Shown here piece after piece: positions 1-64,000 of a stretch of 64,000 bases of DNA (its first letter is position 1; each line of letters starts with the position of its first letter). Source of the DNA: Bacteroidia bacterium (GTDB lineage Bacteria; Bacteroidota; Bacteroidia; Chitinophagales; Saprospiraceae); contig JAUHXV010000007.1 in the NCBI GenBank assembly GCA_030426765.1, positions 1-64,000 on the forward strand, in the 5' to 3' direction. A model generated the notes under the pieces. It was not told the origin of the DNA. It saw only the letters and a program-made list of their open reading frames with translations, and did not search any database. The translations under genes and the position numbers were made by a program.

Positions 1-3000
1 AAAGAAAATGTAATCGTGGAGGATGGTTGTTCAGAAGCAAACTTTTTCATTGCGGAACGAGGTTCATATGTCCTCGAAGATACAACGAGCTGGCCGGGCA
101 CTCCACTTCCGGATTCCATTATGGCCATGTGCGGTGTGAGCTTGTCGATCGAAGCAGATCTTGTCGCCTTTGATGCTTGTGGAAATGTAACCGTTGACTC
201 CATTTCCTTTACGGTCATGGATACCATCAGTCCGGTTTTTACAAATTGTCCGGATATGATCATGCTGGATCCTGATATGGATGAGTGTCAGGCTTCAGCT
301 ACATTGACGGTACCTGATTATTTGGAAATTTGTTTTCCGGAAGAAGTGCTGATCCAACTTATCATCAATGGCGGTGACTCCATCACTGTCAGTCCCGCAC
401 CTTCTATCGACACCTCTTTTTCAGTCGGGATACATACTATCGAATGGATCGCTACTGACTGCAATGGAAATGCAGGTGTTTGTTCAACCACCATTCAGGT
501 AGCGGATGAAAATGCGTTGAGTATTGCCTGCCCTTCAGATACGCTCATCGCAACCACTACAGAAACATGTGTTGCTATACTACCTCTGTCTCCACCTGAA
601 ACGACCACCGGATCCTGCAGTGCGGGCAATATCAGCTGGTCCGGTTTTGTCGAAGGCATGGCAGAGCCCACTTCATTTGATTTTGATTCCATGAATCACA
701 TCATATCCGTGGAATTCAACGTCGGGATACATAATGTGTTCCTGGTTGCCCGGGACAGCATAGGAAATACGGACACATGCTCGTACCTCGTTACAGTCAA
801 CGATACTATATCGCCGATTCTATCTTGTCAGAGCGACACCTTATATATACACCCATCCGGATTAGACACCGTCGAAGTAAACACAACGAGTATTCTGAGT
901 GCTGCTTCCGATGCCTGTGGTATGGATACCATCACCTTCGACCCACCATTCGTCACCTGTGCAGAAAATGGCCAGGACGTTTTGGTCACCATCACTGCAA
1001 CCGACGCAAATGGAAACACAAGTGTCTGTCAGGCAAATGTGTTTGTCAGCACGCAAGTACTCATGCCGATGGCGATCAGTCAACTTTGCGACGACACCTT
1101 GCGTCTCTTTGCCAATCTACCGGATGGACCGGATTCGATCTATACATTTTCCTGGACCGGACCGGATATGTTCACTTCTATGGAACAAAATCCATTCATC
1201 CCGGATGCTGACTCGTCTGCCTCCGGGACGTACACACTCGTCATTGAAAGTGAAAACGGATGCAGTGCTACAGGTTCTGTGGAAGTATCAGTCGAATCAT
1301 TGGGTGCACCGGTTGTCTCCATCATGCCGGACACTTTGTGTGCGGGAGATGAAATTGCATTTTCTACGCAACCATTCTCGGGTGATGTCAACTACCAGTG
1401 GTTTATTGAGCTGCCTTCAGGAGATACCGTAGAAGTCAGTACAGATGAACCTGAATATCTATTCTCACCGACGACTTCAGGAACACACTTCGTATATGGT
1501 ATTCTGTCTCAGGATACCTGCATTTCAGATGCCGGCGATCCGGTACCTTTTGTTGTTGTGGATATTCCGGAGGCTATCATCAGCAGTGATCTGGAGGTCT
1601 TATGTGTTGACGACACTTTGTTTCTCTCCCCGCAGGAAGTCTTTGATAGCCTGATGTATGCCTGGACCGGGCCGGCAGGATACACGTCTGACGAACCTAC
1701 ACCGGCAGGAATTCCGGCTGCTGATATTGACTCCTTTGCTGTTTATACACTCACCGTATCAAACGCATATTGTTCTTCAGCACCGGATAGTCTGGACGTG
1801 TTGATCCAACAAATTCCTGCTCAACCGGTGATTGCCGGTGATACCTTCGCCTGTGAAGGTGGCCAGATTCTGTTGACCACTTTGTCCGACTACGGGGATT
1901 ATGAATGGATCGATCCATCCGGAAATACGTATTCCATCAATACGGATACGCTCGTTGTCGATCCGGTGGGAATGGATCAGTCAGGAGAGTGGATTGTCAT
2001 CGCGTTTGAAAACGGATGTGCTTCCGATACTTCGGAGTTGTTTTCTGTGACGATTGATACGGCTATTCAAATCGCAATAGAACCGATTCCAGTAGTGTGT
2101 GAAGGAGACTCCATCACACTTTCATTTGCACCATTGATCGCCGGTAACTACCTCTGGAGCGGGCCGGAGGGATTTAGTTCAACAGAATCTTCTCCTGTGA
2201 CCATGGCTGTCTCCGGGCAGTATACCGTTTCGCTTATGAGTGATACCGGTTGTGATGCAATGGATTCTGTTGACGTAATGGTTGACGCTCTCCCGGTAAT
2301 CACTTCGCTGCAGACAGATTCAGATGATTGTGTGACCGGTATTGATCCAATCACCATCTGGGCAGAAACGCAACCCGGTTTTTCTGATCAATACCAATTT
2401 GATTGGGATGGTCCGGGAGCCTTTATAGCACAGGATTCATTGATTCAAATTGACAGTGCCAACGTGTCTGACAATGGTGTTTACACACTGGTGATCACAA
2501 ATGGTGTTTGCATTTCAGATACCGCCATGATCGCTATTGATGTTGCGCTGATTCCCGACACACCTGTTATCGCTGCGGACAATTTTTATTGCTTTGGTGA
2601 CAGCATCTTTCTTCAGATCGACAACCCTGAATCCGGGGCCGTGTACGCGTGGACTTCTTCTGATACCATCGCAGACATCCCGACACCCGGTACTCTGGTG
2701 ATACCGAATGCAACGCCTGCGTGGAACGGCGTGTATACTGTCAGCGTCACGCAAAACGGATGTACATCGGAAACCACTTCTATCGCTGTGCAGGTAAGTG
2801 CTGCTTTATTTCCTCCAAGCATTCTGACGCCTCCGGAAGTGTGTGAAGGCGATAGCCTTATCCTTATTTCGAATGCACCGGCAGGATCACAAAGCCAATG
2901 GTTATCATCCAATGGATTTGATAGTGATGAAGATCAGCCGGTCATTTTCCCGGTTGCTGTAAGTGATGCCGGCACCTATCAGTTGATCTACCTCCTGAAT

Positions 3001-4134
3001 GGATGTCCATCTCCGCCATCCAATCCGTATGACATTGCCGTAAAACCCGCTCCTGCTCCACCAGCTATTACCTCCGATAAAACTTCTGACTGTATAGACA
3101 ATCCGGGACCTGTAGAACTGTGTATCGAAAGTGGTTCCTTTGTTTCCGGCGGACTATATACCTGGCTCATCAATGGCGACATTGTCAATGGCAGTCCGGT
3201 ACCGGACAGTTGCTTTATCATCAGTGGCGGACAACTTCAGGGCGGCAGCAATGTGATCAGTGCGATTGTTTCTGTGGAGGGCTGTGCATCCGATCCCGGC
3301 AATACACTCCAGATCACTGGTGACGAAATACCATCTCTTATGGCCGATGCAGGCCCGGATATTACAATCTGCCCCGGAGATCCGGTGATTTTAACTGGAT
3401 CTGATCCGTCTCCCGGAACAGGTCACTGGAGTAGCAGTGATGATATGGTCATATTTTCTGATCCTGCCGATCCGATGGCGGACATCATAGGTCTGCCGTC
3501 AGGATTGTATTCCGTGGCATGGACGCTGAGCTATGCTTCCTGCCTTGACTACAGCCAGGATTCGTCCTTTATCACAGTATTGATTGCTTCAGAAGCTGCA
3601 CCGGATACGTTTGAAGTTCCTTTTGGTATGACCACGGAATTCAATGTCATTGCAAACGACATCATCAGCTCCGGAGGCTATACGATTGAAATCATTTCCG
3701 GTACGCAAAAAGGAAATGTACTGTACATAGGAGACGGTTCTTTCAGATATTCACCCAATGTTGGATTCGTTGGAACGGATATGATGTCATATCGCATCTG
3801 TTCAGAAGTTTGTCCCGATGAATGTAGCGAAGCGATCGTCATACTCAAAGTAGGCGATGAAGATGACTGCTTTGTACCAACACTCTTTACACCCAACAAT
3901 GATGGTGTCAATGATGTACTGATCATCCCATGTCTGGAGACTGATCGCTACCCGGAAAATAGTATTACCGTCTTCAATCAATGGGGGAATGTAGTATATT
4001 CTGCATCACCGTATGACAACAATTGGGATGGTACGCATGACGGCTCTGACCTTCCGGTGAGCACCTATTTCTATATCATGGACTTTGGAGATGGAAGCAC
4101 GCCTAAAAAGACCTTTTTAATCCTTGAACGCTAA
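1..4134 (+). CDS. T9SS-exported giant adhesin with HYR/Ig-like repeats and type B sorting domain (5' partial)
   Basis: The reading frame is open to base 1, so the true start and signal peptide lie outside the window; the GTG at 16 is only the first possible start inside it. About 1,377 codons are visible. The first ~350 residues hold three HYR-like beta-sandwich repeats, with motifs such as NDTISP and DANGN followed by Cys. About ten Ig/PKD-like repeats follow, each built on a W-[TS]-GP core and ending in G-x-YTL...NGC. A Big_9-like module (EVPFGMTTEFNVIANDI) lies near residues 1198-1280. The last ~85 residues match the gliding-motility-associated C-terminal (type B) sorting domain: TLFTPNNDGVND, then VFNQWGNVVY and NWDG. 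By family knowledge this is a cell-surface or secreted adhesin exported by T9SS. The next gene is a PorP/SprF homologue, the usual partner of type B substrates. The ligand is unknown. Confidence 0.9.
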   Translation, partial: KENVIVEDGCSEANFFIAERGSYVLEDTTSWPGTPLPDSIMAMCGVSLSIEADLVAFDACGNVTVDSISFTVMDTISPVFTNCPDMIMLDPDMDECQASATLTVPDYLEICFPEEVLIQLIINGGDSITVSPAPSIDTSFSVGIHTIEWIATDCNGNAGVCSTTIQVADENALSIACPSDTLIATTTETCVAILPLSPPETTTGSCSAGNISWSGFVEGMAEPTSFDFDSMNHIISVEFNVGIHNVFLVARDSIGNTDTCSYLVTVNDTISPILSCQSDTLYIHPSGLDTVEVNTTSILSAASDACGMDTITFDPPFVTCAENGQDVLVTITATDANGNTSVCQANVFVSTQVLMPMAISQLCDDTLRLFANLPDGPDSIYTFSWTGPDMFTSMEQNPFIPDADSSASGTYTLVIESENGCSATGSVEVSVESLGAPVVSIMPDTLCAGDEIAFSTQPFSGDVNYQWFIELPSGDTVEVSTDEPEYLFSPTTSGTHFVYGILSQDTCISDAGDPVPFVVVDIPEAIISSDLEVLCVDDTLFLSPQEVFDSLMYAWTGPAGYTSDEPTPAGIPAADIDSFAVYTLTVSNAYCSSAPDSLDVLIQQIPAQPVIAGDTFACEGGQILLTTLSDYGDYEWIDPSGNTYSINTDTLVVDPVGMDQSGEWIVIAFENGCASDTSELFSVTIDTAIQIAIEPIPVVCEGDSITLSFAPLIAGNYLWSGPEGFSSTESSPVTMAVSGQYTVSLMSDTGCDAMDSVDVMVDALPVITSLQTDSDDCVTGIDPITIWAETQPGFSDQYQFDWDGPGAFIAQDSLIQIDSANVSDNGVYTLVITNGVCISDTAMIAIDVALIPDTPVIAADNFYCFGDSIFLQIDNPESGAVYAWTSSDTIADIPTPGTLVIPNATPAWNGVYTVSVTQNGCTSETTSIAVQVSAALFPPSILTPPEVCEGDSLILISNAPAGSQSQWLSSNGFDSDEDQPVIFPVAVSDAGTYQLIYLLNGCPSPPSNPYDIAVKPAPAPPAITSDKTSDCIDNPGPVELCIESGSFVSGGLYTWLINGDIVNGSPVPDSCFIISGGQLQGGSNVISAIVSVEGCASDPGNTLQITGDEIPSLMADAGPDITICPGDPVILTGSDPSPGTGHWSSSDDMVIFSDPADPMADIIGLPSGLYSVAWTLSYASCLDYSQDSSFITVLIASEAAPDTFEVPFGMTTEFNVIANDIISSGGYTIEIISGTQKGNVLYIGDGSFRYSPNVGFVGTDMMSYRICSEVCPDECSEAIVILKVGDEDDCFVPTLFTPNNDGVNDVLIIPCLETDRYPENSITVFNQWGNVVYSASPYDNNWDGTHDGSDLPVSTYFYIMDFGDGSTPKKTFLILER

Positions 4135-4144
4135 AAGCAGAATC

Positions 4145-5158
4145 ATGATAAAAACATTTTCACATACATTCGTCGCGTTGATAACGGGTTTAGGAAAACG
4201 AAAACGCAGCATCTTATGTAGCATGATATTGCTATGTGTTTTTGTTCTTCCCTTATCCGGTCAGCAGCAGCAGTTGAATACGATGTTTATGTACAATAAA
4301 CTGCTGATCAACCCCGCGTATGCTGGCTATCACGATCATGTCTGTCTGTCCGCCATTGTCAGAGAACAATGGCTGGGGTTTGAAGGTGCACCCAAAGCCC
4401 AGGCACTCAGCCTTAATGCCCCACTCTCCTCGCAGAAGATCGGTTTAGGATTGAATTTCCAGCGTCAATCCATAGGTGTGTCAAGTTCGACCACTGTGGA
4501 TGGTATTTATTCATATCGGGTTCCGGCGGGAAATGGTACGCTGAGTCTTGGGGTGCAGGCTTCCGGGCGCTTTCTTTCAGTAGACTATAGCGATCCGGCT
4601 GTGCGTGCTGTCCAGGATGTGGGCATTGATCCCGGCGTAGATGCTCTCGCGGATGAAAAATTTATTGCAAATGTAGGCGCCGGTATTTACTACTACACGC
4701 CTTCGTTTTACATCGGGGCTTCCGCACCTCGACTGATGAGTTCAGATATAGATTTCGAAGTCAACAATCTGTTTACGGCTAAGGAACAGCCACACTACTA
4801 TTTTATGACGGGCGTCGCGCTGGAACTTGATCACAGGATGAGTTTTGTCCCCCAGGTACTCGTACGCTATACAGAAGCGGCTCCGGTCAGCGTAGATCTG
4901 AATCTCGGTTTGCGATGGCAGCAGGATTTTAGTGTCGGCCTATCCCTTCGAAAAGGAGGAAACGGCGATGCATTTCTGGAATCGGTGGACATCATTGCTT
5001 CCGCAAAAATTTTGCGCGGATTGCGCCTGGCTGCTGCCTACGATCTGACGCTAAGCAAACTCCAGCGGTACAGCGACGGAAGCATCGAAGTAATGCTCAT
5101 GTACTGTTTTGGTGAACCCGCAAAACCCGCCACTTTTATTAATCCAAGATATTTCTGA
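4145..5158 (+). CDS. PorP/SprF family type IX secretion system membrane protein
   Basis: About 337 residues. The N-terminal part has a basic stretch (GKRKR) and a hydrophobic signal segment ending near LPLSGQ. The mature N-terminus carries the family signature: FMYNKLLINPAYAGY, then REQWLGFEGAP and SLNAPL. The rest is amphipathic beta-strand sequence typical of an outer-membrane barrel. In Flavobacterium, SprF-type proteins are needed for secretion or surface attachment of an adjacently encoded type B substrate, and this gene begins 10 bp after the giant adhesin ends. An ORF can be opened at a TTG at 4124 inside the adhesin, and another ATG at 4223 would give a compact signal peptide; I chose the ATG at 4145. 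The pairing with the upstream adhesin is inferred from position. Confidence 0.88.
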   Translation: MIKTFSHTFVALITGLGKRKRSILCSMILLCVFVLPLSGQQQQLNTMFMYNKLLINPAYAGYHDHVCLSAIVREQWLGFEGAPKAQALSLNAPLSSQKIGLGLNFQRQSIGVSSSTTVDGIYSYRVPAGNGTLSLGVQASGRFLSVDYSDPAVRAVQDVGIDPGVDALADEKFIANVGAGIYYYTPSFYIGASAPRLMSSDIDFEVNNLFTAKEQPHYYFMTGVALELDHRMSFVPQVLVRYTEAAPVSVDLNLGLRWQQDFSVGLSLRKGGNGDAFLESVDIIASAKILRGLRLAAAYDLTLSKLQRYSDGSIEVMLMYCFGEPAKPATFINPRYF

Positions 5159-5166
5159 CCCACGAT

Positions 5167-6927
5167 ATGAAATACCTCGTTACTTTATTCCTCTGCATCA
5201 TCATCCGGCTCGTGCCGGGTCAGGACACTACTTATGTATGCCATGCGGATGCCGTTGAAATATTTCCGCTTGACAATATCAACACCAAATCCATTGAATT
5301 TTCACCGGTGTTTTATCAGCGCGGCATTGTCTACGTCGTAGCTCGGGAAAAGAATACTGTCCTGGATCCCAAAACCGGTATCGCATATTTTGATTTAATG
5401 TACACTGATCTCGGGTATGGGGGCACTACTGCAAAGAGTGTCAACTTCTCACCCAATATCCGCACACAGTTTCACGAAGGGCCATGTTCATTTAGCAGCG
5501 ACGGCAGCGAATTGTTTTTTACCCGCTCGAACCTGAAAGGAGGAGTGGGCGTCAATAATGAAAATAACGAAGTGCAGTTAAAAATATACTCGGCGATCAA
5601 AGGGAGTGACGATTGGGAGCAGATTACCGAACTTCCTTTTTGCAGTGATGAATACGCGGTCGCCCATCCGGCGATCAGTGAAGAAGGCGATTACATGATA
5701 TTTGCTTCCAATATGCCGTATGGGTACGGAGGTATGGATCTGTATGTCGTCAATCGCAAATCCGGCACCTGGTCCGAACCTAAAAACCTGGGCCCGGGCA
5801 TTAATACCAGGGGGAATGAAATTTTTCCCTGGCTGCATCCTGACGGGTATCTGATTTTTTCTTCAGACGGTCATGCCGGAAAAGGAGGGCTTGATTTGTT
5901 TGTTTCCCTTTTTGAAAATGGGAAAGCAAATGGAATCCAGCATCTCGATGCACCTTTTAACACTAAAAAAGATGATCTCGGATTGATCGTGGCCCCGGAT
6001 GGTATGTCGGGGTATTTTGCCAGCGACCGCAAACCCACAAAAGGTAAAGATGACCTCTACCGTTTTACTTCGCTGAAGTCTGTTTTCTGCGCGCCACCGA
6101 AAGATCCACGCATCCAACGTGATATCGTCGTGATCGACGAACGCGGCGAACCCATTTCGGAGGCCAGCGTGTGGCTCATTCCGATGGATCAGGATGGTCC
6201 TTCACAATATCGTGATCAATTTGAAACCACCCTCGTCCCCGATTCAAAAAAAGAAGGGGCCTTTTATCTGCAGTGGGGCGTCACCGATACCTTAACGACG
6301 GCATCAGCTGATGCCATTTCAAATTCTTTAGGCGCAGTCAGTGTCATGGCGGATAAAAAAATTGATTACCTGTTGGTGAGTCAGCACAATCGATATACAC
6401 CGTACGTGAAGGTCGCCAATGGAAAAAATATGCCTGCCTATATCACCTTATGGGATAAAGACGAAATGGAGATGGAAGTAGTCGATGCACCCGAATCACC
6501 TGCACCGCCGCCACCGCCTCCAATTCCATCAGGCACAGTTATCGTGCTGGACAATATTTATTATGATTTTAATAAATCGGCGATCCGCCAGGGTGAAACC
6601 GGAGATCTGGCAGCATTGGCGAAGACATTAAAAATGTATCCCGAGCTGACGATCGAACTCACCTCACATACAGACGCAAGAGGCAGTGCAGACTACAACA
6701 TGGAATTGTCCCAAAAGCGATCAGAATCCTCCAAATCATTTCTGGTATCTCTTGGGGTGGATGGCAGTCGGATCACCATCAAAGCGGCCGGCGAGTCTTC
6801 ACCGAGAAATCACTGTGTCGATGGTGTGCCATGTAGTGAAGAAGAACATCAGTACAACCGACGTACTGAGGTAAAAATCCTGAACCCATCCGAAGAAATG
6901 CAAATCAGGTATAAATCTGAAAATTGA
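5167..6927 (+). CDS. OmpA family protein with PD40 (WD40-like) propeller repeats
   Basis: 586 residues starting 8 bp after the PorP/SprF gene. A signal peptide covers about residues 1-19 (MKYLVTLFLC...PGQ). Residues ~40-310 contain PD40-type repeats (ISEEGDYMIFAS, LHPDGYLIFSSDG, GKGGLDLFVS), indicating a beta-propeller. A middle region of ~130 residues resembles a carboxypeptidase-regulatory-like segment, followed by a proline-rich linker (about 443-456). The C-terminal OmpA domain (about 458-575) has IYYDFNKSAIR, ELTSHTDARGS, and YNRRTEV, the peptidoglycan-binding core. The architecture matches PorE/SprE-neighbour envelope proteins of Bacteroidota that tether outer-membrane T9SS parts to peptidoglycan. 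The operon adhesin - PorP/SprF - PD40-OmpA is a recurrent arrangement. The specific role is inferred. Confidence 0.87.
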   Translation: MKYLVTLFLCIIIRLVPGQDTTYVCHADAVEIFPLDNINTKSIEFSPVFYQRGIVYVVAREKNTVLDPKTGIAYFDLMYTDLGYGGTTAKSVNFSPNIRTQFHEGPCSFSSDGSELFFTRSNLKGGVGVNNENNEVQLKIYSAIKGSDDWEQITELPFCSDEYAVAHPAISEEGDYMIFASNMPYGYGGMDLYVVNRKSGTWSEPKNLGPGINTRGNEIFPWLHPDGYLIFSSDGHAGKGGLDLFVSLFENGKANGIQHLDAPFNTKKDDLGLIVAPDGMSGYFASDRKPTKGKDDLYRFTSLKSVFCAPPKDPRIQRDIVVIDERGEPISEASVWLIPMDQDGPSQYRDQFETTLVPDSKKEGAFYLQWGVTDTLTTASADAISNSLGAVSVMADKKIDYLLVSQHNRYTPYVKVANGKNMPAYITLWDKDEMEMEVVDAPESPAPPPPPPIPSGTVIVLDNIYYDFNKSAIRQGETGDLAALAKTLKMYPELTIELTSHTDARGSADYNMELSQKRSESSKSFLVSLGVDGSRITIKAAGESSPRNHCVDGVPCSEEEHQYNRRTEVKILNPSEEMQIRYKSEN

Positions 6928-7358
6928 GTTCCTGCACCATACATGTAGGGATGTCCGAGGATCTTCGCTGGCTTTTAACTCAGATTCCGGAATTTGAACA
7001 ATCGGTTGCTATTGATGAGATAGTGCGGCGAACGAATGGTGTCCCTCATTTGTTTTTAACCGCCTTTGTTGACGGGCAACCAGCAGGATTCAAGCTGGGT
7101 TATGAGCGTGAGGGTGATTTTTATTCCTGGTTGGGCGGTGTACTTCCTGCATATCGTCGAAGAGGTGTGGCAGCATCATTGGCCGACTATCAGGAATCAT
7201 GGGCGAAAAAAGCGGGATATCGTCGCATCTGGATGAAGACACGCAACAGCTTTCCGAATATGCTGATCATGGCAGTCAAACGTGGATTTCAGGTGGTCGG
7301 CTTTGATACCAGAGACAGGATATCCGATCATCGCATTGTCTTAGCAAAAAGTATTTAG
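6924..7358 (+). CDS. GNAT family N-acetyltransferase
   Basis: 144 residues from a TTG that overlaps the stop of the preceding OmpA gene (TTGA); an ATG at 6951 (MSEDLRW) is the alternative. The TTG start keeps the first beta-strand (TIHV) expected in the fold. The acetyl-CoA-binding motif A is visible near residues 72-86: GGVLPAYRRRGVAASL, followed by a helix and the strand YRRIWMKTRN, and then SFPNMLIMAVKRGFQVVG, which is typical of GNAT motif B. The substrate cannot be deduced. The gene is the last of the plus-strand series that begins with the T9SS genes and is probably co-transcribed by translational coupling. Confidence 0.85.
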   Translation: MSSCTIHVGMSEDLRWLLTQIPEFEQSVAIDEIVRRTNGVPHLFLTAFVDGQPAGFKLGYEREGDFYSWLGGVLPAYRRRGVAASLADYQESWAKKAGYRRIWMKTRNSFPNMLIMAVKRGFQVVGFDTRDRISDHRIVLAKSI

Positions 7359-7363
7359 CTTTG
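7336..7363 (+). promoter_or_regulatory. Candidate Bacteroidota promoter for the outer-membrane barrel gene
   Basis: TTG at 7336-7338, a 17-bp spacer, then TAGCTTTG at 7356-7363, which fits the phylum consensus TTG-N17-23-TANNTTTG. The -7 element overlaps the TAG stop of the GNAT gene. The downstream gene starts at 7419, leaving a leader of about 50 nt that contains a 12-bp palindrome. Confidence 0.45.
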
Positions 7364-7371
7364 CCTTCTGT

Positions 7372-7383
7372 CCCGAATTCGGG
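7372..7383. repeat. 12-bp perfect palindrome (cccgaattcggg) at the predicted transcription start
   Basis: The self-complementary 12-mer lies 8 bp after the candidate -7 element, between the GNAT stop and the barrel gene. It may be an operator or simply a short hairpin; no run of T follows it, so it is not a terminator. Confidence 0.4.
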
Positions 7384-7418
7384 GGTGTTGAAAAACAAGA
7401 CAATTGAAATCAGAAAAT

Positions 7419-8303
7419 ATGTATAAGTATCTGTTGGTTTTTATGTTAGTCAGCCTGATGGGCTATGACATGGCTGGACAAAGCGAGAAGCTAGGCTTTG
7501 GTTTTAGAGCAGGTGCCAGCTATGCGAAGATCACCGGTCCGTCTGAAGTGGGCCCTGATGGCACAGACCTGGAGAGTATGACCAATAAAAGCGGGTTTCA
7601 TATCGGCGCAACATTCAGCTACAAAATGACCGATTTGTTTGGCTTCAGAGGTGAACTGGTGTATTCCCAGCGGGGTTCGATTCTTGATTATAATGGCCCA
7701 TCCTACTATGTAGTCGGCAGGTATAACGTACTGGAGACAACTGTCACGGGTAATCGGGATCAATCCGTAAAGGTTAATAACACCTACTTTGATTTTCCAG
7801 TGATGGTGTATTACAAGCTCGGCATCGTCGAACTCTCAGGTGGGTTTAACAGTTCGATTCTCTTATCCTCCACCGGAGGAGGCTCGACGGAGATTGATGG
7901 AGTGTCCTCGATCGGAACACCCACCGATCCCACACCTTTTTCCGTAAGGCTGCAGCACAATTATAAAAGTGATCGTGCTATGCAAGCCTCTGCAGAATCA
8001 TTTGGTGTGAAGGTGGATGGATTTGACTATACCGTTCCATCGACAACAGGTGCATACTACGAGTTCAACACAAAGGATAAAAACCTGTACAAGACATTTG
8101 ATTTTGGCCTTGTTGCCTGTGCAGCCGTATATATCAATTCAGGACTCTATGTAAGTGCCCGATACATTCATGGCCTCACGGATGTGGATCGGAACGAGTA
8201 TGATGTTTCTCTGCAAACATTAAACTCAGATGGCTCTTTTGTTCAACGCGCCGATGACAACAAAAGTCAGGCATGGCAGTTTAGCGTAGGTTTCTCCTTT
8301 TAA
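7419..8303 (+). CDS. Outer-membrane beta-barrel protein (PorT-like family)
   Basis: About 294 residues from the ATG at 7419; an upstream in-frame TTG (7404) is less likely because the signal peptide fits the ATG (MYKYLLVFMLVSLMGYDMAGQ). The mature protein starts with LGFGFRAGASYAKI and has alternating polar/hydrophobic strands separated by loops, including FRGELVYSQRG, FDFPVMVYYKLG, VSARYIHGLTDV, and a terminal strand QAWQFSVGFSF ending in Phe. These are the features of the Bacteroidota outer-membrane beta-barrel (PorT/OMP_b-brl_2) group. The function is unknown. A candidate promoter directly upstream suggests it is transcribed on its own. Confidence 0.8.
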   Translation: MYKYLLVFMLVSLMGYDMAGQSEKLGFGFRAGASYAKITGPSEVGPDGTDLESMTNKSGFHIGATFSYKMTDLFGFRGELVYSQRGSILDYNGPSYYVVGRYNVLETTVTGNRDQSVKVNNTYFDFPVMVYYKLGIVELSGGFNSSILLSSTGGGSTEIDGVSSIGTPTDPTPFSVRLQHNYKSDRAMQASAESFGVKVDGFDYTVPSTTGAYYEFNTKDKNLYKTFDFGLVACAAVYINSGLYVSARYIHGLTDVDRNEYDVSLQTLNSDGSFVQRADDNKSQAWQFSVGFSF

Positions 8304-8394
8304 GAGAACACTTCATCATAGTTTTTTCAGGATAAACCGGGATCGGCTGTTATGATTGTCCGCAGGGCCACTGCCATTCTTTTTTCAAATAGGC

Positions 8395-8402
8395 TATATT
8401 TG
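8395..8402 (+). promoter_or_regulatory. Candidate -7 element (TATATTTG)
   Basis: A perfect TANNTTTG box in the 213-bp gap upstream of the TMTC-like gene at 8517, implying a leader of about 105 nt. I do not see a good TTG at the usual spacing, so the call is tentative. The rest of the gap shows nothing recognisable. Confidence 0.35.
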
Positions 8403-8516
8403 TTTTGTTCCATTACGCAAAGGATGGAGCAGTAGATTTTTAGTGAAGCAGGATGGTTATAAAGTATCTAACGTTACACATTTTTAGATCTGAACTGACT
8501 TAAAACCCAAAAAACA

Positions 8517-10367
8517 ATGGCCAGGAAAAAAGCAAAATCAGCCCCTAAGCGACAGCCCCTGATCATGGGATTGATCTTAGTGGTCATCTCCTTTGTGCTG
8601 TACTTCCAGACCACCGGCCATGAGTTTGTCAATTACGATGATGATACCCTGATCACCAAAAATCGCGTCGTTGTGGATCCGGCTGCACCGTTGAGTGCAT
8701 GCTTTGAATGGAACGTATTTTCGCCCCACTTCAAACCCCTGGTGCTCATGTCGTGGAGAGCCGAATACCAGTTTTTCGGAGAAAATCCCGCCGTATTTCA
8801 TTTTAACAATATCGTGCTCCATGCTCTCAATGTATTGCTGGTCTTTATGATCTCTATAAGTCTGTTGCCCAGATTTATTAAAAAAAAGAAACGCATACCG
8901 GTAGCTGCCTTTTTTGTCGCTTTGTTATTTGCCTTGCACCCGATGCATGTAGAGTCCGTCGCCTGGGCTGTGGAGCGAAAAGACGTCCTGTACAGTTTCT
9001 TTTTTCTTCTTTCCTGGTGGACATATCTACAGTATCTCGAAAGCAAGAAGTATCTGTTTCTCGCCCTGTGCGCATTCTTTTTCTTACTGGTACTTCTCTC
9101 CAAATCGATGGGTATCACACTGCCGGCAGTACTCTTTCTGACAGACTACTTGTATCAACGAAAAAACATACCCGCTCTGATCAAAGAGAAAATCCCGGTT
9201 CTGGCCTTGCTGGTCTTTGGTGTAATCATTTACGGACTGGGTGCTTACTTTACCAGCTTCTTTTCCGGCGGAGTGGCCGGCGCTAATACTAACGTAAGCG
9301 AGTCTTTGCAGGCAGCTTCGCAAGCGAATCCCATTTTTGAAATTTTCATCATGGGTTTTTTAAAACTCTTCCTGCTGTTCGCACATGTGCTCGTTCCGGC
9401 GCATATCTCGGTCATCTACGAAGGAGCAGAAATCCAGGAATGGTTTGGCGGATTTGTCTACGTTATACCTCTCCTTTTGGCTGGACTTATCTTCCTGGCC
9501 TGGCGCTGGAGAGAAAAAAACAGCGTATATCTTTTTGGCTTGCTGTTCTTTTTCATCACCGTATCCCCTGCCATAGCTATCGGTAAGTACGGTGGTGTCG
9601 GCGTTTTTGTTGGCGATCGATATACGTATACACCTATGCTTGGCCTTCTTTTAGCAATTGTCGTTTTATTGTTTTCACTTCCCATTAAATCTCCGCGACT
9701 TCAATACATCGCTCCGGGAATACTGGCTGCGGTGTATTTCATTCTTTCCTTTCAGGCGGTTGGTGTCTGGAAAAATGCGGAGACCTTGTGGACAAATGCT
9801 ATTGAAAAAACCAAATGCGCTGCACCTGCGTTCAATGGTCGTGGTGTGTATTACCTGGAAGTCACAAATGAAAAGGACAAAGCACTCGAAGATTTCAACC
9901 GCAGTCTCGCCTGCGACAGTACGCATGCCAGAGCGTCGTACAATCGCGGACTCATCTTACAAGGCAAAAAAAGATTTGCTGAAGCCATCAGCGATTACAA
10001 CAGGGCGATTCGCATCGATCCCCGGTATGTAGAAGCCTATGTCAATCGCGGCAATATCCTGCGCGACGAAGGGGACTATCAATACGCCCTTGAGGATTAC
10101 AATATCGCGCTGCAGTTAAATCCTACGTTTCCCAAAGCGTACTTCAACCGGGGCGGATTGTACCTCAACCAAAAAAACTTTGAAGCTGCAATCCAGGATT
10201 ATACTTCGGCGATTGCCTATGATGCGACTTACGCCAAGGCCTATTACAATCGCGGACTTAGTTACTATAATCTGAACAACAAGGAGGAAGCCTGCAGCAA
10301 TTTTTCCTATGCTGCGCAATATGGTTTTTCCGGCTCTGCAGATGTGATTAAAGAGTATTGTAAATAG
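8517..10367 (+). CDS. Multi-pass membrane protein with C-terminal TPR repeats (TMTC-like)
   Basis: 616 residues. A short basic N-terminus (MARKKAKSAPKRQ) precedes about ten transmembrane segments up to residue ~410. The segment HPMHVESVAWAVERKDVLY (from about residue 141) is the hallmark of the TMTC/O-mannosyltransferase-like membrane domain shared by many Bacteroidota and Planctomycetes proteins. An early FVNYDDDTLI motif also fits an acidic catalytic loop of GT-C enzymes. Residues ~430-615 form four to five tetratricopeptide repeats (ARASYNRGLILQGKKRFAEA, YVEAYVNRGNILRDEGDYQY and similar). By family knowledge this may be a lipid-linked-sugar glycosyltransferase that recognises partners through its TPRs; the substrate is unknown. 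Confidence 0.8.
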   Translation: MARKKAKSAPKRQPLIMGLILVVISFVLYFQTTGHEFVNYDDDTLITKNRVVVDPAAPLSACFEWNVFSPHFKPLVLMSWRAEYQFFGENPAVFHFNNIVLHALNVLLVFMISISLLPRFIKKKKRIPVAAFFVALLFALHPMHVESVAWAVERKDVLYSFFFLLSWWTYLQYLESKKYLFLALCAFFFLLVLLSKSMGITLPAVLFLTDYLYQRKNIPALIKEKIPVLALLVFGVIIYGLGAYFTSFFSGGVAGANTNVSESLQAASQANPIFEIFIMGFLKLFLLFAHVLVPAHISVIYEGAEIQEWFGGFVYVIPLLLAGLIFLAWRWREKNSVYLFGLLFFFITVSPAIAIGKYGGVGVFVGDRYTYTPMLGLLLAIVVLLFSLPIKSPRLQYIAPGILAAVYFILSFQAVGVWKNAETLWTNAIEKTKCAAPAFNGRGVYYLEVTNEKDKALEDFNRSLACDSTHARASYNRGLILQGKKRFAEAISDYNRAIRIDPRYVEAYVNRGNILRDEGDYQYALEDYNIALQLNPTFPKAYFNRGGLYLNQKNFEAAIQDYTSAIAYDATYAKAYYNRGLSYYNLNNKEEACSNFSYAAQYGFSGSADVIKEYCK

Positions 10368-10393
10368 GAATCCGACTGCGTTCAACTTTCGGT

Positions 10394-11050
10394 CTAGAGA
10401 ATAAGATACGCGGCCGAAATACTCACCACCCCGACCACAAGTCCCAGATAGACCTCTTTCGGCTTATGCGCTTTTAAAATCAGCCGGGATGTACAGACCA
10501 TCCCTGTGCAAAGAATCGTCACGTAAAGAATCACATCCACCGGAACAGAAAGCTGATAGCCACCAAATCCTTCAATGCGCGCAGTTTGATACCCAAACGC
10601 CATTTTGATCAGCACGACCATCGAAAGCAATCCGCCCATCCCTGCAGCATGTACACTGACCTTGGTAAAATTGTTGATAAAAAAACAGGACCATAATCCG
10701 ATCAAAGTACCCAGTACAGCAATTCGCAACGAAACAGGAAATACCTCGGATCGGGTCAGGTGCAGGTAAAGCGACAGATACAGAATGCCCGCTGCCACAT
10801 AAGGGCCTATTCGCTCTTTCTGATCTTCAAGGTTAAAGGAAGAAACCCATCCCAGCATTTTCATCATGAGCACCGCGATACCGGGCAGGGTCACCGTAGT
10901 CATGATAATAATGATCATCAACGCGCCGGACTCAGAGACGCTACGCCACCCAAAGGCAAACGGATTCGTCCATAGGAGCAACAAGGATACGTAGGTTAAA
11001 ATTAAAAGGGGATGGAAAACAATGGAAAAAAAATGTGCTACTGCCCTCAT
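10394..11050 (-). CDS. PAP2-like integral membrane protein
   Basis: 218 residues with six or so hydrophobic segments. Two stretches resemble remnants of the PAP2 phosphatase core: FTKVSVHAAGMGGL in place of the PSGH motif, and SRLILKAHKPKEVYLGLVVG, which keeps the SR-x5-H-x3-E/D pattern of the third motif. The first (K-x6-RP) motif is not obvious; LEDQKERIGPYV may correspond. It is therefore either a divergent lipid phosphatase or a non-catalytic relative. Its ATG overlaps the stop of the upstream OmpA gene by 4 bp, so the two are translationally coupled in the comF - DinB - OmpA - PAP2 minus-strand series. Confidence 0.6.
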   Translation of the reverse strand: MRAVAHFFSIVFHPLLILTYVSLLLLWTNPFAFGWRSVSESGALMIIIIMTTVTLPGIAVLMMKMLGWVSSFNLEDQKERIGPYVAAGILYLSLYLHLTRSEVFPVSLRIAVLGTLIGLWSCFFINNFTKVSVHAAGMGGLLSMVVLIKMAFGYQTARIEGFGGYQLSVPVDVILYVTILCTGMVCTSRLILKAHKPKEVYLGLVVGVVSISAAYLIL

Positions 11051-12807
11051 ATATCATAGTTAATCATCATGACCTCAACGCGCCGATTTTTTTGCCTGCC
11101 TTTTTCCGTTCGGTTTTCAAACAAAGCCTTTGTCGCGCCCTTTCCGGTGATGCGCATACGCTCTTTGCTGATGCCCTGAAAGATCAGGTAATCCCGTATG
11201 GCACGCGCACGCTCAAGTGACAGGTTCATCAGCGCTTCTTCATCACCAACATTGTCGGTATGCCCTTCAATGATAATCTCCATATTGGGGTGTTCTACCA
11301 TCTGCTCATGCAGGTACTCGAGGGCGCTTCTGGAAGACGACAATATAGTCGCTTTGCCTTTCATAAAATTGATATTATAAAAGGTCACTTTTTCTTCCCG
11401 GATCACCGTGGTCTCTTTTTTCGCCGCATAGTATTTGGGCTGCGCTTTGGGAGGATCCACCTGCGCGGTAATCTGTCCGCTTTTCGGTTCCAGGTAAAGC
11501 GTCAGATCAAGTGTATCCACACCCTGTTGTTCGAGTGCCACCGGATCGATAATGATCTGATTGGATTTGTGGTTTACCTTCCTGGGCTGAAACTTATACG
11601 GTTCATATTCCGTCAGGGAAACTTCAAACTCACCTGTGTATGTGTTAAAGTATTCCAGGTATTCATTGGAAGATTTCTGGCCCCACAGCAATTCACTATG
11701 CACCGGCTTTCCGGTGTATACATTAACGATCTTTCCTCGGACAAACAGCGGTTGCTTTAACTTGGGCATAGGTGTCTGTCGCTGGCGATAAATATCGCTG
11801 GTCCCGTCTTTGCGTGAGGTGAAATAAAGATAGTTTCGACTGGCATCGAAATACGGCTGACTTTCATCAGAAGACGTATTGATCCCGCCTTCGAGCAAGA
11901 CAGGTGCGGTCCATTTTACCCAACTGAAGTTCAGCCTTTCGGACACATAGATATCCTGTCCGCCGACACCGCCCGGACGGTCGGATGAAAAGTACAGAAA
12001 TCGTTTATCCGGCGAAATATGCGGAGAGGTCTCCTGGTGTATCGTGTTGAGCGTAGCACCCATATGGATCGGAGCAGACCATACATTGTCGCGCACAAAG
12101 AAACTCACATACAGGTCGTTTTTTCCTTTTCCATCTGTTCGTTTCATGCTGAGGACCAGCACCTGGCCGTCCGGTGTCATCGTCAGGTCCACATCGGAGC
12201 TGGTGAGGTGAAACTGGTAGATATGCATCGGGCGAGGGAAGATGGCATTGCCTTCATCGTCGAGTTGCACTCTGGAAAAGCCGGCATTCATACCGCCATT
12301 TTGGGTAAACTGATTGAGGACGATGTATTCATTGGGTTCCGGCCCTACTGACACCAGGCTATTGGGCAGCGCATTATTGAGCGGATATCCCGGATGCACC
12401 GGTTCGCCAATGCGAGAATCGTTGAGCGGGGCAAACCAAATATCCTGGTTGTATACAGACCTGGCCGGATCGTCGACCGGTACGCCGGCGATCTCTGAAT
12501 AGATCAAGGACAGCATATCGTGGTAGCCGGTATCCTGCTTACTCATGGTGATTTCGCCTTGCGCATCGTATAGTGCGGGTTCAAATTCAGGATCAGCGGT
12601 TCTGGTAAAGAAGAGGACATCTTCGGCCGGGCTCACCACGGGCGTGGTTTCGTCGTAGTCCTGCGTATTGATGCCCGTGGGTAATTTCTCGATGTGGCCC
12701 TGAGCGGACAGGACATAGGGTGACAGTCCTATACTCGCCCAACAGAAAAGGATAGTCCAAAAACTAGATTTTGTCTGCACGATTCTATGCCAACGGAATA
12801 CCATCAT
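11047..12807 (-). CDS. OmpA family protein with PD40 propeller repeats (second copy)
   Basis: 586 residues. A signal peptide ends near SAQG (about residue 36). The middle has PD40 repeats (LTMTPDGQVLVLSMKR, ISPDKRFLYFSSDRPGG, FDASRNYLYFTSRKDG), then a CarboxypepD-like segment, and a C-terminal OmpA domain from about residue 470 (FYNINFMKGKATI, IIIEGHTDNVGDE, RQKNRRVEVMMI). It shares architecture, but not close sequence, with the OmpA protein at 5167-6927. Expected location is the periplasmic face of the outer membrane, bound to peptidoglycan. The chosen ATG overlaps the upstream DinB-like gene by 23 bp; a GTG at 12780 would remove the overlap and still give a good signal peptide. Confidence 0.85.
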   Translation of the reverse strand: MMVFRWHRIVQTKSSFWTILFCWASIGLSPYVLSAQGHIEKLPTGINTQDYDETTPVVSPAEDVLFFTRTADPEFEPALYDAQGEITMSKQDTGYHDMLSLIYSEIAGVPVDDPARSVYNQDIWFAPLNDSRIGEPVHPGYPLNNALPNSLVSVGPEPNEYIVLNQFTQNGGMNAGFSRVQLDDEGNAIFPRPMHIYQFHLTSSDVDLTMTPDGQVLVLSMKRTDGKGKNDLYVSFFVRDNVWSAPIHMGATLNTIHQETSPHISPDKRFLYFSSDRPGGVGGQDIYVSERLNFSWVKWTAPVLLEGGINTSSDESQPYFDASRNYLYFTSRKDGTSDIYRQRQTPMPKLKQPLFVRGKIVNVYTGKPVHSELLWGQKSSNEYLEYFNTYTGEFEVSLTEYEPYKFQPRKVNHKSNQIIIDPVALEQQGVDTLDLTLYLEPKSGQITAQVDPPKAQPKYYAAKKETTVIREEKVTFYNINFMKGKATILSSSRSALEYLHEQMVEHPNMEIIIEGHTDNVGDEEALMNLSLERARAIRDYLIFQGISKERMRITGKGATKALFENRTEKGRQKNRRVEVMMINYDI

Positions 12808-13291
12808 AAAAACCCATGGGTTGGTCCAGTATCATTTTTGTAATATAAGCAATTTGGCCTGTATGGTAGGAAAAATGCTCCGTGACATGGACCAGAATGG
12901 ATGTACCGGAGGCTTCAAAAGTCTGCACAGGCCGCACGCGCAGCAGCTCTTCTGTGGTCACTTCCTGAATGACAGGTTTAATACGTAACATCGTGGTCGT
13001 CAGCCGATCAGCGAGTTCCGATTTAGGAATTCCATCCTGGGTGTCGAATTCTGTTTGACGTTCGCGTGTATCCGGATGGCCTCCCAGACCTGAGTAGATC
13101 CATTGATTGACATTGCCGCATAGATGGAGGACCAGATTGCCCACGCTGTTGGATGATGCATTTGGCCGCCACCAGATCTGCTCTTCTGACAGCCGATCCA
13201 GGCATTTGAGGATCCTGGGCAGAGATTCGTCATACAGTCGGACGATGATGTCCTGTATCAATGCATCTCTGAGATTATGCTCTACTGTCAT
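12785..13291 (-). CDS. DinB-like (DUF1572) four-helix metal-binding family protein
   Basis: 168 residues. The sequence follows the DinB/YfiT fold: a first helix with DESLPRILKCLDRL, the conserved SEEQIWWRPN segment, the helix SVGNLVLHLCGNVNQWIYSGLGG carrying the first metal-ligand His, and near the C-terminus VTEHFSYHTGQIAYI, the H-x3-H-x-GQ pattern that supplies two further ligands. Members bind a divalent metal; some are thiol-dependent transferases, but most have no known reaction. It sits between comF and the OmpA gene on the minus strand, 87 bp from comF. Confidence 0.8.
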   Translation of the reverse strand: MTVEHNLRDALIQDIIVRLYDESLPRILKCLDRLSEEQIWWRPNASSNSVGNLVLHLCGNVNQWIYSGLGGHPDTRERQTEFDTQDGIPKSELADRLTTTMLRIKPVIQEVTTEELLRVRPVQTFEASGTSILVHVTEHFSYHTGQIAYITKMILDQPMGFYDGIPLA

Positions 13292-13378
13292 ACACGCGGT
13301 GGCTGGTATCCGGCGGCTAAAATGACAATTATTTATAATATAACCACCACCGTGGAGTATTTCCTTGTCAAGGACGAT

Positions 13379-14074
13379 TTATAATTCACCGCAGGCGATA
13401 GTCACCATGCGGATGGAAGCTACGGGTACTTCCAACAATGCCAAAGCGCAGGCTTCGAGTGTGGCGCCTGTCGTCAGGACATCATCCACCAGCAGAATAT
13501 GATGATCGCGAACATCCGCAGAACCTGAAACAGCAAAAGATGCCTGGATCGTTTCAATGCGCTTCAGCCGATTCATTCCCGTCAGACTGGCATCGTGTGT
13601 TCGCCGCAACATGGCAGAGGGATAGCAGGGCACTCCCATCGCTTCACCGATGGCCTGTCCGAAAACTGCACTTTGATTATATCCGCGTTGTCGAAATTTT
13701 TTCCAGTGAAGCGGTACGGGAATGATCATGTCAATCTCTTTCCAAAGCGATTCATCTTTGAGCTTTTTACCATACCATCTTCCAATCGTCGTGATGAGGC
13801 TCGTGTTGTTATTATATTTAATCTGATGCAGCAATCGCTGTGTGCCCCCTCCTTTGGTGAAAAACAGAAATGCCGCGCCGGCCTGCACAGGCACTCTTCC
13901 CCGAAAATGGGTAACAAACGGATTCTGTGCATGCAGATGATAACCTGTTTCCGGTAATTCGTGAAGACAATCCAGACAAAAAATATGTTGCGGAAGTGGG
14001 TGACTCGCTCCGCATCCCACACATAAAGGTGGATACACCAGATCAATGAAACGATGGATTATCGATGCTTTCAC
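13379..14074 (-). CDS. ComF family protein (phosphoribosyltransferase fold)
   Basis: About 231 residues from a GTG at 14074. An N-terminal zinc-ribbon-like segment (YPPLCVGCGASHPLPQ, then FCLDCL) is followed by the type I phosphoribosyltransferase core, with the PRPP-binding loop HHILLVDDVLTTGATLEAC near the C-terminus and PVPLHWKKFRQRGYNQS in the middle, the family hallmarks. ComF is linked to DNA uptake during competence. The reading frame can be extended to an ATG at 14128, but those 18 codons run straight through an intrinsic terminator hairpin, so the GTG just after the hairpin is the more credible start. Expression may be controlled by that leader. Confidence 0.85.
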   Translation of the reverse strand: MKASIIHRFIDLVYPPLCVGCGASHPLPQHIFCLDCLHELPETGYHLHAQNPFVTHFRGRVPVQAGAAFLFFTKGGGTQRLLHQIKYNNNTSLITTIGRWYGKKLKDESLWKEIDMIIPVPLHWKKFRQRGYNQSAVFGQAIGEAMGVPCYPSAMLRRTHDASLTGMNRLKRIETIQASFAVSGSADVRDHHILLVDDVLTTGATLEACALALLEVPVASIRMVTIACGEL

Positions 14075-14089
14075 AAAACGCTTACTAAT

Positions 14090-14125
14090 AAAAAAGCCGG
14101 ATGCGTTGGGGCGGACATCCGGCTT
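14090..14125 (-). terminator. Intrinsic terminator in the leader of comF
   Basis: On the minus strand a 10-bp perfect stem (AAGCCGGATG paired with CATCCGGCTT; arms 14116-14125 and 14094-14103) with a 12-nt loop runs directly into six T residues (14090-14095 on the plus strand are A). It is on the same strand as comF and about 16 nt before its likely GTG start, with no complete gene upstream for it to terminate, which suggests attenuation of comF or a short separate RNA. Confidence 0.75.
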
Positions 14126-14252
14126 CATTCAACTGGCAAATGAAGAAACATTCTCCGGTGGAAGCATTAGTATCAAATCGGGTGCTATCGAAGACCGGAA
14201 ACAAAATCGGAATGCTCTTCTCTATACATAGTGTCCTGAGCAGGCCGAAATG
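14096..14252 (-). ncRNA. Candidate ~160-nt leader RNA or small RNA upstream of comF
   Basis: The segment starts shortly after a promoter-like sequence (14259-14291) and ends at the intrinsic terminator (14090-14125). Besides the terminator stem it can form a second hairpin, TTTCCGGT with ACCGGAGA (8 pairs, one G-U). It matches no riboswitch I recognise. Very short ORFs exist (14 and 12 codons) without convincing initiation signals. It could be a cis-acting attenuator of comF or an independent small RNA. Confidence 0.4.
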
Positions 14253-14258
14253 TTACCC

Positions 14259-14291
14259 CAAAATGACTTTATTTCAACTTTATTTTCAAAA
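14259..14291 (-). promoter_or_regulatory. Candidate promoter for the comF leader
   Basis: On the minus strand TTTTG (14287-14291), a 20-bp spacer, then TCATTTTG (14259-14266), one mismatch from TANNTTTG. Transcription would start near 14252, about 160 nt before the terminator. Confidence 0.4.
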
Positions 14292-14337
14292 CCGATTTTG
14301 AGGCTTTGTAATTCGTATACTTGTGCAGAAGCATAGA

Positions 14338-14379
14338 CAAACAGATGTAAAACAGCCTCAACAACTGTTTATCTGTTTG
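14338..14379 (+). promoter_or_regulatory. Long inverted repeat just upstream of the sigma factor gene
   Basis: CAAACAGAT (14338-14346) pairs perfectly with ATCTGTTTG (14371-14379), and inside it AAACAG (14350-14355) pairs with CTGTTT (14365-14370), giving a 15-bp interrupted stem with a 9-nt loop. It ends 9 bp before the ATG at 14389, so it covers the ribosome-binding region. It could be an operator or an mRNA hairpin that limits translation of the sigma factor. Confidence 0.5.
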
Positions 14380-14388
14380 ATTTAAGAC

Positions 14389-14997
14389 ATGGATCATTTG
14401 CACTGTCATACGTTTTTAAAGGATACTGACTTCATTCCTGAAATACGCGCCGGGGGCGACAAAGCAGACCGGGCGATCAGTTGCCTGTACCTGCGATACA
14501 GAGAGCGCACCTATGCATATATCAACAATCTCATCTCAAAAAACACGATGTTCAAGGGTGCCGCCGATGACCTTGTGCAGGACGGGTTTATCGTTATGAT
14601 CGAAAAGATCCGCGAAGAAAATGTACGTGTACAATCTCTGGCAGGATACTGGATTGGGATCAGCAAAATGCTGTTTCTAAATCAACTCAAAAAAGACCGA
14701 CGCATTGTCCAGATGCACGAAATGGAAGAACCGTATGGATGGGATGAGTTCTCTCCGGAATCCATCCTCTATGACGCAGAAGAGAATTACACACTCGAAA
14801 AAGCATTTGAAAAACTTGGTCCGCGTTGTAAGGAAGTCCTGATGTTGTGGATCAACCAATACTCCATGCATGAAATCGCGGCTAAAATGAAATTATCCTC
14901 AGACGCAATGGCCCGAAAAATAAAATTTCAATGTTTTAAAAAACTGAAAATATTAGTACGCACGTATAACACCTCAACATCAAAGAACATACAATGA
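14389..14997 (+). CDS. RNA polymerase sigma factor, sigma-70 family (ECF-type)
   Basis: 202 residues. Region 2 is recognisable around residues 30-95: AISCLYLRYRERTYAYINNLI, then AADDLVQDGFIVMIEKI, which binds core polymerase and the -10 element. Region 4 is at about 140-185: FEKLGPRCKEVLMLWINQYSMHEIAAKMKLSS, a helix-turn-helix followed by the KFQCFKKLKIL helix. There is no region 1 or 3, as in ECF sigma factors. The next gene, 40 bp downstream, encodes a single-pass membrane protein with an anti-sigma-like N-terminus, so the pair probably forms one regulatory unit. The target genes cannot be inferred here. Confidence 0.85.
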   Translation: MDHLHCHTFLKDTDFIPEIRAGGDKADRAISCLYLRYRERTYAYINNLISKNTMFKGAADDLVQDGFIVMIEKIREENVRVQSLAGYWIGISKMLFLNQLKKDRRIVQMHEMEEPYGWDEFSPESILYDAEENYTLEKAFEKLGPRCKEVLMLWINQYSMHEIAAKMKLSSDAMARKIKFQCFKKLKILVRTYNTSTSKNIQ

Positions 14998-15037
14998 AAC
15001 AGGTAAACATCAACCACCTACAAAAACACAGAACATC

Positions 15038-15739
15038 ATGGAAGAAAATCCATTAGCCGATTTAATCGATCAGTATCTGCAAGGCCAAATCAGCGCCGAA
15101 GATGATCAGGTACTGAAGAAGCGCATTGCTTCCGATCCTGAGGCTGCCAAAATGATGGAAGACAGCCAGCTGGCGTACCGTGCGCTGCAGCTGCAGCGAC
15201 AAAAGCAATTAAAGGCAAAGTTGCAGGCATTAGATCGGCCTCTCCATCAGCCCTCGCGCAGGCGTCCGGTCTGGCTGATTGTGTCGTTGTGTATCCTTGG
15301 CGGGTTAAGTTTTTACTTATATATGTCTGCTATCTATTTCACGTCTGAATCTGTCGCTGCAAGGAACATTGTTTCCTATCAGACTTATTCCACGCAGACG
15401 AATAATCCTTCTGAAACAAATCTCCTTTGGAAAAATGCTGAATTGGATTTTCGCAAAGGAGAATTTCAAAATGCCCTCCTGCAGTATCAGACCATTTCAG
15501 CCGACAGTGATCCGACGACAGTTGCGCTGGCTCAGTGGAATATCCTCATGGCCGAACTCGCTCTGCGCGGCATCGACCTTCCTTGGACAGAACAATTAGA
15601 AGGATTTAAAACTTCATCGAACGTTGAAGTAGCCCAAAAAGCCGAAGCACTTAGTAAATGTCTGAACTCTGGGTACTACAGGTTTTTTTCGCGCGGTTTG
15701 TATCAGAATCTTTCCTCGATTAAGCCAAGGCTTATATGA
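15038..15739 (+). CDS. Single-pass membrane protein, probable anti-sigma-like partner
   Basis: 233 residues. The N-terminus (LADLIDQYLQGQISAEDDQVLKKRI...DPEAAKMM) resembles the short helical domain of Bacteroidota anti-sigma/FecR-like proteins that counts as a sigma-binding segment. A basic stretch (SRRRP) leads into one transmembrane helix at about residues 78-98. The periplasmic part has a TPR-like stretch (LLWKNAELDFRKGEFQNALLQYQTI), seen in other such partners. It follows the sigma factor gene directly. Its stop codon falls exactly where the G-rich octamer array begins, so the original C-terminus may have been changed by an insertion. The anti-sigma function is inferred from context. Confidence 0.6.
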   Translation: MEENPLADLIDQYLQGQISAEDDQVLKKRIASDPEAAKMMEDSQLAYRALQLQRQKQLKAKLQALDRPLHQPSRRRPVWLIVSLCILGGLSFYLYMSAIYFTSESVAARNIVSYQTYSTQTNNPSETNLLWKNAELDFRKGEFQNALLQYQTISADSDPTTVALAQWNILMAELALRGIDLPWTEQLEGFKTSSNVEVAQKAEALSKCLNSGYYRFFSRGLYQNLSSIKPRLI

Positions 15740-15845
15740 GGGGGTGATTGGGAGAGGGGGTGATTGGGTGAGGGGGTGATTGGGTGAGGGTGTGATTGGG
15801 TGAGGGTGTGATTGGGCGAGGGTGTGATTGGGCGAGGGTGTGATT
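15740..15845 (+). repeat. G-rich octamer array, left flank of the four-helix-bundle unit
   Basis: A strict 16-bp period made of paired 8-mers (GGGGTGAT then TGGGTGAG, with variants GGTGTGAT and TGGGCGAG) is repeated about 6.5 times; the TGATT core recurs at 15745, 15761, 15777, 15793, 15809, 15825 and 15841. Units are near-identical with no spacers. It begins at the stop codon of the preceding gene. Confidence 0.9.
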
Positions 15846-15892
15846 TAAGAAAATTAATATCCGGGACTAATTTTTTATGAAAGAGAGAAGAA

Positions 15893-16259
15893 ATGAAGCA
15901 AATAGAGTTCAATGATCAATTTCGAGAGAGGACAAAAATACTAGCATTGGATATCATCCGAACTGTCTCTCCAATAAAATACTCAGACGCTACTCAGTGT
16001 GATTAGAAAGCAGTTATTCAGATCAGCGACCTCAGTAGCGGCTAATTTCAGATCATCATGCAGGGCCAGATCTCAAAAGGAACTCTACGCAAAACTGTGT
16101 ATTGTCGTAGAAGAATCCGATGAAGTCCTCTTCTGGCTGGAACTGCTTGTGGATGGGAAAATGATGGACGCTGAACAACTTCAAAAAATCCAACAGGATG
16201 CCCTTGAAGTTTTAAAAGTAATGTCCTCATACAAATACAGCGTAGGCCAAACATTATGA
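15893..16259 (+). pseudogene. Four-helix-bundle protein (S23/IVS-type family), frameshifted
   Basis: An ATG at 15893 opens MKQIEFNDQFRERTKILALD and continues through IIRTVSPIKYSDATQ, but this frame stops at 16001-16006 (GAT TAG). One base over, the frame continues as VIRKQLFRSATSVAANFRSS, then CRARSQKELYAKLCIVVEES and DEVLFWLELL, to a stop at 16257-16259. The two halves join into a normal ~120-residue four-helix-bundle protein of the family first found inside 23S rRNA intervening sequences; the family motif [RS]-SGTS-x-x-AN and the EE-x-DE-x-x-[FY]WLE stretch are both present. One extra T near 15998 explains the break. It is either a recent pseudogene or a sequence error. The gene lies between inverted octamer arrays and looks like a small inserted unit. 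Confidence 0.8.
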
Positions 16260-16263
16260 ATGC

Positions 16264-16331
16264 ACATCACTCCATCATCCCATCATCCCCTAACCTCCTC
16301 ACCTCCTCACCCCATCACTCCCTCACCCCCT
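16264..16331 (-). repeat. C-rich octamer array, right flank of the four-helix-bundle unit
   Basis: About eight 8-bp units on the plus strand (CATCACTC, CATCATCC twice, CCTAACCT, CCTCACCT, CCTCACCC, CATCACTC, CCTCACCC). On the opposite strand they read GGGTGAGG, GAGTGATG and similar, that is, the same octamer theme as the left array but inverted. The array starts 5 bp after the gene's stop. Confidence 0.8.
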
Positions 16332-16424
16332 GTTAAAAATCTGTTAAACGATTTTTCGCCTGAAAACAACACAGTCCATGCTCCCGTTTATGGCTTTACG
16401 GTCTAACCAAAAACGATAACATAA

Positions 16425-17585
16425 ATGAAATCATTTCTTTCTTTTACACTTGCCGGTTTATTGGGTGGGATGATTTGTTTTGGTGCCCTCCAATGGACCC
16501 AATCGGAAGCGACGACTTCCGGACAGGAGGTTCAGCTTGTTTCAACTTCCGCAAATACTCCCGCCAGCGGGCCCGATTTTAGCCTGGCCGCAGAGGTCGG
16601 ACAGAAAGCCGTCGTGCTGATTCACGCCGCAGAAAGTGAAGAATCTGCCGCCCAGCGCTATCGCAGATCAGACCCGATGGAGCAGTTTTTCGAGCAGTTC
16701 GGACTGGGATCCGGAGGCTTTGGATGGGGATTTGGCGGCCCAATGATCCGAAAAGGCGCCGGCTCAGGGGTCATCATCTCAAAAGACGGATATATCCTGA
16801 CCAACAACCACGTGGTGGACTTTGCGGATGAGATCATGGTACAACTCAATGATGGCAAGGATTATGAGGCCACTTTGATCGGCAAAGATCCCAGCACGGA
16901 TCTTGCAGTCGTTAAGATTGATGCCAAAAACCTCCCCACGCTGCCATATGCCAATTCCGATGAGGCCAAAGTGGGCGAATGGGTGCTCGCCATTGGCAAC
17001 CCGTTTGAATACCTGACCTCCACGGTGACGGCCGGGATCATCAGCGCCAAAGGGCGGAATCTGAATATCATCCAGGGAGAAAAGGCCATCGAACAGTTTA
17101 TCCAAACCGATGCGGCCATCAATCCGGGCAACAGCGGAGGCGCCCTGGTCAATGCCAGCGGGCAATTGCTGGGGATCAACACCGCCATCGCCTCCCAGAC
17201 CGGGAGCTATGCGGGCTACTCTTTTGCCATCCCGATCAATCTCGCAAATCGTATAGCAAACGACATAATTAAAAATGGTGGCAATATTGAGCGAACATCT
17301 TTGGGCGTTGAAGTGTTTGTACTAGACAAGGAGTTTGCCGAGGAACAGGGAATCAAGGTGTCAGAGGGCTTACTCGTCAATGCCGTAGTGGAAAGAAGTT
17401 CCGCGCAATACGGAGGCATCCGGCCGAATGATGTCCTGATGGAGATCGACGGCAAGAAGCTGAAGACCTTTGAAGATCTGAAGGAAAATATTGACCTCGC
17501 GAAAGTCGGCGACTCAATAAATTTAAAAGTTTACCGAAATGGTAAATATTTAGATATACCCGTGCGTTTAAAGAAAGGACTCTGA
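16425..17585 (+). CDS. HtrA/DegP family serine protease with one PDZ domain
   Basis: 386 residues. An N-terminal hydrophobic segment (residues 1-24, FTLAGLLGGMICFGALQW) exports or anchors it in the periplasm. The trypsin-like domain carries all three catalytic residues: His in LTNNHVVDFAD (about residue 129), Asp in DPSTDLAVVKID (about 158) and Ser in NPGNSGGALVN (about 236). A glycine-rich LA-loop (SGGFGWGFGGPM) resembles DegP/DegQ. A single PDZ domain covers about 280-380 (GIRPNDVLMEIDGKKL), so it is closer to DegS/HtrA2-type length than to two-PDZ DegP. Expected role: degrading or refolding damaged envelope proteins. A strong terminator follows 40 bp downstream, so it is probably monocistronic. 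Confidence 0.93.
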   Translation: MKSFLSFTLAGLLGGMICFGALQWTQSEATTSGQEVQLVSTSANTPASGPDFSLAAEVGQKAVVLIHAAESEESAAQRYRRSDPMEQFFEQFGLGSGGFGWGFGGPMIRKGAGSGVIISKDGYILTNNHVVDFADEIMVQLNDGKDYEATLIGKDPSTDLAVVKIDAKNLPTLPYANSDEAKVGEWVLAIGNPFEYLTSTVTAGIISAKGRNLNIIQGEKAIEQFIQTDAAINPGNSGGALVNASGQLLGINTAIASQTGSYAGYSFAIPINLANRIANDIIKNGGNIERTSLGVEVFVLDKEFAEEQGIKVSEGLLVNAVVERSSAQYGGIRPNDVLMEIDGKKLKTFEDLKENIDLAKVGDSINLKVYRNGKYLDIPVRLKKGL

Positions 17586-17626
17586 GTCCGATAAAAATAT
17601 AGTTGGTTTTTCGTTTTGTTTTGATG

Positions 17627-17660
17627 CGCCTGTCTTGAAAGAAAGACAGGCGTTTTTTTT
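17627..17660 (+). terminator. Rho-independent terminator after the HtrA gene
   Basis: A 10-bp perfect stem CGCCTGTCTT / AAGACAGGCG (17627-17636 and 17643-17652) with a 6-nt loop is followed by eight T residues (17653-17660). On the minus strand no T-run follows the hairpin, so it serves the plus-strand gene. Confidence 0.9.
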
Positions 17661-17677
17661 GTGCTCTTTTTAAATGT

Positions 17678-18244
17678 CTACTGCCACTCAAACGTCGCAA
17701 TTAAACTATCAATATCCTGCTTGATAAACTCCACGATCGGAGCGAGACTATCCGGCTGAACGCGCGCATCAAAATATAGTGCCGCCTTAAAGAAATGGTG
17801 CGTCGTATCACTCAGATAAAAATGCACCGGTGAAGCCGCCGGACCGGTCCAGTCCAGGATCAACCCACCTGTGCCATGCGCATTTTGCACCCGGGATTCC
17901 GTCATATAGTTGGCGCGCTCATTGATCTTTCCGGCAATCACAAAAGCATCCCGCACGAGATCCGTAAATCCTTTTTCGGGGGTAACGGCGACATAACTAC
18001 AATGAAGCCTCGCATTGAAGGTGGGCATAAACAAGTCAAACCAGCACGCCTCATCTTTCGGACTCACTTCGGCATACTTCGGATAAGCAAAAGTGAAAGG
18101 ACACGCAGGATCCTGATACTGCACTGTGCCTCGTTCCGGAAACTCAATTTTTGGATACGCCCTCGGACGTGGAGGTGGTGGTTCGTTTTTGCAGGCCACC
18201 ATCGTAAACGCGATCAGTATCAGGAAAAGTGCAAAGTGCTTCAT
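17678..18244 (-). CDS. gldD: Gliding motility lipoprotein GldD
   Basis: 188 residues with a lipoprotein signal (MKHFALFLILIAFTMVAC; lipidated Cys at 18). The body matches GldD by pattern: RPRAYPKIEFPERG, CPFTFAYPKYAEV, CWFDLFMPTFNARLHCSY, then VHFYLSDTTHHFFKAALYF and DSLAPIVEFIKQDIDSLIATFEW. GldD is an envelope lipoprotein required with other Gld proteins for T9SS and gliding in Flavobacterium. Its start overlaps the stop of gldE by 4 bp, and the order ssb-gldE-gldD is conserved in the phylum. Many non-gliding species also keep it, so it shows T9SS capacity rather than motility. Confidence 0.9.
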   Translation of the reverse strand: MKHFALFLILIAFTMVACKNEPPPPRPRAYPKIEFPERGTVQYQDPACPFTFAYPKYAEVSPKDEACWFDLFMPTFNARLHCSYVAVTPEKGFTDLVRDAFVIAGKINERANYMTESRVQNAHGTGGLILDWTGPAASPVHFYLSDTTHHFFKAALYFDARVQPDSLAPIVEFIKQDIDSLIATFEWQ

Positions 18245-19629
18245 GCGTCGATCTGCACTTTAATACGTTCTATCCTTTTGGGCGTCACAGAAAGTACGGT
18301 AAACGAAAACGGAGGCAAAGAAATCTTTTGACCAATGACCGGCATGCGTCCGTGAAGGTCCAGTATCAGACCCGCGAGTGAGTCGGCATCGCCATTGGCA
18401 TGATCAAAACTGGATTTGTCCACATTGATGATGCGACACACATCGATGAGCATCGTCTTGCCTTCAAAAATATATTCCGAATCACTCAGTCTTCTGTATT
18501 CGTATTCCTGCCCTTCGTCAAACTCATCTTTGATTTCGCCTATCACCTCTTCAATCACATCTTCCATCGTCACCAAACCGGATGTTCCACCATATTCATC
18601 TACCACAATCGCCATGTGCAGGCGCTCGCGCTGAAAATCCTTGAGCAGTTCATTGATCTTTCTCGCCTCCGGCACATACAACACTTCATTGCGCACGAGT
18701 TGCGGCCATGGAAACGGAGGCGGTGAGGTATCGATATAGCCAATCAGATCTTTGATATACAGGATTCCTTTGACATTATCCAGCTGCTCATCGTATACCG
18801 GCATACGGCTGTAGCCCGCTTCATGTACCACAGCCATCACCTCCTCGAGTGTCATACTGGTATCCAGCGCGATGATATCGAGTCGTGAGCGCATGATCTG
18901 CTTGACCGCGACATCATTAAAACTCACAATCGACTTGAGAATCTCAGCTTCAACTTTGGAATCTTTGTGATGGGACACCGCCAGATCGATAGCTTTATCG
19001 ATATCAACTTTGTTGGCCGTAATCGGACTTTCTGATCCCAGTCGTCGCTCCATGATATTGCCCCAACGCACCATGAGTTTATTGAGTGGAGCGGTGACGG
19101 TCATGAGTACCGTCAGCGGTGTGCTCATAAATTTAGCAAACGCGATGTTGTTCAGATTGGCATAGATCTTCGGGACCACTTCGCCAAACAACACAAGCAT
19201 AAAGGTGATCCCCACGACGGAGATGAGAAAATTGAAAAAGGCTCCCCACTGTTCCGGCGACAGCCAGTTGGTGGCAAACGAGGATTGGATGGCTTCGCCC
19301 CATGAATAGAAGGTGCCATCGGGAGCAATGATCTGAAACAAGTAATAGGAAAGAATGACAATACCGATGTTGACGAGATTGCCACTAATCAATATCGTGG
19401 CCAGCAATCGTCTTGGCTTTTCTTTTAAAGATAAAATCCGCTGCCAGACCGGTTCGTCTTCGTCTCCCAGTTCCTCAATCTGGTTGCGCGTAATGGAAAA
19501 GTATGCGATCTCAGAACCAGAGATGAGCGCAGAGCAAAGCAAGAGGGCGATGAGTAACAGAAAACCCCAGAGCAAGCCCCAATGGATTGAGAGTAAAATG
19601 AATAATAAACTACCGGGTTCCGAGTCCAA
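18241..19629 (-). CDS. gldE: Gliding motility-associated protein GldE (DUF21/CBS/CorC-HlyC family)
   Basis: 462 residues. The N-terminal DUF21 membrane domain has about four helices up to residue ~200 (LLWGFLLLIALLLCSALISGSE, then helices around residues 80-180). Two CBS domains follow (IMRSRLDIIALDTSMTLEEV...YSRMPVYDEQLDNVKGILY and LHMAIVVDEYGGTSGLVTMED, where VDEYGGT is diagnostic), then the CorC/HlyC C-terminal domain (YIFEGKTMLIDVCRIINV). This is the architecture of CorC/TlyC-type transporters. Placement between ssb and gldD, with 4-bp overlap to gldD, identifies the GldE branch. Its biochemical activity, possibly ion transport supporting GldD, is not settled. Confidence 0.9.
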   Translation of the reverse strand: MDSEPGSLLFILLSIHWGLLWGFLLLIALLLCSALISGSEIAYFSITRNQIEELGDEDEPVWQRILSLKEKPRRLLATILISGNLVNIGIVILSYYLFQIIAPDGTFYSWGEAIQSSFATNWLSPEQWGAFFNFLISVVGITFMLVLFGEVVPKIYANLNNIAFAKFMSTPLTVLMTVTAPLNKLMVRWGNIMERRLGSESPITANKVDIDKAIDLAVSHHKDSKVEAEILKSIVSFNDVAVKQIMRSRLDIIALDTSMTLEEVMAVVHEAGYSRMPVYDEQLDNVKGILYIKDLIGYIDTSPPPFPWPQLVRNEVLYVPEARKINELLKDFQRERLHMAIVVDEYGGTSGLVTMEDVIEEVIGEIKDEFDEGQEYEYRRLSDSEYIFEGKTMLIDVCRIINVDKSSFDHANGDADSLAGLILDLHGRMPVIGQKISLPPFSFTVLSVTPKRIERIKVQIDA

Positions 19630-19661
19630 AATGGGGTATTTATTGAGAGCGTTTCAATGGG

Positions 19662-20102
19662 TCAGAAGGGAAGATCGTCTTCCTCTCCCACGGATGAAAC
19701 GGACGATGCACCTGATGCTGAGGTCGCTGAAGAAACATCAGCTGAGGCTGAGTCAAAACCACCTTCGGTTCTGGAGTCTCTGCGATCGAGCGACCTGAGG
19801 ACATTGGCTACGACTTCGGTGACATACCGGTCATTGCCGTCTTTGTCCTGATATTTTCGGTGAGTCAGTTTTCCTTCGACATAGACCTGGCTGCCTTTAT
19901 GGAGTTGTTTCTCAGCGCGCTCTGCGAGTCCGCGCCAGGCCACCACGTCATGCCATTCTGTATTGGTCTGCCATTCGCCGGCTTTGTCCTTATAATTTTC
20001 ATTGGTGGCGACGGAAAATTTTGCCACGGCTACATTGCCTTCGAGATAACGCATCTCCGGGTCTCTGCCCAGATTTCCTATGAGAATTACTTTATTGACC
20101 AT
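19662..20102 (-). CDS. ssb: Single-stranded DNA-binding protein
   Basis: About 146 residues from the ATG at 20102 (MVNKVILIGNLGRDPEMRYL), the invariant SSB start; a longer ORF to 20168 adds an unlikely 22 residues. The OB-fold runs to about residue 108 (VAKFSVATNE, TEWHDVVAWRGLAERAEKQL, GSQVYVEGKLTHRKYQDKDG). A low-complexity Ser/Ala linker ends in the acidic tip EEDDLPF, which recruits replication and repair partners. It sits 32 bp upstream of gldE. Confidence 0.96.
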   Translation of the reverse strand: MVNKVILIGNLGRDPEMRYLEGNVAVAKFSVATNENYKDKAGEWQTNTEWHDVVAWRGLAERAEKQLHKGSQVYVEGKLTHRKYQDKDGNDRYVTEVVANVLRSLDRRDSRTEGGFDSASADVSSATSASGASSVSSVGEEDDLPF

Positions 20103-20135
20103 TCTGTAAAATTCTGCTGGTTGGTAAACTAACCC

Positions 20136-20143
20136 CAAAGATA
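20136..20143 (-). promoter_or_regulatory. Candidate -7 element for ssb-gldE-gldD (TATCTTTG)
   Basis: A perfect TANNTTTG box on the minus strand, 34 bp upstream of the ssb ATG at 20102. I see no clear TTG at the usual upstream distance. Confidence 0.4.
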
Positions 20144-20225
20144 ATGAAATTGAAGTCGGCCTGATCATCTGGTTTGCACCTGATCACCACCTGCTTTTGG
20201 GATAGAACAAAGCCAAAAGAGAAAA

Positions 20226-20258
20226 ATTTAATCATTTGTTTAAATATTTTGATTAAAT
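20226..20258. promoter_or_regulatory. Dyad operator candidate for the TetR regulator
   Basis: ATTTAATCA (20226-20234) and TGATTAAAT (20250-20258) form a perfect 9-bp inverted repeat with a 15-bp spacer. It covers the -33 element of the candidate tetR promoter (20235-20269), where a repressor would block transcription. TetR proteins usually bind such dyads next to their own gene. Confidence 0.5.
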
Positions 20259-20269
20259 CCCTATTTTTG
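20235..20269 (+). promoter_or_regulatory. Candidate promoter for the TetR-efflux operon
   Basis: TTTG at 20235-20238, a 23-bp spacer, then TATTTTTG at 20262-20269, which agrees with TTG-N17-23-TANNTTTG. The start codon at 20307 is 37 bp downstream. Confidence 0.45.
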
Positions 20270-20306
20270 CCCCATCATCAAGCGATTGACACCGGAAATA
20301 CACCTT

Positions 20307-20930
20307 ATGACAAAGCCTGCAGATCCTGAATCAAACTTGTCCACGGAAGAAAAGATCAAGCGCGCCGCCACAGAGGTGTTTGCCCAAAAAGGGTTTGCCG
20401 CCACACGCACCCGAGACATCGCCGAAGCAGCCGGGATCAACTTGGCGCTGCTCAACTATTATTTCCGAAGCAAACAAAAACTGTTTGACGGCATCATGCT
20501 CGAAAAACTCCAGGAACTCTTCGGGCGTATCGCACCGATTTTTACCGACACCTCCACCTCCCTGGAAAAGAAAATCGAAACATTCGCGGACTCCTACATT
20601 GAGACGCTGATTAAAAACCCGGAGCTCCCGCTATTCGTACTTAGTGAAATTCGCACACATCCTGAGAGCCTGACACAAATCATACAGATCGGCGAGCTGT
20701 TTACCACCTCTTCTTTTGCACAGCAGCTAAAAGCCAGACGTCCTGAAGCTAACCCCCTGCACTTTATTATGTGCCTGCTGGGCATGACTGTGTTTCCTTT
20801 TATCGCCAAACCTCTGCTCAAGTCAAAAGCCGCTATGGATGATGCCTCCTTTAATATCCTGATGACCGAAAGAAAACAACTCATCCCGATGTGGATGGAT
20901 TCCATTTTGCAAAACCCTGTACAATCATAA
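20307..20930 (+). CDS. TetR/AcrR family transcriptional regulator
   Basis: About 207 residues from the ATG at 20307; a TTG at 20286 would add 7 residues. The N-terminal helix-turn-helix is clear: EKIKRAATEVFAQKGFAATR, then TRDIAEAAGINLALLNYYFR and SKQKLFDGIM. The C-terminal ligand domain is helical and variable (IETFADSYIETLIKNPELPLF). It heads an operon of TolC, HlyD, two ABC ATPases and two permeases, an order like cecR-ybhGFSR of enterobacteria, so it probably senses an exported compound and represses this operon. A dyad over its own promoter supports autoregulation. Confidence 0.9.
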   Translation: MTKPADPESNLSTEEKIKRAATEVFAQKGFAATRTRDIAEAAGINLALLNYYFRSKQKLFDGIMLEKLQELFGRIAPIFTDTSTSLEKKIETFADSYIETLIKNPELPLFVLSEIRTHPESLTQIIQIGELFTTSSFAQQLKARRPEANPLHFIMCLLGMTVFPFIAKPLLKSKAAMDDASFNILMTERKQLIPMWMDSILQNPVQS

Positions 20931-20955
20931 TCCTGCCAACTATGATTCAATTGTT

Positions 20956-22212
20956 ATGAAAACATTTTTTCTCTTCACCTTTTCACTCTTCAGCTTCTTC
21001 GTCACACAGGCACAGGAAGGACTGACGCTTGATTCATGTTACACATTAGCCCGTGAGCATTTTCCCCTCACCCGGCAGCATGACCTCATCCTTCAAAGTG
21101 AATCGTATACCGTAGAAAATGCATCCAAAGGGTATCTGCCTAACATCGCGATCTACGGACAAGCCACCTATCAATCTGATGTTCCGCGCGTACCCATTGA
21201 TCTTCCCGGAAGTCCACCTCCACTCGCACCCAAAGATCAGTACAGAATCTATGGCGAGATACACCAGACGATCTACGATGGAGGTAATACGCGCCTCGCC
21301 AAAAATGTGGCCCAAACAGAATCCCTGACCAAACAACAACAACTCGAAGTAGAGTTGTACACCCTGAAAGAACGCATCAACCAAATGTTTTTCGGCATCC
21401 TGATGATTGACGAACAACAACACCAGTTAACACTACGACAGAAAGACATTGAAATCGGATACAAAAAAGTTCAGGGCGCAGTGGATGGTGGCATCGCCCT
21501 GAAAAGCAACCTGGATATTCTCCGCGTGGAGACACTAAAAGTGAACCAGCGACGTGTCGAGCTCACCTCCACCCGAAAAGCCTATTTGCAGATGCTCAGT
21601 CAGATGATCGGACAGACACTCGAAGAAGATACCAAACTGGTGGTTCCTCCACTAGTACTTTCCGATCATGAGATCAACCGACCCGAACTCAAACTTTACG
21701 ACCTGCAGGCGGAATCCCTTCAGTTGAAAGACGATCAGCTGCAGACGGCCAACCGCCCGAAAGTGCAGTTGTTCGCACAAGCCGGTTTGGGCCGTCCAGG
21801 GTTAAACATATTTGACAGAGATCTGACAGGATACTTCCAGGGCGGCTTGCAGGTTGCCTGGCCACTCGTCGGATACTACACCACCAATAACCATCGCCAC
21901 CTGATCAGTCTGGAACACGATCAGATCAATCTGAAGCGGGAAACTTTCCTCTATCACACACAACTCAAACTCACCCAGCAGGAAGCGGAAATAGAAAAAC
22001 TGGAATTGCTGCTGGCATCCGATGATGAGATTGTGGATCTCCAGACATCCATCAAAGCGACTACCCTGACTCAGATGGAAAATGGAGTCGCCACGGCTAA
22101 CGATTACCTCCTTGATGTCAACAAAGAGGATCAGGCGCGGCAAACTAAAAGTCTGCACCATATACAATGGCTTATGGCACAATATGCTGCGAAAACCACA
22201 TCAGGAAATTAA
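20956..22212 (+). CDS. TolC family outer-membrane efflux protein
   Basis: 418 residues. Signal peptide MKTFFLFTFSLFSFFVTQAQ. The mature part starts LTLDSCYTLAREHFPLTRQHDLIL, the standard opening of TolC proteins, and contains two halves of long coiled-coil helices (LTKQQQLEVELYTLKERINQ...; KRETFLYHTQLKLTQQEAEIEKLELL) separated by barrel strands (KVQLFAQAGLGRPGLN). Length is near the family's ~420-450. It lies 25 bp after tetR and 25 bp before the HlyD-type gene, and would supply the outer-membrane channel of the exporter encoded downstream. Confidence 0.9.
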   Translation: MKTFFLFTFSLFSFFVTQAQEGLTLDSCYTLAREHFPLTRQHDLILQSESYTVENASKGYLPNIAIYGQATYQSDVPRVPIDLPGSPPPLAPKDQYRIYGEIHQTIYDGGNTRLAKNVAQTESLTKQQQLEVELYTLKERINQMFFGILMIDEQQHQLTLRQKDIEIGYKKVQGAVDGGIALKSNLDILRVETLKVNQRRVELTSTRKAYLQMLSQMIGQTLEEDTKLVVPPLVLSDHEINRPELKLYDLQAESLQLKDDQLQTANRPKVQLFAQAGLGRPGLNIFDRDLTGYFQGGLQVAWPLVGYYTTNNHRHLISLEHDQINLKRETFLYHTQLKLTQQEAEIEKLELLLASDDEIVDLQTSIKATTLTQMENGVATANDYLLDVNKEDQARQTKSLHHIQWLMAQYAAKTTSGN

Positions 22213-22237
22213 CCCACGAAACACAATCACCTGTATC

Positions 22238-23128
22238 ATGAAACATTTCTTCTTTCTCACTTTGATCGCGATCACATTCCTGCAATGTCAGGAACCCACC
22301 GTCGCATACGATGCTTCCGGTACGTTTGAAGCCGTGGAAACCATCATCTCCGCCAATGCATCCGGTACGATCGAGGCCTTTGCCATATCCGAAGGTCAGA
22401 CACTGGACAGCGGATATGTGATCGGCTATATCGACAGCACCCAGCTCCATCTGCGTAAAAAACAATTACGAGCCCAGATACAGGCGCTGCTCAGCAAACG
22501 GCCGGATATTGCCAGCCAACTCGCTGCGTATGAAGCACAACTAAAACATGCCAAACACGAGCGTGATCGTATCATCAAACTCATCGAAGCCGATGCGGCC
22601 ACACCGAAGCAACTCGACGATGCCAATGCACAGGTGGCAGTGATTGAAAAACAAATGGAAGGCTTGCACACTTCCCTTGATATCCTAAGCACCGGCATCC
22701 GGGAAGAGGCCACGCCGCTTTACACCCAGATAGAACAAGTCGAAGATCAGATCGAAAAATGTAAAATAATTAACCCCGTCTCCGGTACAGTCCTGACCAA
22801 ATATGCAGAAGTCTACGAGATGGCAGCTCCCGGAAAGCCATTGTATAAAATAGCCGATCTGGATGAGATTACGTTGCGCGCCTATATCACCGGTGATCAG
22901 TTGCCCAACATCAAATTAGGGCAGACGCTGACTGTGTTGATCGATGATGGCCAGGAGAGTTATCGCGAATATTCCGGTCAGATCGAATGGATCAGCAGCA
23001 AAGCTGAGTTTACGCCGAAGACCATTCAGACCAAAGATGAGCGCGCTAATCTCGTTTATGCGATCAAAGTTAACGTACGCAATGACGGGTTTCTGAAAAT
23101 TGGTATGTACGGAGAAATCAAGCTATGA
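22238..23128 (+). CDS. HlyD/YbhG family periplasmic adaptor, lipoprotein
   Basis: About 296 residues from the ATG at 22238, chosen because it gives a lipoprotein signal (MKHFFFLTLIAITFLQC, Cys at 17); the ORF itself is open 156 bp further upstream. A biotinyl-lipoyl half-motif (IISANASGTIEAFAISEGQTLDSG), a coiled-coil hairpin (LRKKQLRAQIQALLSK...AEADAATPKQLDDANAQVAVIEKQ) and a second half (INPVSGTVLTKYAEVYEMAAPGKPLYKIADL) follow in the order of membrane-fusion proteins. It would bridge the ABC permeases and TolC. Its stop overlaps the next ATG by 4 bp (ATGA). Confidence 0.9.
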   Translation: MKHFFFLTLIAITFLQCQEPTVAYDASGTFEAVETIISANASGTIEAFAISEGQTLDSGYVIGYIDSTQLHLRKKQLRAQIQALLSKRPDIASQLAAYEAQLKHAKHERDRIIKLIEADAATPKQLDDANAQVAVIEKQMEGLHTSLDILSTGIREEATPLYTQIEQVEDQIEKCKIINPVSGTVLTKYAEVYEMAAPGKPLYKIADLDEITLRAYITGDQLPNIKLGQTLTVLIDDGQESYREYSGQIEWISSKAEFTPKTIQTKDERANLVYAIKVNVRNDGFLKIGMYGEIKL

Positions 23129-24045
23129 GTGCGCTCGCCATCACCGCAGAAAATTTATCCAAAACCTACGGAAAAGATCAGCTTGTTGCCGTAGACAATC
23201 TCTCCTTTACTGTTGAGGAAGGAGAAATATTTGGTCTGATCGGTCCGGATGGCGCAGGCAAAACAAGCCTCTTTCGTATGCTCACGACATTGCTCCTGCC
23301 CGATTCAGGCAATGCTTCAGTGACTGGCCATGATATCGTCAAAGACTACGCGGAAATCAGAAAAACAGTTGGCTATATGCCGGGTCGCTTTTCGTTGTAC
23401 CAGGACCTGAGTGTCGAAGAGAATCTGCAGTTCTTTGCCACCTTGTTTAAAACCACCGTCGAAGAAAACTACCACCTGATCAAGGATATCTACGAACAAC
23501 TCGCACCGTTTAAAAAGCGCAGAGCCGGAAAGCTCTCCGGGGGCATGAAACAAAAACTCGCTTTGTGTTGTGCGTTGATCCATGAACCAACGATCCTCTT
23601 TTTAGATGAACCCACAACCGGTGTGGATCCTGTGTCGAGAAAGGAGTTCTGGGCCATGCTCTATCGCCTGAAGGAAAAGGGCATCACCATCCTTGTGTCT
23701 ACGCCGTATATGGATGAAGCCACCCGATGTGACCGCATTGCGCTGATCCAGCATGGAAAAATACTCTCCATCGATACGCCCGATACCATATCCTCTCAAT
23801 TTGGGGAGTCACTGTTCGAAGTGAAAGGAGATAAAATCTCTCCTTTGTTAAAAACACTCCTGGCATACAAACAGACAAAATCAGCTTATGCGTATGGGGA
23901 TGCTGTTCACATAACGCTTCATCCAACATCTAACCCAATTGATACTCTAACAGATTTTCTGGATCAACAGGGCGTTTCCTCTTCTCAAGTGCAGCAGATA
24001 AAACCTTCGGTAGAAGATTGTTTCATTAAAATGCTGAAGCAATGA
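23125..24045 (+). CDS. ABC transporter ATP-binding protein (YbhF N-half type)
   Basis: 306 residues. Walker A is GPDGAGKTS (about residues 39-47; Asp replaces the usual Asn), the Q-loop is in YMPGRFSLYQDLSVEEN, the signature LSGGMKQKLAL is at about 137-147, and Walker B is ILFLDEPTTGVDP. The switch segment reads STPYMDEA, with Pro in place of the usual His. A C-terminal extension of ~80 residues follows. Together with the next gene it corresponds to the two halves of E. coli YbhF, here encoded separately. The two ATPases probably form a heterodimer. Starts and stops overlap by 4 bp with both neighbours. Confidence 0.9.
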   Translation: MSALAITAENLSKTYGKDQLVAVDNLSFTVEEGEIFGLIGPDGAGKTSLFRMLTTLLLPDSGNASVTGHDIVKDYAEIRKTVGYMPGRFSLYQDLSVEENLQFFATLFKTTVEENYHLIKDIYEQLAPFKKRRAGKLSGGMKQKLALCCALIHEPTILFLDEPTTGVDPVSRKEFWAMLYRLKEKGITILVSTPYMDEATRCDRIALIQHGKILSIDTPDTISSQFGESLFEVKGDKISPLLKTLLAYKQTKSAYAYGDAVHITLHPTSNPIDTLTDFLDQQGVSSSQVQQIKPSVEDCFIKMLKQ

Positions 24046-24782
24046 TGCCGACCGTCATATCGACAAAAGGACTCACTAAAAAATTCGGTGCTTTTACCGC
24101 TGTAGATGCCATTGATCTGGATGTACAGCAGGGAGAAATTTTTGGATTCTTAGGTGCTAATGGTGCGGGAAAGACCACTGCGATGCGGATGCTTTGCGGT
24201 TTGTCTGTACCCACTTCAGGTTCCGCGACAATTGCCGGGCATGACATTTACAAGGAAACGGAAAAGATTAAAAAAAGCATCGGCTATATGAGCCAGCGTT
24301 TCTCTTTGTACGAAGACCTGACTGTGCGCGAAAACATTCGCTTCTTCGGCGGCATCTATGGTTTGTCGCGAAAAGATCTGCGCGACAAAAGCGAATCATT
24401 GATTGAATATTTAGGCCTGCAAAACGAGACGGATAAAATGGTGGCATCCTTGCCTCTTGGGTGGAAACAAAAACTGGCATTCTCCGTCGCGATCATGCAC
24501 GAACCCAAAATTGTTTTCCTGGATGAACCGACAGGAGGTGTCGATCCGGTTACCCGAAGGCAGTTCTGGGACCTGATTTACCAGGCGGCGGATGATGGCA
24601 TCACCGTTTTTGTCACTACGCATTACATGGACGAAGCCGAATATTGCGACCGACTCTCCATTATGGTGGATGGAAAAATCGAATCCCTAAATAGTCCGAC
24701 GAAAATGAAACAGGCCATGCATGCAGACTCCATGGACGAAGTCTTTTATCAGTTAGCCCGCAAAGCACAACGAAGCGAATAA
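24042..24782 (+). CDS. ABC transporter ATP-binding protein (YbhF C-half type)
   Basis: 246 residues. Walker A is canonical (GANGAGKTT, about residues 37-45), Q-loop YMSQRFSLYEDLTVREN, Walker B KIVFLDEPTGGVDP, and the switch His is present (TTHYMDEAEYCDR). The signature motif is divergent, LPLGWKQKLA instead of LSGGQ. This complements the partner ATPase, which has a normal signature but an altered Walker A and switch. One composite ATP site (this Walker A with the partner's LSGG) should be active and the other degenerate. The start overlaps the previous stop (ATGA). Confidence 0.9.
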   Translation: MMPTVISTKGLTKKFGAFTAVDAIDLDVQQGEIFGFLGANGAGKTTAMRMLCGLSVPTSGSATIAGHDIYKETEKIKKSIGYMSQRFSLYEDLTVRENIRFFGGIYGLSRKDLRDKSESLIEYLGLQNETDKMVASLPLGWKQKLAFSVAIMHEPKIVFLDEPTGGVDPVTRRQFWDLIYQAADDGITVFVTTHYMDEAEYCDRLSIMVDGKIESLNSPTKMKQAMHADSMDEVFYQLARKAQRSE

Positions 24783-24792
24783 ACTCAGAAAT

Positions 24793-25899
24793 GTGAAGCA
24801 GTTGTTTGTATTTGTCCGAAAAGAATTTTACCACGTGTTGCGAGACCCGAAGACACTGCTGATCCTGTTTGGCATGCCGATCATGCAAGTTCTGATCTTT
24901 GGCTTCGCACTGACCAATGAGGTGAAGAACGCGCGTATTGTTATTGTCGATCATGCGCAGGATCATATTTCGCGCGAGGTGATCACGCGTATCGAATCCA
25001 GTGAATACTTCATCATCGAAACCGCCTCGCAGTTTTCCGATGAAATAGAATCCAGTTTCCAAAAAGGAAAAGTCAAAATGGCTGTTGTCTTTCCTGCCGG
25101 ATTCGGGCATGATTTTCACCATGAAGGCAATGCCTCCATGCAACTCATTTTGGATGCCTCAGATCCAAATACAGCTAATACGCTCACCAATTATCTCTCT
25201 TCCATCGTTCAGTCGTATGTCTCAGAGCGGGGCGAAGGCAGCGCAATGCCCTATCGGATCACGCCGGAGATCCGCATGCTGTATAACCCCCAACTCAAGG
25301 GTGCGCCCAACTTTGTCCCGGGTGTGATTGCGCTTGTGCTCATGCTCGTGTCCGTGATGATGACGGCCGTGTCGATTGTCAGAGAAAAAGAAACCGGCAC
25401 GATGGAAGTGCTGCTGGTGTCCCCTTTCAAACCGGTGTATATCATTATTGCGAAAGCGATTCCCTATCTCATTTTATCGCTCATCAATGTGTGTAGTATT
25501 CTCCTGTTAAGTGTTTTTGTTCTCGACCTGCCGATTCAGGGAAATCTCTTCCTGCTCATGGCAGAAAGCACTTTATTTATTATTTCCTGTCTGACGCTGG
25601 GTATCCTGATTTCGATCCGTACACAATCACAGCAGGTGGCGATGCTGATCTCTCTCATGGGGATGCTCTTACCTACGCTGCTGTTTAGCGGGTTTATGTT
25701 TCCTATCGAAAACATGCCGCTACCGTTGCAAATAGTGTCCAATATCATCCCGGCCAAGTGGTTTTACATTATCGTCAAATCCATCATGATCAAAGGCCTG
25801 GGCTTCTCGTTGATTTGGAAAGAGACACTCGTGCTGGCGGGTATGACCTTCGTGTTGTTTGCCATCAGTCTGAAATCTTTTAAAATCAGACTGGCATGA
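24793..25899 (+). CDS. ABC-2 family transporter permease (YbhS/YbhR type)
   Basis: 368 residues from a GTG 10 bp after the ATPase gene. One N-terminal transmembrane helix (LLILFGMPIMQVLIFGFALTN) is preceded by FVRKEFYHVLRDPKT, a family hallmark. A ~130-residue extracytoplasmic domain follows (RIVIVDHAQDHISREVITRI...), then five more helices with the coupling segment SIVREKETGTMEVLLVSPFKP between the second and third. The last cytoplasmic helix lies near ISLKSFKIRLA. Its TGA overlaps the ATG of the second permease, so both are made together as halves of the exporter. Confidence 0.9.
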   Translation: MKQLFVFVRKEFYHVLRDPKTLLILFGMPIMQVLIFGFALTNEVKNARIVIVDHAQDHISREVITRIESSEYFIIETASQFSDEIESSFQKGKVKMAVVFPAGFGHDFHHEGNASMQLILDASDPNTANTLTNYLSSIVQSYVSERGEGSAMPYRITPEIRMLYNPQLKGAPNFVPGVIALVLMLVSVMMTAVSIVREKETGTMEVLLVSPFKPVYIIIAKAIPYLILSLINVCSILLLSVFVLDLPIQGNLFLLMAESTLFIISCLTLGILISIRTQSQQVAMLISLMGMLLPTLLFSGFMFPIENMPLPLQIVSNIIPAKWFYIIVKSIMIKGLGFSLIWKETLVLAGMTFVLFAISLKSFKIRLA

Positions 25900-27014
25900 G
25901 AACATTATCTTTTTTGCTGCGAAAAGAGTTTCTGCAAATTTTCAGAAATAAATCTATCCTTGCCCTGATCATGGTGATGCCGGTCATCCAATTGATGATC
26001 CTCCCATGGGCAGCAGATTATGAAGTCAAAAACATACAACTGGCTGTCGTCGATCACGATCATTCCACATACTCGCAGTTGCTTATTTCTCAAATCACCG
26101 CATCAGGATATTTCCAGCTTCAGGATGTTCCGGTTTCATATCAAAAAGCCCTAACTCTTGTCGAATCTGATCATGCAGATTTACTCCTGGAAATACCCAA
26201 TGGTTTTGAACGCCACTTAACCCGGGACCAGGCACAGAATGTTTTTATCGCCGTCAATGCGATCAATGGCACAAAAGCCGGACTGGGTGCTGCTTACCTC
26301 GTCAATATTGTCAACGACTTTAACAGAGATGTTATGGTTGATCTGGCGGATGTCGCAGCCGGTACGAAGATGCGCGCGATCGACATTCGTTCATCCAATT
26401 GGTATAATGCCTCCATGAACTATAAGGTGTTTATGGTGCCGGGCATACTGGCGATCCTCGTCACGATGGTGGGGGGATTTCTGTCTGCATTGAATATTGT
26501 GAAAGAAAAAGAGGTGGGCACGATCGAGCAGATCAATGTCACTCCGATCAGAAAGCATCATTTCATCCTGGGCAAACTACTTCCTTTCTGGATTTTGGGA
26601 AATGTTGTCTTTAGCATCGGATTACTGATCTCATGGCTGATCTACGGCATCATTCCCGCAGGAAATCTTCTGCTCCTGTACGGATTTATCGCATTGTATA
26701 TGTTTGCCGTCCTTGGGTTTGGACTGCTGGTATCTACATTTTGCGAAACGCAGCAACAGGCGATGTTTATCATGTTTTTCTTCCTGATGATTTTTATTCT
26801 GATGGGTGGCCTGTTTACGCCCATTGAAAGTATGCCGCAATGGGCACAGACGATTACGATCTTCAATCCGCTCAAATATCTGATCGAAGTGATGCGCATG
26901 GTGATCCTGAAAGGGAGTGGATGGACAGACCTTCTCCCTAATGCCGTGAGTGTTGCCGTATTTGGTTTGGTGCTGAATACATGGGCGATTCTGAATTATC
27001 GAAAGACGGTCTAG
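25896..27014 (+). CDS. ABC-2 family transporter permease (second subunit)
   Basis: 372 residues, start overlapping the previous stop by 4 bp. Same topology as the preceding permease: RKEFLQIFRNKSILAL before the first helix, an extracytoplasmic domain (LAVVDHDHSTYSQLLISQI), the conserved NIVKEKEVGTIEQINVTPIRK loop, and five C-terminal helices. It is clearly paralogous to its neighbour. It is the last gene of the tetR-tolC-hlyD-ABC-ABC-permease-permease operon. The substrate is unknown; the enterobacterial relatives export drugs and cations. Confidence 0.9.
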   Translation: MRTLSFLLRKEFLQIFRNKSILALIMVMPVIQLMILPWAADYEVKNIQLAVVDHDHSTYSQLLISQITASGYFQLQDVPVSYQKALTLVESDHADLLLEIPNGFERHLTRDQAQNVFIAVNAINGTKAGLGAAYLVNIVNDFNRDVMVDLADVAAGTKMRAIDIRSSNWYNASMNYKVFMVPGILAILVTMVGGFLSALNIVKEKEVGTIEQINVTPIRKHHFILGKLLPFWILGNVVFSIGLLISWLIYGIIPAGNLLLLYGFIALYMFAVLGFGLLVSTFCETQQQAMFIMFFFLMIFILMGGLFTPIESMPQWAQTITIFNPLKYLIEVMRMVILKGSGWTDLLPNAVSVAVFGLVLNTWAILNYRKTV

Positions 27015-27111
27015 CAGTTTTTTGCTCAGAAAGGTTTCTATTTTTGAACCTCTGTAAAAATTAAACACCATCTGCCTTCGTTTAAGACACCTATCACATA
27101 ACCATCAATGT

Positions 27112-27534
27112 ATGCGACACTTCACACTGGCTTTTCTTTTCCTATGCTGTGCTTTTTCATCGGCTTCTGCCCAACTTGAAGGCTTTTGGGTCGCTGTCGA
27201 TGATGAAGACGGCCTTGAAAAATCCGTCGTGGAAATCTACGAGCAGGATGGAAAGTATTTCGGTCGTGTCAATCGACTGCTTCCCGATGCCACCATCACC
27301 CACTGTACCGGTTGTGAAGGAAGTGAAAAGAACAAAGAAATCACTGGAATGGTGATCATCAAAGATTTAAAGAAAACATCGAATGGCGGCAAGGGTGGAA
27401 ACATCCTGGATCCAGCCTCAGGCAAGTGGTATTCTTGCAACTTTGAACTCATCGGTGCCAATAAGGTCAAGATGCGCGGCTACCTGGGTATGCCGGCATT
27501 TGGAAGATCCCAATACTGGTATCGGAAAGAGTAA
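27112..27534 (+). CDS. DUF2147 domain-containing secreted protein
   Basis: 140 residues. Signal peptide MRHFTLAFLFLCCAFSSASAQ. The mature part follows the DUF2147 pattern: LEGFWVAVDDEDGLEKSVVEIYEQDGKYFGRV, then a Cys pair (CTGCEG) that replaces the usual C-x2-C-P stretch, GMVIIKDLKKTSNG, GNILDPASGKWYSCNFEL and the ending KMRGYLGMPAFGRSQYW. It is predicted to be a small lipocalin-like beta-barrel in the periplasm; no reaction is known for the family. It stands alone, 97 bp after the efflux operon and convergent with the dehydrogenase gene. Confidence 0.85.
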   Translation: MRHFTLAFLFLCCAFSSASAQLEGFWVAVDDEDGLEKSVVEIYEQDGKYFGRVNRLLPDATITHCTGCEGSEKNKEITGMVIIKDLKKTSNGGKGGNILDPASGKWYSCNFELIGANKVKMRGYLGMPAFGRSQYWYRKE

Positions 27535-27545
27535 ATCCTCTACGC

Positions 27546-29078
27546 TTAAATATTAAACTTGATGCCCTGCGCAAGGGGTAAGTCTTTCCCCCAGTTGAGC
27601 GTACTTGTCTGACGACGCATATACACTTTCCAGGCATCCGATCCACTCTCGCGACCTCCTCCGGTTTCTTTCTCACCACCAAAAGCGCCACCAATTTCGG
27701 CTCCGGAAGTACCAATATTGACATTGGCAATTCCGCAATCTGATCCTGCCGCGGACAGAAACTGCTCGGCTTCTCGCATATTATTGGTCATAATCGCTGA
27801 AGACAGCCCCTGAGGTACATCGTTCTGCATTTTGATGGCCTCGTTCAAGGTTTTGTATGACATCACATACAGGATCGGTGCAAAGGTTTCGGACTGCACG
27901 ATTTCAAAGTGATTTTCCACTTCTGCAATACAAGGTTTGACGTAACAACCGCTCGCATATTTTCTGCCGCTCAGTTCACCACCGGGTACAAGCATTTTAC
28001 CACCTTGTGCTTTGATCGCTTCAATCGCTTTTTTATACTGATCGACTGCCTGAATATCAATCAAAGGACCCATGTGGTTTTTTGCATCCAGTGGATTGCC
28101 GATGACTATCTGTTTATAGGCTTTTACCAGGGCTTTCGTCACTTTATCATATATTGATTCGTGGATGATCAGACGTCGTGTGGTGGTGCAGCGTTGTCCC
28201 GCAGTACCTACAGCGCCGAATACGGCTCCCGTAACGACCACTTTAAGATCAGCCTCAGGTGTTACGATAATGGCATTATTGCCTCCCAGTTCAAGCAGTG
28301 ATTTTCCGAATCTTCCGGCGACTACCGAACCAACAATACGACCCATGCGTGTAGAACCGGTCGCGGAAACCAAGGCTACTTTCGGATCGTGCGTGATCAG
28401 CTCACCAACGCGATAATCCCCATTGACCAATGATACGATGCCTTCGGGGAGTTCGTTTTTCTGAAGTACATCCTGGAAAATATTCATACAGGCAACTCCG
28501 CACAGAGGTGTTTTTTCAGAAGGCTTCCATACCACTACATCACCACAAACCAGGGCGATCATGGCGTTCCATGACCAAACGGCCACGGGAAAATTGAAAG
28601 CGGAGATCACACCCACGATGCCGAGCGGATGATACTGCTCGTACATGCGGTGATGGCTGCGCTCAGAATGCATCGTCAAGCCGTATAGTTGGCGTGACAG
28701 TCCCACTGCAAAATCGCAGATATCGATCATCTCCTGTACTTCGCCATAGCCCTCCTGCAGGCTCTTGCCCATTTCATAGGAGACCAACCTGCCGAGTGCT
28801 TCTTTATTTGCGCGCAAAGCATCGCCATACTGGCGTACAATTTCTCCACGTTTCGGAGCCGGCACCATGCGCCAGGTTTGGAATGCCGTTTCAGCCGCTT
28901 TGATGACCTTTTTGTATTCCCTTGGAGAAGTTGTGCTGACGGAAGCAATCAAATGCCCGTCGACCGGTGAGACGGAAGGCTGATAGTTTTCAGATTTGAA
29001 AGACTTCAGGCCGGTCATCGTCCCGTTGTTGAATTTCTTAATACCTAGTTTAGTCAGAAAATGCGTGTCAATAGCCAT
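27546..29078 (-). CDS. Aldehyde dehydrogenase, ALDH7 type (probable aminoadipate-semialdehyde dehydrogenase)
   Basis: 510 residues. NAD-binding and catalytic motifs are complete: SAFNFPVAVWSWNAMIAL and VVWKPSEKTPL in the Rossmann part, SATGSTRMG, the general base Glu in LLELGGNN (about 264) and the nucleophile Cys in GTAGQRCTTTRR (about 297). The C-terminal pattern GAEIGGAFGGEKETGGGRESGSD is characteristic of the ALDH7/antiquitin branch rather than betaine or succinate-semialdehyde enzymes. Members oxidise alpha-aminoadipic semialdehyde in lysine breakdown. No other lysine-catabolic gene is in the window, so the pathway assignment rests on subfamily motifs. Confidence 0.85.
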   Translation of the reverse strand: MAIDTHFLTKLGIKKFNNGTMTGLKSFKSENYQPSVSPVDGHLIASVSTTSPREYKKVIKAAETAFQTWRMVPAPKRGEIVRQYGDALRANKEALGRLVSYEMGKSLQEGYGEVQEMIDICDFAVGLSRQLYGLTMHSERSHHRMYEQYHPLGIVGVISAFNFPVAVWSWNAMIALVCGDVVVWKPSEKTPLCGVACMNIFQDVLQKNELPEGIVSLVNGDYRVGELITHDPKVALVSATGSTRMGRIVGSVVAGRFGKSLLELGGNNAIIVTPEADLKVVVTGAVFGAVGTAGQRCTTTRRLIIHESIYDKVTKALVKAYKQIVIGNPLDAKNHMGPLIDIQAVDQYKKAIEAIKAQGGKMLVPGGELSGRKYASGCYVKPCIAEVENHFEIVQSETFAPILYVMSYKTLNEAIKMQNDVPQGLSSAIMTNNMREAEQFLSAAGSDCGIANVNIGTSGAEIGGAFGGEKETGGGRESGSDAWKVYMRRQTSTLNWGKDLPLAQGIKFNI

Positions 29079-29214
29079 GGATCAGATGGTTTGTTATTGG
29101 AAAAATTATACCCCTGTGATGAAAGGTGTGTCATTCGGACTGCAAATATGGGGCAATCCTTGTAAACTCAGAAAAATGAAGTCGGTTAATTCCCCTTAAA
29201 GATGAGATCAGTGC

Positions 29215-31590
29215 TTAATGGATCACACTCACCGTGCCGGCATGTACAGGAAGTCCTTCTGAAAATACCTGGTACTGATAGAACCCTTGAGGCCATGAAC
29301 CGGTGCGTATTTCATGTCGCTCCGCATAGATATCGCTCGATGTGTATACCCGTTGTCCCAATGCATTGAACACATGGATCGAAGGTTGATTGAGCTGCGG
29401 AATTTTTATAGTAAATGATGATCCTGCCGGATTGGGAAAAACAGAGAATGCATCGCGATCAGCATCTGTGGTGGCGACAATACCCTCGTCAATTGAGATG
29501 ATCTGGAAGTCATCAAAATAAAAACCATCCTTATGCTCAAAGCCGTCGGTGACCAGGAGAAAACGAAGTTGAATGACCTGCCCCAGATAAGGACTGAGGT
29601 CGACATTTTCGAGTACCCAATTGGCTTGCTTGCCATCGTACAGAGGTTCTTCGTAGAGTTGAAACAACGATCCCAGATTGGATTGTTCTCCGCAGAGATT
29701 GTCCCAGGATTTACCATCGGTACTTGCCTGGAAGACGACGTAATCAAACTGATCTTCGATTTCCCATCGGGCCCAGAACTGAGCGTAGGCTGTTGTCGTT
29801 TTCGTCAGATCAACTACCTGATCCAGTACGATGGCTTCGCTGGCATTCGGGATATATTGTGCGCCCGGGCTATCCGTGATGGACACGGGTCCGGACTTAA
29901 ACACTTCATCGGTATTGCCCCATTGAGGACCTTCGGTGATATCCCATTTGGCGAGATCGCCATTATCTTTTACAATGTTTTTAAAATCAGCTCGCGTTTT
30001 GGTCAGCGTGTCTCGGTAGATATATGTGCCCTGTTGACATACCACTTCGATTTGCACTTTTGCTCCGTACGCGATCTGATGATCGACGGTAAAGGATAAT
30101 TCTTGCTCGACAGGTTCGAATTTTTCCATGTCCAGTACAATCGGCCCGGGCACCTGTGTGATATGCGGACTGAGTGCATTAAAGGAGATCGTCACCTGTC
30201 CATCCAACAAGCCATATCGGTTAAAGCCGAGCTTCAACGGATTGATGCCGGGTTGGATAAACCTTGGTGTCTCATCGGTGATGTCTATCAACGAGTTGAC
30301 CATTCTGGCGGAAAGGAGGTTAAGCTCCAGGGTAGATTGACACAAGGGGATGATCCTGAATCTCGGCGGGTAAAAACCATCATCGGAATTTCCGATTTCC
30401 GGCGTAAACGCATAAATGTCTTTTTCGCCGTACATCCAGTCATCTGAATCTCCATTGGTCATATATCCAAGGGTCTCCATGCCGGTGCCGAATACGTAGC
30501 GATTGAGCTGCGTCAGTTTATTTCCATAATTACTATACAGCGAAGAGTCCGGTGTATTGGTGCTGCTGAAGCCCCATGGATAGATCAGCACATTGCCGAA
30601 AGCATGGTAGTTTAAGGCGATCTGAAACTCATGCTCGTTGCAAAAGTATTCCATTGCCTGTGTTTCAGGTTCTGAAAATGGAGCAGGACCGCGATACGTA
30701 TCGCTGCCTTCAAAGCCTGAAGAGCCTTCATCATCATAGCCCCATTCGTGGCCATAATTGCGATTGATATCCACGCCATCAATTTCGGGTTCGAATGTCC
30801 CGTTCATATTGTTGTCCCGCATATTCTTGCGGTGATTGCGCGTGAAGATATCATCCAGCGCATCATACCCTTCTACATTATATTCCAGTCCATCCGGATT
30901 GACCACGGGTACAAAGTACAATTCGGTATTGTCCACAATTTGTCTGACGAGAGGATCTGTCGCGTAATTTTCCAGCAGATACCACATGTAATAGATCGTC
31001 TGACTTACGGAAACCAATTCGCGGGCGTGGTGGAGGCCGGTGTACAGCAATTCGGGTTCGTTTTCATCGACCTCCGGATTATCAGAAATTTTGACCCAGT
31101 AGATACTGTTGTTCTGCCAGGTCTTAAAATCACCAATCGGTTTTCGCACAGAAATCAGTCCCGGATATAGGAAAGCCATAATATCGAGCTGGTCGATCAC
31201 TTCGGGCATCGAGTAGAAACCACCTATATTTCCAAGTTCGAAGTTTTTGGGCACCGCTTCATTGAAGTGATGCTCCTGGCATTCGAGAAAGCTGCCACGC
31301 GAAGATTCCTCGGTTTGCTGTTTACGGTGCAATGCCATATCCGGAATATCTATCTTATAGCGAATCCCCATTTGATCGAATCGCGCTAATTCGTAATCCT
31401 GAACCAGTGTTGTAAATCCGGATCTCGAACAGCAGTGACCATGTGACAAGTCGACACCGGCACGTGCCAGATCGCTTCTGGTCTGTGTATCATCGATGTA
31501 GAACATTACCCTGGAAAGTGTTGTCTGCGCCCCGGCATTCTGGAAAAGACAAAGCAGGGTAAGTAAAATGAATGTTCTGAATATGTTCAT
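29215..31590 (-). CDS. Secreted zinc carboxypeptidase (M14) with T9SS type A sorting domain
   Basis: 791 residues. Signal peptide MNIFRTFILLTLLCLFQNAGAQ. The M14 catalytic domain covers about 120-440: zinc ligands H-x2-E in LHHARELVS (about 186-189) and His in LNYHAFGNVL (about 325), substrate-binding Arg in the NRNYGHEWG stretch, and the catalytic Glu in FTPEIGNS. A discoidin/MAM-like beta-sandwich follows (GKSWDNLCGEQSNLGS, FYFDDFQI). The last ~75 residues (VFPNPAGSSFTIKI...HVFNALGQRVY) form the type A sorting domain used for T9SS secretion and surface attachment. Role: digestion of peptides outside the cell. Confidence 0.92.
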   Translation of the reverse strand: MNIFRTFILLTLLCLFQNAGAQTTLSRVMFYIDDTQTRSDLARAGVDLSHGHCCSRSGFTTLVQDYELARFDQMGIRYKIDIPDMALHRKQQTEESSRGSFLECQEHHFNEAVPKNFELGNIGGFYSMPEVIDQLDIMAFLYPGLISVRKPIGDFKTWQNNSIYWVKISDNPEVDENEPELLYTGLHHARELVSVSQTIYYMWYLLENYATDPLVRQIVDNTELYFVPVVNPDGLEYNVEGYDALDDIFTRNHRKNMRDNNMNGTFEPEIDGVDINRNYGHEWGYDDEGSSGFEGSDTYRGPAPFSEPETQAMEYFCNEHEFQIALNYHAFGNVLIYPWGFSSTNTPDSSLYSNYGNKLTQLNRYVFGTGMETLGYMTNGDSDDWMYGEKDIYAFTPEIGNSDDGFYPPRFRIIPLCQSTLELNLLSARMVNSLIDITDETPRFIQPGINPLKLGFNRYGLLDGQVTISFNALSPHITQVPGPIVLDMEKFEPVEQELSFTVDHQIAYGAKVQIEVVCQQGTYIYRDTLTKTRADFKNIVKDNGDLAKWDITEGPQWGNTDEVFKSGPVSITDSPGAQYIPNASEAIVLDQVVDLTKTTTAYAQFWARWEIEDQFDYVVFQASTDGKSWDNLCGEQSNLGSLFQLYEEPLYDGKQANWVLENVDLSPYLGQVIQLRFLLVTDGFEHKDGFYFDDFQIISIDEGIVATTDADRDAFSVFPNPAGSSFTIKIPQLNQPSIHVFNALGQRVYTSSDIYAERHEIRTGSWPQGFYQYQVFSEGLPVHAGTVSVIH

Positions 31591-32105
31591 GAAATCACTA
31601 ATTCAATGCGGGGCTAAAAAGCGATGCAAAGTTAGAAATATAGCCATGCCAAATGCTCTCATTTATCCTTCGGCCACCAAATAATTATCAAATGTAGAAA
31701 AATTTGAACATATTCTAATATTTTATTATATATTGTTAATATTAAATCAGCTGCTTACAAGCTTTATTCAGGGATTGTTCGCATCCGATGCGTACCTCCA
31801 TTCGTCTATAATTAACATTTCAACCGGAATCTGGTCCTGCATTTCCGGAAGGGGAATAACGATGTCAATATGCCTACAATATGGCCTTTGCAACGATCCT
31901 TGATTGGACCTAAAACATAACCCTAAACATTTCTGCCAAACATCTTCGATACATCCCTCTGTTGCGATCCGGAATGACGGGTAAAAATCAAATCGAAAAC
32001 CTCGGAATGCATAAAGTGAGAAGTGACTAAAAGCGGGTAGGAGAAATTAAATTTTTAACAAGACATTTTTTTAAACTATCTTTCGAGCAGATCAATAAAT
32101 TTTCG
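31591..32105. other. 515-bp non-coding gap between divergent genes
   Basis: This AT-rich stretch separates the carboxypeptidase gene (minus) and the TonB-dependent receptor gene (plus). I find no convincing ORF, tRNA or terminator. It holds a -7-like box on the minus strand (31689-31696), a run of A/T from about 31680 to 31745, and TATCTTTC at 32077-32084 (one mismatch from TANNTTTG) which may serve the receptor gene. The middle (31800-32040) contains nothing I recognise. Confidence 0.6.
31689..31696 (-). promoter_or_regulatory. Candidate -7 element for the carboxypeptidase gene (TACATTTG)
   Basis: A perfect TANNTTTG box on the minus strand about 100 bp upstream of the ATG at 31590; TTAG lies 18 bp further upstream as a poor -33 element. 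Confidence 0.35.
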
Positions 32106-32127
32106 ATGTTTTTCATAAAATCGAAAA
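32100..32127. repeat. Inverted repeat TTTTCGAT / ATCGAAAA at the receptor start
   Basis: Perfect 8-bp arms at 32100-32107 and 32120-32127 with a 12-bp spacer. The left arm includes the first possible ATG (32106) of the TonB-dependent receptor, so either the true start is the ATG at 32139 or the hairpin masks initiation. Confidence 0.5.
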
Positions 32128-34412
32128 ACCAACAAATTATGATCCTCAGGAGTCTTGCCTCAAAGCGGGACTCTTTTTTTCGATCTGGTTTGGTCCTTCT
32201 TTGCATTAGCTTTTATTCTCTCGCCATACATGGACAAGGGATCAAAGGCGTCGTCACGGAATCATTTTCTCATGCGCCGGTGATGAATGCAACCGTCCAC
32301 ATTATTTTTCCTGATTCAATCGACTACACGGTCACGACGAACGCAAAAGGGGAATACACCTGGACAACAAAGAAAGCTGGCAGGGCAAGGATTGAAGTTG
32401 CCGCTTCCGGATTTCACCCTACGATGATCAGTGATATACTTTTTGACGGATATGCTGTTCAGCAACTTTCATTTGCTTTAGAAAAATCATCGTTTCCGCT
32501 AGCCGGTGTGACGGTGGTCGCTTCGCAAAATAATCCCGTTCCGTTTGTTCGAACGATCACACCAGAAGATGCTTTGCGCGTCGCGGGCAATTTCGAAGAT
32601 CCGGTGCGCATCGCCCATAGTGAGCCGGGCATTGTGCTGCTCAACGATCAGACCAACCATCTTTCTGCGCGTGGGCAGGCACCTATATTCAACACCTGGT
32701 ACCTGGAGGGGTTAAACATTGTCAATCCCAATCATACGAGTAATGCCGGCACACTTTCCGATCTCCCAACGCAATATGGCGGTGGCGTAAATATGTTTGC
32801 CGCCCAAACGCTGGGAAACACCAATATCTATATGGGTGTTAATCCACTCCATATCAACACTACCAGTGGCGCCGCGTTTGATATGCATCTCCACGAAAGT
32901 GCGGAACCGGAATGGAGGGCAAAAGCAGGTTTGCTGGGTTTTGAACTTGGGGGTGGAACTGCCTTAGGCAAGCAGAGTGTATTGGATTTTAATCTGCGAT
33001 ATAGTTTCACCGGATTGCTGACGGATCTTGGGGCTGACTTTGGCGGCGAAAAAATTAAATACTCAGATGCTGTGGTCTCATTCAGAAACGAAGGAGAAAA
33101 ACACAAACTGAAGTTGTTTGCCTGGGCCGGCAGAAGCACGAATGAATTTGAGCGTGCGGAAGAACCGGAAGACTACAAAGATTTTTTTGACATTGATTAT
33201 GCGAATGATATTCTTGGCGTGGGTGGACGATATGATTTGTACATTGGATCCCGGGCAAACCTGAAAACCGGTATCGCCTATTCCAGGAATGACTCGGAAT
33301 ATTCAAAATTCGGAGGAATAGATTCACCCGGAATCGTAAGAGATCAAGATGTGACAATTGGTATCGCATCCATGTTTGCTGAGATGTCTTTCAATCTTTC
33401 TCCCTTCATCACAACCTCTCTTGGATTGAATTATACCACACAGCATTTTAAAGCAGGTGAAATCTCAAATTATTACAAAGAAGAAGTAACGTCCATCAGA
33501 CCTTATCTTTCTGCCCAATTCAAATTTGGTTCGAAATGGAAAATGACACTTGGGGGTGAAATGCAGGATGGCAACTCAGATGAAGCTATTTTCGGATATC
33601 GGGTTCAGGTGGACTGGGATCTTTCAAAGTATATCCAGCTATATGCGGGATGGCGGCATGCTCCGAATCTTCCGACTCAATACATACATTTTGTCAATGG
33701 TGTAGTACACCTATTATCTGATACCTATGAGATCGGATGGAAGTACACTCGGGAAAACCATGCGATCCGGATCAATCTGTATCGTCAGCAAATGAATCGC
33801 CACAGGAGTTTTTACATTTATGAAGGCCATTATGAGTATCTGGCAGATTTTCCTAACTCTCAATATGCAGGTTATTTGCTCGGAAGCCGTAAAGCAGTAT
33901 CAAGGCACATTGGGGCAGAAGGGCGATTGGATGTACACACGCGATCCGGATGGGTATTCACTTTGAATCAAAGTGTGTATAAGAGTGAACGAGGCATGGA
34001 TGATTCGAGTCTGGAAACCGGTCGATACAATGGAAGTTACGCCACACATTTTTCTATTTCCAAAGAGGTTTTGAAGCAAGGAGATAAAAACAAATTCTGG
34101 AATTTTTCCTTGCGAGGCATTTGGAATGGAGGCCTTTTTGAACCAGCGATCGATACCAGTGCTAGCACCTCTCCTTTCTATGACTATCCTGTCAACTACA
34201 ATCAGAAACTACCTGATTTTTTCAGGATCGATCTTGGGGTCACCAGAACGATTGCCCGGTCAAAAATCCGCTGGCGTTACACCCTGGACATTCAAAATGT
34301 CTTTGGTATCACCAATATCGCCTACCATTATTACGACCCGTATCTGAAGGAAGTAGTGCCTCAGAATCAGCTGGGCCTGATCCCGGTTTTGTCCGTTCAG
34401 GCTTCCTGGTAA
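32106..34412 (+). CDS. TonB-dependent receptor (CarboxypepD-reg-like, plug and barrel)
   Basis: 768 residues from the ATG at 32106; the ATG at 32139 (MILRSLASKR) would give a more usual signal peptide, ending near AIHGQG. A CarboxypepD-reg-like Ig domain follows (IKGVVTESFSHAPVMNATVH, KGEYTWTTKKAGRARIEV), then a plug domain (EDALRVAGNFEDPVRIAHSEPG, RGQAPIFNTWYLEGLNI) and a short beta-barrel of about 550 residues. The last residues are LIPVLSVQASW, an aromatic C-terminal strand. There is no SusD partner next to it, so it is not a classic polysaccharide-utilisation locus. The transported substrate is unknown. Confidence 0.85.
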   Translation: MFFIKSKNQQIMILRSLASKRDSFFRSGLVLLCISFYSLAIHGQGIKGVVTESFSHAPVMNATVHIIFPDSIDYTVTTNAKGEYTWTTKKAGRARIEVAASGFHPTMISDILFDGYAVQQLSFALEKSSFPLAGVTVVASQNNPVPFVRTITPEDALRVAGNFEDPVRIAHSEPGIVLLNDQTNHLSARGQAPIFNTWYLEGLNIVNPNHTSNAGTLSDLPTQYGGGVNMFAAQTLGNTNIYMGVNPLHINTTSGAAFDMHLHESAEPEWRAKAGLLGFELGGGTALGKQSVLDFNLRYSFTGLLTDLGADFGGEKIKYSDAVVSFRNEGEKHKLKLFAWAGRSTNEFERAEEPEDYKDFFDIDYANDILGVGGRYDLYIGSRANLKTGIAYSRNDSEYSKFGGIDSPGIVRDQDVTIGIASMFAEMSFNLSPFITTSLGLNYTTQHFKAGEISNYYKEEVTSIRPYLSAQFKFGSKWKMTLGGEMQDGNSDEAIFGYRVQVDWDLSKYIQLYAGWRHAPNLPTQYIHFVNGVVHLLSDTYEIGWKYTRENHAIRINLYRQQMNRHRSFYIYEGHYEYLADFPNSQYAGYLLGSRKAVSRHIGAEGRLDVHTRSGWVFTLNQSVYKSERGMDDSSLETGRYNGSYATHFSISKEVLKQGDKNKFWNFSLRGIWNGGLFEPAIDTSASTSPFYDYPVNYNQKLPDFFRIDLGVTRTIARSKIRWRYTLDIQNVFGITNIAYHYYDPYLKEVVPQNQLGLIPVLSVQASW

Positions 34413-34491
34413 GGTATTTCGTCTAATTAATTCGCCAAAATCACAAAGGGTTTGTTATTTTTAGGAAAATTAAACTCAAAATCACACGATC

Positions 34492-34800
34492 ATGGATGAC
34501 AAAACAAAATCAATAGTAGCGCATATCACAATGATCGGTTGGGTCATTGCCATCGTCATGAACCAATCTGACAAAGGAGAAAACACTTCATTCTATATTC
34601 GTCAGACCCTCGGCATCTGGTTGCTGGGCGTGGTGGGTTCTGTTTTAGGCATGTACACTATTGGCCTGATCGGTACCATCACCTTCATTGCTACTATCGT
34701 GTTTTGGATTCTAAGCCTCGTCGGTGCGCTGAGTGGCGAGCAAAAACCAATTCCGGTGCTGGGAGATATGTTTCAGGATTGGTTTAAAGGGGTGAGCTGA
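34492..34800 (+). CDS. Small membrane protein, DUF4870/Tic20-like
   Basis: 102 residues with two to three hydrophobic helices (SIVAHITMIGWVIAIVM, LGIWLLGVVGSVLGMYTIGL, IGTITFIATIVFWILSLVGAL). The pattern N-Q-S-D-K-G-E-N-T-S-F-Y-I-R-Q-T-L-G between the first two helices, and the C-terminal PIPVLGDMFQDWF, are typical of the Bacteroidota 'import component'-type family related to DUF4870 and Tic20. The function is unknown. It is 79 bp after the receptor gene. Confidence 0.7.
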   Translation: MDDKTKSIVAHITMIGWVIAIVMNQSDKGENTSFYIRQTLGIWLLGVVGSVLGMYTIGLIGTITFIATIVFWILSLVGALSGEQKPIPVLGDMFQDWFKGVS

Positions 34801-34914
34801 AAAGCGCTTTTCTGACTCTCGATTAAACCGTGTCGCTGCGACCTCGTTCCATAAGCTAAATACTCTTAGGGCGGGTGGGGGTATTGCTCATGCTATACCT
34901 CTTGGGCAATTTGG
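34801..34914. other. Gap between convergent genes with short palindromes
   Basis: GAAAAGCGCTTTTC, a 14-bp palindrome, overlaps the stop codon of the DUF4870-like gene (34799-34812). A short hairpin GTCGC-T-GCGAC follows. Neither has a T-run, so I do not call a terminator. Confidence 0.35.
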
Positions 34915-37647
34915 CTAATTTTCGTTTGCTTTATATATGGTTAAGCTATCTCCATTGATATAGTATTTACCTGACTTGCTATTAATCTCAATCAGGGTAA
35001 GATCATCAACAGTGATCAATTTCAAATCTTGTTCAGAAATAGTCAAAAGGCTTTTCCCGTTTTTATCGATAACCTCTGATTGACCGTTTGGAAAAATAAT
35101 AAATTTTCCATTCGACAACCTGTGACAACTCTCATACGTCTCCAGATTGTAAAAAGGAATCTTCTCCTCAAAACTACCTGTATTATATACGTCTTCATTT
35201 TTTAAATTGATCAGGCGGGTATTATCATTTTCATCACGCACATAAAGCAATTTCATTCCACAAAAACGCACAATACTTTTATACATGCACGGAATAACAA
35301 TCCGACCTTCCGAATCTATCACTCCTTCCAATCCGGATTGGCTGACTATATAGTATTTACTAGCATCAGATGAACCAAGGGGGTAAAAAAAGTCGTATGA
35401 AGTGGTCATACGTGTATTCCCAAGTGTATCGATTAGAAATGACGTTTTATTCCCGTTACTGATTCCGCTGGTCACAAACGCCCTGTCTTCATAAAGGCTA
35501 TAAAAATCATTATACACAAGCGGGACAACTATCTCTCCATATCGATTAATATACCCATACTCCATATGATTCATTATAACCGTATCAGGAATACCTGTGG
35601 TACAGTCGGTTTGTATGAAAGGATACGTTGACCCTTCAATCTTATTTCCTATAGGGCGAAAATGCTCATATGCAAACTCCATGATGAAATCAAACCCACG
35701 CTCATATATCAAACTGCCATTCAGGTTGTACAGATACTTCTTCTCTTGCTCTCTGCAAATTATGTAATGATTACATAGTTCTACCACCTCCCTGTCTGTC
35801 AATGGCAAAATAACTTCTCCCTTATGATTTAAAACCCCGTTTTTCCCATTTTTAGTCACTGCAAATAGCCCGGTTTCAATGGCCATCTGAGTAACTTCAA
35901 ACATCGAATCCAATGCAAGTACTTCTAGTTCATGACCATTGATTAAAACTTTATTTCGTTTATGATCCGTTATTACGATAATGTAGGAAGAGTCAGATAA
36001 TACCCAACCGCTTCTAAATTCGTTTGCCTGAAAACCTATTGGCTTTCCATAAGCATCAGTAAAGTGTACCACCCCATCCTCCCTGTACCAGTCCATCGTC
36101 CTGGCATGAGATATGTGTTGGTTGTGCTTACTGAAAAACCCAGATAATTGATTCATATCCTGATCATAGCACGCATATAGGCCATTCTTTTTGGGTCTGA
36201 AATAAACACCACTATCATTCTTTTGAATACCTATTTCTTCAAATTCCGTTTTAAAAAGGATTTCACCTGACTTTGTCGCTAATCCTACCTTACCTTCCTT
36301 CTCAAGAAAAATATATCCAGTATCGTAGATATTGCAACGATCGTAATCCAAAGGGATAATCAATTCCTGATCAGAATTGACAACACCCACATGGTCGTTT
36401 TTCGATACAATAAAACAGTTTGGATTGGGCGTACTGAAAATTGACTCTCCAATAAACCAGGTTATACGGTTGAGGCGACTATCTAACACACCCACTGTAT
36501 CCTGATTTCTCCAGGAATAATAATCTTCAGATCTATGATATTTGATTTCTTCAAATTCACCTATTCCTGTATTCCGGGCATTGCTATCCAGTAGGATTGT
36601 TTTGTCGTTGAACGTTTTTGCCGTAAAAAATCTCTCGTTTAGTGTCCCGATGGATTTAAACTTTCCGGTTGATCTTAATTTGCCATTCAAATCTAAAATA
36701 ACTGCAGAATCACCTAATGCTACTATCAAGCCATGTCCAGCATAATAGAGGCGGTTGTAAATCGTATCAATAAGTAGGTTTCCATCTGTATCCGACAGAC
36801 CTGATTTGACCCCGATGCCTAAAGACAAGCTTCCTGGTAAAGCATTCCTGGTCATCGAAACAATAAAGTACTTTCCATCAATACTCTCAGATACGTGACT
36901 AAAGGGTAAAGTGTCCATTGTATTGACTTTCGGGTTGAACAAAACAGTATGGTTACCTTCCCTATACACAATCAGATCTTCATCAAAGATCAAGGGCTGG
37001 GTTTCGGAGTGGTGGATGACCTCTCCTTCAGTATTCAGTATGTCATAGTGTCCGGCAGAAGTTTCAGCAAGATGATACCCGAATCTGAACATAGCCGGCC
37101 TTGACACAGAAGATGATAGGTAGGGCAACGTTTTTTTCTGATAAACCTTACTGGTATTTTGCGTTTGCGTATTCAGGAACTGATAGCGGTGGTTCTCAAA
37201 ATAAACTACCCGCAGGTGTGGTAACGAATTACGCTCGTATAGGTCGGCGGATTTTATTTGTCTTAAGGAAGGTTTATATCCCGAATTTAAAACTGTATTT
37301 AACTCCAGACTTCTTCTACTAGTCGAATACATGATTTCAAGCCCCTCCATGGTAATCCATGCCCAGAGATTATCTTTTTTGACAAGAGCAAGACCTTCAT
37401 CATTAAAAAAGTTGACAAGATCATATTTCGGCGGAATAACAACAATACCCTTCTGGTCACAATAGCCGTATACACCATTCTCGAGATACGGAATCAGGAC
37501 TTGCGAATGTGCGTTGGTGCAAAATAGGACACAGAGTATAAACCACTGGATAATTTCACCCGAAAAAGGGAAATTCCTGACAAATGATGCATGTGCTGTA
37601 GTCAGAAAAAAACGGTTTCTATTTTCTGGAGGCCAATTCGAATTCAA
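34915..37647 (-). CDS. Long WG-repeat protein, exported
   Basis: 910 residues. A hydrophobic segment at about 34-48 (IIQWFILCVLFCTNAHSQ) looks like a signal peptide placed late, so the annotated ATG may be upstream of the true start, although I see no other start codon near it. From residue 50 on, WG-type repeats of 40-60 residues recur: LENGVYGYCDQKGIVVIPPKYD, KEGKVGLATKSGEILFKTEFEE, KNGKNGVLNHKGEVILPLTDRE, YGYINRYGEIVVPLVYND, QSGLEGVIDSEGRIVIPCMYK. Such proteins form beta-strand repeats of unknown use. The 5' end overlaps the upstream lipoprotein gene by 29 bp. The length is unusual; most family members have 200-600 residues. Confidence 0.75.
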   Translation of the reverse strand: MNSNWPPENRNRFFLTTAHASFVRNFPFSGEIIQWFILCVLFCTNAHSQVLIPYLENGVYGYCDQKGIVVIPPKYDLVNFFNDEGLALVKKDNLWAWITMEGLEIMYSTSRRSLELNTVLNSGYKPSLRQIKSADLYERNSLPHLRVVYFENHRYQFLNTQTQNTSKVYQKKTLPYLSSSVSRPAMFRFGYHLAETSAGHYDILNTEGEVIHHSETQPLIFDEDLIVYREGNHTVLFNPKVNTMDTLPFSHVSESIDGKYFIVSMTRNALPGSLSLGIGVKSGLSDTDGNLLIDTIYNRLYYAGHGLIVALGDSAVILDLNGKLRSTGKFKSIGTLNERFFTAKTFNDKTILLDSNARNTGIGEFEEIKYHRSEDYYSWRNQDTVGVLDSRLNRITWFIGESIFSTPNPNCFIVSKNDHVGVVNSDQELIIPLDYDRCNIYDTGYIFLEKEGKVGLATKSGEILFKTEFEEIGIQKNDSGVYFRPKKNGLYACYDQDMNQLSGFFSKHNQHISHARTMDWYREDGVVHFTDAYGKPIGFQANEFRSGWVLSDSSYIIVITDHKRNKVLINGHELEVLALDSMFEVTQMAIETGLFAVTKNGKNGVLNHKGEVILPLTDREVVELCNHYIICREQEKKYLYNLNGSLIYERGFDFIMEFAYEHFRPIGNKIEGSTYPFIQTDCTTGIPDTVIMNHMEYGYINRYGEIVVPLVYNDFYSLYEDRAFVTSGISNGNKTSFLIDTLGNTRMTTSYDFFYPLGSSDASKYYIVSQSGLEGVIDSEGRIVIPCMYKSIVRFCGMKLLYVRDENDNTRLINLKNEDVYNTGSFEEKIPFYNLETYESCHRLSNGKFIIFPNGQSEVIDKNGKSLLTISEQDLKLITVDDLTLIEINSKSGKYYINGDSLTIYKANEN

Positions 37648-38320
37648 GCTGCATACTTTCTGCTATGACACGCTTATAATACACCAACCCTATATCCCGC
37701 GCATACAATTCCTCTCCATGCCAATGCGATGACGTCCACCCATCAGCTTCTGTTTCAAAAGTATCTTCCGTACGGAAGCGCACCGCCGGTAGGTCTTGCC
37801 CATTCCAGTGCCAGGTCGTCATTTCCCGAAAAGTTCTTCTTCGCTCCAGAACGATATGCAGAGAGTCTTCCGGCTGCCACCATTCCATTTTTGTCAGCCA
37901 CACACTCAATGTATCTCCGGGCACAAACGGAAACCGATGCGGTGAGAGCACCTCTACCTTCGTGATCTTTCGTTCCCCGATAGAGTCAGCTGCGAAGAGC
38001 ACGAGCGAATCCGTCACTATGCCATTACTCACCACACGGTCGTATTGCTTTTGCACGATTTCCTCGCCAAACCCATAGTTTGTACTCTCCAGTAAGCCGG
38101 GTCCTGTTCGAACATGGCGCCATACTTCAGAATCCGCCAGCGTATCCTGCAGATTTTCATATACGTACACCCATCCATCCGGGGGCAGGGAGTCTATGGG
38201 AAAATAATACCGGGAAAGATCCATACCCGTATCGTCCGCCTGCCGGCACCCCGTGATCATTATGAAAAAGCACATGACAATTTGGCACAGTTTGGATAGT
38301 GTGGTATGGTATCTGATCAT
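37619..38320 (-). CDS. Hypothetical lipoprotein
   Basis: 233 residues with a lipoprotein signal (MIRYHTTLSKLCQIVMCFFIMITGC; Cys at 25). The remainder is mostly beta-strand with many charged and aromatic residues (DGWVYVYENLQDTLADSEVWRH, TKMEWWQPEDSLHIVLERRR, WHWNGQDLPAVRFRTEDTFE). I recognise no domain. It overlaps the WG-repeat gene by 29 bp, suggesting co-transcription and a shared envelope role. It is divergent from secA, whose promoter element lies at its start codon. Confidence 0.65.
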   Translation of the reverse strand: MIRYHTTLSKLCQIVMCFFIMITGCRQADDTGMDLSRYYFPIDSLPPDGWVYVYENLQDTLADSEVWRHVRTGPGLLESTNYGFGEEIVQKQYDRVVSNGIVTDSLVLFAADSIGERKITKVEVLSPHRFPFVPGDTLSVWLTKMEWWQPEDSLHIVLERRRTFREMTTWHWNGQDLPAVRFRTEDTFETEADGWTSSHWHGEELYARDIGLVYYKRVIAESMQLEFELASRK

Positions 38321-38327
38321 ATCTTTG
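38320..38327 (+). promoter_or_regulatory. Candidate -7 element for secA (TATCTTTG)
   Basis: A perfect TANNTTTG box 24 bp upstream of the secA ATG; it touches the first base of the divergent lipoprotein gene. A TTTG at 38291 is 25 bp upstream, slightly too far for a standard -33 element. Confidence 0.45.
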
Positions 38328-38351
38328 CACGATTAATAGATAATTAAAGTT

Positions 38352-41300
38352 ATGTTTAAAATATTCACCAAAATATTTGGTTCGAAATACGAGCGGGACG
38401 TAAAGACGTATTCGCCTGTGGTTGAAGAGATTAATGAATACTACGACCAGTTTCAGCAGCTTTCCAACGAGCAGCTGAGAGCCAAAACGCAGGAATTCAA
38501 AGATCGCATCGCCCAACACCTGGCCGACCTGGATCGCGAATTGGAAGAAATGCGCCTGGAAGCGGAAGAAGGCACCGACTTTACCGTCAAAGAAGCCCTC
38601 TACAAAGAGATCGATGAGGCCATGAAAGAGCGGGACAAAGCCGTCGAGGTTATCCTCAAAGAAATCCTCCCCGAAGCCTTTGCCGTGGTAAAAGAAACAT
38701 GTCGCCGCTTTTTTGAAAATGATACCATCACCACCACCGTTACCGAACACGACAAAACGCTCGCAACCAGTAAATCCTACGTAACGATTGAAGGCGAAAA
38801 AGCCATCTGGAAAAATGAATGGACCGCAGCAGGTGCCCAGATCAAATGGAATATGATCCCATACGATGTCCAGCTCATCGGCGGTATGGTGCTCCATGAC
38901 GGAAAGATCGCAGAGATGAGTACGGGTGAAGGAAAAACCCTCGTGGCCACCATGCCCTCCTACCTGAATGCCTTGGCCGGACTTGGTGTCCATATCGTAA
39001 CGGTCAACGACTATCTCGCGCGACGGGACAGTGAATGGACGGCTCCGATCCATGAATTCCTCATGCTGCGCGTTGACTGCATTGATAAATATCGCCCACA
39101 CTCGCCGGAACGAAAGAAGGCATACGAAAGTGATATTACGTACGGCACCAACAGTGAGTTTGGTTTTGACTACCTCCGCGACAATATGGTGCGGTCTCCC
39201 GAAGAACAGGTACAGGGCAAATACCACTACTGCATGATCGATGAGGTAGACTCTGTTCTGATCGATGATGCCCGTACACCACTCATCATCTCAGGTCCGG
39301 TGCCGGAAGGAGAAGAAGAGCAGGAATACATCGAGCTCCGTCCATACGTCACAAAGTTGATCGAAGCACAACGCAAAATGGCCACCTCTTATCTGGCCGA
39401 AGCAAGGAAACTTATCCAGGAAGGGAATGACGGCTATGAAGAAGGCGATGGCGGAATGGCTCTTCTACGCTCTTATCGGGCTATGCCGAAAAACCGACCC
39501 CTGATTAAATTCCTCTCGGAAGAAGGCATAAAAGTGACCCTGCAGCGCACGGAAAACCACTACATGCAGGAGCAGTCCAAACACATGCACAAAGTGGATG
39601 AGCCCCTGTTGTTTACCATAGATGAAAAAAACCGGCAGGTCGAACTGACCGAACGCGGTTCAGAGTTTCTGGCGCAATACAACAGCGATGCTAACTTTTT
39701 TATCCTGCCCGATATCGTGGCTGAGATGCAGGCGATATCCGCTAAAGCGGAAGAAACAGGAAAATCAGTAGCGGAACAACGCCAGGCACTGGCACAGGAT
39801 TTTTCAATTAAATCGCGCAGACTCCATGCCATCAACCAGCTGCTGAAAGCCTTTACACTTTTTGAACGAGATGAAGAGTATATCGTCATCGATGGTCAGG
39901 TGAAAATCGTAGATGAGCAAACCGGTCGTCTGATGGAAGGTCGACGCTTTTCCGATGGACTGCACCAGGCGCTGGAAGCCAAGGAAAATGTCAAACTGGG
40001 TGAAATCACGCAAACCTATGCAACGGTCACCTTGCAGAATTTTTTCCGCATGTATCACAAGCTCGCCGGAATGACGGGAACAGCCGAAACCGAAGCGAGT
40101 GAGCTCTGGGAAATCTATAAACTGGATGTGGTGGTCATTCCGACCAACCGCCCGATCGCGCGCGACGATAAAGAAGATATGATCTTTAAAACGGCGCGTG
40201 AGAAATACAATAAGGTCATCGATGACATCGCGGTGCTTACCAAAGCAGGTCGCCCGGTGCTCGTGGGTACCACCTCGGTAGATATCTCCGAAAAACTGAG
40301 CCGCATGCTTAAACTCAGAGGTATCGAGCACAACGTATTGAATGCGAAACAGCATCAACGGGAAGCGGAAGTCGTGGCGGAAGCCGGTTACGCCGGTCAC
40401 GTCACTATCGCTACCAATATGGCGGGACGTGGTACGGATATCAAACTCGGCCCGGGTGTCAAAGAGGCAGGTGGCCTCGCGATTATTGGTACCGAACGCC
40501 ACGATTCACGACGTGTTGACAGACAGCTTCGCGGACGTGCCGGTCGACAAGGCGATCCCGGATCATCGCAATTTTATGTGTCACTTGAAGACAACCTGAT
40601 GCGCCTTTTCCACTCCGAACGCATCGCCAAAGTGATGGACCGCATGGGCCATCAGGATGGAGAGGTGATCCAACACTCCATGGTGACCAAATCCATCGAG
40701 CGCGCCCAAAAGAAAGTGGAAGAAAACAACTTTGGGATTCGCAAGCGACTGCTGGAATACGATGATGTCATGAATATCCAGCGCGAAGCCATTTATACAA
40801 AACGAAAGCATGCTCTCGAAGGCGCCAGACTACAACTGGACATCAACCAGATGTTCAACTCCATGTCTGAAAGCATCGTGGAAAATGCTAAACAGGCCAA
40901 TGACTACGATATGTTTGTCGAAGAGAGCATGAGTATCATGGGCACCGTTCCGGACATCGATCAGGATACATTTACCAGTACTTCGATGGATCAACTTGTG
41001 GATTCGTTTGAATCGAAAGTACGCACAGAATATCATCAAAAACGTGATAACATCACACAGACTCTCATGCCCATTATTAAAAATGTGTATGAAAATGAAG
41101 GACATCGGTACAAGCGCATATCGATTCCGTTTACCGACGGACGCAAGAATGCACTTCCTGTTTCGGCCGACCTGAAAAAGGCGGTTGACTCCAAAGGAAA
41201 ATCTGTGATGGTCGACATCGAAAAAGCCGTGAGTCTTTTCCTGATCGATGACCACTGGAAAGAGCATCTGCGGAACATGGACGAATTGAAGGAGTCTTCG

Positions 41301-41666
41301 CAAGCAGCTTCATTCGAACAAAAAGATCCGTTGGTCGTGTATAAAATGGAAGCGTACGAACTCTTTGAGGGTCTGGTCTACAAAGTCAACAGCGATGTGT
41401 GCTCCTACCTCTCCCGCGGCGCACTGCTCTTGCAAAGTCAGGACGAAGTGCGCGAGGCGAGAGAGCAACGTACTGACTTAAGCAAAACGAGTACCAGCCG
41501 AACTGATGAGCTGGCCCGAAAAGCAGCTGCGGCAGCAGCGGGCGCAGGCCGAAGAGCGGAAACAGTTGTGGAAACCGTTCGTCGCGATCAGCCTAAAGTT
41601 GGACGTAACGACCCTTGTCCATGCGGCAGCGGAAAGAAATACAAACAGTGCCATGGCAAAGCATAA
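38352..41666 (+). CDS. secA: Preprotein translocase ATPase SecA
   Basis: 1,104 residues, somewhat longer than E. coli SecA because of Bacteroidota-type insertions. Walker [14 protein letters not shown] (about residues 192-204), [20 protein letters not shown], the PPXD-domain region, [30 protein letters not shown] and the arginine-finger motif [23 protein letters not shown] are all present, with the helical scaffold after that. The C-terminus carries the SEC-C zinc motif [18 protein letters not shown]. It drives general Sec export, which also feeds T9SS substrates. It is divergent from the lipoprotein gene and has its own promoter-like element. Confidence 0.98.
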
Positions 41667-41737
41667 GAGGTAAGTGTTTTGTTTTTCGCAAAGCATCCCG
41701 TTGCGAATTTGAAAAACAGATACCCGCTTTGCGATCA

Positions 41738-41745
41738 TAAATTTG
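41738..41745 (+). promoter_or_regulatory. Candidate -7 element for rfbB (TAAATTTG)
   Basis: A perfect TANNTTTG box 19 bp upstream of the rfbB ATG. No TTG is present at a standard distance, so support is partial. Confidence 0.35.
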
Positions 41746-41764
41746 TCTCGAAAAATCAGATTTC

Positions 41765-42823
41765 ATGTCATCAACACAAGCTATACTCATCACCGGAGGA
41801 GCCGGATTTATTGGTTCACATGTTGTGCGCCGTCTGGTCAATCAATATCCGGAGTATACGATTATCAATTTTGACCTGCTCACCTATGCAGGCAATCTTG
41901 ACAACCTCACCGATGTAGAAAGCAAGCCCAACTACCATTTTGAAAAAGGGGACATCAATGACATGGAACTGGTCGGGCAGCTACTCCGGAAATATAATGT
42001 GACCGGCATCATCCATCTCGCTGCAGAGTCTCATGTCGACAGATCGATCGAAGATCCACTTTCCTTTGTACGTACCAACGTACTGGGAACCGCAAGTCTG
42101 CTGGAGGTTTTTCGCAGGTACACAAAAGAAGCCGGTATCAACGGCAGGTTCTATCATGTATCCACGGATGAAGTGTATGGTGAACTCGGTGATACAGGAT
42201 ATTTTACAGAACGCACACCCTACTCTCCTCGTAGTCCGTACTCTGCTTCGAAAGCATCAAGCGATCACTTTGTGCGCGCCTACCATGAGACCTATGGCAT
42301 GCCGATTGTGATCAGCAATTGCAGCAACAACTACGGACCAAATCAGTTTCCTGAAAAGCTCATCCCACTTATGATCAACAACATCCGTAACAACAAAGAA
42401 CTACCTGTGTACGGAGAAGGGGCGAATATCAGAGATTGGTTGTATGTAGAAGATCATGCTGAAGCTATCGATCTGATTTACCATAAGGGAAAAGACGGAG
42501 AGACCTACAATATTGGTGGCGATACCGAGTTAAAAAATATAGATCTCGTCCGCACCTTGTGTAAAGTGATGGATGAAAAAATGGGAAGACTGCTGGGAAG
42601 TGCGGAAGACCTGATCCGCTTTGTAAAGGACCGGGCCGGACATGATCACCGGTATGCGATCGACTTTAGCAAGATAAAAAACGAACTGGGATGGACACCG
42701 GCTACCGATTTCAAAACGGGGCTTGCTAAAACGGTTGACTGGTATCTCGCGAATGATGCGTGGATCGATCATGTGATCGACGGATCGTATCGCCAGTATT
42801 ACGAAAGACAATACGGACAATAA
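41765..42823 (+). CDS. rfbB: dTDP-glucose 4,6-dehydratase
   Basis: 352 residues. Extended SDR fold: GGAGFIGSHVVRRL (NAD-binding), HLAAESHVDRSIEDP, STDEVYGELGD (the Thr-Asp-Glu triad of dehydratases) and the catalytic Tyr/Lys in YSASKASSDHF (about 159-163), then NNYGPNQFPEKLIPLMI and YVEDHAEAIDLI. It converts dTDP-glucose to dTDP-4-keto-6-deoxyglucose, the entry to dTDP-rhamnose and related sugars. rfbA, rfbC and rfbD are not in the window, so the gene stands alone about 2 kb from the polysaccharide cluster. Confidence 0.96.
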   Translation: MSSTQAILITGGAGFIGSHVVRRLVNQYPEYTIINFDLLTYAGNLDNLTDVESKPNYHFEKGDINDMELVGQLLRKYNVTGIIHLAAESHVDRSIEDPLSFVRTNVLGTASLLEVFRRYTKEAGINGRFYHVSTDEVYGELGDTGYFTERTPYSPRSPYSASKASSDHFVRAYHETYGMPIVISNCSNNYGPNQFPEKLIPLMINNIRNNKELPVYGEGANIRDWLYVEDHAEAIDLIYHKGKDGETYNIGGDTELKNIDLVRTLCKVMDEKMGRLLGSAEDLIRFVKDRAGHDHRYAIDFSKIKNELGWTPATDFKTGLAKTVDWYLANDAWIDHVIDGSYRQYYERQYGQ

Positions 42824-42876
42824 AATAAATACCTGCAACCTTGATCATATCCATTTAAGCTTAAAACCTTCTTACC

Positions 42877-43791
42877 ATGCAATATACACTGACACTCTTC
42901 CTGGCATTCCTTCTTATTTCCTGTAAGCCGGCTTCCACATCAGGTGAAACTGAAAACGAATCTGCAGCTTCATCACAGGATACTTCAGCAACGGAGGTAA
43001 TCGATATTCCCGGGCTGCATCGCCTTTGGGACACTGACAATATGCTCAATACCGCTGAATCAGTCCTGTACGATCCGACTGCCGAAATCCTTTATGTCTC
43101 CTGCATCAATGGTGTGCCACCGACTAAAAAAGACGGAGATGGATTTATTGCAAAAGTGGATCTGGATGGAAAAATTACAGAACAAAAATGGGTTACCGGC
43201 TTAAGCGCTCCAAAGGGCATGGGGCAAATCAACAACACGCTTTACGTAACGGATATTACACGCCTGGTTGCCATCGATATTCCGTCCGGAAAAATCAAGC
43301 AAGAATGGCCGGTAGAGGGTTCCGTTTTTCTTAATGATGTCCACGTCGCGGACGGAATTATATATTTCACGGATTCTGAAACAAGCTCGGTGTATGCGTT
43401 GGAAAATGAAGAAGTAAAGCTGGTGCTTCAGGAAGAATCGTTGGGAGGCACAAACGGAATCTGGGTAGAAGGTGATTACGCAATTGTTGCCGGATATGGT
43501 TCCGGTGTTGTGCATCGGGTCAATCTCAACACCGGAGCGAAAGAAGTGATTGCTGAAGGTATTCCTTCCGGAGACGGTGTAGAACCCTATCAGGGAGGCC
43601 TGATGGTGTCCAATTGGAATGGCCAGGTGTATCACGTCACTTACAATGGTGATATCACCTTGCTGATGGACTCACAAGAAGTGAAGTTAAACGCTGCGGA
43701 CATTGAAGTGATCGAGGAGAAAAAACTATTACTGGTGCCCACATTCTTCGGTAATACGGTGACAGCCTATCAGTTGAAGCATTACAATTAA
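42877..43791 (+). CDS. SMP-30/gluconolactonase-like lipoprotein
   Basis: 304 residues. Lipoprotein signal with LLISC (Cys at 16), then a Ser/Thr-rich linker. The remainder is a six-bladed beta-propeller of the SMP-30/NHL-like type: NTAESVLYDPTAEILYVSC, APKGMGQINNTLYVTDITRL, FLNDVHVADGIIYFTDSET, GTNGIWVEGDYAIVAGYGSG, GDGVEPYQGGLMVSNWNGQ. The ending KKLLLVPTFFGNTVTAYQL is typical. Members hydrolyse lactones or simply bind metal; the reaction is not evident here. It follows rfbB by 53 bp. Confidence 0.78.
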   Translation: MQYTLTLFLAFLLISCKPASTSGETENESAASSQDTSATEVIDIPGLHRLWDTDNMLNTAESVLYDPTAEILYVSCINGVPPTKKDGDGFIAKVDLDGKITEQKWVTGLSAPKGMGQINNTLYVTDITRLVAIDIPSGKIKQEWPVEGSVFLNDVHVADGIIYFTDSETSSVYALENEEVKLVLQEESLGGTNGIWVEGDYAIVAGYGSGVVHRVNLNTGAKEVIAEGIPSGDGVEPYQGGLMVSNWNGQVYHVTYNGDITLLMDSQEVKLNAADIEVIEEKKLLLVPTFFGNTVTAYQLKHYN

Positions 43792-43823
43792 CACCGAATC
43801 TAAAGAGAGGTACACCGTATCGA

Positions 43824-44705
43824 CTATTCTTCACGCAGCCAGTGTGAAAAATCCTTTCCGATCAGACGGCCAAAAGCCTGTACGTCCTCATCGATACGCG
43901 CTTTGATGTAAGCGCGGTCTGCTTTGTTGAGCTCGGCTTTTTTCAGAGGCTGGCTGTTTAAGCGATTGAGCATTTTGCCCACTCCTAGTTGTTTCAGAAA
44001 CTGGACTAACGGTGACAGGCCCATCACGACAAGTATGCGGTGTACTTTTCCGCTCCACTTCCTAAACCGAACATTCTTTGTTCGTCGCGCGGGGTTGGAT
44101 TTTTCCCTAAGACCGGATGGGACAAACGTGGGATCTACGTCAAGAAAAGTATAGAGCTGCTGCAACAGGGATTTAGGATTTGACCTAACCTCTTCCATAT
44201 CCACAAAGAAAAAACTATCCAGACTGTAGTATGGGAGAAAGCGCGATACATTCTGATGATACCTGCATGCATCTATAAATTCGGGAAGCTCCCGGATGAC
44301 TTCACTGATCGTTCCCGTGACGCTTTGATGATAATCTTTGGCCGAATGGTAGTGTGAAATGATGCGTTTGTACGGAGAGCGCAGACATACGATAAGTTTA
44401 ACTTGAGGATTGTGCGCATGAATCCGTTTCGGAACGACAGGGTCAATGAGATAACGCGGTGTAACCTCGCCTTTTATCTTTTGTCCACGGCAATGCGCAA
44501 AATGTTTTGCATACCACTTAAGCCCCAGTGGATAATGTGGAGCATCATACAATTTGTTGTGTGAAATAAAATCATTGAAAAAATGAACCTCTTTGGGCTC
44601 TGCCAGGCATATTTCAGGATGTGCCGCAAGCATGTGGCCTAACCAGGTAGTGCCGGCCTTGGAAGGACCGATCCCTAAAAAGTCTACCTGAAAGGTGCTG
44701 TTCAT
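43824..44705 (-). CDS. Sulfotransferase family protein (second of a tandem pair)
   Basis: 293 residues. The PAPS 5'-phosphosulfate-binding loop is IGPSKAGTTWLGHML (about residues 12-26), and the 3'-phosphate motif is KLIVCLRSPYKRIISHYHSA. A DMEEVRSNPKSLLQQLYTFLDV segment, typical of heparan/carbohydrate-type sulfotransferases, follows. It is 4 bp downstream of a close paralogue in the same orientation, indicating tandem duplication. The likely substrate is a surface glycan, inferred from the adjacent glycosyltransferase and polysaccharide cluster. Confidence 0.85.
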   Translation of the reverse strand: MNSTFQVDFLGIGPSKAGTTWLGHMLAAHPEICLAEPKEVHFFNDFISHNKLYDAPHYPLGLKWYAKHFAHCRGQKIKGEVTPRYLIDPVVPKRIHAHNPQVKLIVCLRSPYKRIISHYHSAKDYHQSVTGTISEVIRELPEFIDACRYHQNVSRFLPYYSLDSFFFVDMEEVRSNPKSLLQQLYTFLDVDPTFVPSGLREKSNPARRTKNVRFRKWSGKVHRILVVMGLSPLVQFLKQLGVGKMLNRLNSQPLKKAELNKADRAYIKARIDEDVQAFGRLIGKDFSHWLREE

Positions 44706-44709
44706 TTCA

Positions 44710-45585
44710 TTAGGTTAGCCAATGGCTTAAATCTTTTCCTGTCCATGCCTCCAGCTGTTTCACATCGTCCCTGACCTGATCGATGATATACGCTTTGAGT
44801 TCAGGAGGCATCTTATCTTTTTGCAAAGGACGGTTGTTGATCTTCATCACGAGTTTACCTAACCCGGCTTTCTTGATGCTCTTTACAAGACCTGAAAATC
44901 CCCAGACCACCATTTTGTGGTTGGCTTTGCGAATAAAATCCTGCAGTCCGCGGAATTTACTGATACGCGCCTGATTGGATTTTTTATTCATCCCCTTAGG
45001 TCTGAAGGAGGGGTCTACCCCTAAAAACGCATAAACCTTTTCCAGAAGTTCATCAGGTCGCTCACGGATATCTTCAAACCAAATTAAAAAAATCTGTTCC
45101 TTGGGAAAGTACTCCAGATATCGCGTCAGGGTTTTATAGTAAAGGGACATTTCGATAAACTCCGACTGCTCTCTAACGGCCTGATCCATCGGTCTGTCTT
45201 CTTTCTGCACAAAGTACTTGGCGAAGTTGTAGTGCGAACTAATTCTGTCCACTGGGCTTCGCAAAAAAAAGAAAATTTTAACATCCGGATTATGTGCCTT
45301 AATGCGTCCCGGCACAACGGGGTCATTGGTGTATCTGGGCGTGATCTCTCCTATGATCTTACCTTTGCCGCAATGTTTAAAATGTTTTTTATACCAGGAA
45401 ATCCCCTTGGCATAATTGGGTTCCATGATCCGATTTCGATATGTCAGAATATCATTAAAGTAGTGCACCTCTTTTGGAAACGACATACACAGCTCAGGGT
45501 GGTCTTCCAGCATATGCCCAAGCCACGTAGTCCCCGCTTTAGACGACCCGATACCTACAAAATCTATTTTAAACGAATCACTCAT
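44710..45585 (-). CDS. Sulfotransferase family protein (first of a tandem pair)
   Basis: 291 residues. Shares with the neighbouring paralogue the loop IGSSKAGTTWLGHML, the segment ELCMSFPKEVHYFNDI, the 3'-phosphate motif KIFFFLRSPVDRISSHYNFA and LIWFEDIRERPDELLEKVYAFLGVDPSFRP. The identical order of blocks implies one ancestral gene. Members transfer sulfate from PAPS to carbohydrate hydroxyls. The gene is 59 bp after a GT4 glycosyltransferase on the same strand, so the three probably modify one glycan. Confidence 0.85.
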   Translation of the reverse strand: MSDSFKIDFVGIGSSKAGTTWLGHMLEDHPELCMSFPKEVHYFNDILTYRNRIMEPNYAKGISWYKKHFKHCGKGKIIGEITPRYTNDPVVPGRIKAHNPDVKIFFFLRSPVDRISSHYNFAKYFVQKEDRPMDQAVREQSEFIEMSLYYKTLTRYLEYFPKEQIFLIWFEDIRERPDELLEKVYAFLGVDPSFRPKGMNKKSNQARISKFRGLQDFIRKANHKMVVWGFSGLVKSIKKAGLGKLVMKINNRPLQKDKMPPELKAYIIDQVRDDVKQLEAWTGKDLSHWLT

Positions 45586-45644
45586 AATCTAATCGATCTC
45601 GTTATTAACGTCATCAAAAGTAACGGATTCCGTCAGCAAACTTC

Positions 45645-46736
45645 CTACCTGAACAAGCGATGATAGACTTCTTCATGCTGATCCATAGCTTTGTCCAGTG
45701 CAAACACTTCCTTTACATAATTGTACCCTTCCATGGCGCTCATTCTCCAGCGATCACCTGAAAGCAACTGATCCAATCCTTTTTCAAAATCATCCTTTGC
45801 CGCGTGATATCCATATTCGGAAGCAAAATTATCCGGATTGACATAACTCAGGATCGCTGTCTGATGTGCTGCTGCTTCCAAAAATGAATTGGGCAAACCT
45901 TCTCGAACGGCAGTGTTTACAAGCACCCAGGACGCTTCCATAAGGTCGTGATGTCGGGAGCCTGTAAACTGATCGACAAAACCATGGTAGGTGATATTCG
46001 GGCTGGTGTACTTTTCTCTCAACTTCTGTTCATACGCCGGCACTCTGCTTTTTCCTGCGATATGAAACTCAACCTCCGGATATTTTTCGGCTAGTGACAA
46101 GTAGAGTTCGGGGCGCTTTCGCGGATCTATCCGAGACATCATGACCACTTTTGGCACAGGTGATTTTTGAACAGTTTCAGGCACAATGACCGGTGTAGGC
46201 AGAAACTCAGGATCCTGTTTCAGGCGATATATGTTCCTGATTTTGGGCAACATAAACCGGGCCGGAGAAAACACTCCATCACTCCTCCTGACTGCACTTC
46301 GTACGATGAAATTGGTTTCATACAGGTAGTTTTTTACCACCTGCCATTTGCTTTGCGATGGGTATTTATATTCCAGGTACCAGTCATAGGCATTCCTTGG
46401 GTCCCGAATCGTAAAGATGTGTTTTGCAGAGGGTGTGCTTTTCCTGGCGAGATAGCTGCCAAAGGAAGGCTCGCAGGAATGGTAGATATCCGCGTTGATC
46501 TTCCGATACAGCTCTCCACTCTTCAACACATCACCGGGCAGATAGCTCAATACCGTTATCCCATCCAGGTCTTCTTCCGGAGGCTGGTCTAATCGTCGTG
46601 GCACCACGGCAAATACTTCATACCCGCGCCGGGCCAGTTCTTTCCCGATTGTACGGGTTGCCTTTCCAAAACCTCCATACTTACCATACGCGAAGATCTC
46701 TACGCTCACCAGGCATATGCGTTTAGGTTTTGTCAT
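45645..46736 (-). CDS. Glycosyltransferase family 4 protein
   Basis: 363 residues. The N-terminal Rossmann half begins RICLVSVEIFAYGKYGGFGKATRTIGKELARRGYEV, with the GG-x-G-x-x-T stretch typical of GT4. The C-terminal half has the donor-binding pattern VVMMSRIDPRKRPELYLSLAEKYP, then NITYHGFVD and EGLPNSFLEAAAHQTAIL, where Glu of the E-x7-E motif binds the nucleotide sugar. Donor and acceptor are unknown. It precedes two sulfotransferase genes. Confidence 0.85.
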   Translation of the reverse strand: MTKPKRICLVSVEIFAYGKYGGFGKATRTIGKELARRGYEVFAVVPRRLDQPPEEDLDGITVLSYLPGDVLKSGELYRKINADIYHSCEPSFGSYLARKSTPSAKHIFTIRDPRNAYDWYLEYKYPSQSKWQVVKNYLYETNFIVRSAVRRSDGVFSPARFMLPKIRNIYRLKQDPEFLPTPVIVPETVQKSPVPKVVMMSRIDPRKRPELYLSLAEKYPEVEFHIAGKSRVPAYEQKLREKYTSPNITYHGFVDQFTGSRHHDLMEASWVLVNTAVREGLPNSFLEAAAHQTAILSYVNPDNFASEYGYHAAKDDFEKGLDQLLSGDRWRMSAMEGYNYVKEVFALDKAMDQHEEVYHRLFR

Positions 46737-46773
46737 TAGTAGTTTTTTGGTTTCGGGATATCACCTGAAAAAA

Positions 46774-48447
46774 TCAGGAGATCATGTTTTTAAAACGAGG
46801 TCGTTTAGGGGTAATATCACCTAACCGTTTTTTCTTGGCTTCTTCATAATCTTCAAAGTTGCCTTCAAAAAACACGACTTCCCCTTCGTCTTCAAAAGCC
46901 AGGATATGCGTCGCCAGCCTGTCGATAAACCACCTGTCGTGAGAAATCACCAACACGCATCCGGCAAAATTTTCCAACGCTTCTTCCAGGGCGCGAAGTG
47001 TATTAACATCGATGTCGTTAGTAGGCTCATCGAGCAACAATACATTTCCGCCTTCACGGAGCGTTACGGCTAGTTGTACGCGATTTCGCTCTCCACCAGA
47101 AAGTACCGATAGTTTCTTTTGCTGATCGGCTCCGGTAAAATTAAACTTGCTGATGTATGCTCTGACATTCACTTGAGAAGTACCCACAGTAATCATTTCG
47201 TTTCCGCCTCCGACAACTTCATACACGGTTTTATTCTTGTCGAGATCCTTATGGGCCTGATCTACGTAACTAATTTTCACGGTTTCCCCAATCACAATCT
47301 CCCCCTTATCGGGTTGTTGCTCGCCCATGATCATACGGAACAAGGTGGACTTTCCGACTCCGTTGGGGCCGATGATCCCAACGATTGCATTTTTCGGAAT
47401 ACTCAGATTCAGGTCGTCAATCAGCAGACGGTTGCCAAATCCTTTCGATACATTTTTACAATCAATGACTACGTCACCAAGTCTTGGGCCGGGTGGAATA
47501 AACAGTTCGAGTTTTGCTTCCTTTTCTTTGATCTCTGCGCTTCGCAATTGGTCATACGCATTCAAACGAGCTTTCCCTTTCGCTTGTCTGGCTTTCGGAG
47601 CCATGCGGATCCATTGCAATTCGTGATCCAGCGCTTTCTTCCTTTTGGACTCTGATTTTTCTTCCTGCTCCAGGCGTTTTGCTTTCTGTTCGAGCCATGA
47701 GGAATAATTGCCCTGCCATGGTATCCCTTCACCTCGGTCGAGTTCCAGAATCCAACCGGCGACATTGTCCAGAAAATATCGATCGTGCGTCACCGCGATC
47801 ACCGTGCCCGGAAATCCACCCAGAAATTGTTCGAGCCACAGCACACTTTCGGCATCCAGGTGGTTGGTCGGCTCATCCAGCAAAAGAATATCAGGCTGGG
47901 AAAGCAGAAGACGGCATAATGCCACTCGTCTCCTTTCTCCTCCGGACAATTTTTCAACGAGTGCATCTTCCGGCGGGCATCGCAATGACTCCATCGCCGT
48001 ACCCAGTTTGTGATCGATCTCCCAGGCATTGAAGTGATCGAGTTGTTCCATCAACTCACCCTGGCGCTCAATGGTTTTCATCATCACGTCATCGTCCATG
48101 GGTTCGGCAAGTTTGAGGTTGATGTCCTCATACTCTTTAATCAGGTCTACGATGTGTTGTACGCCTTCCTCCACGATCTGTCGGACCGTTTTGGATTCAT
48201 CGAGTATCGGTTCCTGCTCCAGGTAGCCGATTTTATATTCGCCGTCAAACCATACTTTGCCATCGTAGTTTTGGTCTACGCCGGCTATGATTTTAAGCAA
48301 ACTGGATTTTCCGGAACCATTGAGCCCCAGGACACCAATTTTAGCTCCGTAGAAAAAAGAAAGCCAGATATTTTTTAAAACCTGTTTGGACGGAGGGAAT
48401 GTTTTGGAAACCCCCTCCATGGAAAAAATTACCTTTTCGTCAGCCAT
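46774..48447 (-). CDS. ettA: Energy-dependent translational throttle protein EttA
   Basis: 557 residues. Two ABC-F ATPase domains: Walker A GLNGSGKSS (about 42-50) with signature LSGGERRRVAL and Walker B ILLLDEPTNHLD; and Walker A GPNGVGKST with LSGGERNRVQLA and NVLLLDEPTNDID. Between them is the linker that contacts P-site tRNA (KRKKALDHELQWIRMAPKARQAKGKARLNAY). The sequence and length match EttA (about 555 residues), which binds the ribosomal E site and gates the first peptide bond when ADP is high. It interrupts the polysaccharide genes and is probably transcribed separately. Confidence 0.95.
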   Translation of the reverse strand: MADEKVIFSMEGVSKTFPPSKQVLKNIWLSFFYGAKIGVLGLNGSGKSSLLKIIAGVDQNYDGKVWFDGEYKIGYLEQEPILDESKTVRQIVEEGVQHIVDLIKEYEDINLKLAEPMDDDVMMKTIERQGELMEQLDHFNAWEIDHKLGTAMESLRCPPEDALVEKLSGGERRRVALCRLLLSQPDILLLDEPTNHLDAESVLWLEQFLGGFPGTVIAVTHDRYFLDNVAGWILELDRGEGIPWQGNYSSWLEQKAKRLEQEEKSESKRKKALDHELQWIRMAPKARQAKGKARLNAYDQLRSAEIKEKEAKLELFIPPGPRLGDVVIDCKNVSKGFGNRLLIDDLNLSIPKNAIVGIIGPNGVGKSTLFRMIMGEQQPDKGEIVIGETVKISYVDQAHKDLDKNKTVYEVVGGGNEMITVGTSQVNVRAYISKFNFTGADQQKKLSVLSGGERNRVQLAVTLREGGNVLLLDEPTNDIDVNTLRALEEALENFAGCVLVISHDRWFIDRLATHILAFEDEGEVVFFEGNFEDYEEAKKKRLGDITPKRPRFKNMIS

Positions 48448-48541
48448 AGCTTGTTATCTGCTTGAATGTTGAAAAACATGCATACTCACCGATCCGGAAT
48501 ACACTATCATTCCGTCACCCGGTGCATTGCATAAGAAGGGT

Positions 48542-48549
48542 CAAAAGTA
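48542..48549 (-). promoter_or_regulatory. Candidate -7 element for ettA (TACTTTTG)
   Basis: A perfect TANNTTTG box on the minus strand 95 bp upstream of the ettA ATG. Between it and the gene there is an inverted repeat, CGGAAT-N8-ATTCCG. The -33 element is not clear. Confidence 0.35.
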
Positions 48550-48635
48550 GGAAAATAAAGGAGAAGCGGGAAGTCGTCGGCTGGGCGCCAACAAAATAAT
48601 AGACAGCAGGAGTGGTCTGAAAAAACAACCGGAAT

Positions 48636-49220
48636 TTAATCCACCAGTTGCAACTCGATTTCGGGAATCGTATACTCGGCGAGTGCCTCCAGTTGACCTT
48701 CGATCCAGGCATCCCATTTCACTTGTTCTTCCCGGTTAATGGAATGGTGGGTCTCCCGGTCATACTTTATTTGCTCATTGCTGTGGTCCTTTGCCGCTTT
48801 TTGGAACAATTGCTTTAACTCCCCTTTAAAGTTGTCGGCACTGAATTGTGCGTCGCCCACGATTTTCCGAATCCTGCGCGCATAGATCTCCGTGATGTCG
48901 AGATGTCCTTTTTCGTGTTTCAGGGCATCTTTTTCATCCTTAAGGTGTGGGTATTTTGTCCAGGACTCTTCCGGATGAAAACGCGCTGTGATTGTGATCC
49001 GCGCATGTACCGGGCTGGTTTGTAAGGTGGTGTAACTGAGGGAGGAAACCGTCACTGCGCCGGTATTGTGCCCCATTTCATCCAGATGTTTTTTATTGAT
49101 TTTGCCTTCAAACAATTCCCAGCTGAAATCATCAATATCCGCGTACGCGATGACGACAGGTTCCTGTCCGAAAAGGAAATAACCTGTGGTGAGAAATAAG
49201 AAACTCAGCAGGACTTTCAT
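48636..49220 (-). CDS. DUF922 family secreted protein (putative zinc protease fold)
   Basis: About 194 residues from the ATG at 49220 (MKVLLSFLFLTTGYFLFGQ, a signal peptide); the ORF can start 15 bp earlier. The family core is ISWxxFxG-like: DDFSWELFEGKINKK, then ARFHPEESWTK and the conserved LKHEKGHLDITEIYARRIRK, an HE-x2-H motif typical of metallopeptidases. Most DUF922 members show this pattern but no substrate is known. It lies between ettA and tgt with gaps of ~190 and ~245 bp on either side. Confidence 0.75.
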   Translation of the reverse strand: MKVLLSFLFLTTGYFLFGQEPVVIAYADIDDFSWELFEGKINKKHLDEMGHNTGAVTVSSLSYTTLQTSPVHARITITARFHPEESWTKYPHLKDEKDALKHEKGHLDITEIYARRIRKIVGDAQFSADNFKGELKQLFQKAAKDHSNEQIKYDRETHHSINREEQVKWDAWIEGQLEALAEYTIPEIELQLVD

Positions 49221-49303
49221 GACAATATTAACCAAGTGTAAATGTGGGATGTTGCAGAAAGGCAGTCTAAACTTTTGTTAAAAAACCCATTTCAAGAGCA
49301 TGA

Positions 49304-49327
49304 GTTGTTGGAGCAAACTCCAACAAC
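49304..49327. repeat. Perfect 10-bp stem-loop (GTTGTTGGAG-CAAA-CTCCAACAAC)
   Basis: Arms 49304-49313 and 49318-49327 with a 4-nt loop in the 245-bp gap between tgt and the DUF922 gene. Its apex GGAGCAAACTCC recurs in inverted form at 49405-49416, and a second hairpin TCCCGA-TGTG-TCGGGA is at 49388-49403. Eight T's lie 10 bp after the first stem on the plus strand, too far for a standard terminator. Nothing else is visible in the gap. Confidence 0.55.
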
Positions 49328-49465
49328 GGCAATTTCATTTTTTTTAAAATCAGGGAACTCAAGGACTCAGAGCTGCAGATTGGCCGATCCCGATGTGTCG
49401 GGACGGAGTTTGCTCCTGCATCTCTGTTTCCATCCATCCCGATATCCTTCTAAAATGACAAGTAA

Positions 49466-50623
49466 CTACGCATAGCGCTTAGAAATGACGGGCTGAATGT
49501 CCGCTTTCCAGGTAGAAAAGGTTCCATCGAGAATATGTTGTCGAGCCTGCTTAACCAGTGACAGGTAGAAAGACAAATTCTGCAGTGAAGCGATCATAGC
49601 GCCCAGCGCCTCACCTGACACCATCAGATGTCTCAGGTAGGCCAGCGTATGTTTTCTGCTTGTGTCAGAGGGAGATGCCGGATCAATTACATCAAAACAC
49701 GATTTCCATTTCAAATTTCGAATATTGATGATGCCGCGAGATGTATACAGCAGTCCGTGTCGTGCATTGCGGGTAGGGAGTACGCAATCAAACATATCGA
49801 TCCCCAGTGCAATACACTCCAGAATATTTTCCGGTGTCCCAACGCCCATTAGGTATCTTGGTTTTTCTTCGGGAAGAATACTACACACCAGGGATGTCAT
49901 CGCATACAGATCTTCATGAGGCTCGCCAACAGACAACCCACCGATCGCATTGATAGGCATATCGGTCCGGGCAATGTATTCCGCAGACGTTTTGCGCAAA
50001 TGCGGGTAGGTACTTCCCTGAACGATAGGCGCTAGAATCTGCGGGAAACCATACATGCCTTCTGTCTCTTTATGCCTTTGGATGCATCGGTCGAGCCAGC
50101 GATGCGTCAGATGCATGGATCGCGTAGCGTACTTCTCCTCACATGGATACGGGGTGCATTCATCAAATGCCATAATAATATCCGCACCAATCTCGCGCTG
50201 TATATCCATCACGCCTTCCGGCGTAAAATGGTGGATGGATCCATCAATGTGCGAACGAAACTTCACCCCTTCCTCTTTGATCTTCCGCTGCTGGCTCAGG
50301 GAGTATACCTGGTAGCCGCCGCTATCCGTGAGCAAAGGCCGATCCCAGTCGTTAAACTTGTGCAGGCCACCGGCTTCCTTCAGCACATCAGTGCCCGGAC
50401 GGAGGTAAAGATGATATGTATTCCCAAGTATGATCTGAGCATGCACCTGATCTTTTAACTCCTGCTGGTGAACTGCCTTTACCGTAGCTGCTGTGCCCAC
50501 CGGCATAAAAATGGGTGTCTCCACCGTGCCATGAGGCAGATGAAGCGTACCGGCACGAGCGGACGATCCCGTATCTTTTGCCAGCAAGTCAAAGGAAGGA
50601 TTGCGCGTCGAAATATCTGTCAA
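49466..50623 (-). CDS. tgt: tRNA-guanine transglycosylase (queuine tRNA-ribosyltransferase)
   Basis: 385 residues. All core motifs are present: PIFMPVGTAATVKAV, ILGNTYHLYLRPG, the Asp of LTDSGGYQVYSL (general acid/base), FDECTPYP, NAIGGLSVGEP, RYLMGVGTPENILECIALG and the nucleophile Asp in MFDCVLPTRNARHG. It inserts preQ1 or queuine at position 34 of GUN-anticodon tRNAs. The structural zinc site is missing: where C-x-C-x2-C is usual the sequence is ASPSDTS, and the ligand His is Gln (IASLQNLSF). Bacteroidota enzymes of this type are often zinc-free, as I recall. The start overlaps the upstream glycosyltransferase by 4 bp. Confidence 0.95.
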   Translation of the reverse strand: MTDISTRNPSFDLLAKDTGSSARAGTLHLPHGTVETPIFMPVGTAATVKAVHQQELKDQVHAQIILGNTYHLYLRPGTDVLKEAGGLHKFNDWDRPLLTDSGGYQVYSLSQQRKIKEEGVKFRSHIDGSIHHFTPEGVMDIQREIGADIIMAFDECTPYPCEEKYATRSMHLTHRWLDRCIQRHKETEGMYGFPQILAPIVQGSTYPHLRKTSAEYIARTDMPINAIGGLSVGEPHEDLYAMTSLVCSILPEEKPRYLMGVGTPENILECIALGIDMFDCVLPTRNARHGLLYTSRGIINIRNLKWKSCFDVIDPASPSDTSRKHTLAYLRHLMVSGEALGAMIASLQNLSFYLSLVKQARQHILDGTFSTWKADIQPVISKRYA

Positions 50624-51894
50624 GCGAAGGATTTTATTCTTTCAAAAAAGGGTTGCATCACAGCTTTCATCGAATAGTCACTCACCAACTTGTCAAAATC
50701 CACTGCGATGCGGTTGGCTTTCATTGTCTTCCAGTGATTATATTCCTTTAGAAGAAATGCTTTGATTCCTTCTATGTCTTTGTATTGATCCGAAAAAGAA
50801 TCACCAATGGAAAGTGACTGAAGAAGCGTTTGCAATTCTTCATCATTTTGATTGACCACAATGCCGAGTACCGGGATACCCGCTTCAAAATATTCAATCA
50901 TCTTTCCGGTCAGGACACCTTGCAGTTGATCGGAAGAAATGGTCAACAGTACATTGACACAGGATGCACGTTGCAAGTACCGCGTTTCTTCCGGTGTGAG
51001 AATGCCCTTGTCTTCAAAAACAGATTCAAAGTAAAATTCTTTGGCCAGTCGCTTCCATTGGTGGCCATCTTTTCCCGCGTAGACAATCCTGATATCTTCC
51101 TGCTGGAATTGAAGTTCCTGAAACAACTCTCGCACTGCCTGGAATAGCGGTTCGGCATTGCGTTTATCCAGAAACATCGACCCCGAATACGTGATGGTAA
51201 AATGTGCAGAAGGTACCGGCTCAGGTTTTTTGAGATTATCCGCAACACCATTTCTGAGTGCCAGGACATGTTCGTTATAGGCCTTAAGTTGGCCGGCGAG
51301 ACCATCAGAAACCGTTGTCAGTAAATCGGCTCGGCTAAACAGTTTTTTGAAAAGTCTGTGATGCTTTTTCTCAAAAAAAATATGGCGATAGTGTGGATCA
51401 ATGATCAGATCTCTGAAGTCCGCTATCCAGTGCACCTGGGGATGCTTCTTCTTCAGCCAATAGGCCGCGTAGTGATCAGCAAATGGCCGGTAGGAAGAGT
51501 ATATGTGCGTGATATTGTTTTGTCTGATGGTCCTGCTCCCTCTTCGCAATACTTTCAGGAAATACATGAGTCCACCTTCTCCGGCGATGATATTGATGGG
51601 AAATGTGTTGATCAGGCGAATGAAAAACTGTGCGAATGCTGAATGCTTCCTGTGCTCAGGCACGGCAGCATCTCTGGTCGATCTACGCAATACAGAACGG
51701 TAGTCGAGCGGAGAAATGGTTTCGATGTGTGCCTGATGGTCATCGTGAGCTTGCCTTGCAGCAGTAAAAATCCTGGTCAGTCCAACCCGATTTTTTAAGT
51801 ACTCAGCAATGCGAAAATTGCGTTTTGCTGCCGTACCATAGTCCGGTGGATACGCATATAATAAAAAGAGAAACCGGAGGTCATGCATGGACAT
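50620..51894 (-). CDS. Glycosyltransferase family 4 protein
   Basis: 424 residues. Two Rossmann-like halves: RFLFLLYAYPPDYGTAAKRN at the start, WIADFRDLIIDPHYRHIFFE in the middle (the ADFRD motif of this GT4 subgroup), LTTVSDGLAGQLKAYNEHV, and the donor half FTITYSGSMFLDKRNAEPLFQAV with IPVLGIVVNQNDEEL. It resembles enzymes in capsule clusters that add a hexose or N-acetylhexosamine. The gene overlaps its upstream neighbour by 14 bp and tgt by 4 bp, so it ends the polysaccharide operon and carries tgt with it. Confidence 0.85.
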   Translation of the reverse strand: MSMHDLRFLFLLYAYPPDYGTAAKRNFRIAEYLKNRVGLTRIFTAARQAHDDHQAHIETISPLDYRSVLRRSTRDAAVPEHRKHSAFAQFFIRLINTFPINIIAGEGGLMYFLKVLRRGSRTIRQNNITHIYSSYRPFADHYAAYWLKKKHPQVHWIADFRDLIIDPHYRHIFFEKKHHRLFKKLFSRADLLTTVSDGLAGQLKAYNEHVLALRNGVADNLKKPEPVPSAHFTITYSGSMFLDKRNAEPLFQAVRELFQELQFQQEDIRIVYAGKDGHQWKRLAKEFYFESVFEDKGILTPEETRYLQRASCVNVLLTISSDQLQGVLTGKMIEYFEAGIPVLGIVVNQNDEELQTLLQSLSIGDSFSDQYKDIEGIKAFLLKEYNHWKTMKANRIAVDFDKLVSDYSMKAVMQPFFERIKSFA

Positions 51895-52897
51895 CCTTCA
51901 GTATTTCATACAACCTGTTGCCGATGATCCTTTCATCAAAATCACTCAGGACCTTTTCTCTTCCCGCTTGGCCCATTTTCTCTTTTGACTGTTCATCCAA
52001 CTGAATAAATCGAATCATCGCGCCTGCCAGTGCATCGGCATTTTTTACCGGTACAAGATATCCGTTGACCAGGTCATCGACTGTCTCGCGACATCCTGCT
52101 GTATTCGTGGTGATCACCGGCCTTGCCATGGCCATAGCTTCCATGATCACTCTCGGCATCCCTTCTCGATAAGACGGCAGGACTACACAATCACTCTGTT
52201 CAATAAACCGCTTAATATTTTCCGTAGCTCCATGATAGTGAATATGCGGATCGCGTATCCATCGCATCAGGTCGTCATGGCGAATGGAAGAAGGGTTTTC
52301 TTTGTCGATCTCCCCGATCAGCCAGAACTGCACATTCGGGTGATGTTGCTTTACTTTTTGAGCTGCTTCGATAAATTCGCGTACACCTTTGTCATACAGC
52401 AGGCGACCAATAAACGCAAATGTGATCCAATCTGAAGTCTGGTGAACGCCATTGGGACTGAAAAACTGCGTGTCTACACCGCACCCTTTGATGGCCAGAC
52501 TCTTCTCACCGGCCACCAGATGTTCTTTCTCGAAAAGAAACTGGTCGTCCTCATTTTCAAAAATGACTTTCTTGTGAAAACGCAGGGTGAATCTATAGAG
52601 CAGTCTGGTGACGACATTGATCCAACCTTCGTGCATAAGAGAATATCCTAACCCGGTAATCACGGCAACGGATTTAATCCCCAGTATGCGAGCCGCCAGT
52701 CCACCATAGATATTTGGTTTGACCGTATAGTGCAATATCAAATCCGGAGACTGCTTTTTGTATAAACGAACCAACTCAAATAAAAGTCGGAGATCGCGAA
52801 TCGGATTGACACTGTCCCGATGCAAATGCCGGATGGGAATATGATTGACCTCCGGAATCGATTCAGTATACGAAATGAATTTATCGACCGGCGCCAT
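51881..52897 (-). CDS. Glycosyltransferase family 4 protein with an anomalous start
   Basis: 338 residues from the first possible ATG (52897, MAPVDKFISYT), but that codon lies inside the fold. Upstream, the same frame continues to about 53005 and encodes KAKHIVIVANTTWNIFNFR and LNIIRKLISEGNSVTV, a normal GT4 first strand, loop and helix, yet there is no ATG, GTG or TTG before the in-frame stop at 53051-53053. The rest is typical: KSVAVITGLGYSLMHEG, FAFIGRLLYDKGVREFIEAA, HYHGATENIKRFIEQSDCVVL, YREGMPRVIMEAMAMARPVI with the E-x7-E motif. Initiation at a near-cognate codon (ATC at 53011 or ATT at 52990), or a start lost by mutation or sequence error, are the possibilities. Confidence 0.8.
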   Translation of the reverse strand: MAPVDKFISYTESIPEVNHIPIRHLHRDSVNPIRDLRLLFELVRLYKKQSPDLILHYTVKPNIYGGLAARILGIKSVAVITGLGYSLMHEGWINVVTRLLYRFTLRFHKKVIFENEDDQFLFEKEHLVAGEKSLAIKGCGVDTQFFSPNGVHQTSDWITFAFIGRLLYDKGVREFIEAAQKVKQHHPNVQFWLIGEIDKENPSSIRHDDLMRWIRDPHIHYHGATENIKRFIEQSDCVVLPSYREGMPRVIMEAMAMARPVITTNTAGCRETVDDLVNGYLVPVKNADALAGAMIRFIQLDEQSKEKMGQAGREKVLSDFDERIIGNRLYEILKDVHA

Positions 52898-53039
52898 GAC
52901 CGTGACACTATTCCCCTCACTGATCAGCTTGCGAATGATATTCAGTCTGAAATTGAAAATATTCCAGGTGGTATTCGCAACGATGACAATATGCTTTGCT
53001 TTTAATTCGATTGTAAATTCTTTTTCTGTTCTGTGTAGT

Positions 53040-54119
53040 TTACAGATACTTTATAAAACCATTTTCTTTAAGGTCTTCCTTCAGGGCTTTGATCGCTTGT
53101 TCGTCATGCATCGGATAAATCATCAGACAATCATCCGTATCGACGATAATATGGTTTTCCAATCCTTTCACAACGATGAGTTTCTCCTTCTTTGAAAAAA
53201 CAAGATTGTGGTTCGCCCCATCCATAAAAACTGTGCCCGAAAGCACAACATTGCCTGAATCATCTTTATCCAGATAATCATACAGCGAACTCCAGGTGCC
53301 CAGGTCCGACCAGTCAATATCGCATGGAATGGTATATACGTTGGTGGCGCGTTCAAGCACCGCATAGTCGATGGATATCTTTTCTGTCTTCGGATAGGTG
53401 TCTGCCACAAAATCCCGTTCCTTCGGGGTATTGAACAACGGCAGGCCCGGTACTAAAAGATCACTCACCGAGGGTGCATGCACCCTCAGATTTTCAAGAA
53501 TGACCGGTAGCTTCCAGATAAAAATACCTGCATTCCACACAAAAGATCCTGATTGCAAATATTGCTCAGCCGTTTGCCTGTCCGGTTTCTCTCTGAATGA
53601 TTTGACATGCGCCACTTCCTGCTGATCCTCCTGATCAAATTCGATGTATCCATATCCGGTATCGGGACGCGTAGGTGTGATCCCAAGTGTGACGAGACTA
53701 TCTTTTTCTTCTGCGTGTTGTACAGCGAGTTGGATCACGCGTTTGAACTCATCTTCCCGGTGGATCATGTGGTCAGCAGGTGCCACAATACAAACGGCTT
53801 CCGGATTTATCTTGCTTAGTTTTATGGAGGCTAATGCAATTGCCGGTGCGGTATTGTTTCTCGATGGCTCGCCAATGATCTGCTCTGTTGACAACTCAGG
53901 AACCACCTCCTGTACCAAAGAAGTATAATCCTGATGTGTAATAATATATATATGATTCTTCGGAACAATACCCAGAAACCGGTCAACAGTCTCCCGGAGC
54001 AGGCTTTTCCCCGACCCGGTGATGTCGAGAAACTGCTTGGGCAAATGCTCCCGGCTGGCCGGCCAGAATCTCGAGCCAACGCCACCCGCCATGATTAATA
54101 CATAGGGTGTATGTTTCAT
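53040..54119 (-). CDS. manC: Mannose-1-phosphate guanylyltransferase
   Basis: 359 residues. Nucleotidyltransferase signature MAGGVGSRFWPASREHLPKQ (about residues 10-29), then EPSRNNTAPAIALA, PADHMI, TRPDTGYGYIE, SFREKPDRQTAEQYL and WNAGIFIW; the C-terminal half has ATNVYTIPCDIDWSDLGTW. It lacks the phosphomannose isomerase domain found in bifunctional ManC/AlgA proteins (which have about 470 residues). It makes GDP-mannose, the substrate of gmd four genes upstream, so the GDP-fucose route is complete from mannose-1-phosphate. Confidence 0.92.
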   Translation of the reverse strand: MKHTPYVLIMAGGVGSRFWPASREHLPKQFLDITGSGKSLLRETVDRFLGIVPKNHIYIITHQDYTSLVQEVVPELSTEQIIGEPSRNNTAPAIALASIKLSKINPEAVCIVAPADHMIHREDEFKRVIQLAVQHAEEKDSLVTLGITPTRPDTGYGYIEFDQEDQQEVAHVKSFREKPDRQTAEQYLQSGSFVWNAGIFIWKLPVILENLRVHAPSVSDLLVPGLPLFNTPKERDFVADTYPKTEKISIDYAVLERATNVYTIPCDIDWSDLGTWSSLYDYLDKDDSGNVVLSGTVFMDGANHNLVFSKKEKLIVVKGLENHIIVDTDDCLMIYPMHDEQAIKALKEDLKENGFIKYL

Positions 54120-54187
54120 AAATTGCGTTTCAGATGAATGTACATGTACTAAAGGAAGTCACAGGTGCAGTCGAAGACAATTGCTGA

Positions 54188-55279
54188 TCACTTATCCATT
54201 TTCACCAATGCGTCCACAATTCGCTCAGCGGTCTTTCCGTCCCAGTATGGAATAGTCTGTGCGTTCTTCCACTTCCCCTGGATCATTTTTTCGATAAAAC
54301 CTTCGAGGGCTTCAACGTCTTTTATCAGTTCATTGGTACCCAGATGGATCGTTTCCGGTCTTTCTGTGCTGTCTCGCAACGTGATGCAGGGAATGTTGAG
54401 TATAGAGGTTTCTTCTGTCAGCCCACCCGAATCGGTGATCACACCAGAAGCGTGTTTGACGGTATACATAAACTCCAGATAGGGCATGGGTGTTGTGATG
54501 ATAAAATTTTCGTACGATCTGCCGGTTGATTCAAACACTTTTCGCGTGCGCGGATGCATCGGAAAGACAACTTTATATTCGCCAATGGATTGGTGAATGG
54601 TATCCAAAAGGCTAACCAGTTTTTCCGGTTCATCGACATTGGACGGGCGGTGCAGGGTGAGCACAATATATTTTTCCTGCCCGACCTGCTCACTGAAAAA
54701 ATCAGGTTTACGCAGCTTTGACAAATGACTCAGCAAGGAATCAATCATCGTATTGCCTACATAAATTATCTTATCCGCTCCATGGCCCGTGGCACGAAGA
54801 TTCTTATTGGCTTCCTCTGAAGTCGTAAAGAAGTAGTCCGTGATACTATCCGTCACCATTCGGTTGATTTCCTCCGGCATCTTTAGGTCTCCCGAACGAA
54901 TACCTCCCTCGACATGGGCGACGAGGATATGCGCTTTTTTCGCCACAATTGCACAAGCCATAGTTGAGGTTACGTCTCCAACCACAATACACAGATCAGG
55001 TTTCCATTGCTTCAGGGCGTCTTCGTACCCTATCATGATCTGTGCTGTCTGTTGTGCTTGTGTACCTGATCCTGCCCCGAGATTGATATCCGGTTCCGGA
55101 ATATCCAGCTGTTCAAAAAAGCTTTCACTCATATTCCGATCATAATGCTGTCCGGTATGGATCAGCCGATAGGAAAATGCGTTTTCAGGATGCTCCTCAT
55201 TATATATTTTCAGCTGCCGTATAATCGGCCCGATCTTCATAAAGTTGGGACGCGCTCCGGCGATAATGTCAATTTTCAT
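54188..55279 (-). CDS. wecB: UDP-N-acetylglucosamine 2-epimerase (non-hydrolysing)
   Basis: 363 residues. Family motifs: IIAGARPNFMKIGPIIRQL, LIHTGQHYDRNMSESFFEQL, VVGDVTSTMACAIVA, HVEGGIRSGD, EEINRMVTDSITDYFFTTSEEA, VGNTMIDSLL, VLTLHRPSNVDEPEKL and ITDSGGLTEETSILNIPCITLRDSTERPET. Together they identify the WecB type that converts UDP-GlcNAc to UDP-ManNAc. No wecC dehydrogenase is in the window, so UDP-ManNAc is used directly or oxidised by an enzyme encoded elsewhere. It lies 18 bp from the asparagine synthase gene. Confidence 0.92.
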   Translation of the reverse strand: MKIDIIAGARPNFMKIGPIIRQLKIYNEEHPENAFSYRLIHTGQHYDRNMSESFFEQLDIPEPDINLGAGSGTQAQQTAQIMIGYEDALKQWKPDLCIVVGDVTSTMACAIVAKKAHILVAHVEGGIRSGDLKMPEEINRMVTDSITDYFFTTSEEANKNLRATGHGADKIIYVGNTMIDSLLSHLSKLRKPDFFSEQVGQEKYIVLTLHRPSNVDEPEKLVSLLDTIHQSIGEYKVVFPMHPRTRKVFESTGRSYENFIITTPMPYLEFMYTVKHASGVITDSGGLTEETSILNIPCITLRDSTERPETIHLGTNELIKDVEALEGFIEKMIQGKWKNAQTIPYWDGKTAERIVDALVKMDK

Positions 55280-55297
55280 TGTCAGCGTACTTTGTTT

Positions 55298-57151
55298 TTA
55301 AAGGTCGTTCCTGTGGATCCAGTCAGATAGGACTGTCATATTCCAAATCTGAGGCCAGGGAACATGCTTACTTCCCGATTTAAACTGCTCCCATATACGC
55401 AGGACCTCAGATTCATTAAATTCTTTTCGGGTCGCAAGTGCGTTGATTTTTTCATTGACCATATCTGCTAACTCCATCCTCAGCCATTTTTTAAAGGGTA
55501 GCGTGAATCCCATTTTTTTTCTTTGGCTTATTTCTTTTGGAATTTGGGATGAAAAAGATTCTGTCAATAATCTTTTAGGGGTATCCGGGTATTTCAGCGC
55601 ATCCGGCAAAGAAAGTGTATAGCTAAAAAGTCGGTAATCAAAAAACGGGACTCTTACTTCCAATCCATGACGCATAGAGAATTGATCTGTATCCCGCAGT
55701 AAAACATCACGTGTATAGGTCTCCATCTCACCCAGAGTCGCCTGACTGAAATATTCTGCCCACGGAAGTGCTTCCCCAATCTTCTCCAGTTTTCGCTCTA
55801 GATGATCCTTCTTTCCGGGATTTCTAAGTATACGCTGGGTTTGCTCATCAGTATAAACTTGCCTTAATATTGGATACAAAGTGGATAGATGGGCTTTGTC
55901 AATGGATAGCATTTGAGCCAACTTATCGTATCGCTGATTCGTGCCAAAAGTTTTCAGCATTTGGATAAAAGGATACCTCACCCCTTTTGGTAAATTGAAC
56001 ATCCACCTGCTGTCCATCATGCGCTTATAGATCATGAATTTGTTATAGCCGGCAAAAATTTCATCACCACCAAGCCCGGACATGGCCACCTTAATTCCGG
56101 CATTCCGAGTGTGTTTGGCCACCAGATAAGAATTTGGGCCATCGCCACTTGGCACATCCATAGCAGAAAAAATTTCCTCAACACTTTCAAGAAAATCACT
56201 TTGCCGAATTACAATATTATGATGATGGGTCCGGTATTTTGAGGCTATCTGCTGAGCAAATGCAGATTCGTCAAATTCACTTTCTTCAAAACTTACCGTA
56301 AACGTATTGATGGGCTCATCCGATAATTCAGCCATACATGCGACCACAAGACTGGAATCAATTCCACCAGATAAAAAAGCACCAACAGGTACATCAGACA
56401 CCATTCGCAATCTGACTGAATCCATAAAAAGTTCCCTGATCTTCTTTTTTGCCGTATCCAGCTCGTCTTTGGATGGCTTGGTATGACTATAATCCCAATA
56501 CGGAAAACACTCTAATTTTTTATTTTTAAATATCCCGATGTGCCCTGATGAAATCCTGAACATGTCTTGCACCAGCGTTTGTTCGCCCAGCGTGGTCTGG
56601 TACATTAGAAAGGTAGACAGATTGTCTTCGTCTAATTTTCCTGAGAGGAGTCCTGACGCGAGCAAACTGCGTACTTCTGAGCTAAACATAAAATGATGGT
56701 CCGTCTGGATATAGTATAGCGGTTTTTTTCCCATACGATCTCTGGCCAGGAAAAGACTCTCTTCTGCTTTATCCCAAATAGCGATGGCAAACATCCCATT
56801 AAAACGATCGACACATTTTGTGCCCCAGGTAATAAATGAAGCCAGGATCACTTCAGAATCAGATTCGGAAGTAAACGAATATCCATCGAGCTGATTCCTG
56901 ATCTCTTTGAAATTGTAGATCTCCCCATTATACACAAGCAGATATCGCTCATGAGTATCCGTCATAGGTTGATTGGCGGCATCACTAAGGTCGATGATAG
57001 ACAATCTTCTGTGTCCAAAGGCCACTTTTTCATCGACATATATTCCTTGAGCGTCCGGACCTCGATGGCTCATCTGGTCTGTCATGGACCGAATCGCCTG
57101 CTCATGTTTGGCACGATGATGCAAATTGATAATGCCTGCTATACCACACAT
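55298..57151 (-). CDS. asnB: Asparagine synthase (glutamine-hydrolysing) family amidotransferase
   Basis: 617 residues. The class II glutaminase domain starts at Cys2 (MCGIAGIINL) with SHRGPDAQGIY, FGHRRLSIIDLS and VYNGEIYNFKEI. The synthetase domain has the PP-loop SGGIDSSLVVACM (about residue 262), GLGGDEIFAGYNKF and the PFFDYRLFSYTLSLPD block. It is about 60 residues longer than E. coli AsnB, as is common for capsule-cluster homologues. Inside a polysaccharide cluster such enzymes often amidate a sugar carboxyl group, so free asparagine synthesis is not certain. Confidence 0.9.
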   Translation of the reverse strand: MCGIAGIINLHHRAKHEQAIRSMTDQMSHRGPDAQGIYVDEKVAFGHRRLSIIDLSDAANQPMTDTHERYLLVYNGEIYNFKEIRNQLDGYSFTSESDSEVILASFITWGTKCVDRFNGMFAIAIWDKAEESLFLARDRMGKKPLYYIQTDHHFMFSSEVRSLLASGLLSGKLDEDNLSTFLMYQTTLGEQTLVQDMFRISSGHIGIFKNKKLECFPYWDYSHTKPSKDELDTAKKKIRELFMDSVRLRMVSDVPVGAFLSGGIDSSLVVACMAELSDEPINTFTVSFEESEFDESAFAQQIASKYRTHHHNIVIRQSDFLESVEEIFSAMDVPSGDGPNSYLVAKHTRNAGIKVAMSGLGGDEIFAGYNKFMIYKRMMDSRWMFNLPKGVRYPFIQMLKTFGTNQRYDKLAQMLSIDKAHLSTLYPILRQVYTDEQTQRILRNPGKKDHLERKLEKIGEALPWAEYFSQATLGEMETYTRDVLLRDTDQFSMRHGLEVRVPFFDYRLFSYTLSLPDALKYPDTPKRLLTESFSSQIPKEISQRKKMGFTLPFKKWLRMELADMVNEKINALATRKEFNESEVLRIWEQFKSGSKHVPWPQIWNMTVLSDWIHRNDL

Positions 57152-57209
57152 CTCCTGAAAAAATATAACTGCTTCATTGGATTAATATCTGTGTTCACCC
57201 GTTTTACGA

Positions 57210-58142
57210 TCAATACCAGTCTTTTTCTGATAGCTCCTTATATACTTGCCGAATACCTGCTTCAAGTGATATGTTGTGATTCCACCCAAGTGCTGCAAGC
57301 CGACTATTGTCCATCAGCTTTCTTGGCGTACCATCCGGTTTGGAAGCATCAAACACAAGCTCTCCGGAATAGCCCGTGACATCTTTAATCAGATGAGCCA
57401 GATCAAGAATGGATATCTCTTCTCCCGTGCCAATGTTGAGAAAACCGCTTTCATCATAATGATGCATTAGGAAAACCGATGCATCCGCGAGATCATCCAC
57501 ATGCATAAATTCACGCAATGGTTTGCCGGAGCCCCAGATTATCACTTCTTTTTTGTCATTCTTTTTTGCTTCGTGAAACTTCCTGATCAGCGCTGGAAGC
57601 ACATGTGAGTTTTCTAAATCGTAATTGTCATTAGGCCCGTACAGGTTGGTCGGCATGGCGGAAATGAAATTGCATCCGTACTGACTGCGATAAGTCTCAC
57701 AGAGCTTAATTCCGGCAATCTTAGCAATCGCATACGGTTCATTGGTAGGTTCTAATGCTCCTGTCAATAATGATTCCTCTTTCATCGGCTGCTCTGCGAA
57801 TTTGGGATAGATACAGGAAGATCCAAGGAATAAAAGTTTCTTCACATTCGTAAGAAAAGAAGCCTGGATGACATTGGCTTCGATCATGAGATTGTCATAC
57901 AGGAATTCAGCCCGGTAGGTATTATTGGCATATATACCACCGACTTTCGCTGCAGCCATAAAGACATAGTCAGGTCGCTCTTGTTCGAAAAATGATGTCA
58001 CATAATCCTGAAACCGAAGATCAAGTTCGGTTGACGATCTGCCAATAATGTTTTTGTACCCCAGCGAGGTGAGTTTTCGATAGATCGCGGACCCCACCAT
58101 GCCGGTATGTCCGGCGATATAGATTTTGGCTTGCTTATCCAT
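57210..58142 (-). CDS. fcl: GDP-L-fucose synthase
   Basis: 310 residues. SDR pattern: [14 protein letters not shown] at the start, [37 protein letters not shown], then the catalytic Tyr/Lys in [41 protein letters not shown] and [17 protein letters not shown]. It epimerises and reduces GDP-4-keto-6-deoxymannose to GDP-L-fucose. It is 8 bp downstream of gmd, the classic gmd-fcl pair. Confidence 0.95.
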
Positions 58143-58150
58143 TATTCTTT

Positions 58151-59287
58151 TTATTCAAATTCATTCTTCACATCATACCCCTCGCGCTTTAAAAGCGCCA
58201 AACGACGGATTTGTTCAATATCCGCTGATACCATCTCTTGACACAAAGAAGCTACATCATAGGTAGGTTTCCAATTTAATTTCTCTCTGGCCTTCGTGGC
58301 GTCCCCTACCAATAAATCCACTTCCGTCGGGCGATAATAATTTTTATCTACAGCGATTACTGTATCCCCGACCTTTACGGGACAAGACATGCCCACCGCT
58401 TTTTCAAATGCCGTGGGATCAATACTTTCTATCTGACCGGTTTCCTCCGATCCCTTTCCTGTATATGTAAGTTGTATGCCCACTTCACGAAACGCCATTT
58501 TGACAAAATCTCTAACCGAGGTGGCTACACCAGTAGCAATCACCCAGTCCTCTGGTTGGTCATGTTGCAATATTTTCCACATCACCTCCACATAGTCTCG
58601 CGCATGACCCCAATCTCGTTTCGCTTCCAGATTGCCGATATACAATCGATCCTGCAATCCCATGGCGATCTTAGCCACCGCCCTTGTAATTTTTCGGGTG
58701 ACAAAAGTCTCCCCGCGCATGGGACTCTCATGATTAAACAGTATTCCATTGCTGGCAAACACACCATAGGCCTCCCGATAGTTGACCGTGATCCAGTACG
58801 CATATAGTTTTGCTACAGCATAGGGTGAACGGGGATAAAAGGGCGTCTTTTCTGTCTGAGGAATTTCCTGCACTTTGCCATACAGCTCGGATGTCGATGC
58901 CTGATAAATTCTGGTTTTGTCCTTCAGCCCCAGAATGCGAACGGCTTCCAATATGCGAAGCGTGCCCACACCATCCACGTCCGCCGAATACTCCGGCTCC
59001 TCAAAACTCACTTTCACATGCGACATCGCACCCAGGTTGTAAATTTCATCCGGTTGAACCTCCTGAACAATTCGAATGATATTCGTAGCATCCGTCAGGT
59101 CGCCATAGTGCAAAATAAAGTTGCGATTGTCCACATGCGGATCCTGATACAAGTGATCAACGCGCGAGGTGTTAAACAAAGAACTACGTCGCTTAATGCC
59201 ATGGACGATATACCCTTTTTTCAGCAGCAGCTCAGACAGATACGCTCCGTCCTGTCCCGTGACGCCGGTGATTAAAGCCTTCTTCAT
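58151..59287 (-). CDS. gmd: GDP-mannose 4,6-dehydratase
   Basis: 378 residues. [20 protein letters not shown] (NADP-binding), [17 protein letters not shown], the dehydratase triad region [23 protein letters not shown] followed by [15 protein letters not shown] (catalytic Tyr/Lys), [16 protein letters not shown] and [19 protein letters not shown] are all diagnostic. It makes GDP-4-keto-6-deoxymannose, which fcl converts to GDP-fucose. Its start overlaps the preceding GT2 stop by 4 bp. Confidence 0.96.
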
Positions 59288-60072
59288 ACGATGCTGTTCG
59301 ATTTTCTAAAAAATTGAAATAACTTCCGCAGTGGTTTTAGCCACAACGTAAAAAAATAGGGGTGAAGTTGATTGGTACGCCATGCTTCACGATCCTCTTT
59401 GTTGGCCTGGATCCGATTGCTCAGACTGGCATTGCTCATGCCCCCGGAACGCATTTTGACCATGACCTCACGAAGATAACTGACCGAGATTTTTTCTTTA
59501 AACAAAAACCGTAGCATTAGTTCATAATCCGCGGCGGATTTTAGGCGGATATCAAAATGGCCGAGTCGGTCGTACACGTTTTTGCGAACAAAAAAAGTAG
59601 GGTGCGGGGGCATCCAGCCAAATAGAAATTTCTTTCTTCGGAAAGAACCGGCGATCCACGTTCTGGATATCTTTTGTGTTTGGACCGGATCCACATACAC
59701 AAGATCACCGTACAATGTGTCTGTCTTTTCGGACTGCATCAGATCCACCGCCTTTTGCACGATATTTTTTGATACGTAAAAATCATCAGAATTAAGTAGC
59801 GCGATAATCTCCCCGGTAGCGAGGTTTATGCCTTTATTCATCGCATCATAAATGCCCTTATCCGGTTCCGAAACCACTTTTGCCACATGCGGAAACTCAC
59901 TGACGATTGATAGCGTGTTGTCTTGCGACCCACCATCGACGACGATGTGTTCGATTCCGGGATAGGTCTGATCCGCTATTGACTGAAGTGTATCGCGCAC
60001 TGTCTTACCGCTGTTGTACGTGGCGGTTATAATTGAGACCAATGGCTTGTGTATGGACAAATCCGTTGTCAT
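59284..60072 (-). CDS. Glycosyltransferase family 2 protein
   Basis: 262 residues. GT-A opening [21 protein letters not shown], then [39 protein letters not shown] and the DxD-like [13 protein letters not shown] that binds the divalent metal and nucleotide sugar. [21 protein letters not shown] and the WLKPLRK segment fit WcaA-like members. It overlaps gmd by 4 bp and is 4 bp from the carbamoyltransferase, within the same operon. The sugar donor is not deducible, but GDP-fucose is plausible from its position next to gmd. Confidence 0.88.
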
Positions 60073-60076
60073 TGGA

Positions 60077-61819
60077 TCAACTCATCTTTTTTCGCTCTAC
60101 AATAATATTCTCGAGCACAAGCATATCCATGTTCGTTCTTCGAAAGCAATCAAGAGCTTCCAAAGGACTATTGACGATAGGTTCATTTTCATTAAAGGAC
60201 GTATTGAGCAGTACCGGTACACCTGTCTTTTTGCGAAAGGTATCAATCAACCGGTAGTATCTTGGATTGACATCTTTTATCACGGATTGCAACCTGCCGG
60301 TTCCATCCACATGTGTCACGGCAGGAAGTATCGGTTGCTTCTCTTTTCGAATCGGAAATACCTTCTCCATGAAGGGGACACTGTCATTGACTTCAAAGTA
60401 CTCCTCTACGTACTCTTCCAGAATGGAAGGGGCAAATGGCCTGAAGCTTTCTCTACGCTTCACTTTAAGATTCAGGAGTTCTTTGGCGTCTTCCCGTCTT
60501 GGGTCAGCCAGAATAGATCTGGCACCAAGCGCTCTTGGCCCAAACTCCGCTCGTCCGTTAAACCAACCCACCACACCTCCATCGACCAGGCAGTTGGAAA
60601 CTTTATCAAAGAGGGCATTGTCCTCTTCTTTTATAAACGAAACGCCCTCCTGTTTTAACATTTCTTCGATAGCTGCATTCGAATAATGGCTACCGGTATA
60701 GGCGCTACGAATTGCCGGTTGGCGTGATGCTTGTAATACCTCGTGATACACATACAAAGCTGCACCCATCGAAATGCCCGCATCGTGTCCGGCACTCGGA
60801 ATATAGACTTCACAAAAAGGTGTGTTGCGCGTAATTTTTCCATTGGCCACAGAATTCTGCGCTACACCACCGGCAAGACAAAGCCGGTCATTTTGAGTGC
60901 GATCGTATAATCCATGTAGCAGGTGAAATATAATTTCTTCGGTAAACTTCTGAACAGATGCTGCTACGTCCTTATGAAACTGAGAGAGGCTTTCCTGTTT
61001 TGTTCTGACAGGGCCCATCAGGTCCACCAGCTTTTGACTGTACAACTGATCGACCACAGGAATGTGATCATCGCCATAGGATATGACATTGCCACGCGTC
61101 ACATTAAAGTAACTCAGGTTGAGTCGAAACAACCCATCATCTGTCAACTCTACAACATCTCTCAGTTTGTCCACATACTGAGGATTGCCGTACGGTGCCA
61201 GGCCCATGATCTTATATTCATCGCCATAATACGGGAAGCCGAGGTACTGGGTAAAGGCAGAATAAAAAACGCCTATAGAATGCGGGAAATCGATGGAGGT
61301 AAGTGCGGTAATGGATTTGTCTGTTCCCTTTCCCAGCATCGTCGTTGTAAAATCTCCGCTGCCATCAATGGAAAGTAAGGACGCATCCTGAAAGGGAGAG
61401 GCGTAAAATGCAGAAGCCAGATGCGCATGATGATGTTCAACAAAATGCAGTTTGCTCTTGATCACAGATGCATCACAACCGGGAAAGAGCTGCACAAATT
61501 CTTCAGGTAATGATGTAATCTTCTTAGCATTTAGCAATCGATTTTGAATAGCGTTGAATCCAATACGTGGATGAGATACAGCAAAAGCAATTTTCTTCAT
61601 CAGCTTTGCCTTCGGATCTCTTCCGATAGCGATGTGATCCACCTGATCGATGGAAATCCCTGCATCGGAAAGACAAAACTTTATGGCTTCCGAAGGAAAG
61701 CCTGCCCAGTGCTTGACTCGTCTGAACCGCTCTTCTTCACTTGCCGCGATCATTTTTCCATTTTTAAACAGTGCGGCTGATGAGTCGGCATGGTAGGCAT
61801 TAAGCCCAAGTATATACAT
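60077..61819 (-). CDS. NodU/CmcH family carbamoyltransferase
   Basis: 580 residues. The N-terminal Kae1-like domain starts ILGLNAYHADSSAALF and contains LHFVEHHHAHLASAFY (metal-binding His residues), LSIDGSGDFTTTM and GFPYYGDEYKIMGLAPYG. The C-terminal YrdC-related domain has GVVGWFNGRAEFGPRALG, ARSILADPR, FRPFAPSILEE, then VLLNTSFNENEPIV, all hallmarks. Such enzymes transfer a carbamoyl group from carbamoyl-phosphate to a sugar hydroxyl with ATP (NodU, Nod factors; CmcH and TobZ, antibiotics). Here it presumably carbamoylates the fucose or ManNAc-containing polysaccharide. It is 18 bp from the beta-helix gene. Confidence 0.93.
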   Translation of the reverse strand: MYILGLNAYHADSSAALFKNGKMIAASEEERFRRVKHWAGFPSEAIKFCLSDAGISIDQVDHIAIGRDPKAKLMKKIAFAVSHPRIGFNAIQNRLLNAKKITSLPEEFVQLFPGCDASVIKSKLHFVEHHHAHLASAFYASPFQDASLLSIDGSGDFTTTMLGKGTDKSITALTSIDFPHSIGVFYSAFTQYLGFPYYGDEYKIMGLAPYGNPQYVDKLRDVVELTDDGLFRLNLSYFNVTRGNVISYGDDHIPVVDQLYSQKLVDLMGPVRTKQESLSQFHKDVAASVQKFTEEIIFHLLHGLYDRTQNDRLCLAGGVAQNSVANGKITRNTPFCEVYIPSAGHDAGISMGAALYVYHEVLQASRQPAIRSAYTGSHYSNAAIEEMLKQEGVSFIKEEDNALFDKVSNCLVDGGVVGWFNGRAEFGPRALGARSILADPRREDAKELLNLKVKRRESFRPFAPSILEEYVEEYFEVNDSVPFMEKVFPIRKEKQPILPAVTHVDGTGRLQSVIKDVNPRYYRLIDTFRKKTGVPVLLNTSFNENEPIVNSPLEALDCFRRTNMDMLVLENIIVERKKMS

Positions 61820-61837
61820 TATTCACTATTTTTCTTA

Positions 61838-64000
61838 TCAATATTCATCCTGGAAAACCGGACCTGCAGCAGTTCCTGAAGTCCCTGATTTCACACAAAC
61901 TTTCTTTTGCATTATCCCGGTTACAGTATCGATCACCTGCAACTCATCACCTGCATTCCAAATACCGGTAACTGCAATTTGGTCGGCAACAGCCTCCTTT
62001 TTCAACAGAGCATCTTCAAGCACCACACCTTCAATGGTCTTTACCGCCGGGTGACTGATTTCAAGGGTACTCCCGTTTATATTTGTGATGAATGTGCCTT
62101 TCACGAGCCCGTCACCGTTTACTTTATCACCCGGTGCCCATACGTGCTGAATACCATTGGGACACACCACATTTTGTATGCTCCTGCTTCCGGCAACAAG
62201 ATCGCCGGAGGTACGCTGTTTTAAATACGGAAGGCGAGCACAATACGTGCTATAGTTTCCATCTGTAAGACCATATGCAATACTGGAAAGCACTACTTCT
62301 CCATGGCTTACTTCTTTGACTACTCCGATGCATGTTCTCACATGATTGCCGATACCAGTTTGATTATTCGGTTGATTGATCAGTATCTGGTCACCCGGCT
62401 GATACAATCCTGGTGTGGTGGATTGGAATACAGCTACCAGATTTTCATCATCGACAGAAATTGATACGGTCTGCTCGATCTTATAAAAGTCATACCCATT
62501 CGTCCTATTTGAATACCTGGTTCCATCCTGTCCTGTGACGGTTTGACCTGGTGCCAAAAGTTGGGTGTTTATTTTATCGTCTTTGATATGATACACCGTG
62601 CCTCCGGACCGAATAGCTGAATGTGTGGGTATATTTTTAAAAATCACATTATCGTAGTGCACATTATGCAACTTTTCAAAGTGGTCGAGGTTGCTGTTGA
62701 TGACCGGCAAATCCAGCGTTGAGTTACTGAATGCCAAATGTGTCACATCAAAATTTAACGGCGCAAACGCGTCCTTTGGGGAACTATACCCTAAGTAGCA
62801 ACCATCAAACGCAACCATTTTTCCCTGCAGCAACGCAGGGTTAGATCGTGTGCGCTTGTTGCCAAAAACTTCCGGAAAGCGAAACATAAACGTACAATGC
62901 GAAAAATGAATCGGATAAATACCATACGGGTTGGTGGAATATCCCAGGCCATATATTTCCTCACAGAATATATTTCTAAAATGTCCATGCGCCACGGCTG
63001 AAGTGCATGTAAACAGCCATTGAATTTGTGTCCCAAGCACACCATTCACTTCAGGCAATTGTCCTTGTTGTGCCCCATAGGATTGCGAATCAAATACAAC
63101 CTGTGTGTTATGCACGGTCAGGTTTTCCACCACTACACTTCTGGACTGGGACTGACAAATGGCTACTCCCGCTTTGACATAATCAATATAACAATCTCTG
63201 ATAATGATATTATCTCCCTGCTGCGTTTTGCCATTAGGGCTGATGCATATGCCGGCAACAAATCCACTGATCTTACAACCCTCAATGGTCACCGCGCTGC
63301 TTCCCGGTGTTGAAATATAAAAGTTTTCCAATCCTGAATATCCTCCATCTTCCGGTAGTCCTTCACAAAACGGGTCAATGGCAATTCCGCTATACGGACT
63401 GTACTGACTATCCCGGATCCCGGAAGAGTTCCATTGCTGATCCCGAAGCTCATACACTTCATTCAGGGTTTTGGTTTCGCGGTTCAACCCAACTAGTGTC
63501 AGATTTTTGAGAAAAACTCCTCTGCAAGCCTGGAGGCCAAAAACAAAGCCCTCTGAAAAATCTGTTTTGAGTACCGTGACATTGGCTAGCGAAGTGTTTA
63601 CGTCGTACACCTTTTCTTTGCCTTCAATGGTAAGCCCAAAAAATGTAAACGCATTGTTTTTTATCCGGCCAACTACAATGGGTTTACTCAATGTAAATTC
63701 TCCTCCGTCAAACGAAACAGAAGATACTCCTGATTGTCGGGTGGCCGCGTCAATTGTTTTCTGAATCGCAGCCTGATCGTCAATATCGTCATCGGGTACT
63801 GCACCCCAGTATTTGGGATTGAGGGTCGGCATAGAGCTACCGGCAATGACAAAACTTCCCTCGCCGTAAAAGATCTGTCCGGAAGCATCCACCTGTATTG
63901 GCTTTTCAAACTTACACTCACCGGTAGGACAGCTGATACTCCCTCCTTCCGCTATGATGATCGAAGAGGAAGAAGCAGATTCGTTTTTAAACTGAGTATA
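61838..64000 (-). CDS. Right-handed beta-helix (pectate-lyase-like) protein, 5' partial
   Basis: The frame is open to the window end, 36 codons beyond the first possible internal start (GTG at 63892), so the N-terminus lies outside the window. A Pectate_lyase_3-type opening (LNPKYWGAVPDDDIDDQAAIQKTIDAA) is followed by ~500 residues of repeating short beta-strands and asparagine/serine-rich turns (NNAFTFFGLTIEG, VTVLKTDFSEGFVFGLQACRG, GVAICQSQSRSVVVENL), which indicate a parallel beta-helix. The C-terminal ~200 residues form beta-rich repeats (QPGDQILINQPNNQ, WAPGDKVNGDGLVKGTFI). Such proteins are polysaccharide lyases, epimerases or phage-tailspike-like binders. Position next to the carbamoyltransferase suggests it acts on, or is bound by, the cluster's polysaccharide. 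Active-site residues are not clear. Confidence 0.7.
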   Translation of the reverse strand, partial: YTQFKNESASSSSIIIAEGGSISCPTGECKFEKPIQVDASGQIFYGEGSFVIAGSSMPTLNPKYWGAVPDDDIDDQAAIQKTIDAATRQSGVSSVSFDGGEFTLSKPIVVGRIKNNAFTFFGLTIEGKEKVYDVNTSLANVTVLKTDFSEGFVFGLQACRGVFLKNLTLVGLNRETKTLNEVYELRDQQWNSSGIRDSQYSPYSGIAIDPFCEGLPEDGGYSGLENFYISTPGSSAVTIEGCKISGFVAGICISPNGKTQQGDNIIIRDCYIDYVKAGVAICQSQSRSVVVENLTVHNTQVVFDSQSYGAQQGQLPEVNGVLGTQIQWLFTCTSAVAHGHFRNIFCEEIYGLGYSTNPYGIYPIHFSHCTFMFRFPEVFGNKRTRSNPALLQGKMVAFDGCYLGYSSPKDAFAPLNFDVTHLAFSNSTLDLPVINSNLDHFEKLHNVHYDNVIFKNIPTHSAIRSGGTVYHIKDDKINTQLLAPGQTVTGQDGTRYSNRTNGYDFYKIEQTVSISVDDENLVAVFQSTTPGLYQPGDQILINQPNNQTGIGNHVRTCIGVVKEVSHGEVVLSSIAYGLTDGNYSTYCARLPYLKQRTSGDLVAGSRSIQNVVCPNGIQHVWAPGDKVNGDGLVKGTFITNINGSTLEISHPAVKTIEGVVLEDALLKKEAVADQIAVTGIWNAGDELQVIDTVTGIMQKKVCVKSGTSGTAAGPVFQDEY

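Follow-up and report, generated by a model that had tools for sequence, protein, structure and literature searches.

S23-family genes in hairpins with copy-specific heptamer or octamer arms between bacterial protein genes

In the window, i.e., the whole 64,000-nucleotide stretch of Saprospiraceae DNA analyzed here, a gene of the S23 family of 23S rRNA intervening sequence (IVS) proteins lies between inverted arrays of short tandem repeats, and we found that an S23 gene with copy-specific inverted arms of 7- or 8-mers is a general and recurrent architecture, of which the window is one case. In the samples named below, the arms of the element are built from tandem 7- or 8-mers, the 5' arm being rich in G and the 3' arm in C, mostly with the G-rich strand reading inward, and more than half of the copies have matching arms that are specific to the copy. 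The best explanation, which we consider fairly probable, is that the window contains one decayed copy of an IVS-like element that is widespread in intergenic regions and carries its S23 gene in the loop of a hairpin.

Structure of the window locus

The 5' (G-rich) arm occupies positions 15737-15845 of the forward strand and was detected by TRF and by a repeat search as about 13 octamers on the theme TGAGGGGG/TGATTGGG, with a TRF period of 16 (2 x 8), 6.8 copies (about 13.6 octamers), and 95% matches. The 3' (C-rich) arm at 16265-16331 (+), recovered by the same methods and by RNA folding, contains about eight octamers that are the inverted complement of the left theme (TRF period 8, 78% matches). 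The remaining TRF rows of the 64-kb window had at most 2.3 copies and scores of at most 53. When the RNA of positions 15730-16335 was folded, the two arms paired with each other and left the ORF as the loop, with an energy of -201 kcal/mol, as compared with -172 (sd 6) for 20 shuffles (z -4.9). A previous sequence-only reading of this DNA had described inverted octamer arrays bracketing a four-helix-bundle gene, and this was borne out by TRF, by a complementarity of 78% over 63 nt between the mutually inverted arrays, and by the fold. The S23 ORF is, by complementarity and fold, enclosed by terminal inverted repeats that form a stem.

The bracketed gene, at 15893-16259 (+), had been placed in the 23S rRNA IVS family. 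This assignment stood, as a PF05635 (S23, 23S rRNA IVP) match of 46 bits, above the cut-off, was obtained over profile positions 31-105, confined to the frame 15999-16256. The gene is not intact, however: the frame starting at 15893 stops after 37 codons, and a frameshift is located near 15993-15999. Judging by eye from the translation, we read 15893-16000 as the putative missing N-terminus, and the copy is decayed and frameshifted, or else a sequencing or assembly error may have caused the break. The element lies between protein ORFs and not within a 23S rRNA gene, and no Rfam match was found at this locus or at the other 16 included in the scan (17 loci). Both neighbors in the ORF list are co-oriented with the gene (+). 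The upstream ORF, at 15038-15739 and labeled anti-sigma in the sequence-only reading, ends in a TGA stop that also opens the left array, and the downstream ORF, at 16425-17585 and labeled HtrA-like by the same reader, has an 86% identical match in the sister species G001.

Copy-specific arms at S23 genes across bacteria

The architecture was analyzed at 80 named loci, the best-scoring ones among 586 matches; 74 were usable, and 6 were dropped for short flanks. These come mostly from Bacteroidota, with others from Clostridia, Geobacter, Thiobacillus, Desulfosarcina, Acidobacteria, and candidate phyla, and many are from MAGs. The left flank was compared with the reverse complement of the right flank, and scores of at least 16 were taken as matching arms. 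Own arms matched in 41 of the 74 loci, as compared with 2.2% of the swapped pairs and 6 of 876 random segments from the same contigs. The within-genome test, applied in nine genomes to 44 of 73 copies, drawn from the copies listed (minus L151 and L155, which contain two copies each, and L170, whose flank was too short), gave own-arm matches in 30 of the 44 against 8 of 356 swaps. No arms were detected at the threshold in 33 of the 74 named loci and 14 of the 44 within-genome copies. The self-match of the flanks peaked at lag 7 (0.643), with values of 0.43-0.46 at other lags and a background of 0.429 at lag 7; the swap, random-segment, and lag controls ruled out arm matching by chance. Composition and period were analyzed at 105 loci, 61 of which had arms: the best internal lag was 7 in 45 and 8 in 14 of the 61, and the inward-reading arm contained more G than C in 53 (totals of 1485 G and 493 C). 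At L154 and L166, small palindromes lay within the repeats of the S23 arms, which are composite. Co-variation of the arms was not clear among 16 Chryseobacterium orthologues (own score of 11.7 vs. 10.8 for swaps). On cyanobacterial plasmids, represented by 11 of the 27 matched records, arms outscored all swaps at 7 of 11 loci. The scores of L258, L260, and L261 were low because their 3' arm starts inside the ORF, L253 had no arms, and the arrays nearest the S23 gene of L252 were direct and not inverted, with an inverted match further upstream.

The genome of the window (G000, 95% complete) contains six PF05635 copies, as found by a profile search. Five of the six had arms that matched each other better than those of any swap among the copies, and the unit differed from copy to copy; L002 was the only copy whose own arms were not the best match. 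Three of the copies are 32-37% identical to L001 at the amino acid level, and the copies inside this genome look old, as judged from their divergence. A fixed octamer as the mobility signal was ruled out, since units vary among the copies of one genome.

Protein and arm similarity were also compared among 80 loci with arms, whose pairs may include diverged orthologous sites. The overall rank correlation was not significant (Spearman 0.026, p 0.16), and the Mantel r of 0.147 was reached by none of 500 permutations (highest, 0.145). The arm type was common to 24% of 93 pairs with S23 identity of at least 60% and non-matching wider flanks, and to 0-2.3% of those below 60%. The link between protein and arms is, therefore, confined to close pairs, and the arms appear to be rewritten soon. 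Two equal-score copies in G065 were considered as a recent duplication, and this was rejected, as the loci share no BLASTN match. The sole near-identical pair seen was a tandem duplication of the S23 element at L151 (G029:C90:52030-54955), with a period of about 615 bp and 98% identity.

Dispersed arrays, gene-less junctions, and gene-plus-arms blocks

Searches of G000 with array units, own arms counted, gave 22 matches for the window unit at E ≤ 10, and 46 and 49 matches for the L005 and L001 units, both at E ≤ 0.01. A same-unit inverted partner within 900 nt was found for three of nine fetched window-unit arrays, two of the three being one locus, and for 1 of 14 arrays of the L005 unit and 1 of 14 of the L001 unit (13 effectively covered, L378 excepted); in both of these latter cases, the pair was the S23 copy's own arms. 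The dispersed arrays of this genome are, thus, mostly not solo hairpins, as same-unit partners are missing within this distance. The octamer, which the sequence-only reading had treated as tied to the gene, is not its fixed signature: other copies have other units, and the window unit occurs elsewhere, mostly without a same-unit partner. In its simplest form, the expectation that arrays occur only beside the gene failed, as arrays are scattered without it, but the contrast between unpaired dispersed arrays and paired ones at S23 genes indicates that inverted pairs sharing one unit are concentrated at genes of this family. According to the simple ORF caller used, 28 of 32 dispersed arrays lie within 150 nt of an ORF, and in 25 of these 28 the G-rich strand (AGACCTG in the L001 type, whose unit has about equal G and C) points away from the ORF, on either ORF strand, as would the ends of an insert. 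By eye, the array-bearing gaps L037-L045 also contain other recurring repeats, among them CGCCGTAGCTTCAGCGAAGGAGA and hairpins resembling CCCCGAGCTTTAGCTCGGGG, as if insertions had been layered on one another.

Period-7/8 arrays were counted in sampled stretches that are small and clustered by genome, ignoring phylogeny. With the strict setting, none was found in 630 kb from six PF05635-less relatives, 9 in 388 kb from eleven PF05635-carrying genomes, and 37 in 1044 kb around the named loci with the S23 locus masked; the looser setting gave 1 (of period 7), 15, and 70, respectively. Among the control periods, 5 gave none in the three sets, 10 gave 0, 0, and 1-2, and 11 gave 0, 0, and 3-8, depending on the setting. 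In these samples, 7/8-mer arrays are far fewer in the PF05635-less relatives.

Junctions with and without the gene were found in relatives. The sequence-only reading had pointed to a possible empty site before htrA, and in the sister species G001 this gap is indeed devoid of a PF05635 gene but is not empty, as other arrays are present; at this gap (L047), five ATGGGGC and four AATTACG units are followed by a long palindromic block. One Chryseobacterium junction was present in 60 of 60 genomes, and its states, assigned by hand, were 16 gene-spanning, 3 remnants, 8 solo hairpins, and 33 short or otherwise filled. The gene-less heptamer hairpins measure 73-102 nt. In the flank tree, gene-bearing and solo states alternate, and the unit of the gene-bearing arms differs from that of the solo hairpins of sister species. 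The two states are seen in JM1, which has the gene (496 nt), and in G113, which has a 99-nt solo hairpin of a different unit; their flanks are 94.7 and 96.7% identical. Between JM1 and L189, the S23 gene (86%) and the flanks (84-85%) showed similar divergence, so recombination from species to species or differential loss may explain much of this pattern, which is not by itself proof of transposition. At L221 (G120), the place of S23 at this junction is taken by a different short ORF that looks lipoprotein-like by eye. A Flavobacterium junction, identified from translations as fadB-fadA, was analyzed at 30 loci from 81 searched genomes (one locus masked with N); it contained two gene-bearing types, judged by the first codons, with two unit types, as well as solo hairpins from several families and near-empty gaps of 5 and 7 nt. 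In G494, an S23 element at the next junction and a same-unit hairpin at the fadB-fadA junction are 2.4 kb apart. Gene-less hairpins of the same repeat type are present in Flavobacterium G493 and G494, whereas in G000 mostly unpaired arrays were found.

The gene and its arms were also found as a block in unrelated contexts. A 416-bp block was common to plasmids of Nostoc C052, Aulosira laxa NIES-50, and Trichormus variabilis ATCC 29413, with DNA identities, for the two of three pairs listed, of 81.6% (Nostoc C052-Aulosira laxa) and 82.8% (Aulosira laxa-Trichormus variabilis). The listed DNA match was limited to these 416 bp, with the arms inside and the ends at the arms. The three S23 proteins are 78-83% identical, and the neighbor proteins of the three blocks gave no BLASTP match at E < 0.01. 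These comparisons suggest that the arms can travel together with the S23 gene. The recurrence of gene and inverted arrays, the block in unrelated contexts, and the junctions of relatives without the gene support the earlier suggestion of a minimal mobile unit. One S23 query had no match among 50,697 phage records at E 1e-5.

We considered whether intergenic inverted heptamer hairpins are a product of the host itself, made through slippage and repair templated on hairpins, with the S23 gene as a passenger that persists in the loops. The gene-less hairpins of several unit families at the same Chryseobacterium and Flavobacterium junctions, the same-unit arrays dispersed in the window's genome, and the other arrays at the window's site in G001 would all fit such an origin. 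It accounts poorly for the gene-bearing Chryseobacterium arms that differ in unit from the solo hairpins of sister species, for plasmid DNA homology that takes in the arms and ends there, and for the near absence of arrays in sampled PF05635-less relatives, and we judge it unlikely. The clean boundaries of the Chryseobacterium junction and the plasmid block could also be the work of an IS transposase that recognizes tandem short repeats, with gene and hairpins as its MITE-like passengers. In Geobacter metallireducens, paired octamer or short-repeat sites on opposite strands are described, some at a fixed distance from ISGme8 or ISGme9 (PMC2700814). Transposase ends are fixed, unlike the units here, which vary among copies of one genome, and we hold this origin to be distinctly unlikely.

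The preferred reading, an IVS-like element between genes, also agrees with its placement. At 51 of the 80 named loci, with ORFs taken from a simple ORF caller and not from annotation, the upstream and downstream neighbors were oriented relative to S23 as (same, same) in 46, (opposite, opposite) in 2, (same, opposite) in 2, and (opposite, same) in 1, and the corresponding counts for 31 loci of the own genome and relatives were 20, 2, 7, and 2. S23 was, therefore, sense to both neighbors in 66 of 70 co-oriented contexts (46/48 and 20/22); 379 of 536 background adjacent ORF pairs were co-oriented. Sense placement fits read-through transcription. The arms adjoin stop and start codons at the Chryseobacterium junction, as might be expected if the arrays were binding sites or terminators for the gene or operon and the unit were immobile, and the authors of the G. 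metallireducens work named such paired sites global regulator sites (PMC2700814). Copy-specific units, gene presence and absence, and the block in unrelated contexts all speak against an immobile regulatory unit, which we regard as very unlikely. On cyanobacterial plasmids, S23 genes were observed among CRISPR-Cas genes at L252, L256, and L259, with short tandem arrays in the spacers; S23 lay between cas6 and cas4 in Pseudanabaena and Anabaena 90, and between cas10 and a cmr3-family gene in Picosynechococcus PCC 7003. A figure legend in a CRISPR survey names '23S rRNA IVP' (PMC10910872), and these S23 copies may be insertions and not working parts.

Candidate mechanism and comparison with known systems

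The sequence-only reading had entertained a retro-mobile unit, in which S23 would act like its relative Avd with a reverse transcriptase supplied in trans. Sub-threshold bAvd matches were obtained in three of five S23 proteins (E 5.5e-5 to 7.8e-8), homology between Avd and 2GSC is described (PMC10053308), and the sense placement of S23 genes would suit such a route. RVT_1 (PF00078) had no match in G000, with its six copies, nor in G001, G003, G015, G024, G029, G035, G044, G046, and G053, which have 5-9 PF05635 copies each, and was found in 23 of 60 relatives; the assemblies are drafts, and PF00078 may miss odd reverse transcriptases. A reverse-transcription step is unlikely, the retro-mobile part of the earlier proposal did not hold up, and we give hardly any credence to a retro-mobile S23. 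The scan of S23 proteins against families gave PF05635 and, weakly, bAvd, and no transposase family.

For the IVS-like element that we favor, a mechanism can be proposed. Lacking a promoter of its own, the element would be transcribed by read-through, and its paired arms would be cut by RNase III as in rRNA IVSs, which would keep the host cost low between cistrons. Solved structures of the S23 family are 2gsc and 2rld, and a Xanthomonas structure of this family is described as a homopentamer (PMC4990558); an S23 multimer would bind its own arms. Rare spread would depend on enzymes that the element does not carry, either host replication and repair or the transposase of another element, and not on a reverse transcriptase. 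Slippage would rewrite the arms fast while pairing kept both alike, and gene loss would leave solo hairpins or single arrays. The element would, thus, work like a 23S rRNA IVS that sits in an mRNA, and its population structure is reminiscent of REPIN-RAYT pairs. None of the comparisons caught a transposition event, and we infer a processed IVS-like RNA hairpin that is rarely moved, by borrowed enzymes. A wider proposal is offered tentatively, as a possibility: that S23/PF05635 proteins drive cross-phylum selfish elements without nuclease, transposase, or reverse transcriptase, each lineage making or maintaining its own heptamer-armed hairpins and moving them into operon junctions. These would be the hidden source of the cyanobacterial, Xanthomonas, Geobacter, and Bacteroidota heptamer arrays, and rRNA IVSs would be a special case, with rRNA as the landing site. 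It would be truly unexpected for a mobile element to have arms specific to each copy and to lack its own recombinase.

The element differs from insertion sequences and MITEs in that it has no fixed terminal inverted repeats, as the arm sequence varies among the copies of one genome. REPIN-RAYT systems have a small number of protein genes, for the most part old, and every gene has a repeat type of its own on its flanks. The S23 elements resemble them in these respects and, in Flavobacterium, also in that a genome contains hairpins of the gene's repeat type that lack the gene. They differ in that no HUH/Y1 transposase was recognized among the S23 proteins scanned, in having tandem heptamers as arms and not REP palindromes, and in that the same-unit relatives in G000 are mostly unpaired arrays. 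The link with diversity-generating retroelements is Avd, a distant relative of the S23 protein according to the bAvd matches and to PMC10053308, and the difference is that no RVT_1 reverse transcriptase was found in G000.

Intergenic short tandem arrays are described for Xanthomonas (GGGAATC, with 70-75 inverted pairs), Beggiatoaceae (TAACTGA), Nostoc, and Geobacter (PMC4692102, PMC4679880, PMC2700814), and those of Xanthomonas and Geobacter also include inverted pairs, as far as these sources describe them; here, the same-unit inverted pairs are tied to an S23 gene. The term 'S23' is absent from the main text of PMC4692102 and PMC4679880, as are 'helix bundle' and 'intervening sequence' from PMC2700814. 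Of 369 genomes in the class to which G064 belongs, one contained GGGAATC x3, and inverted pairs occurred at two sites in it. The 23S rRNA IVSs of Leptospira and Coxiella have the same protein family, with the ORF in the loop of a stem formed by terminal inverted repeats. Here, the element lies between protein genes (17 loci, from outside the set of 80 named ones, gave no Rfam match), the two arms are both tandem arrays whose unit is restricted to that copy, and gene-less versions exist. The Coxiella IVS is described as an S23 ORF in a hairpin whose stem is cut by RNase III, and the S23 start codon is preceded by tandem heptamers that vary in number (PMC4990558), and these heptamers are the closest published link between protein and heptamers that we found. 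Coxiella aside, we found no paper in the open-access literature that joins S23 genes to paired heptamer arrays. Short tandem arrays, including inverted pairs, and the IVS protein in rRNA were already known, and what is new, as far as we found, is their joining, in what looks like a widespread and poorly recognized kind of intergenic mobile hairpin. Two old puzzles, the purpose of rRNA intervening-sequence proteins and the origin of intergenic heptamer repeats, are brought together, and both become testable by comparing genomes with and without the protein, and gene-bearing with gene-less alleles at flanks that are about 95-97% identical.
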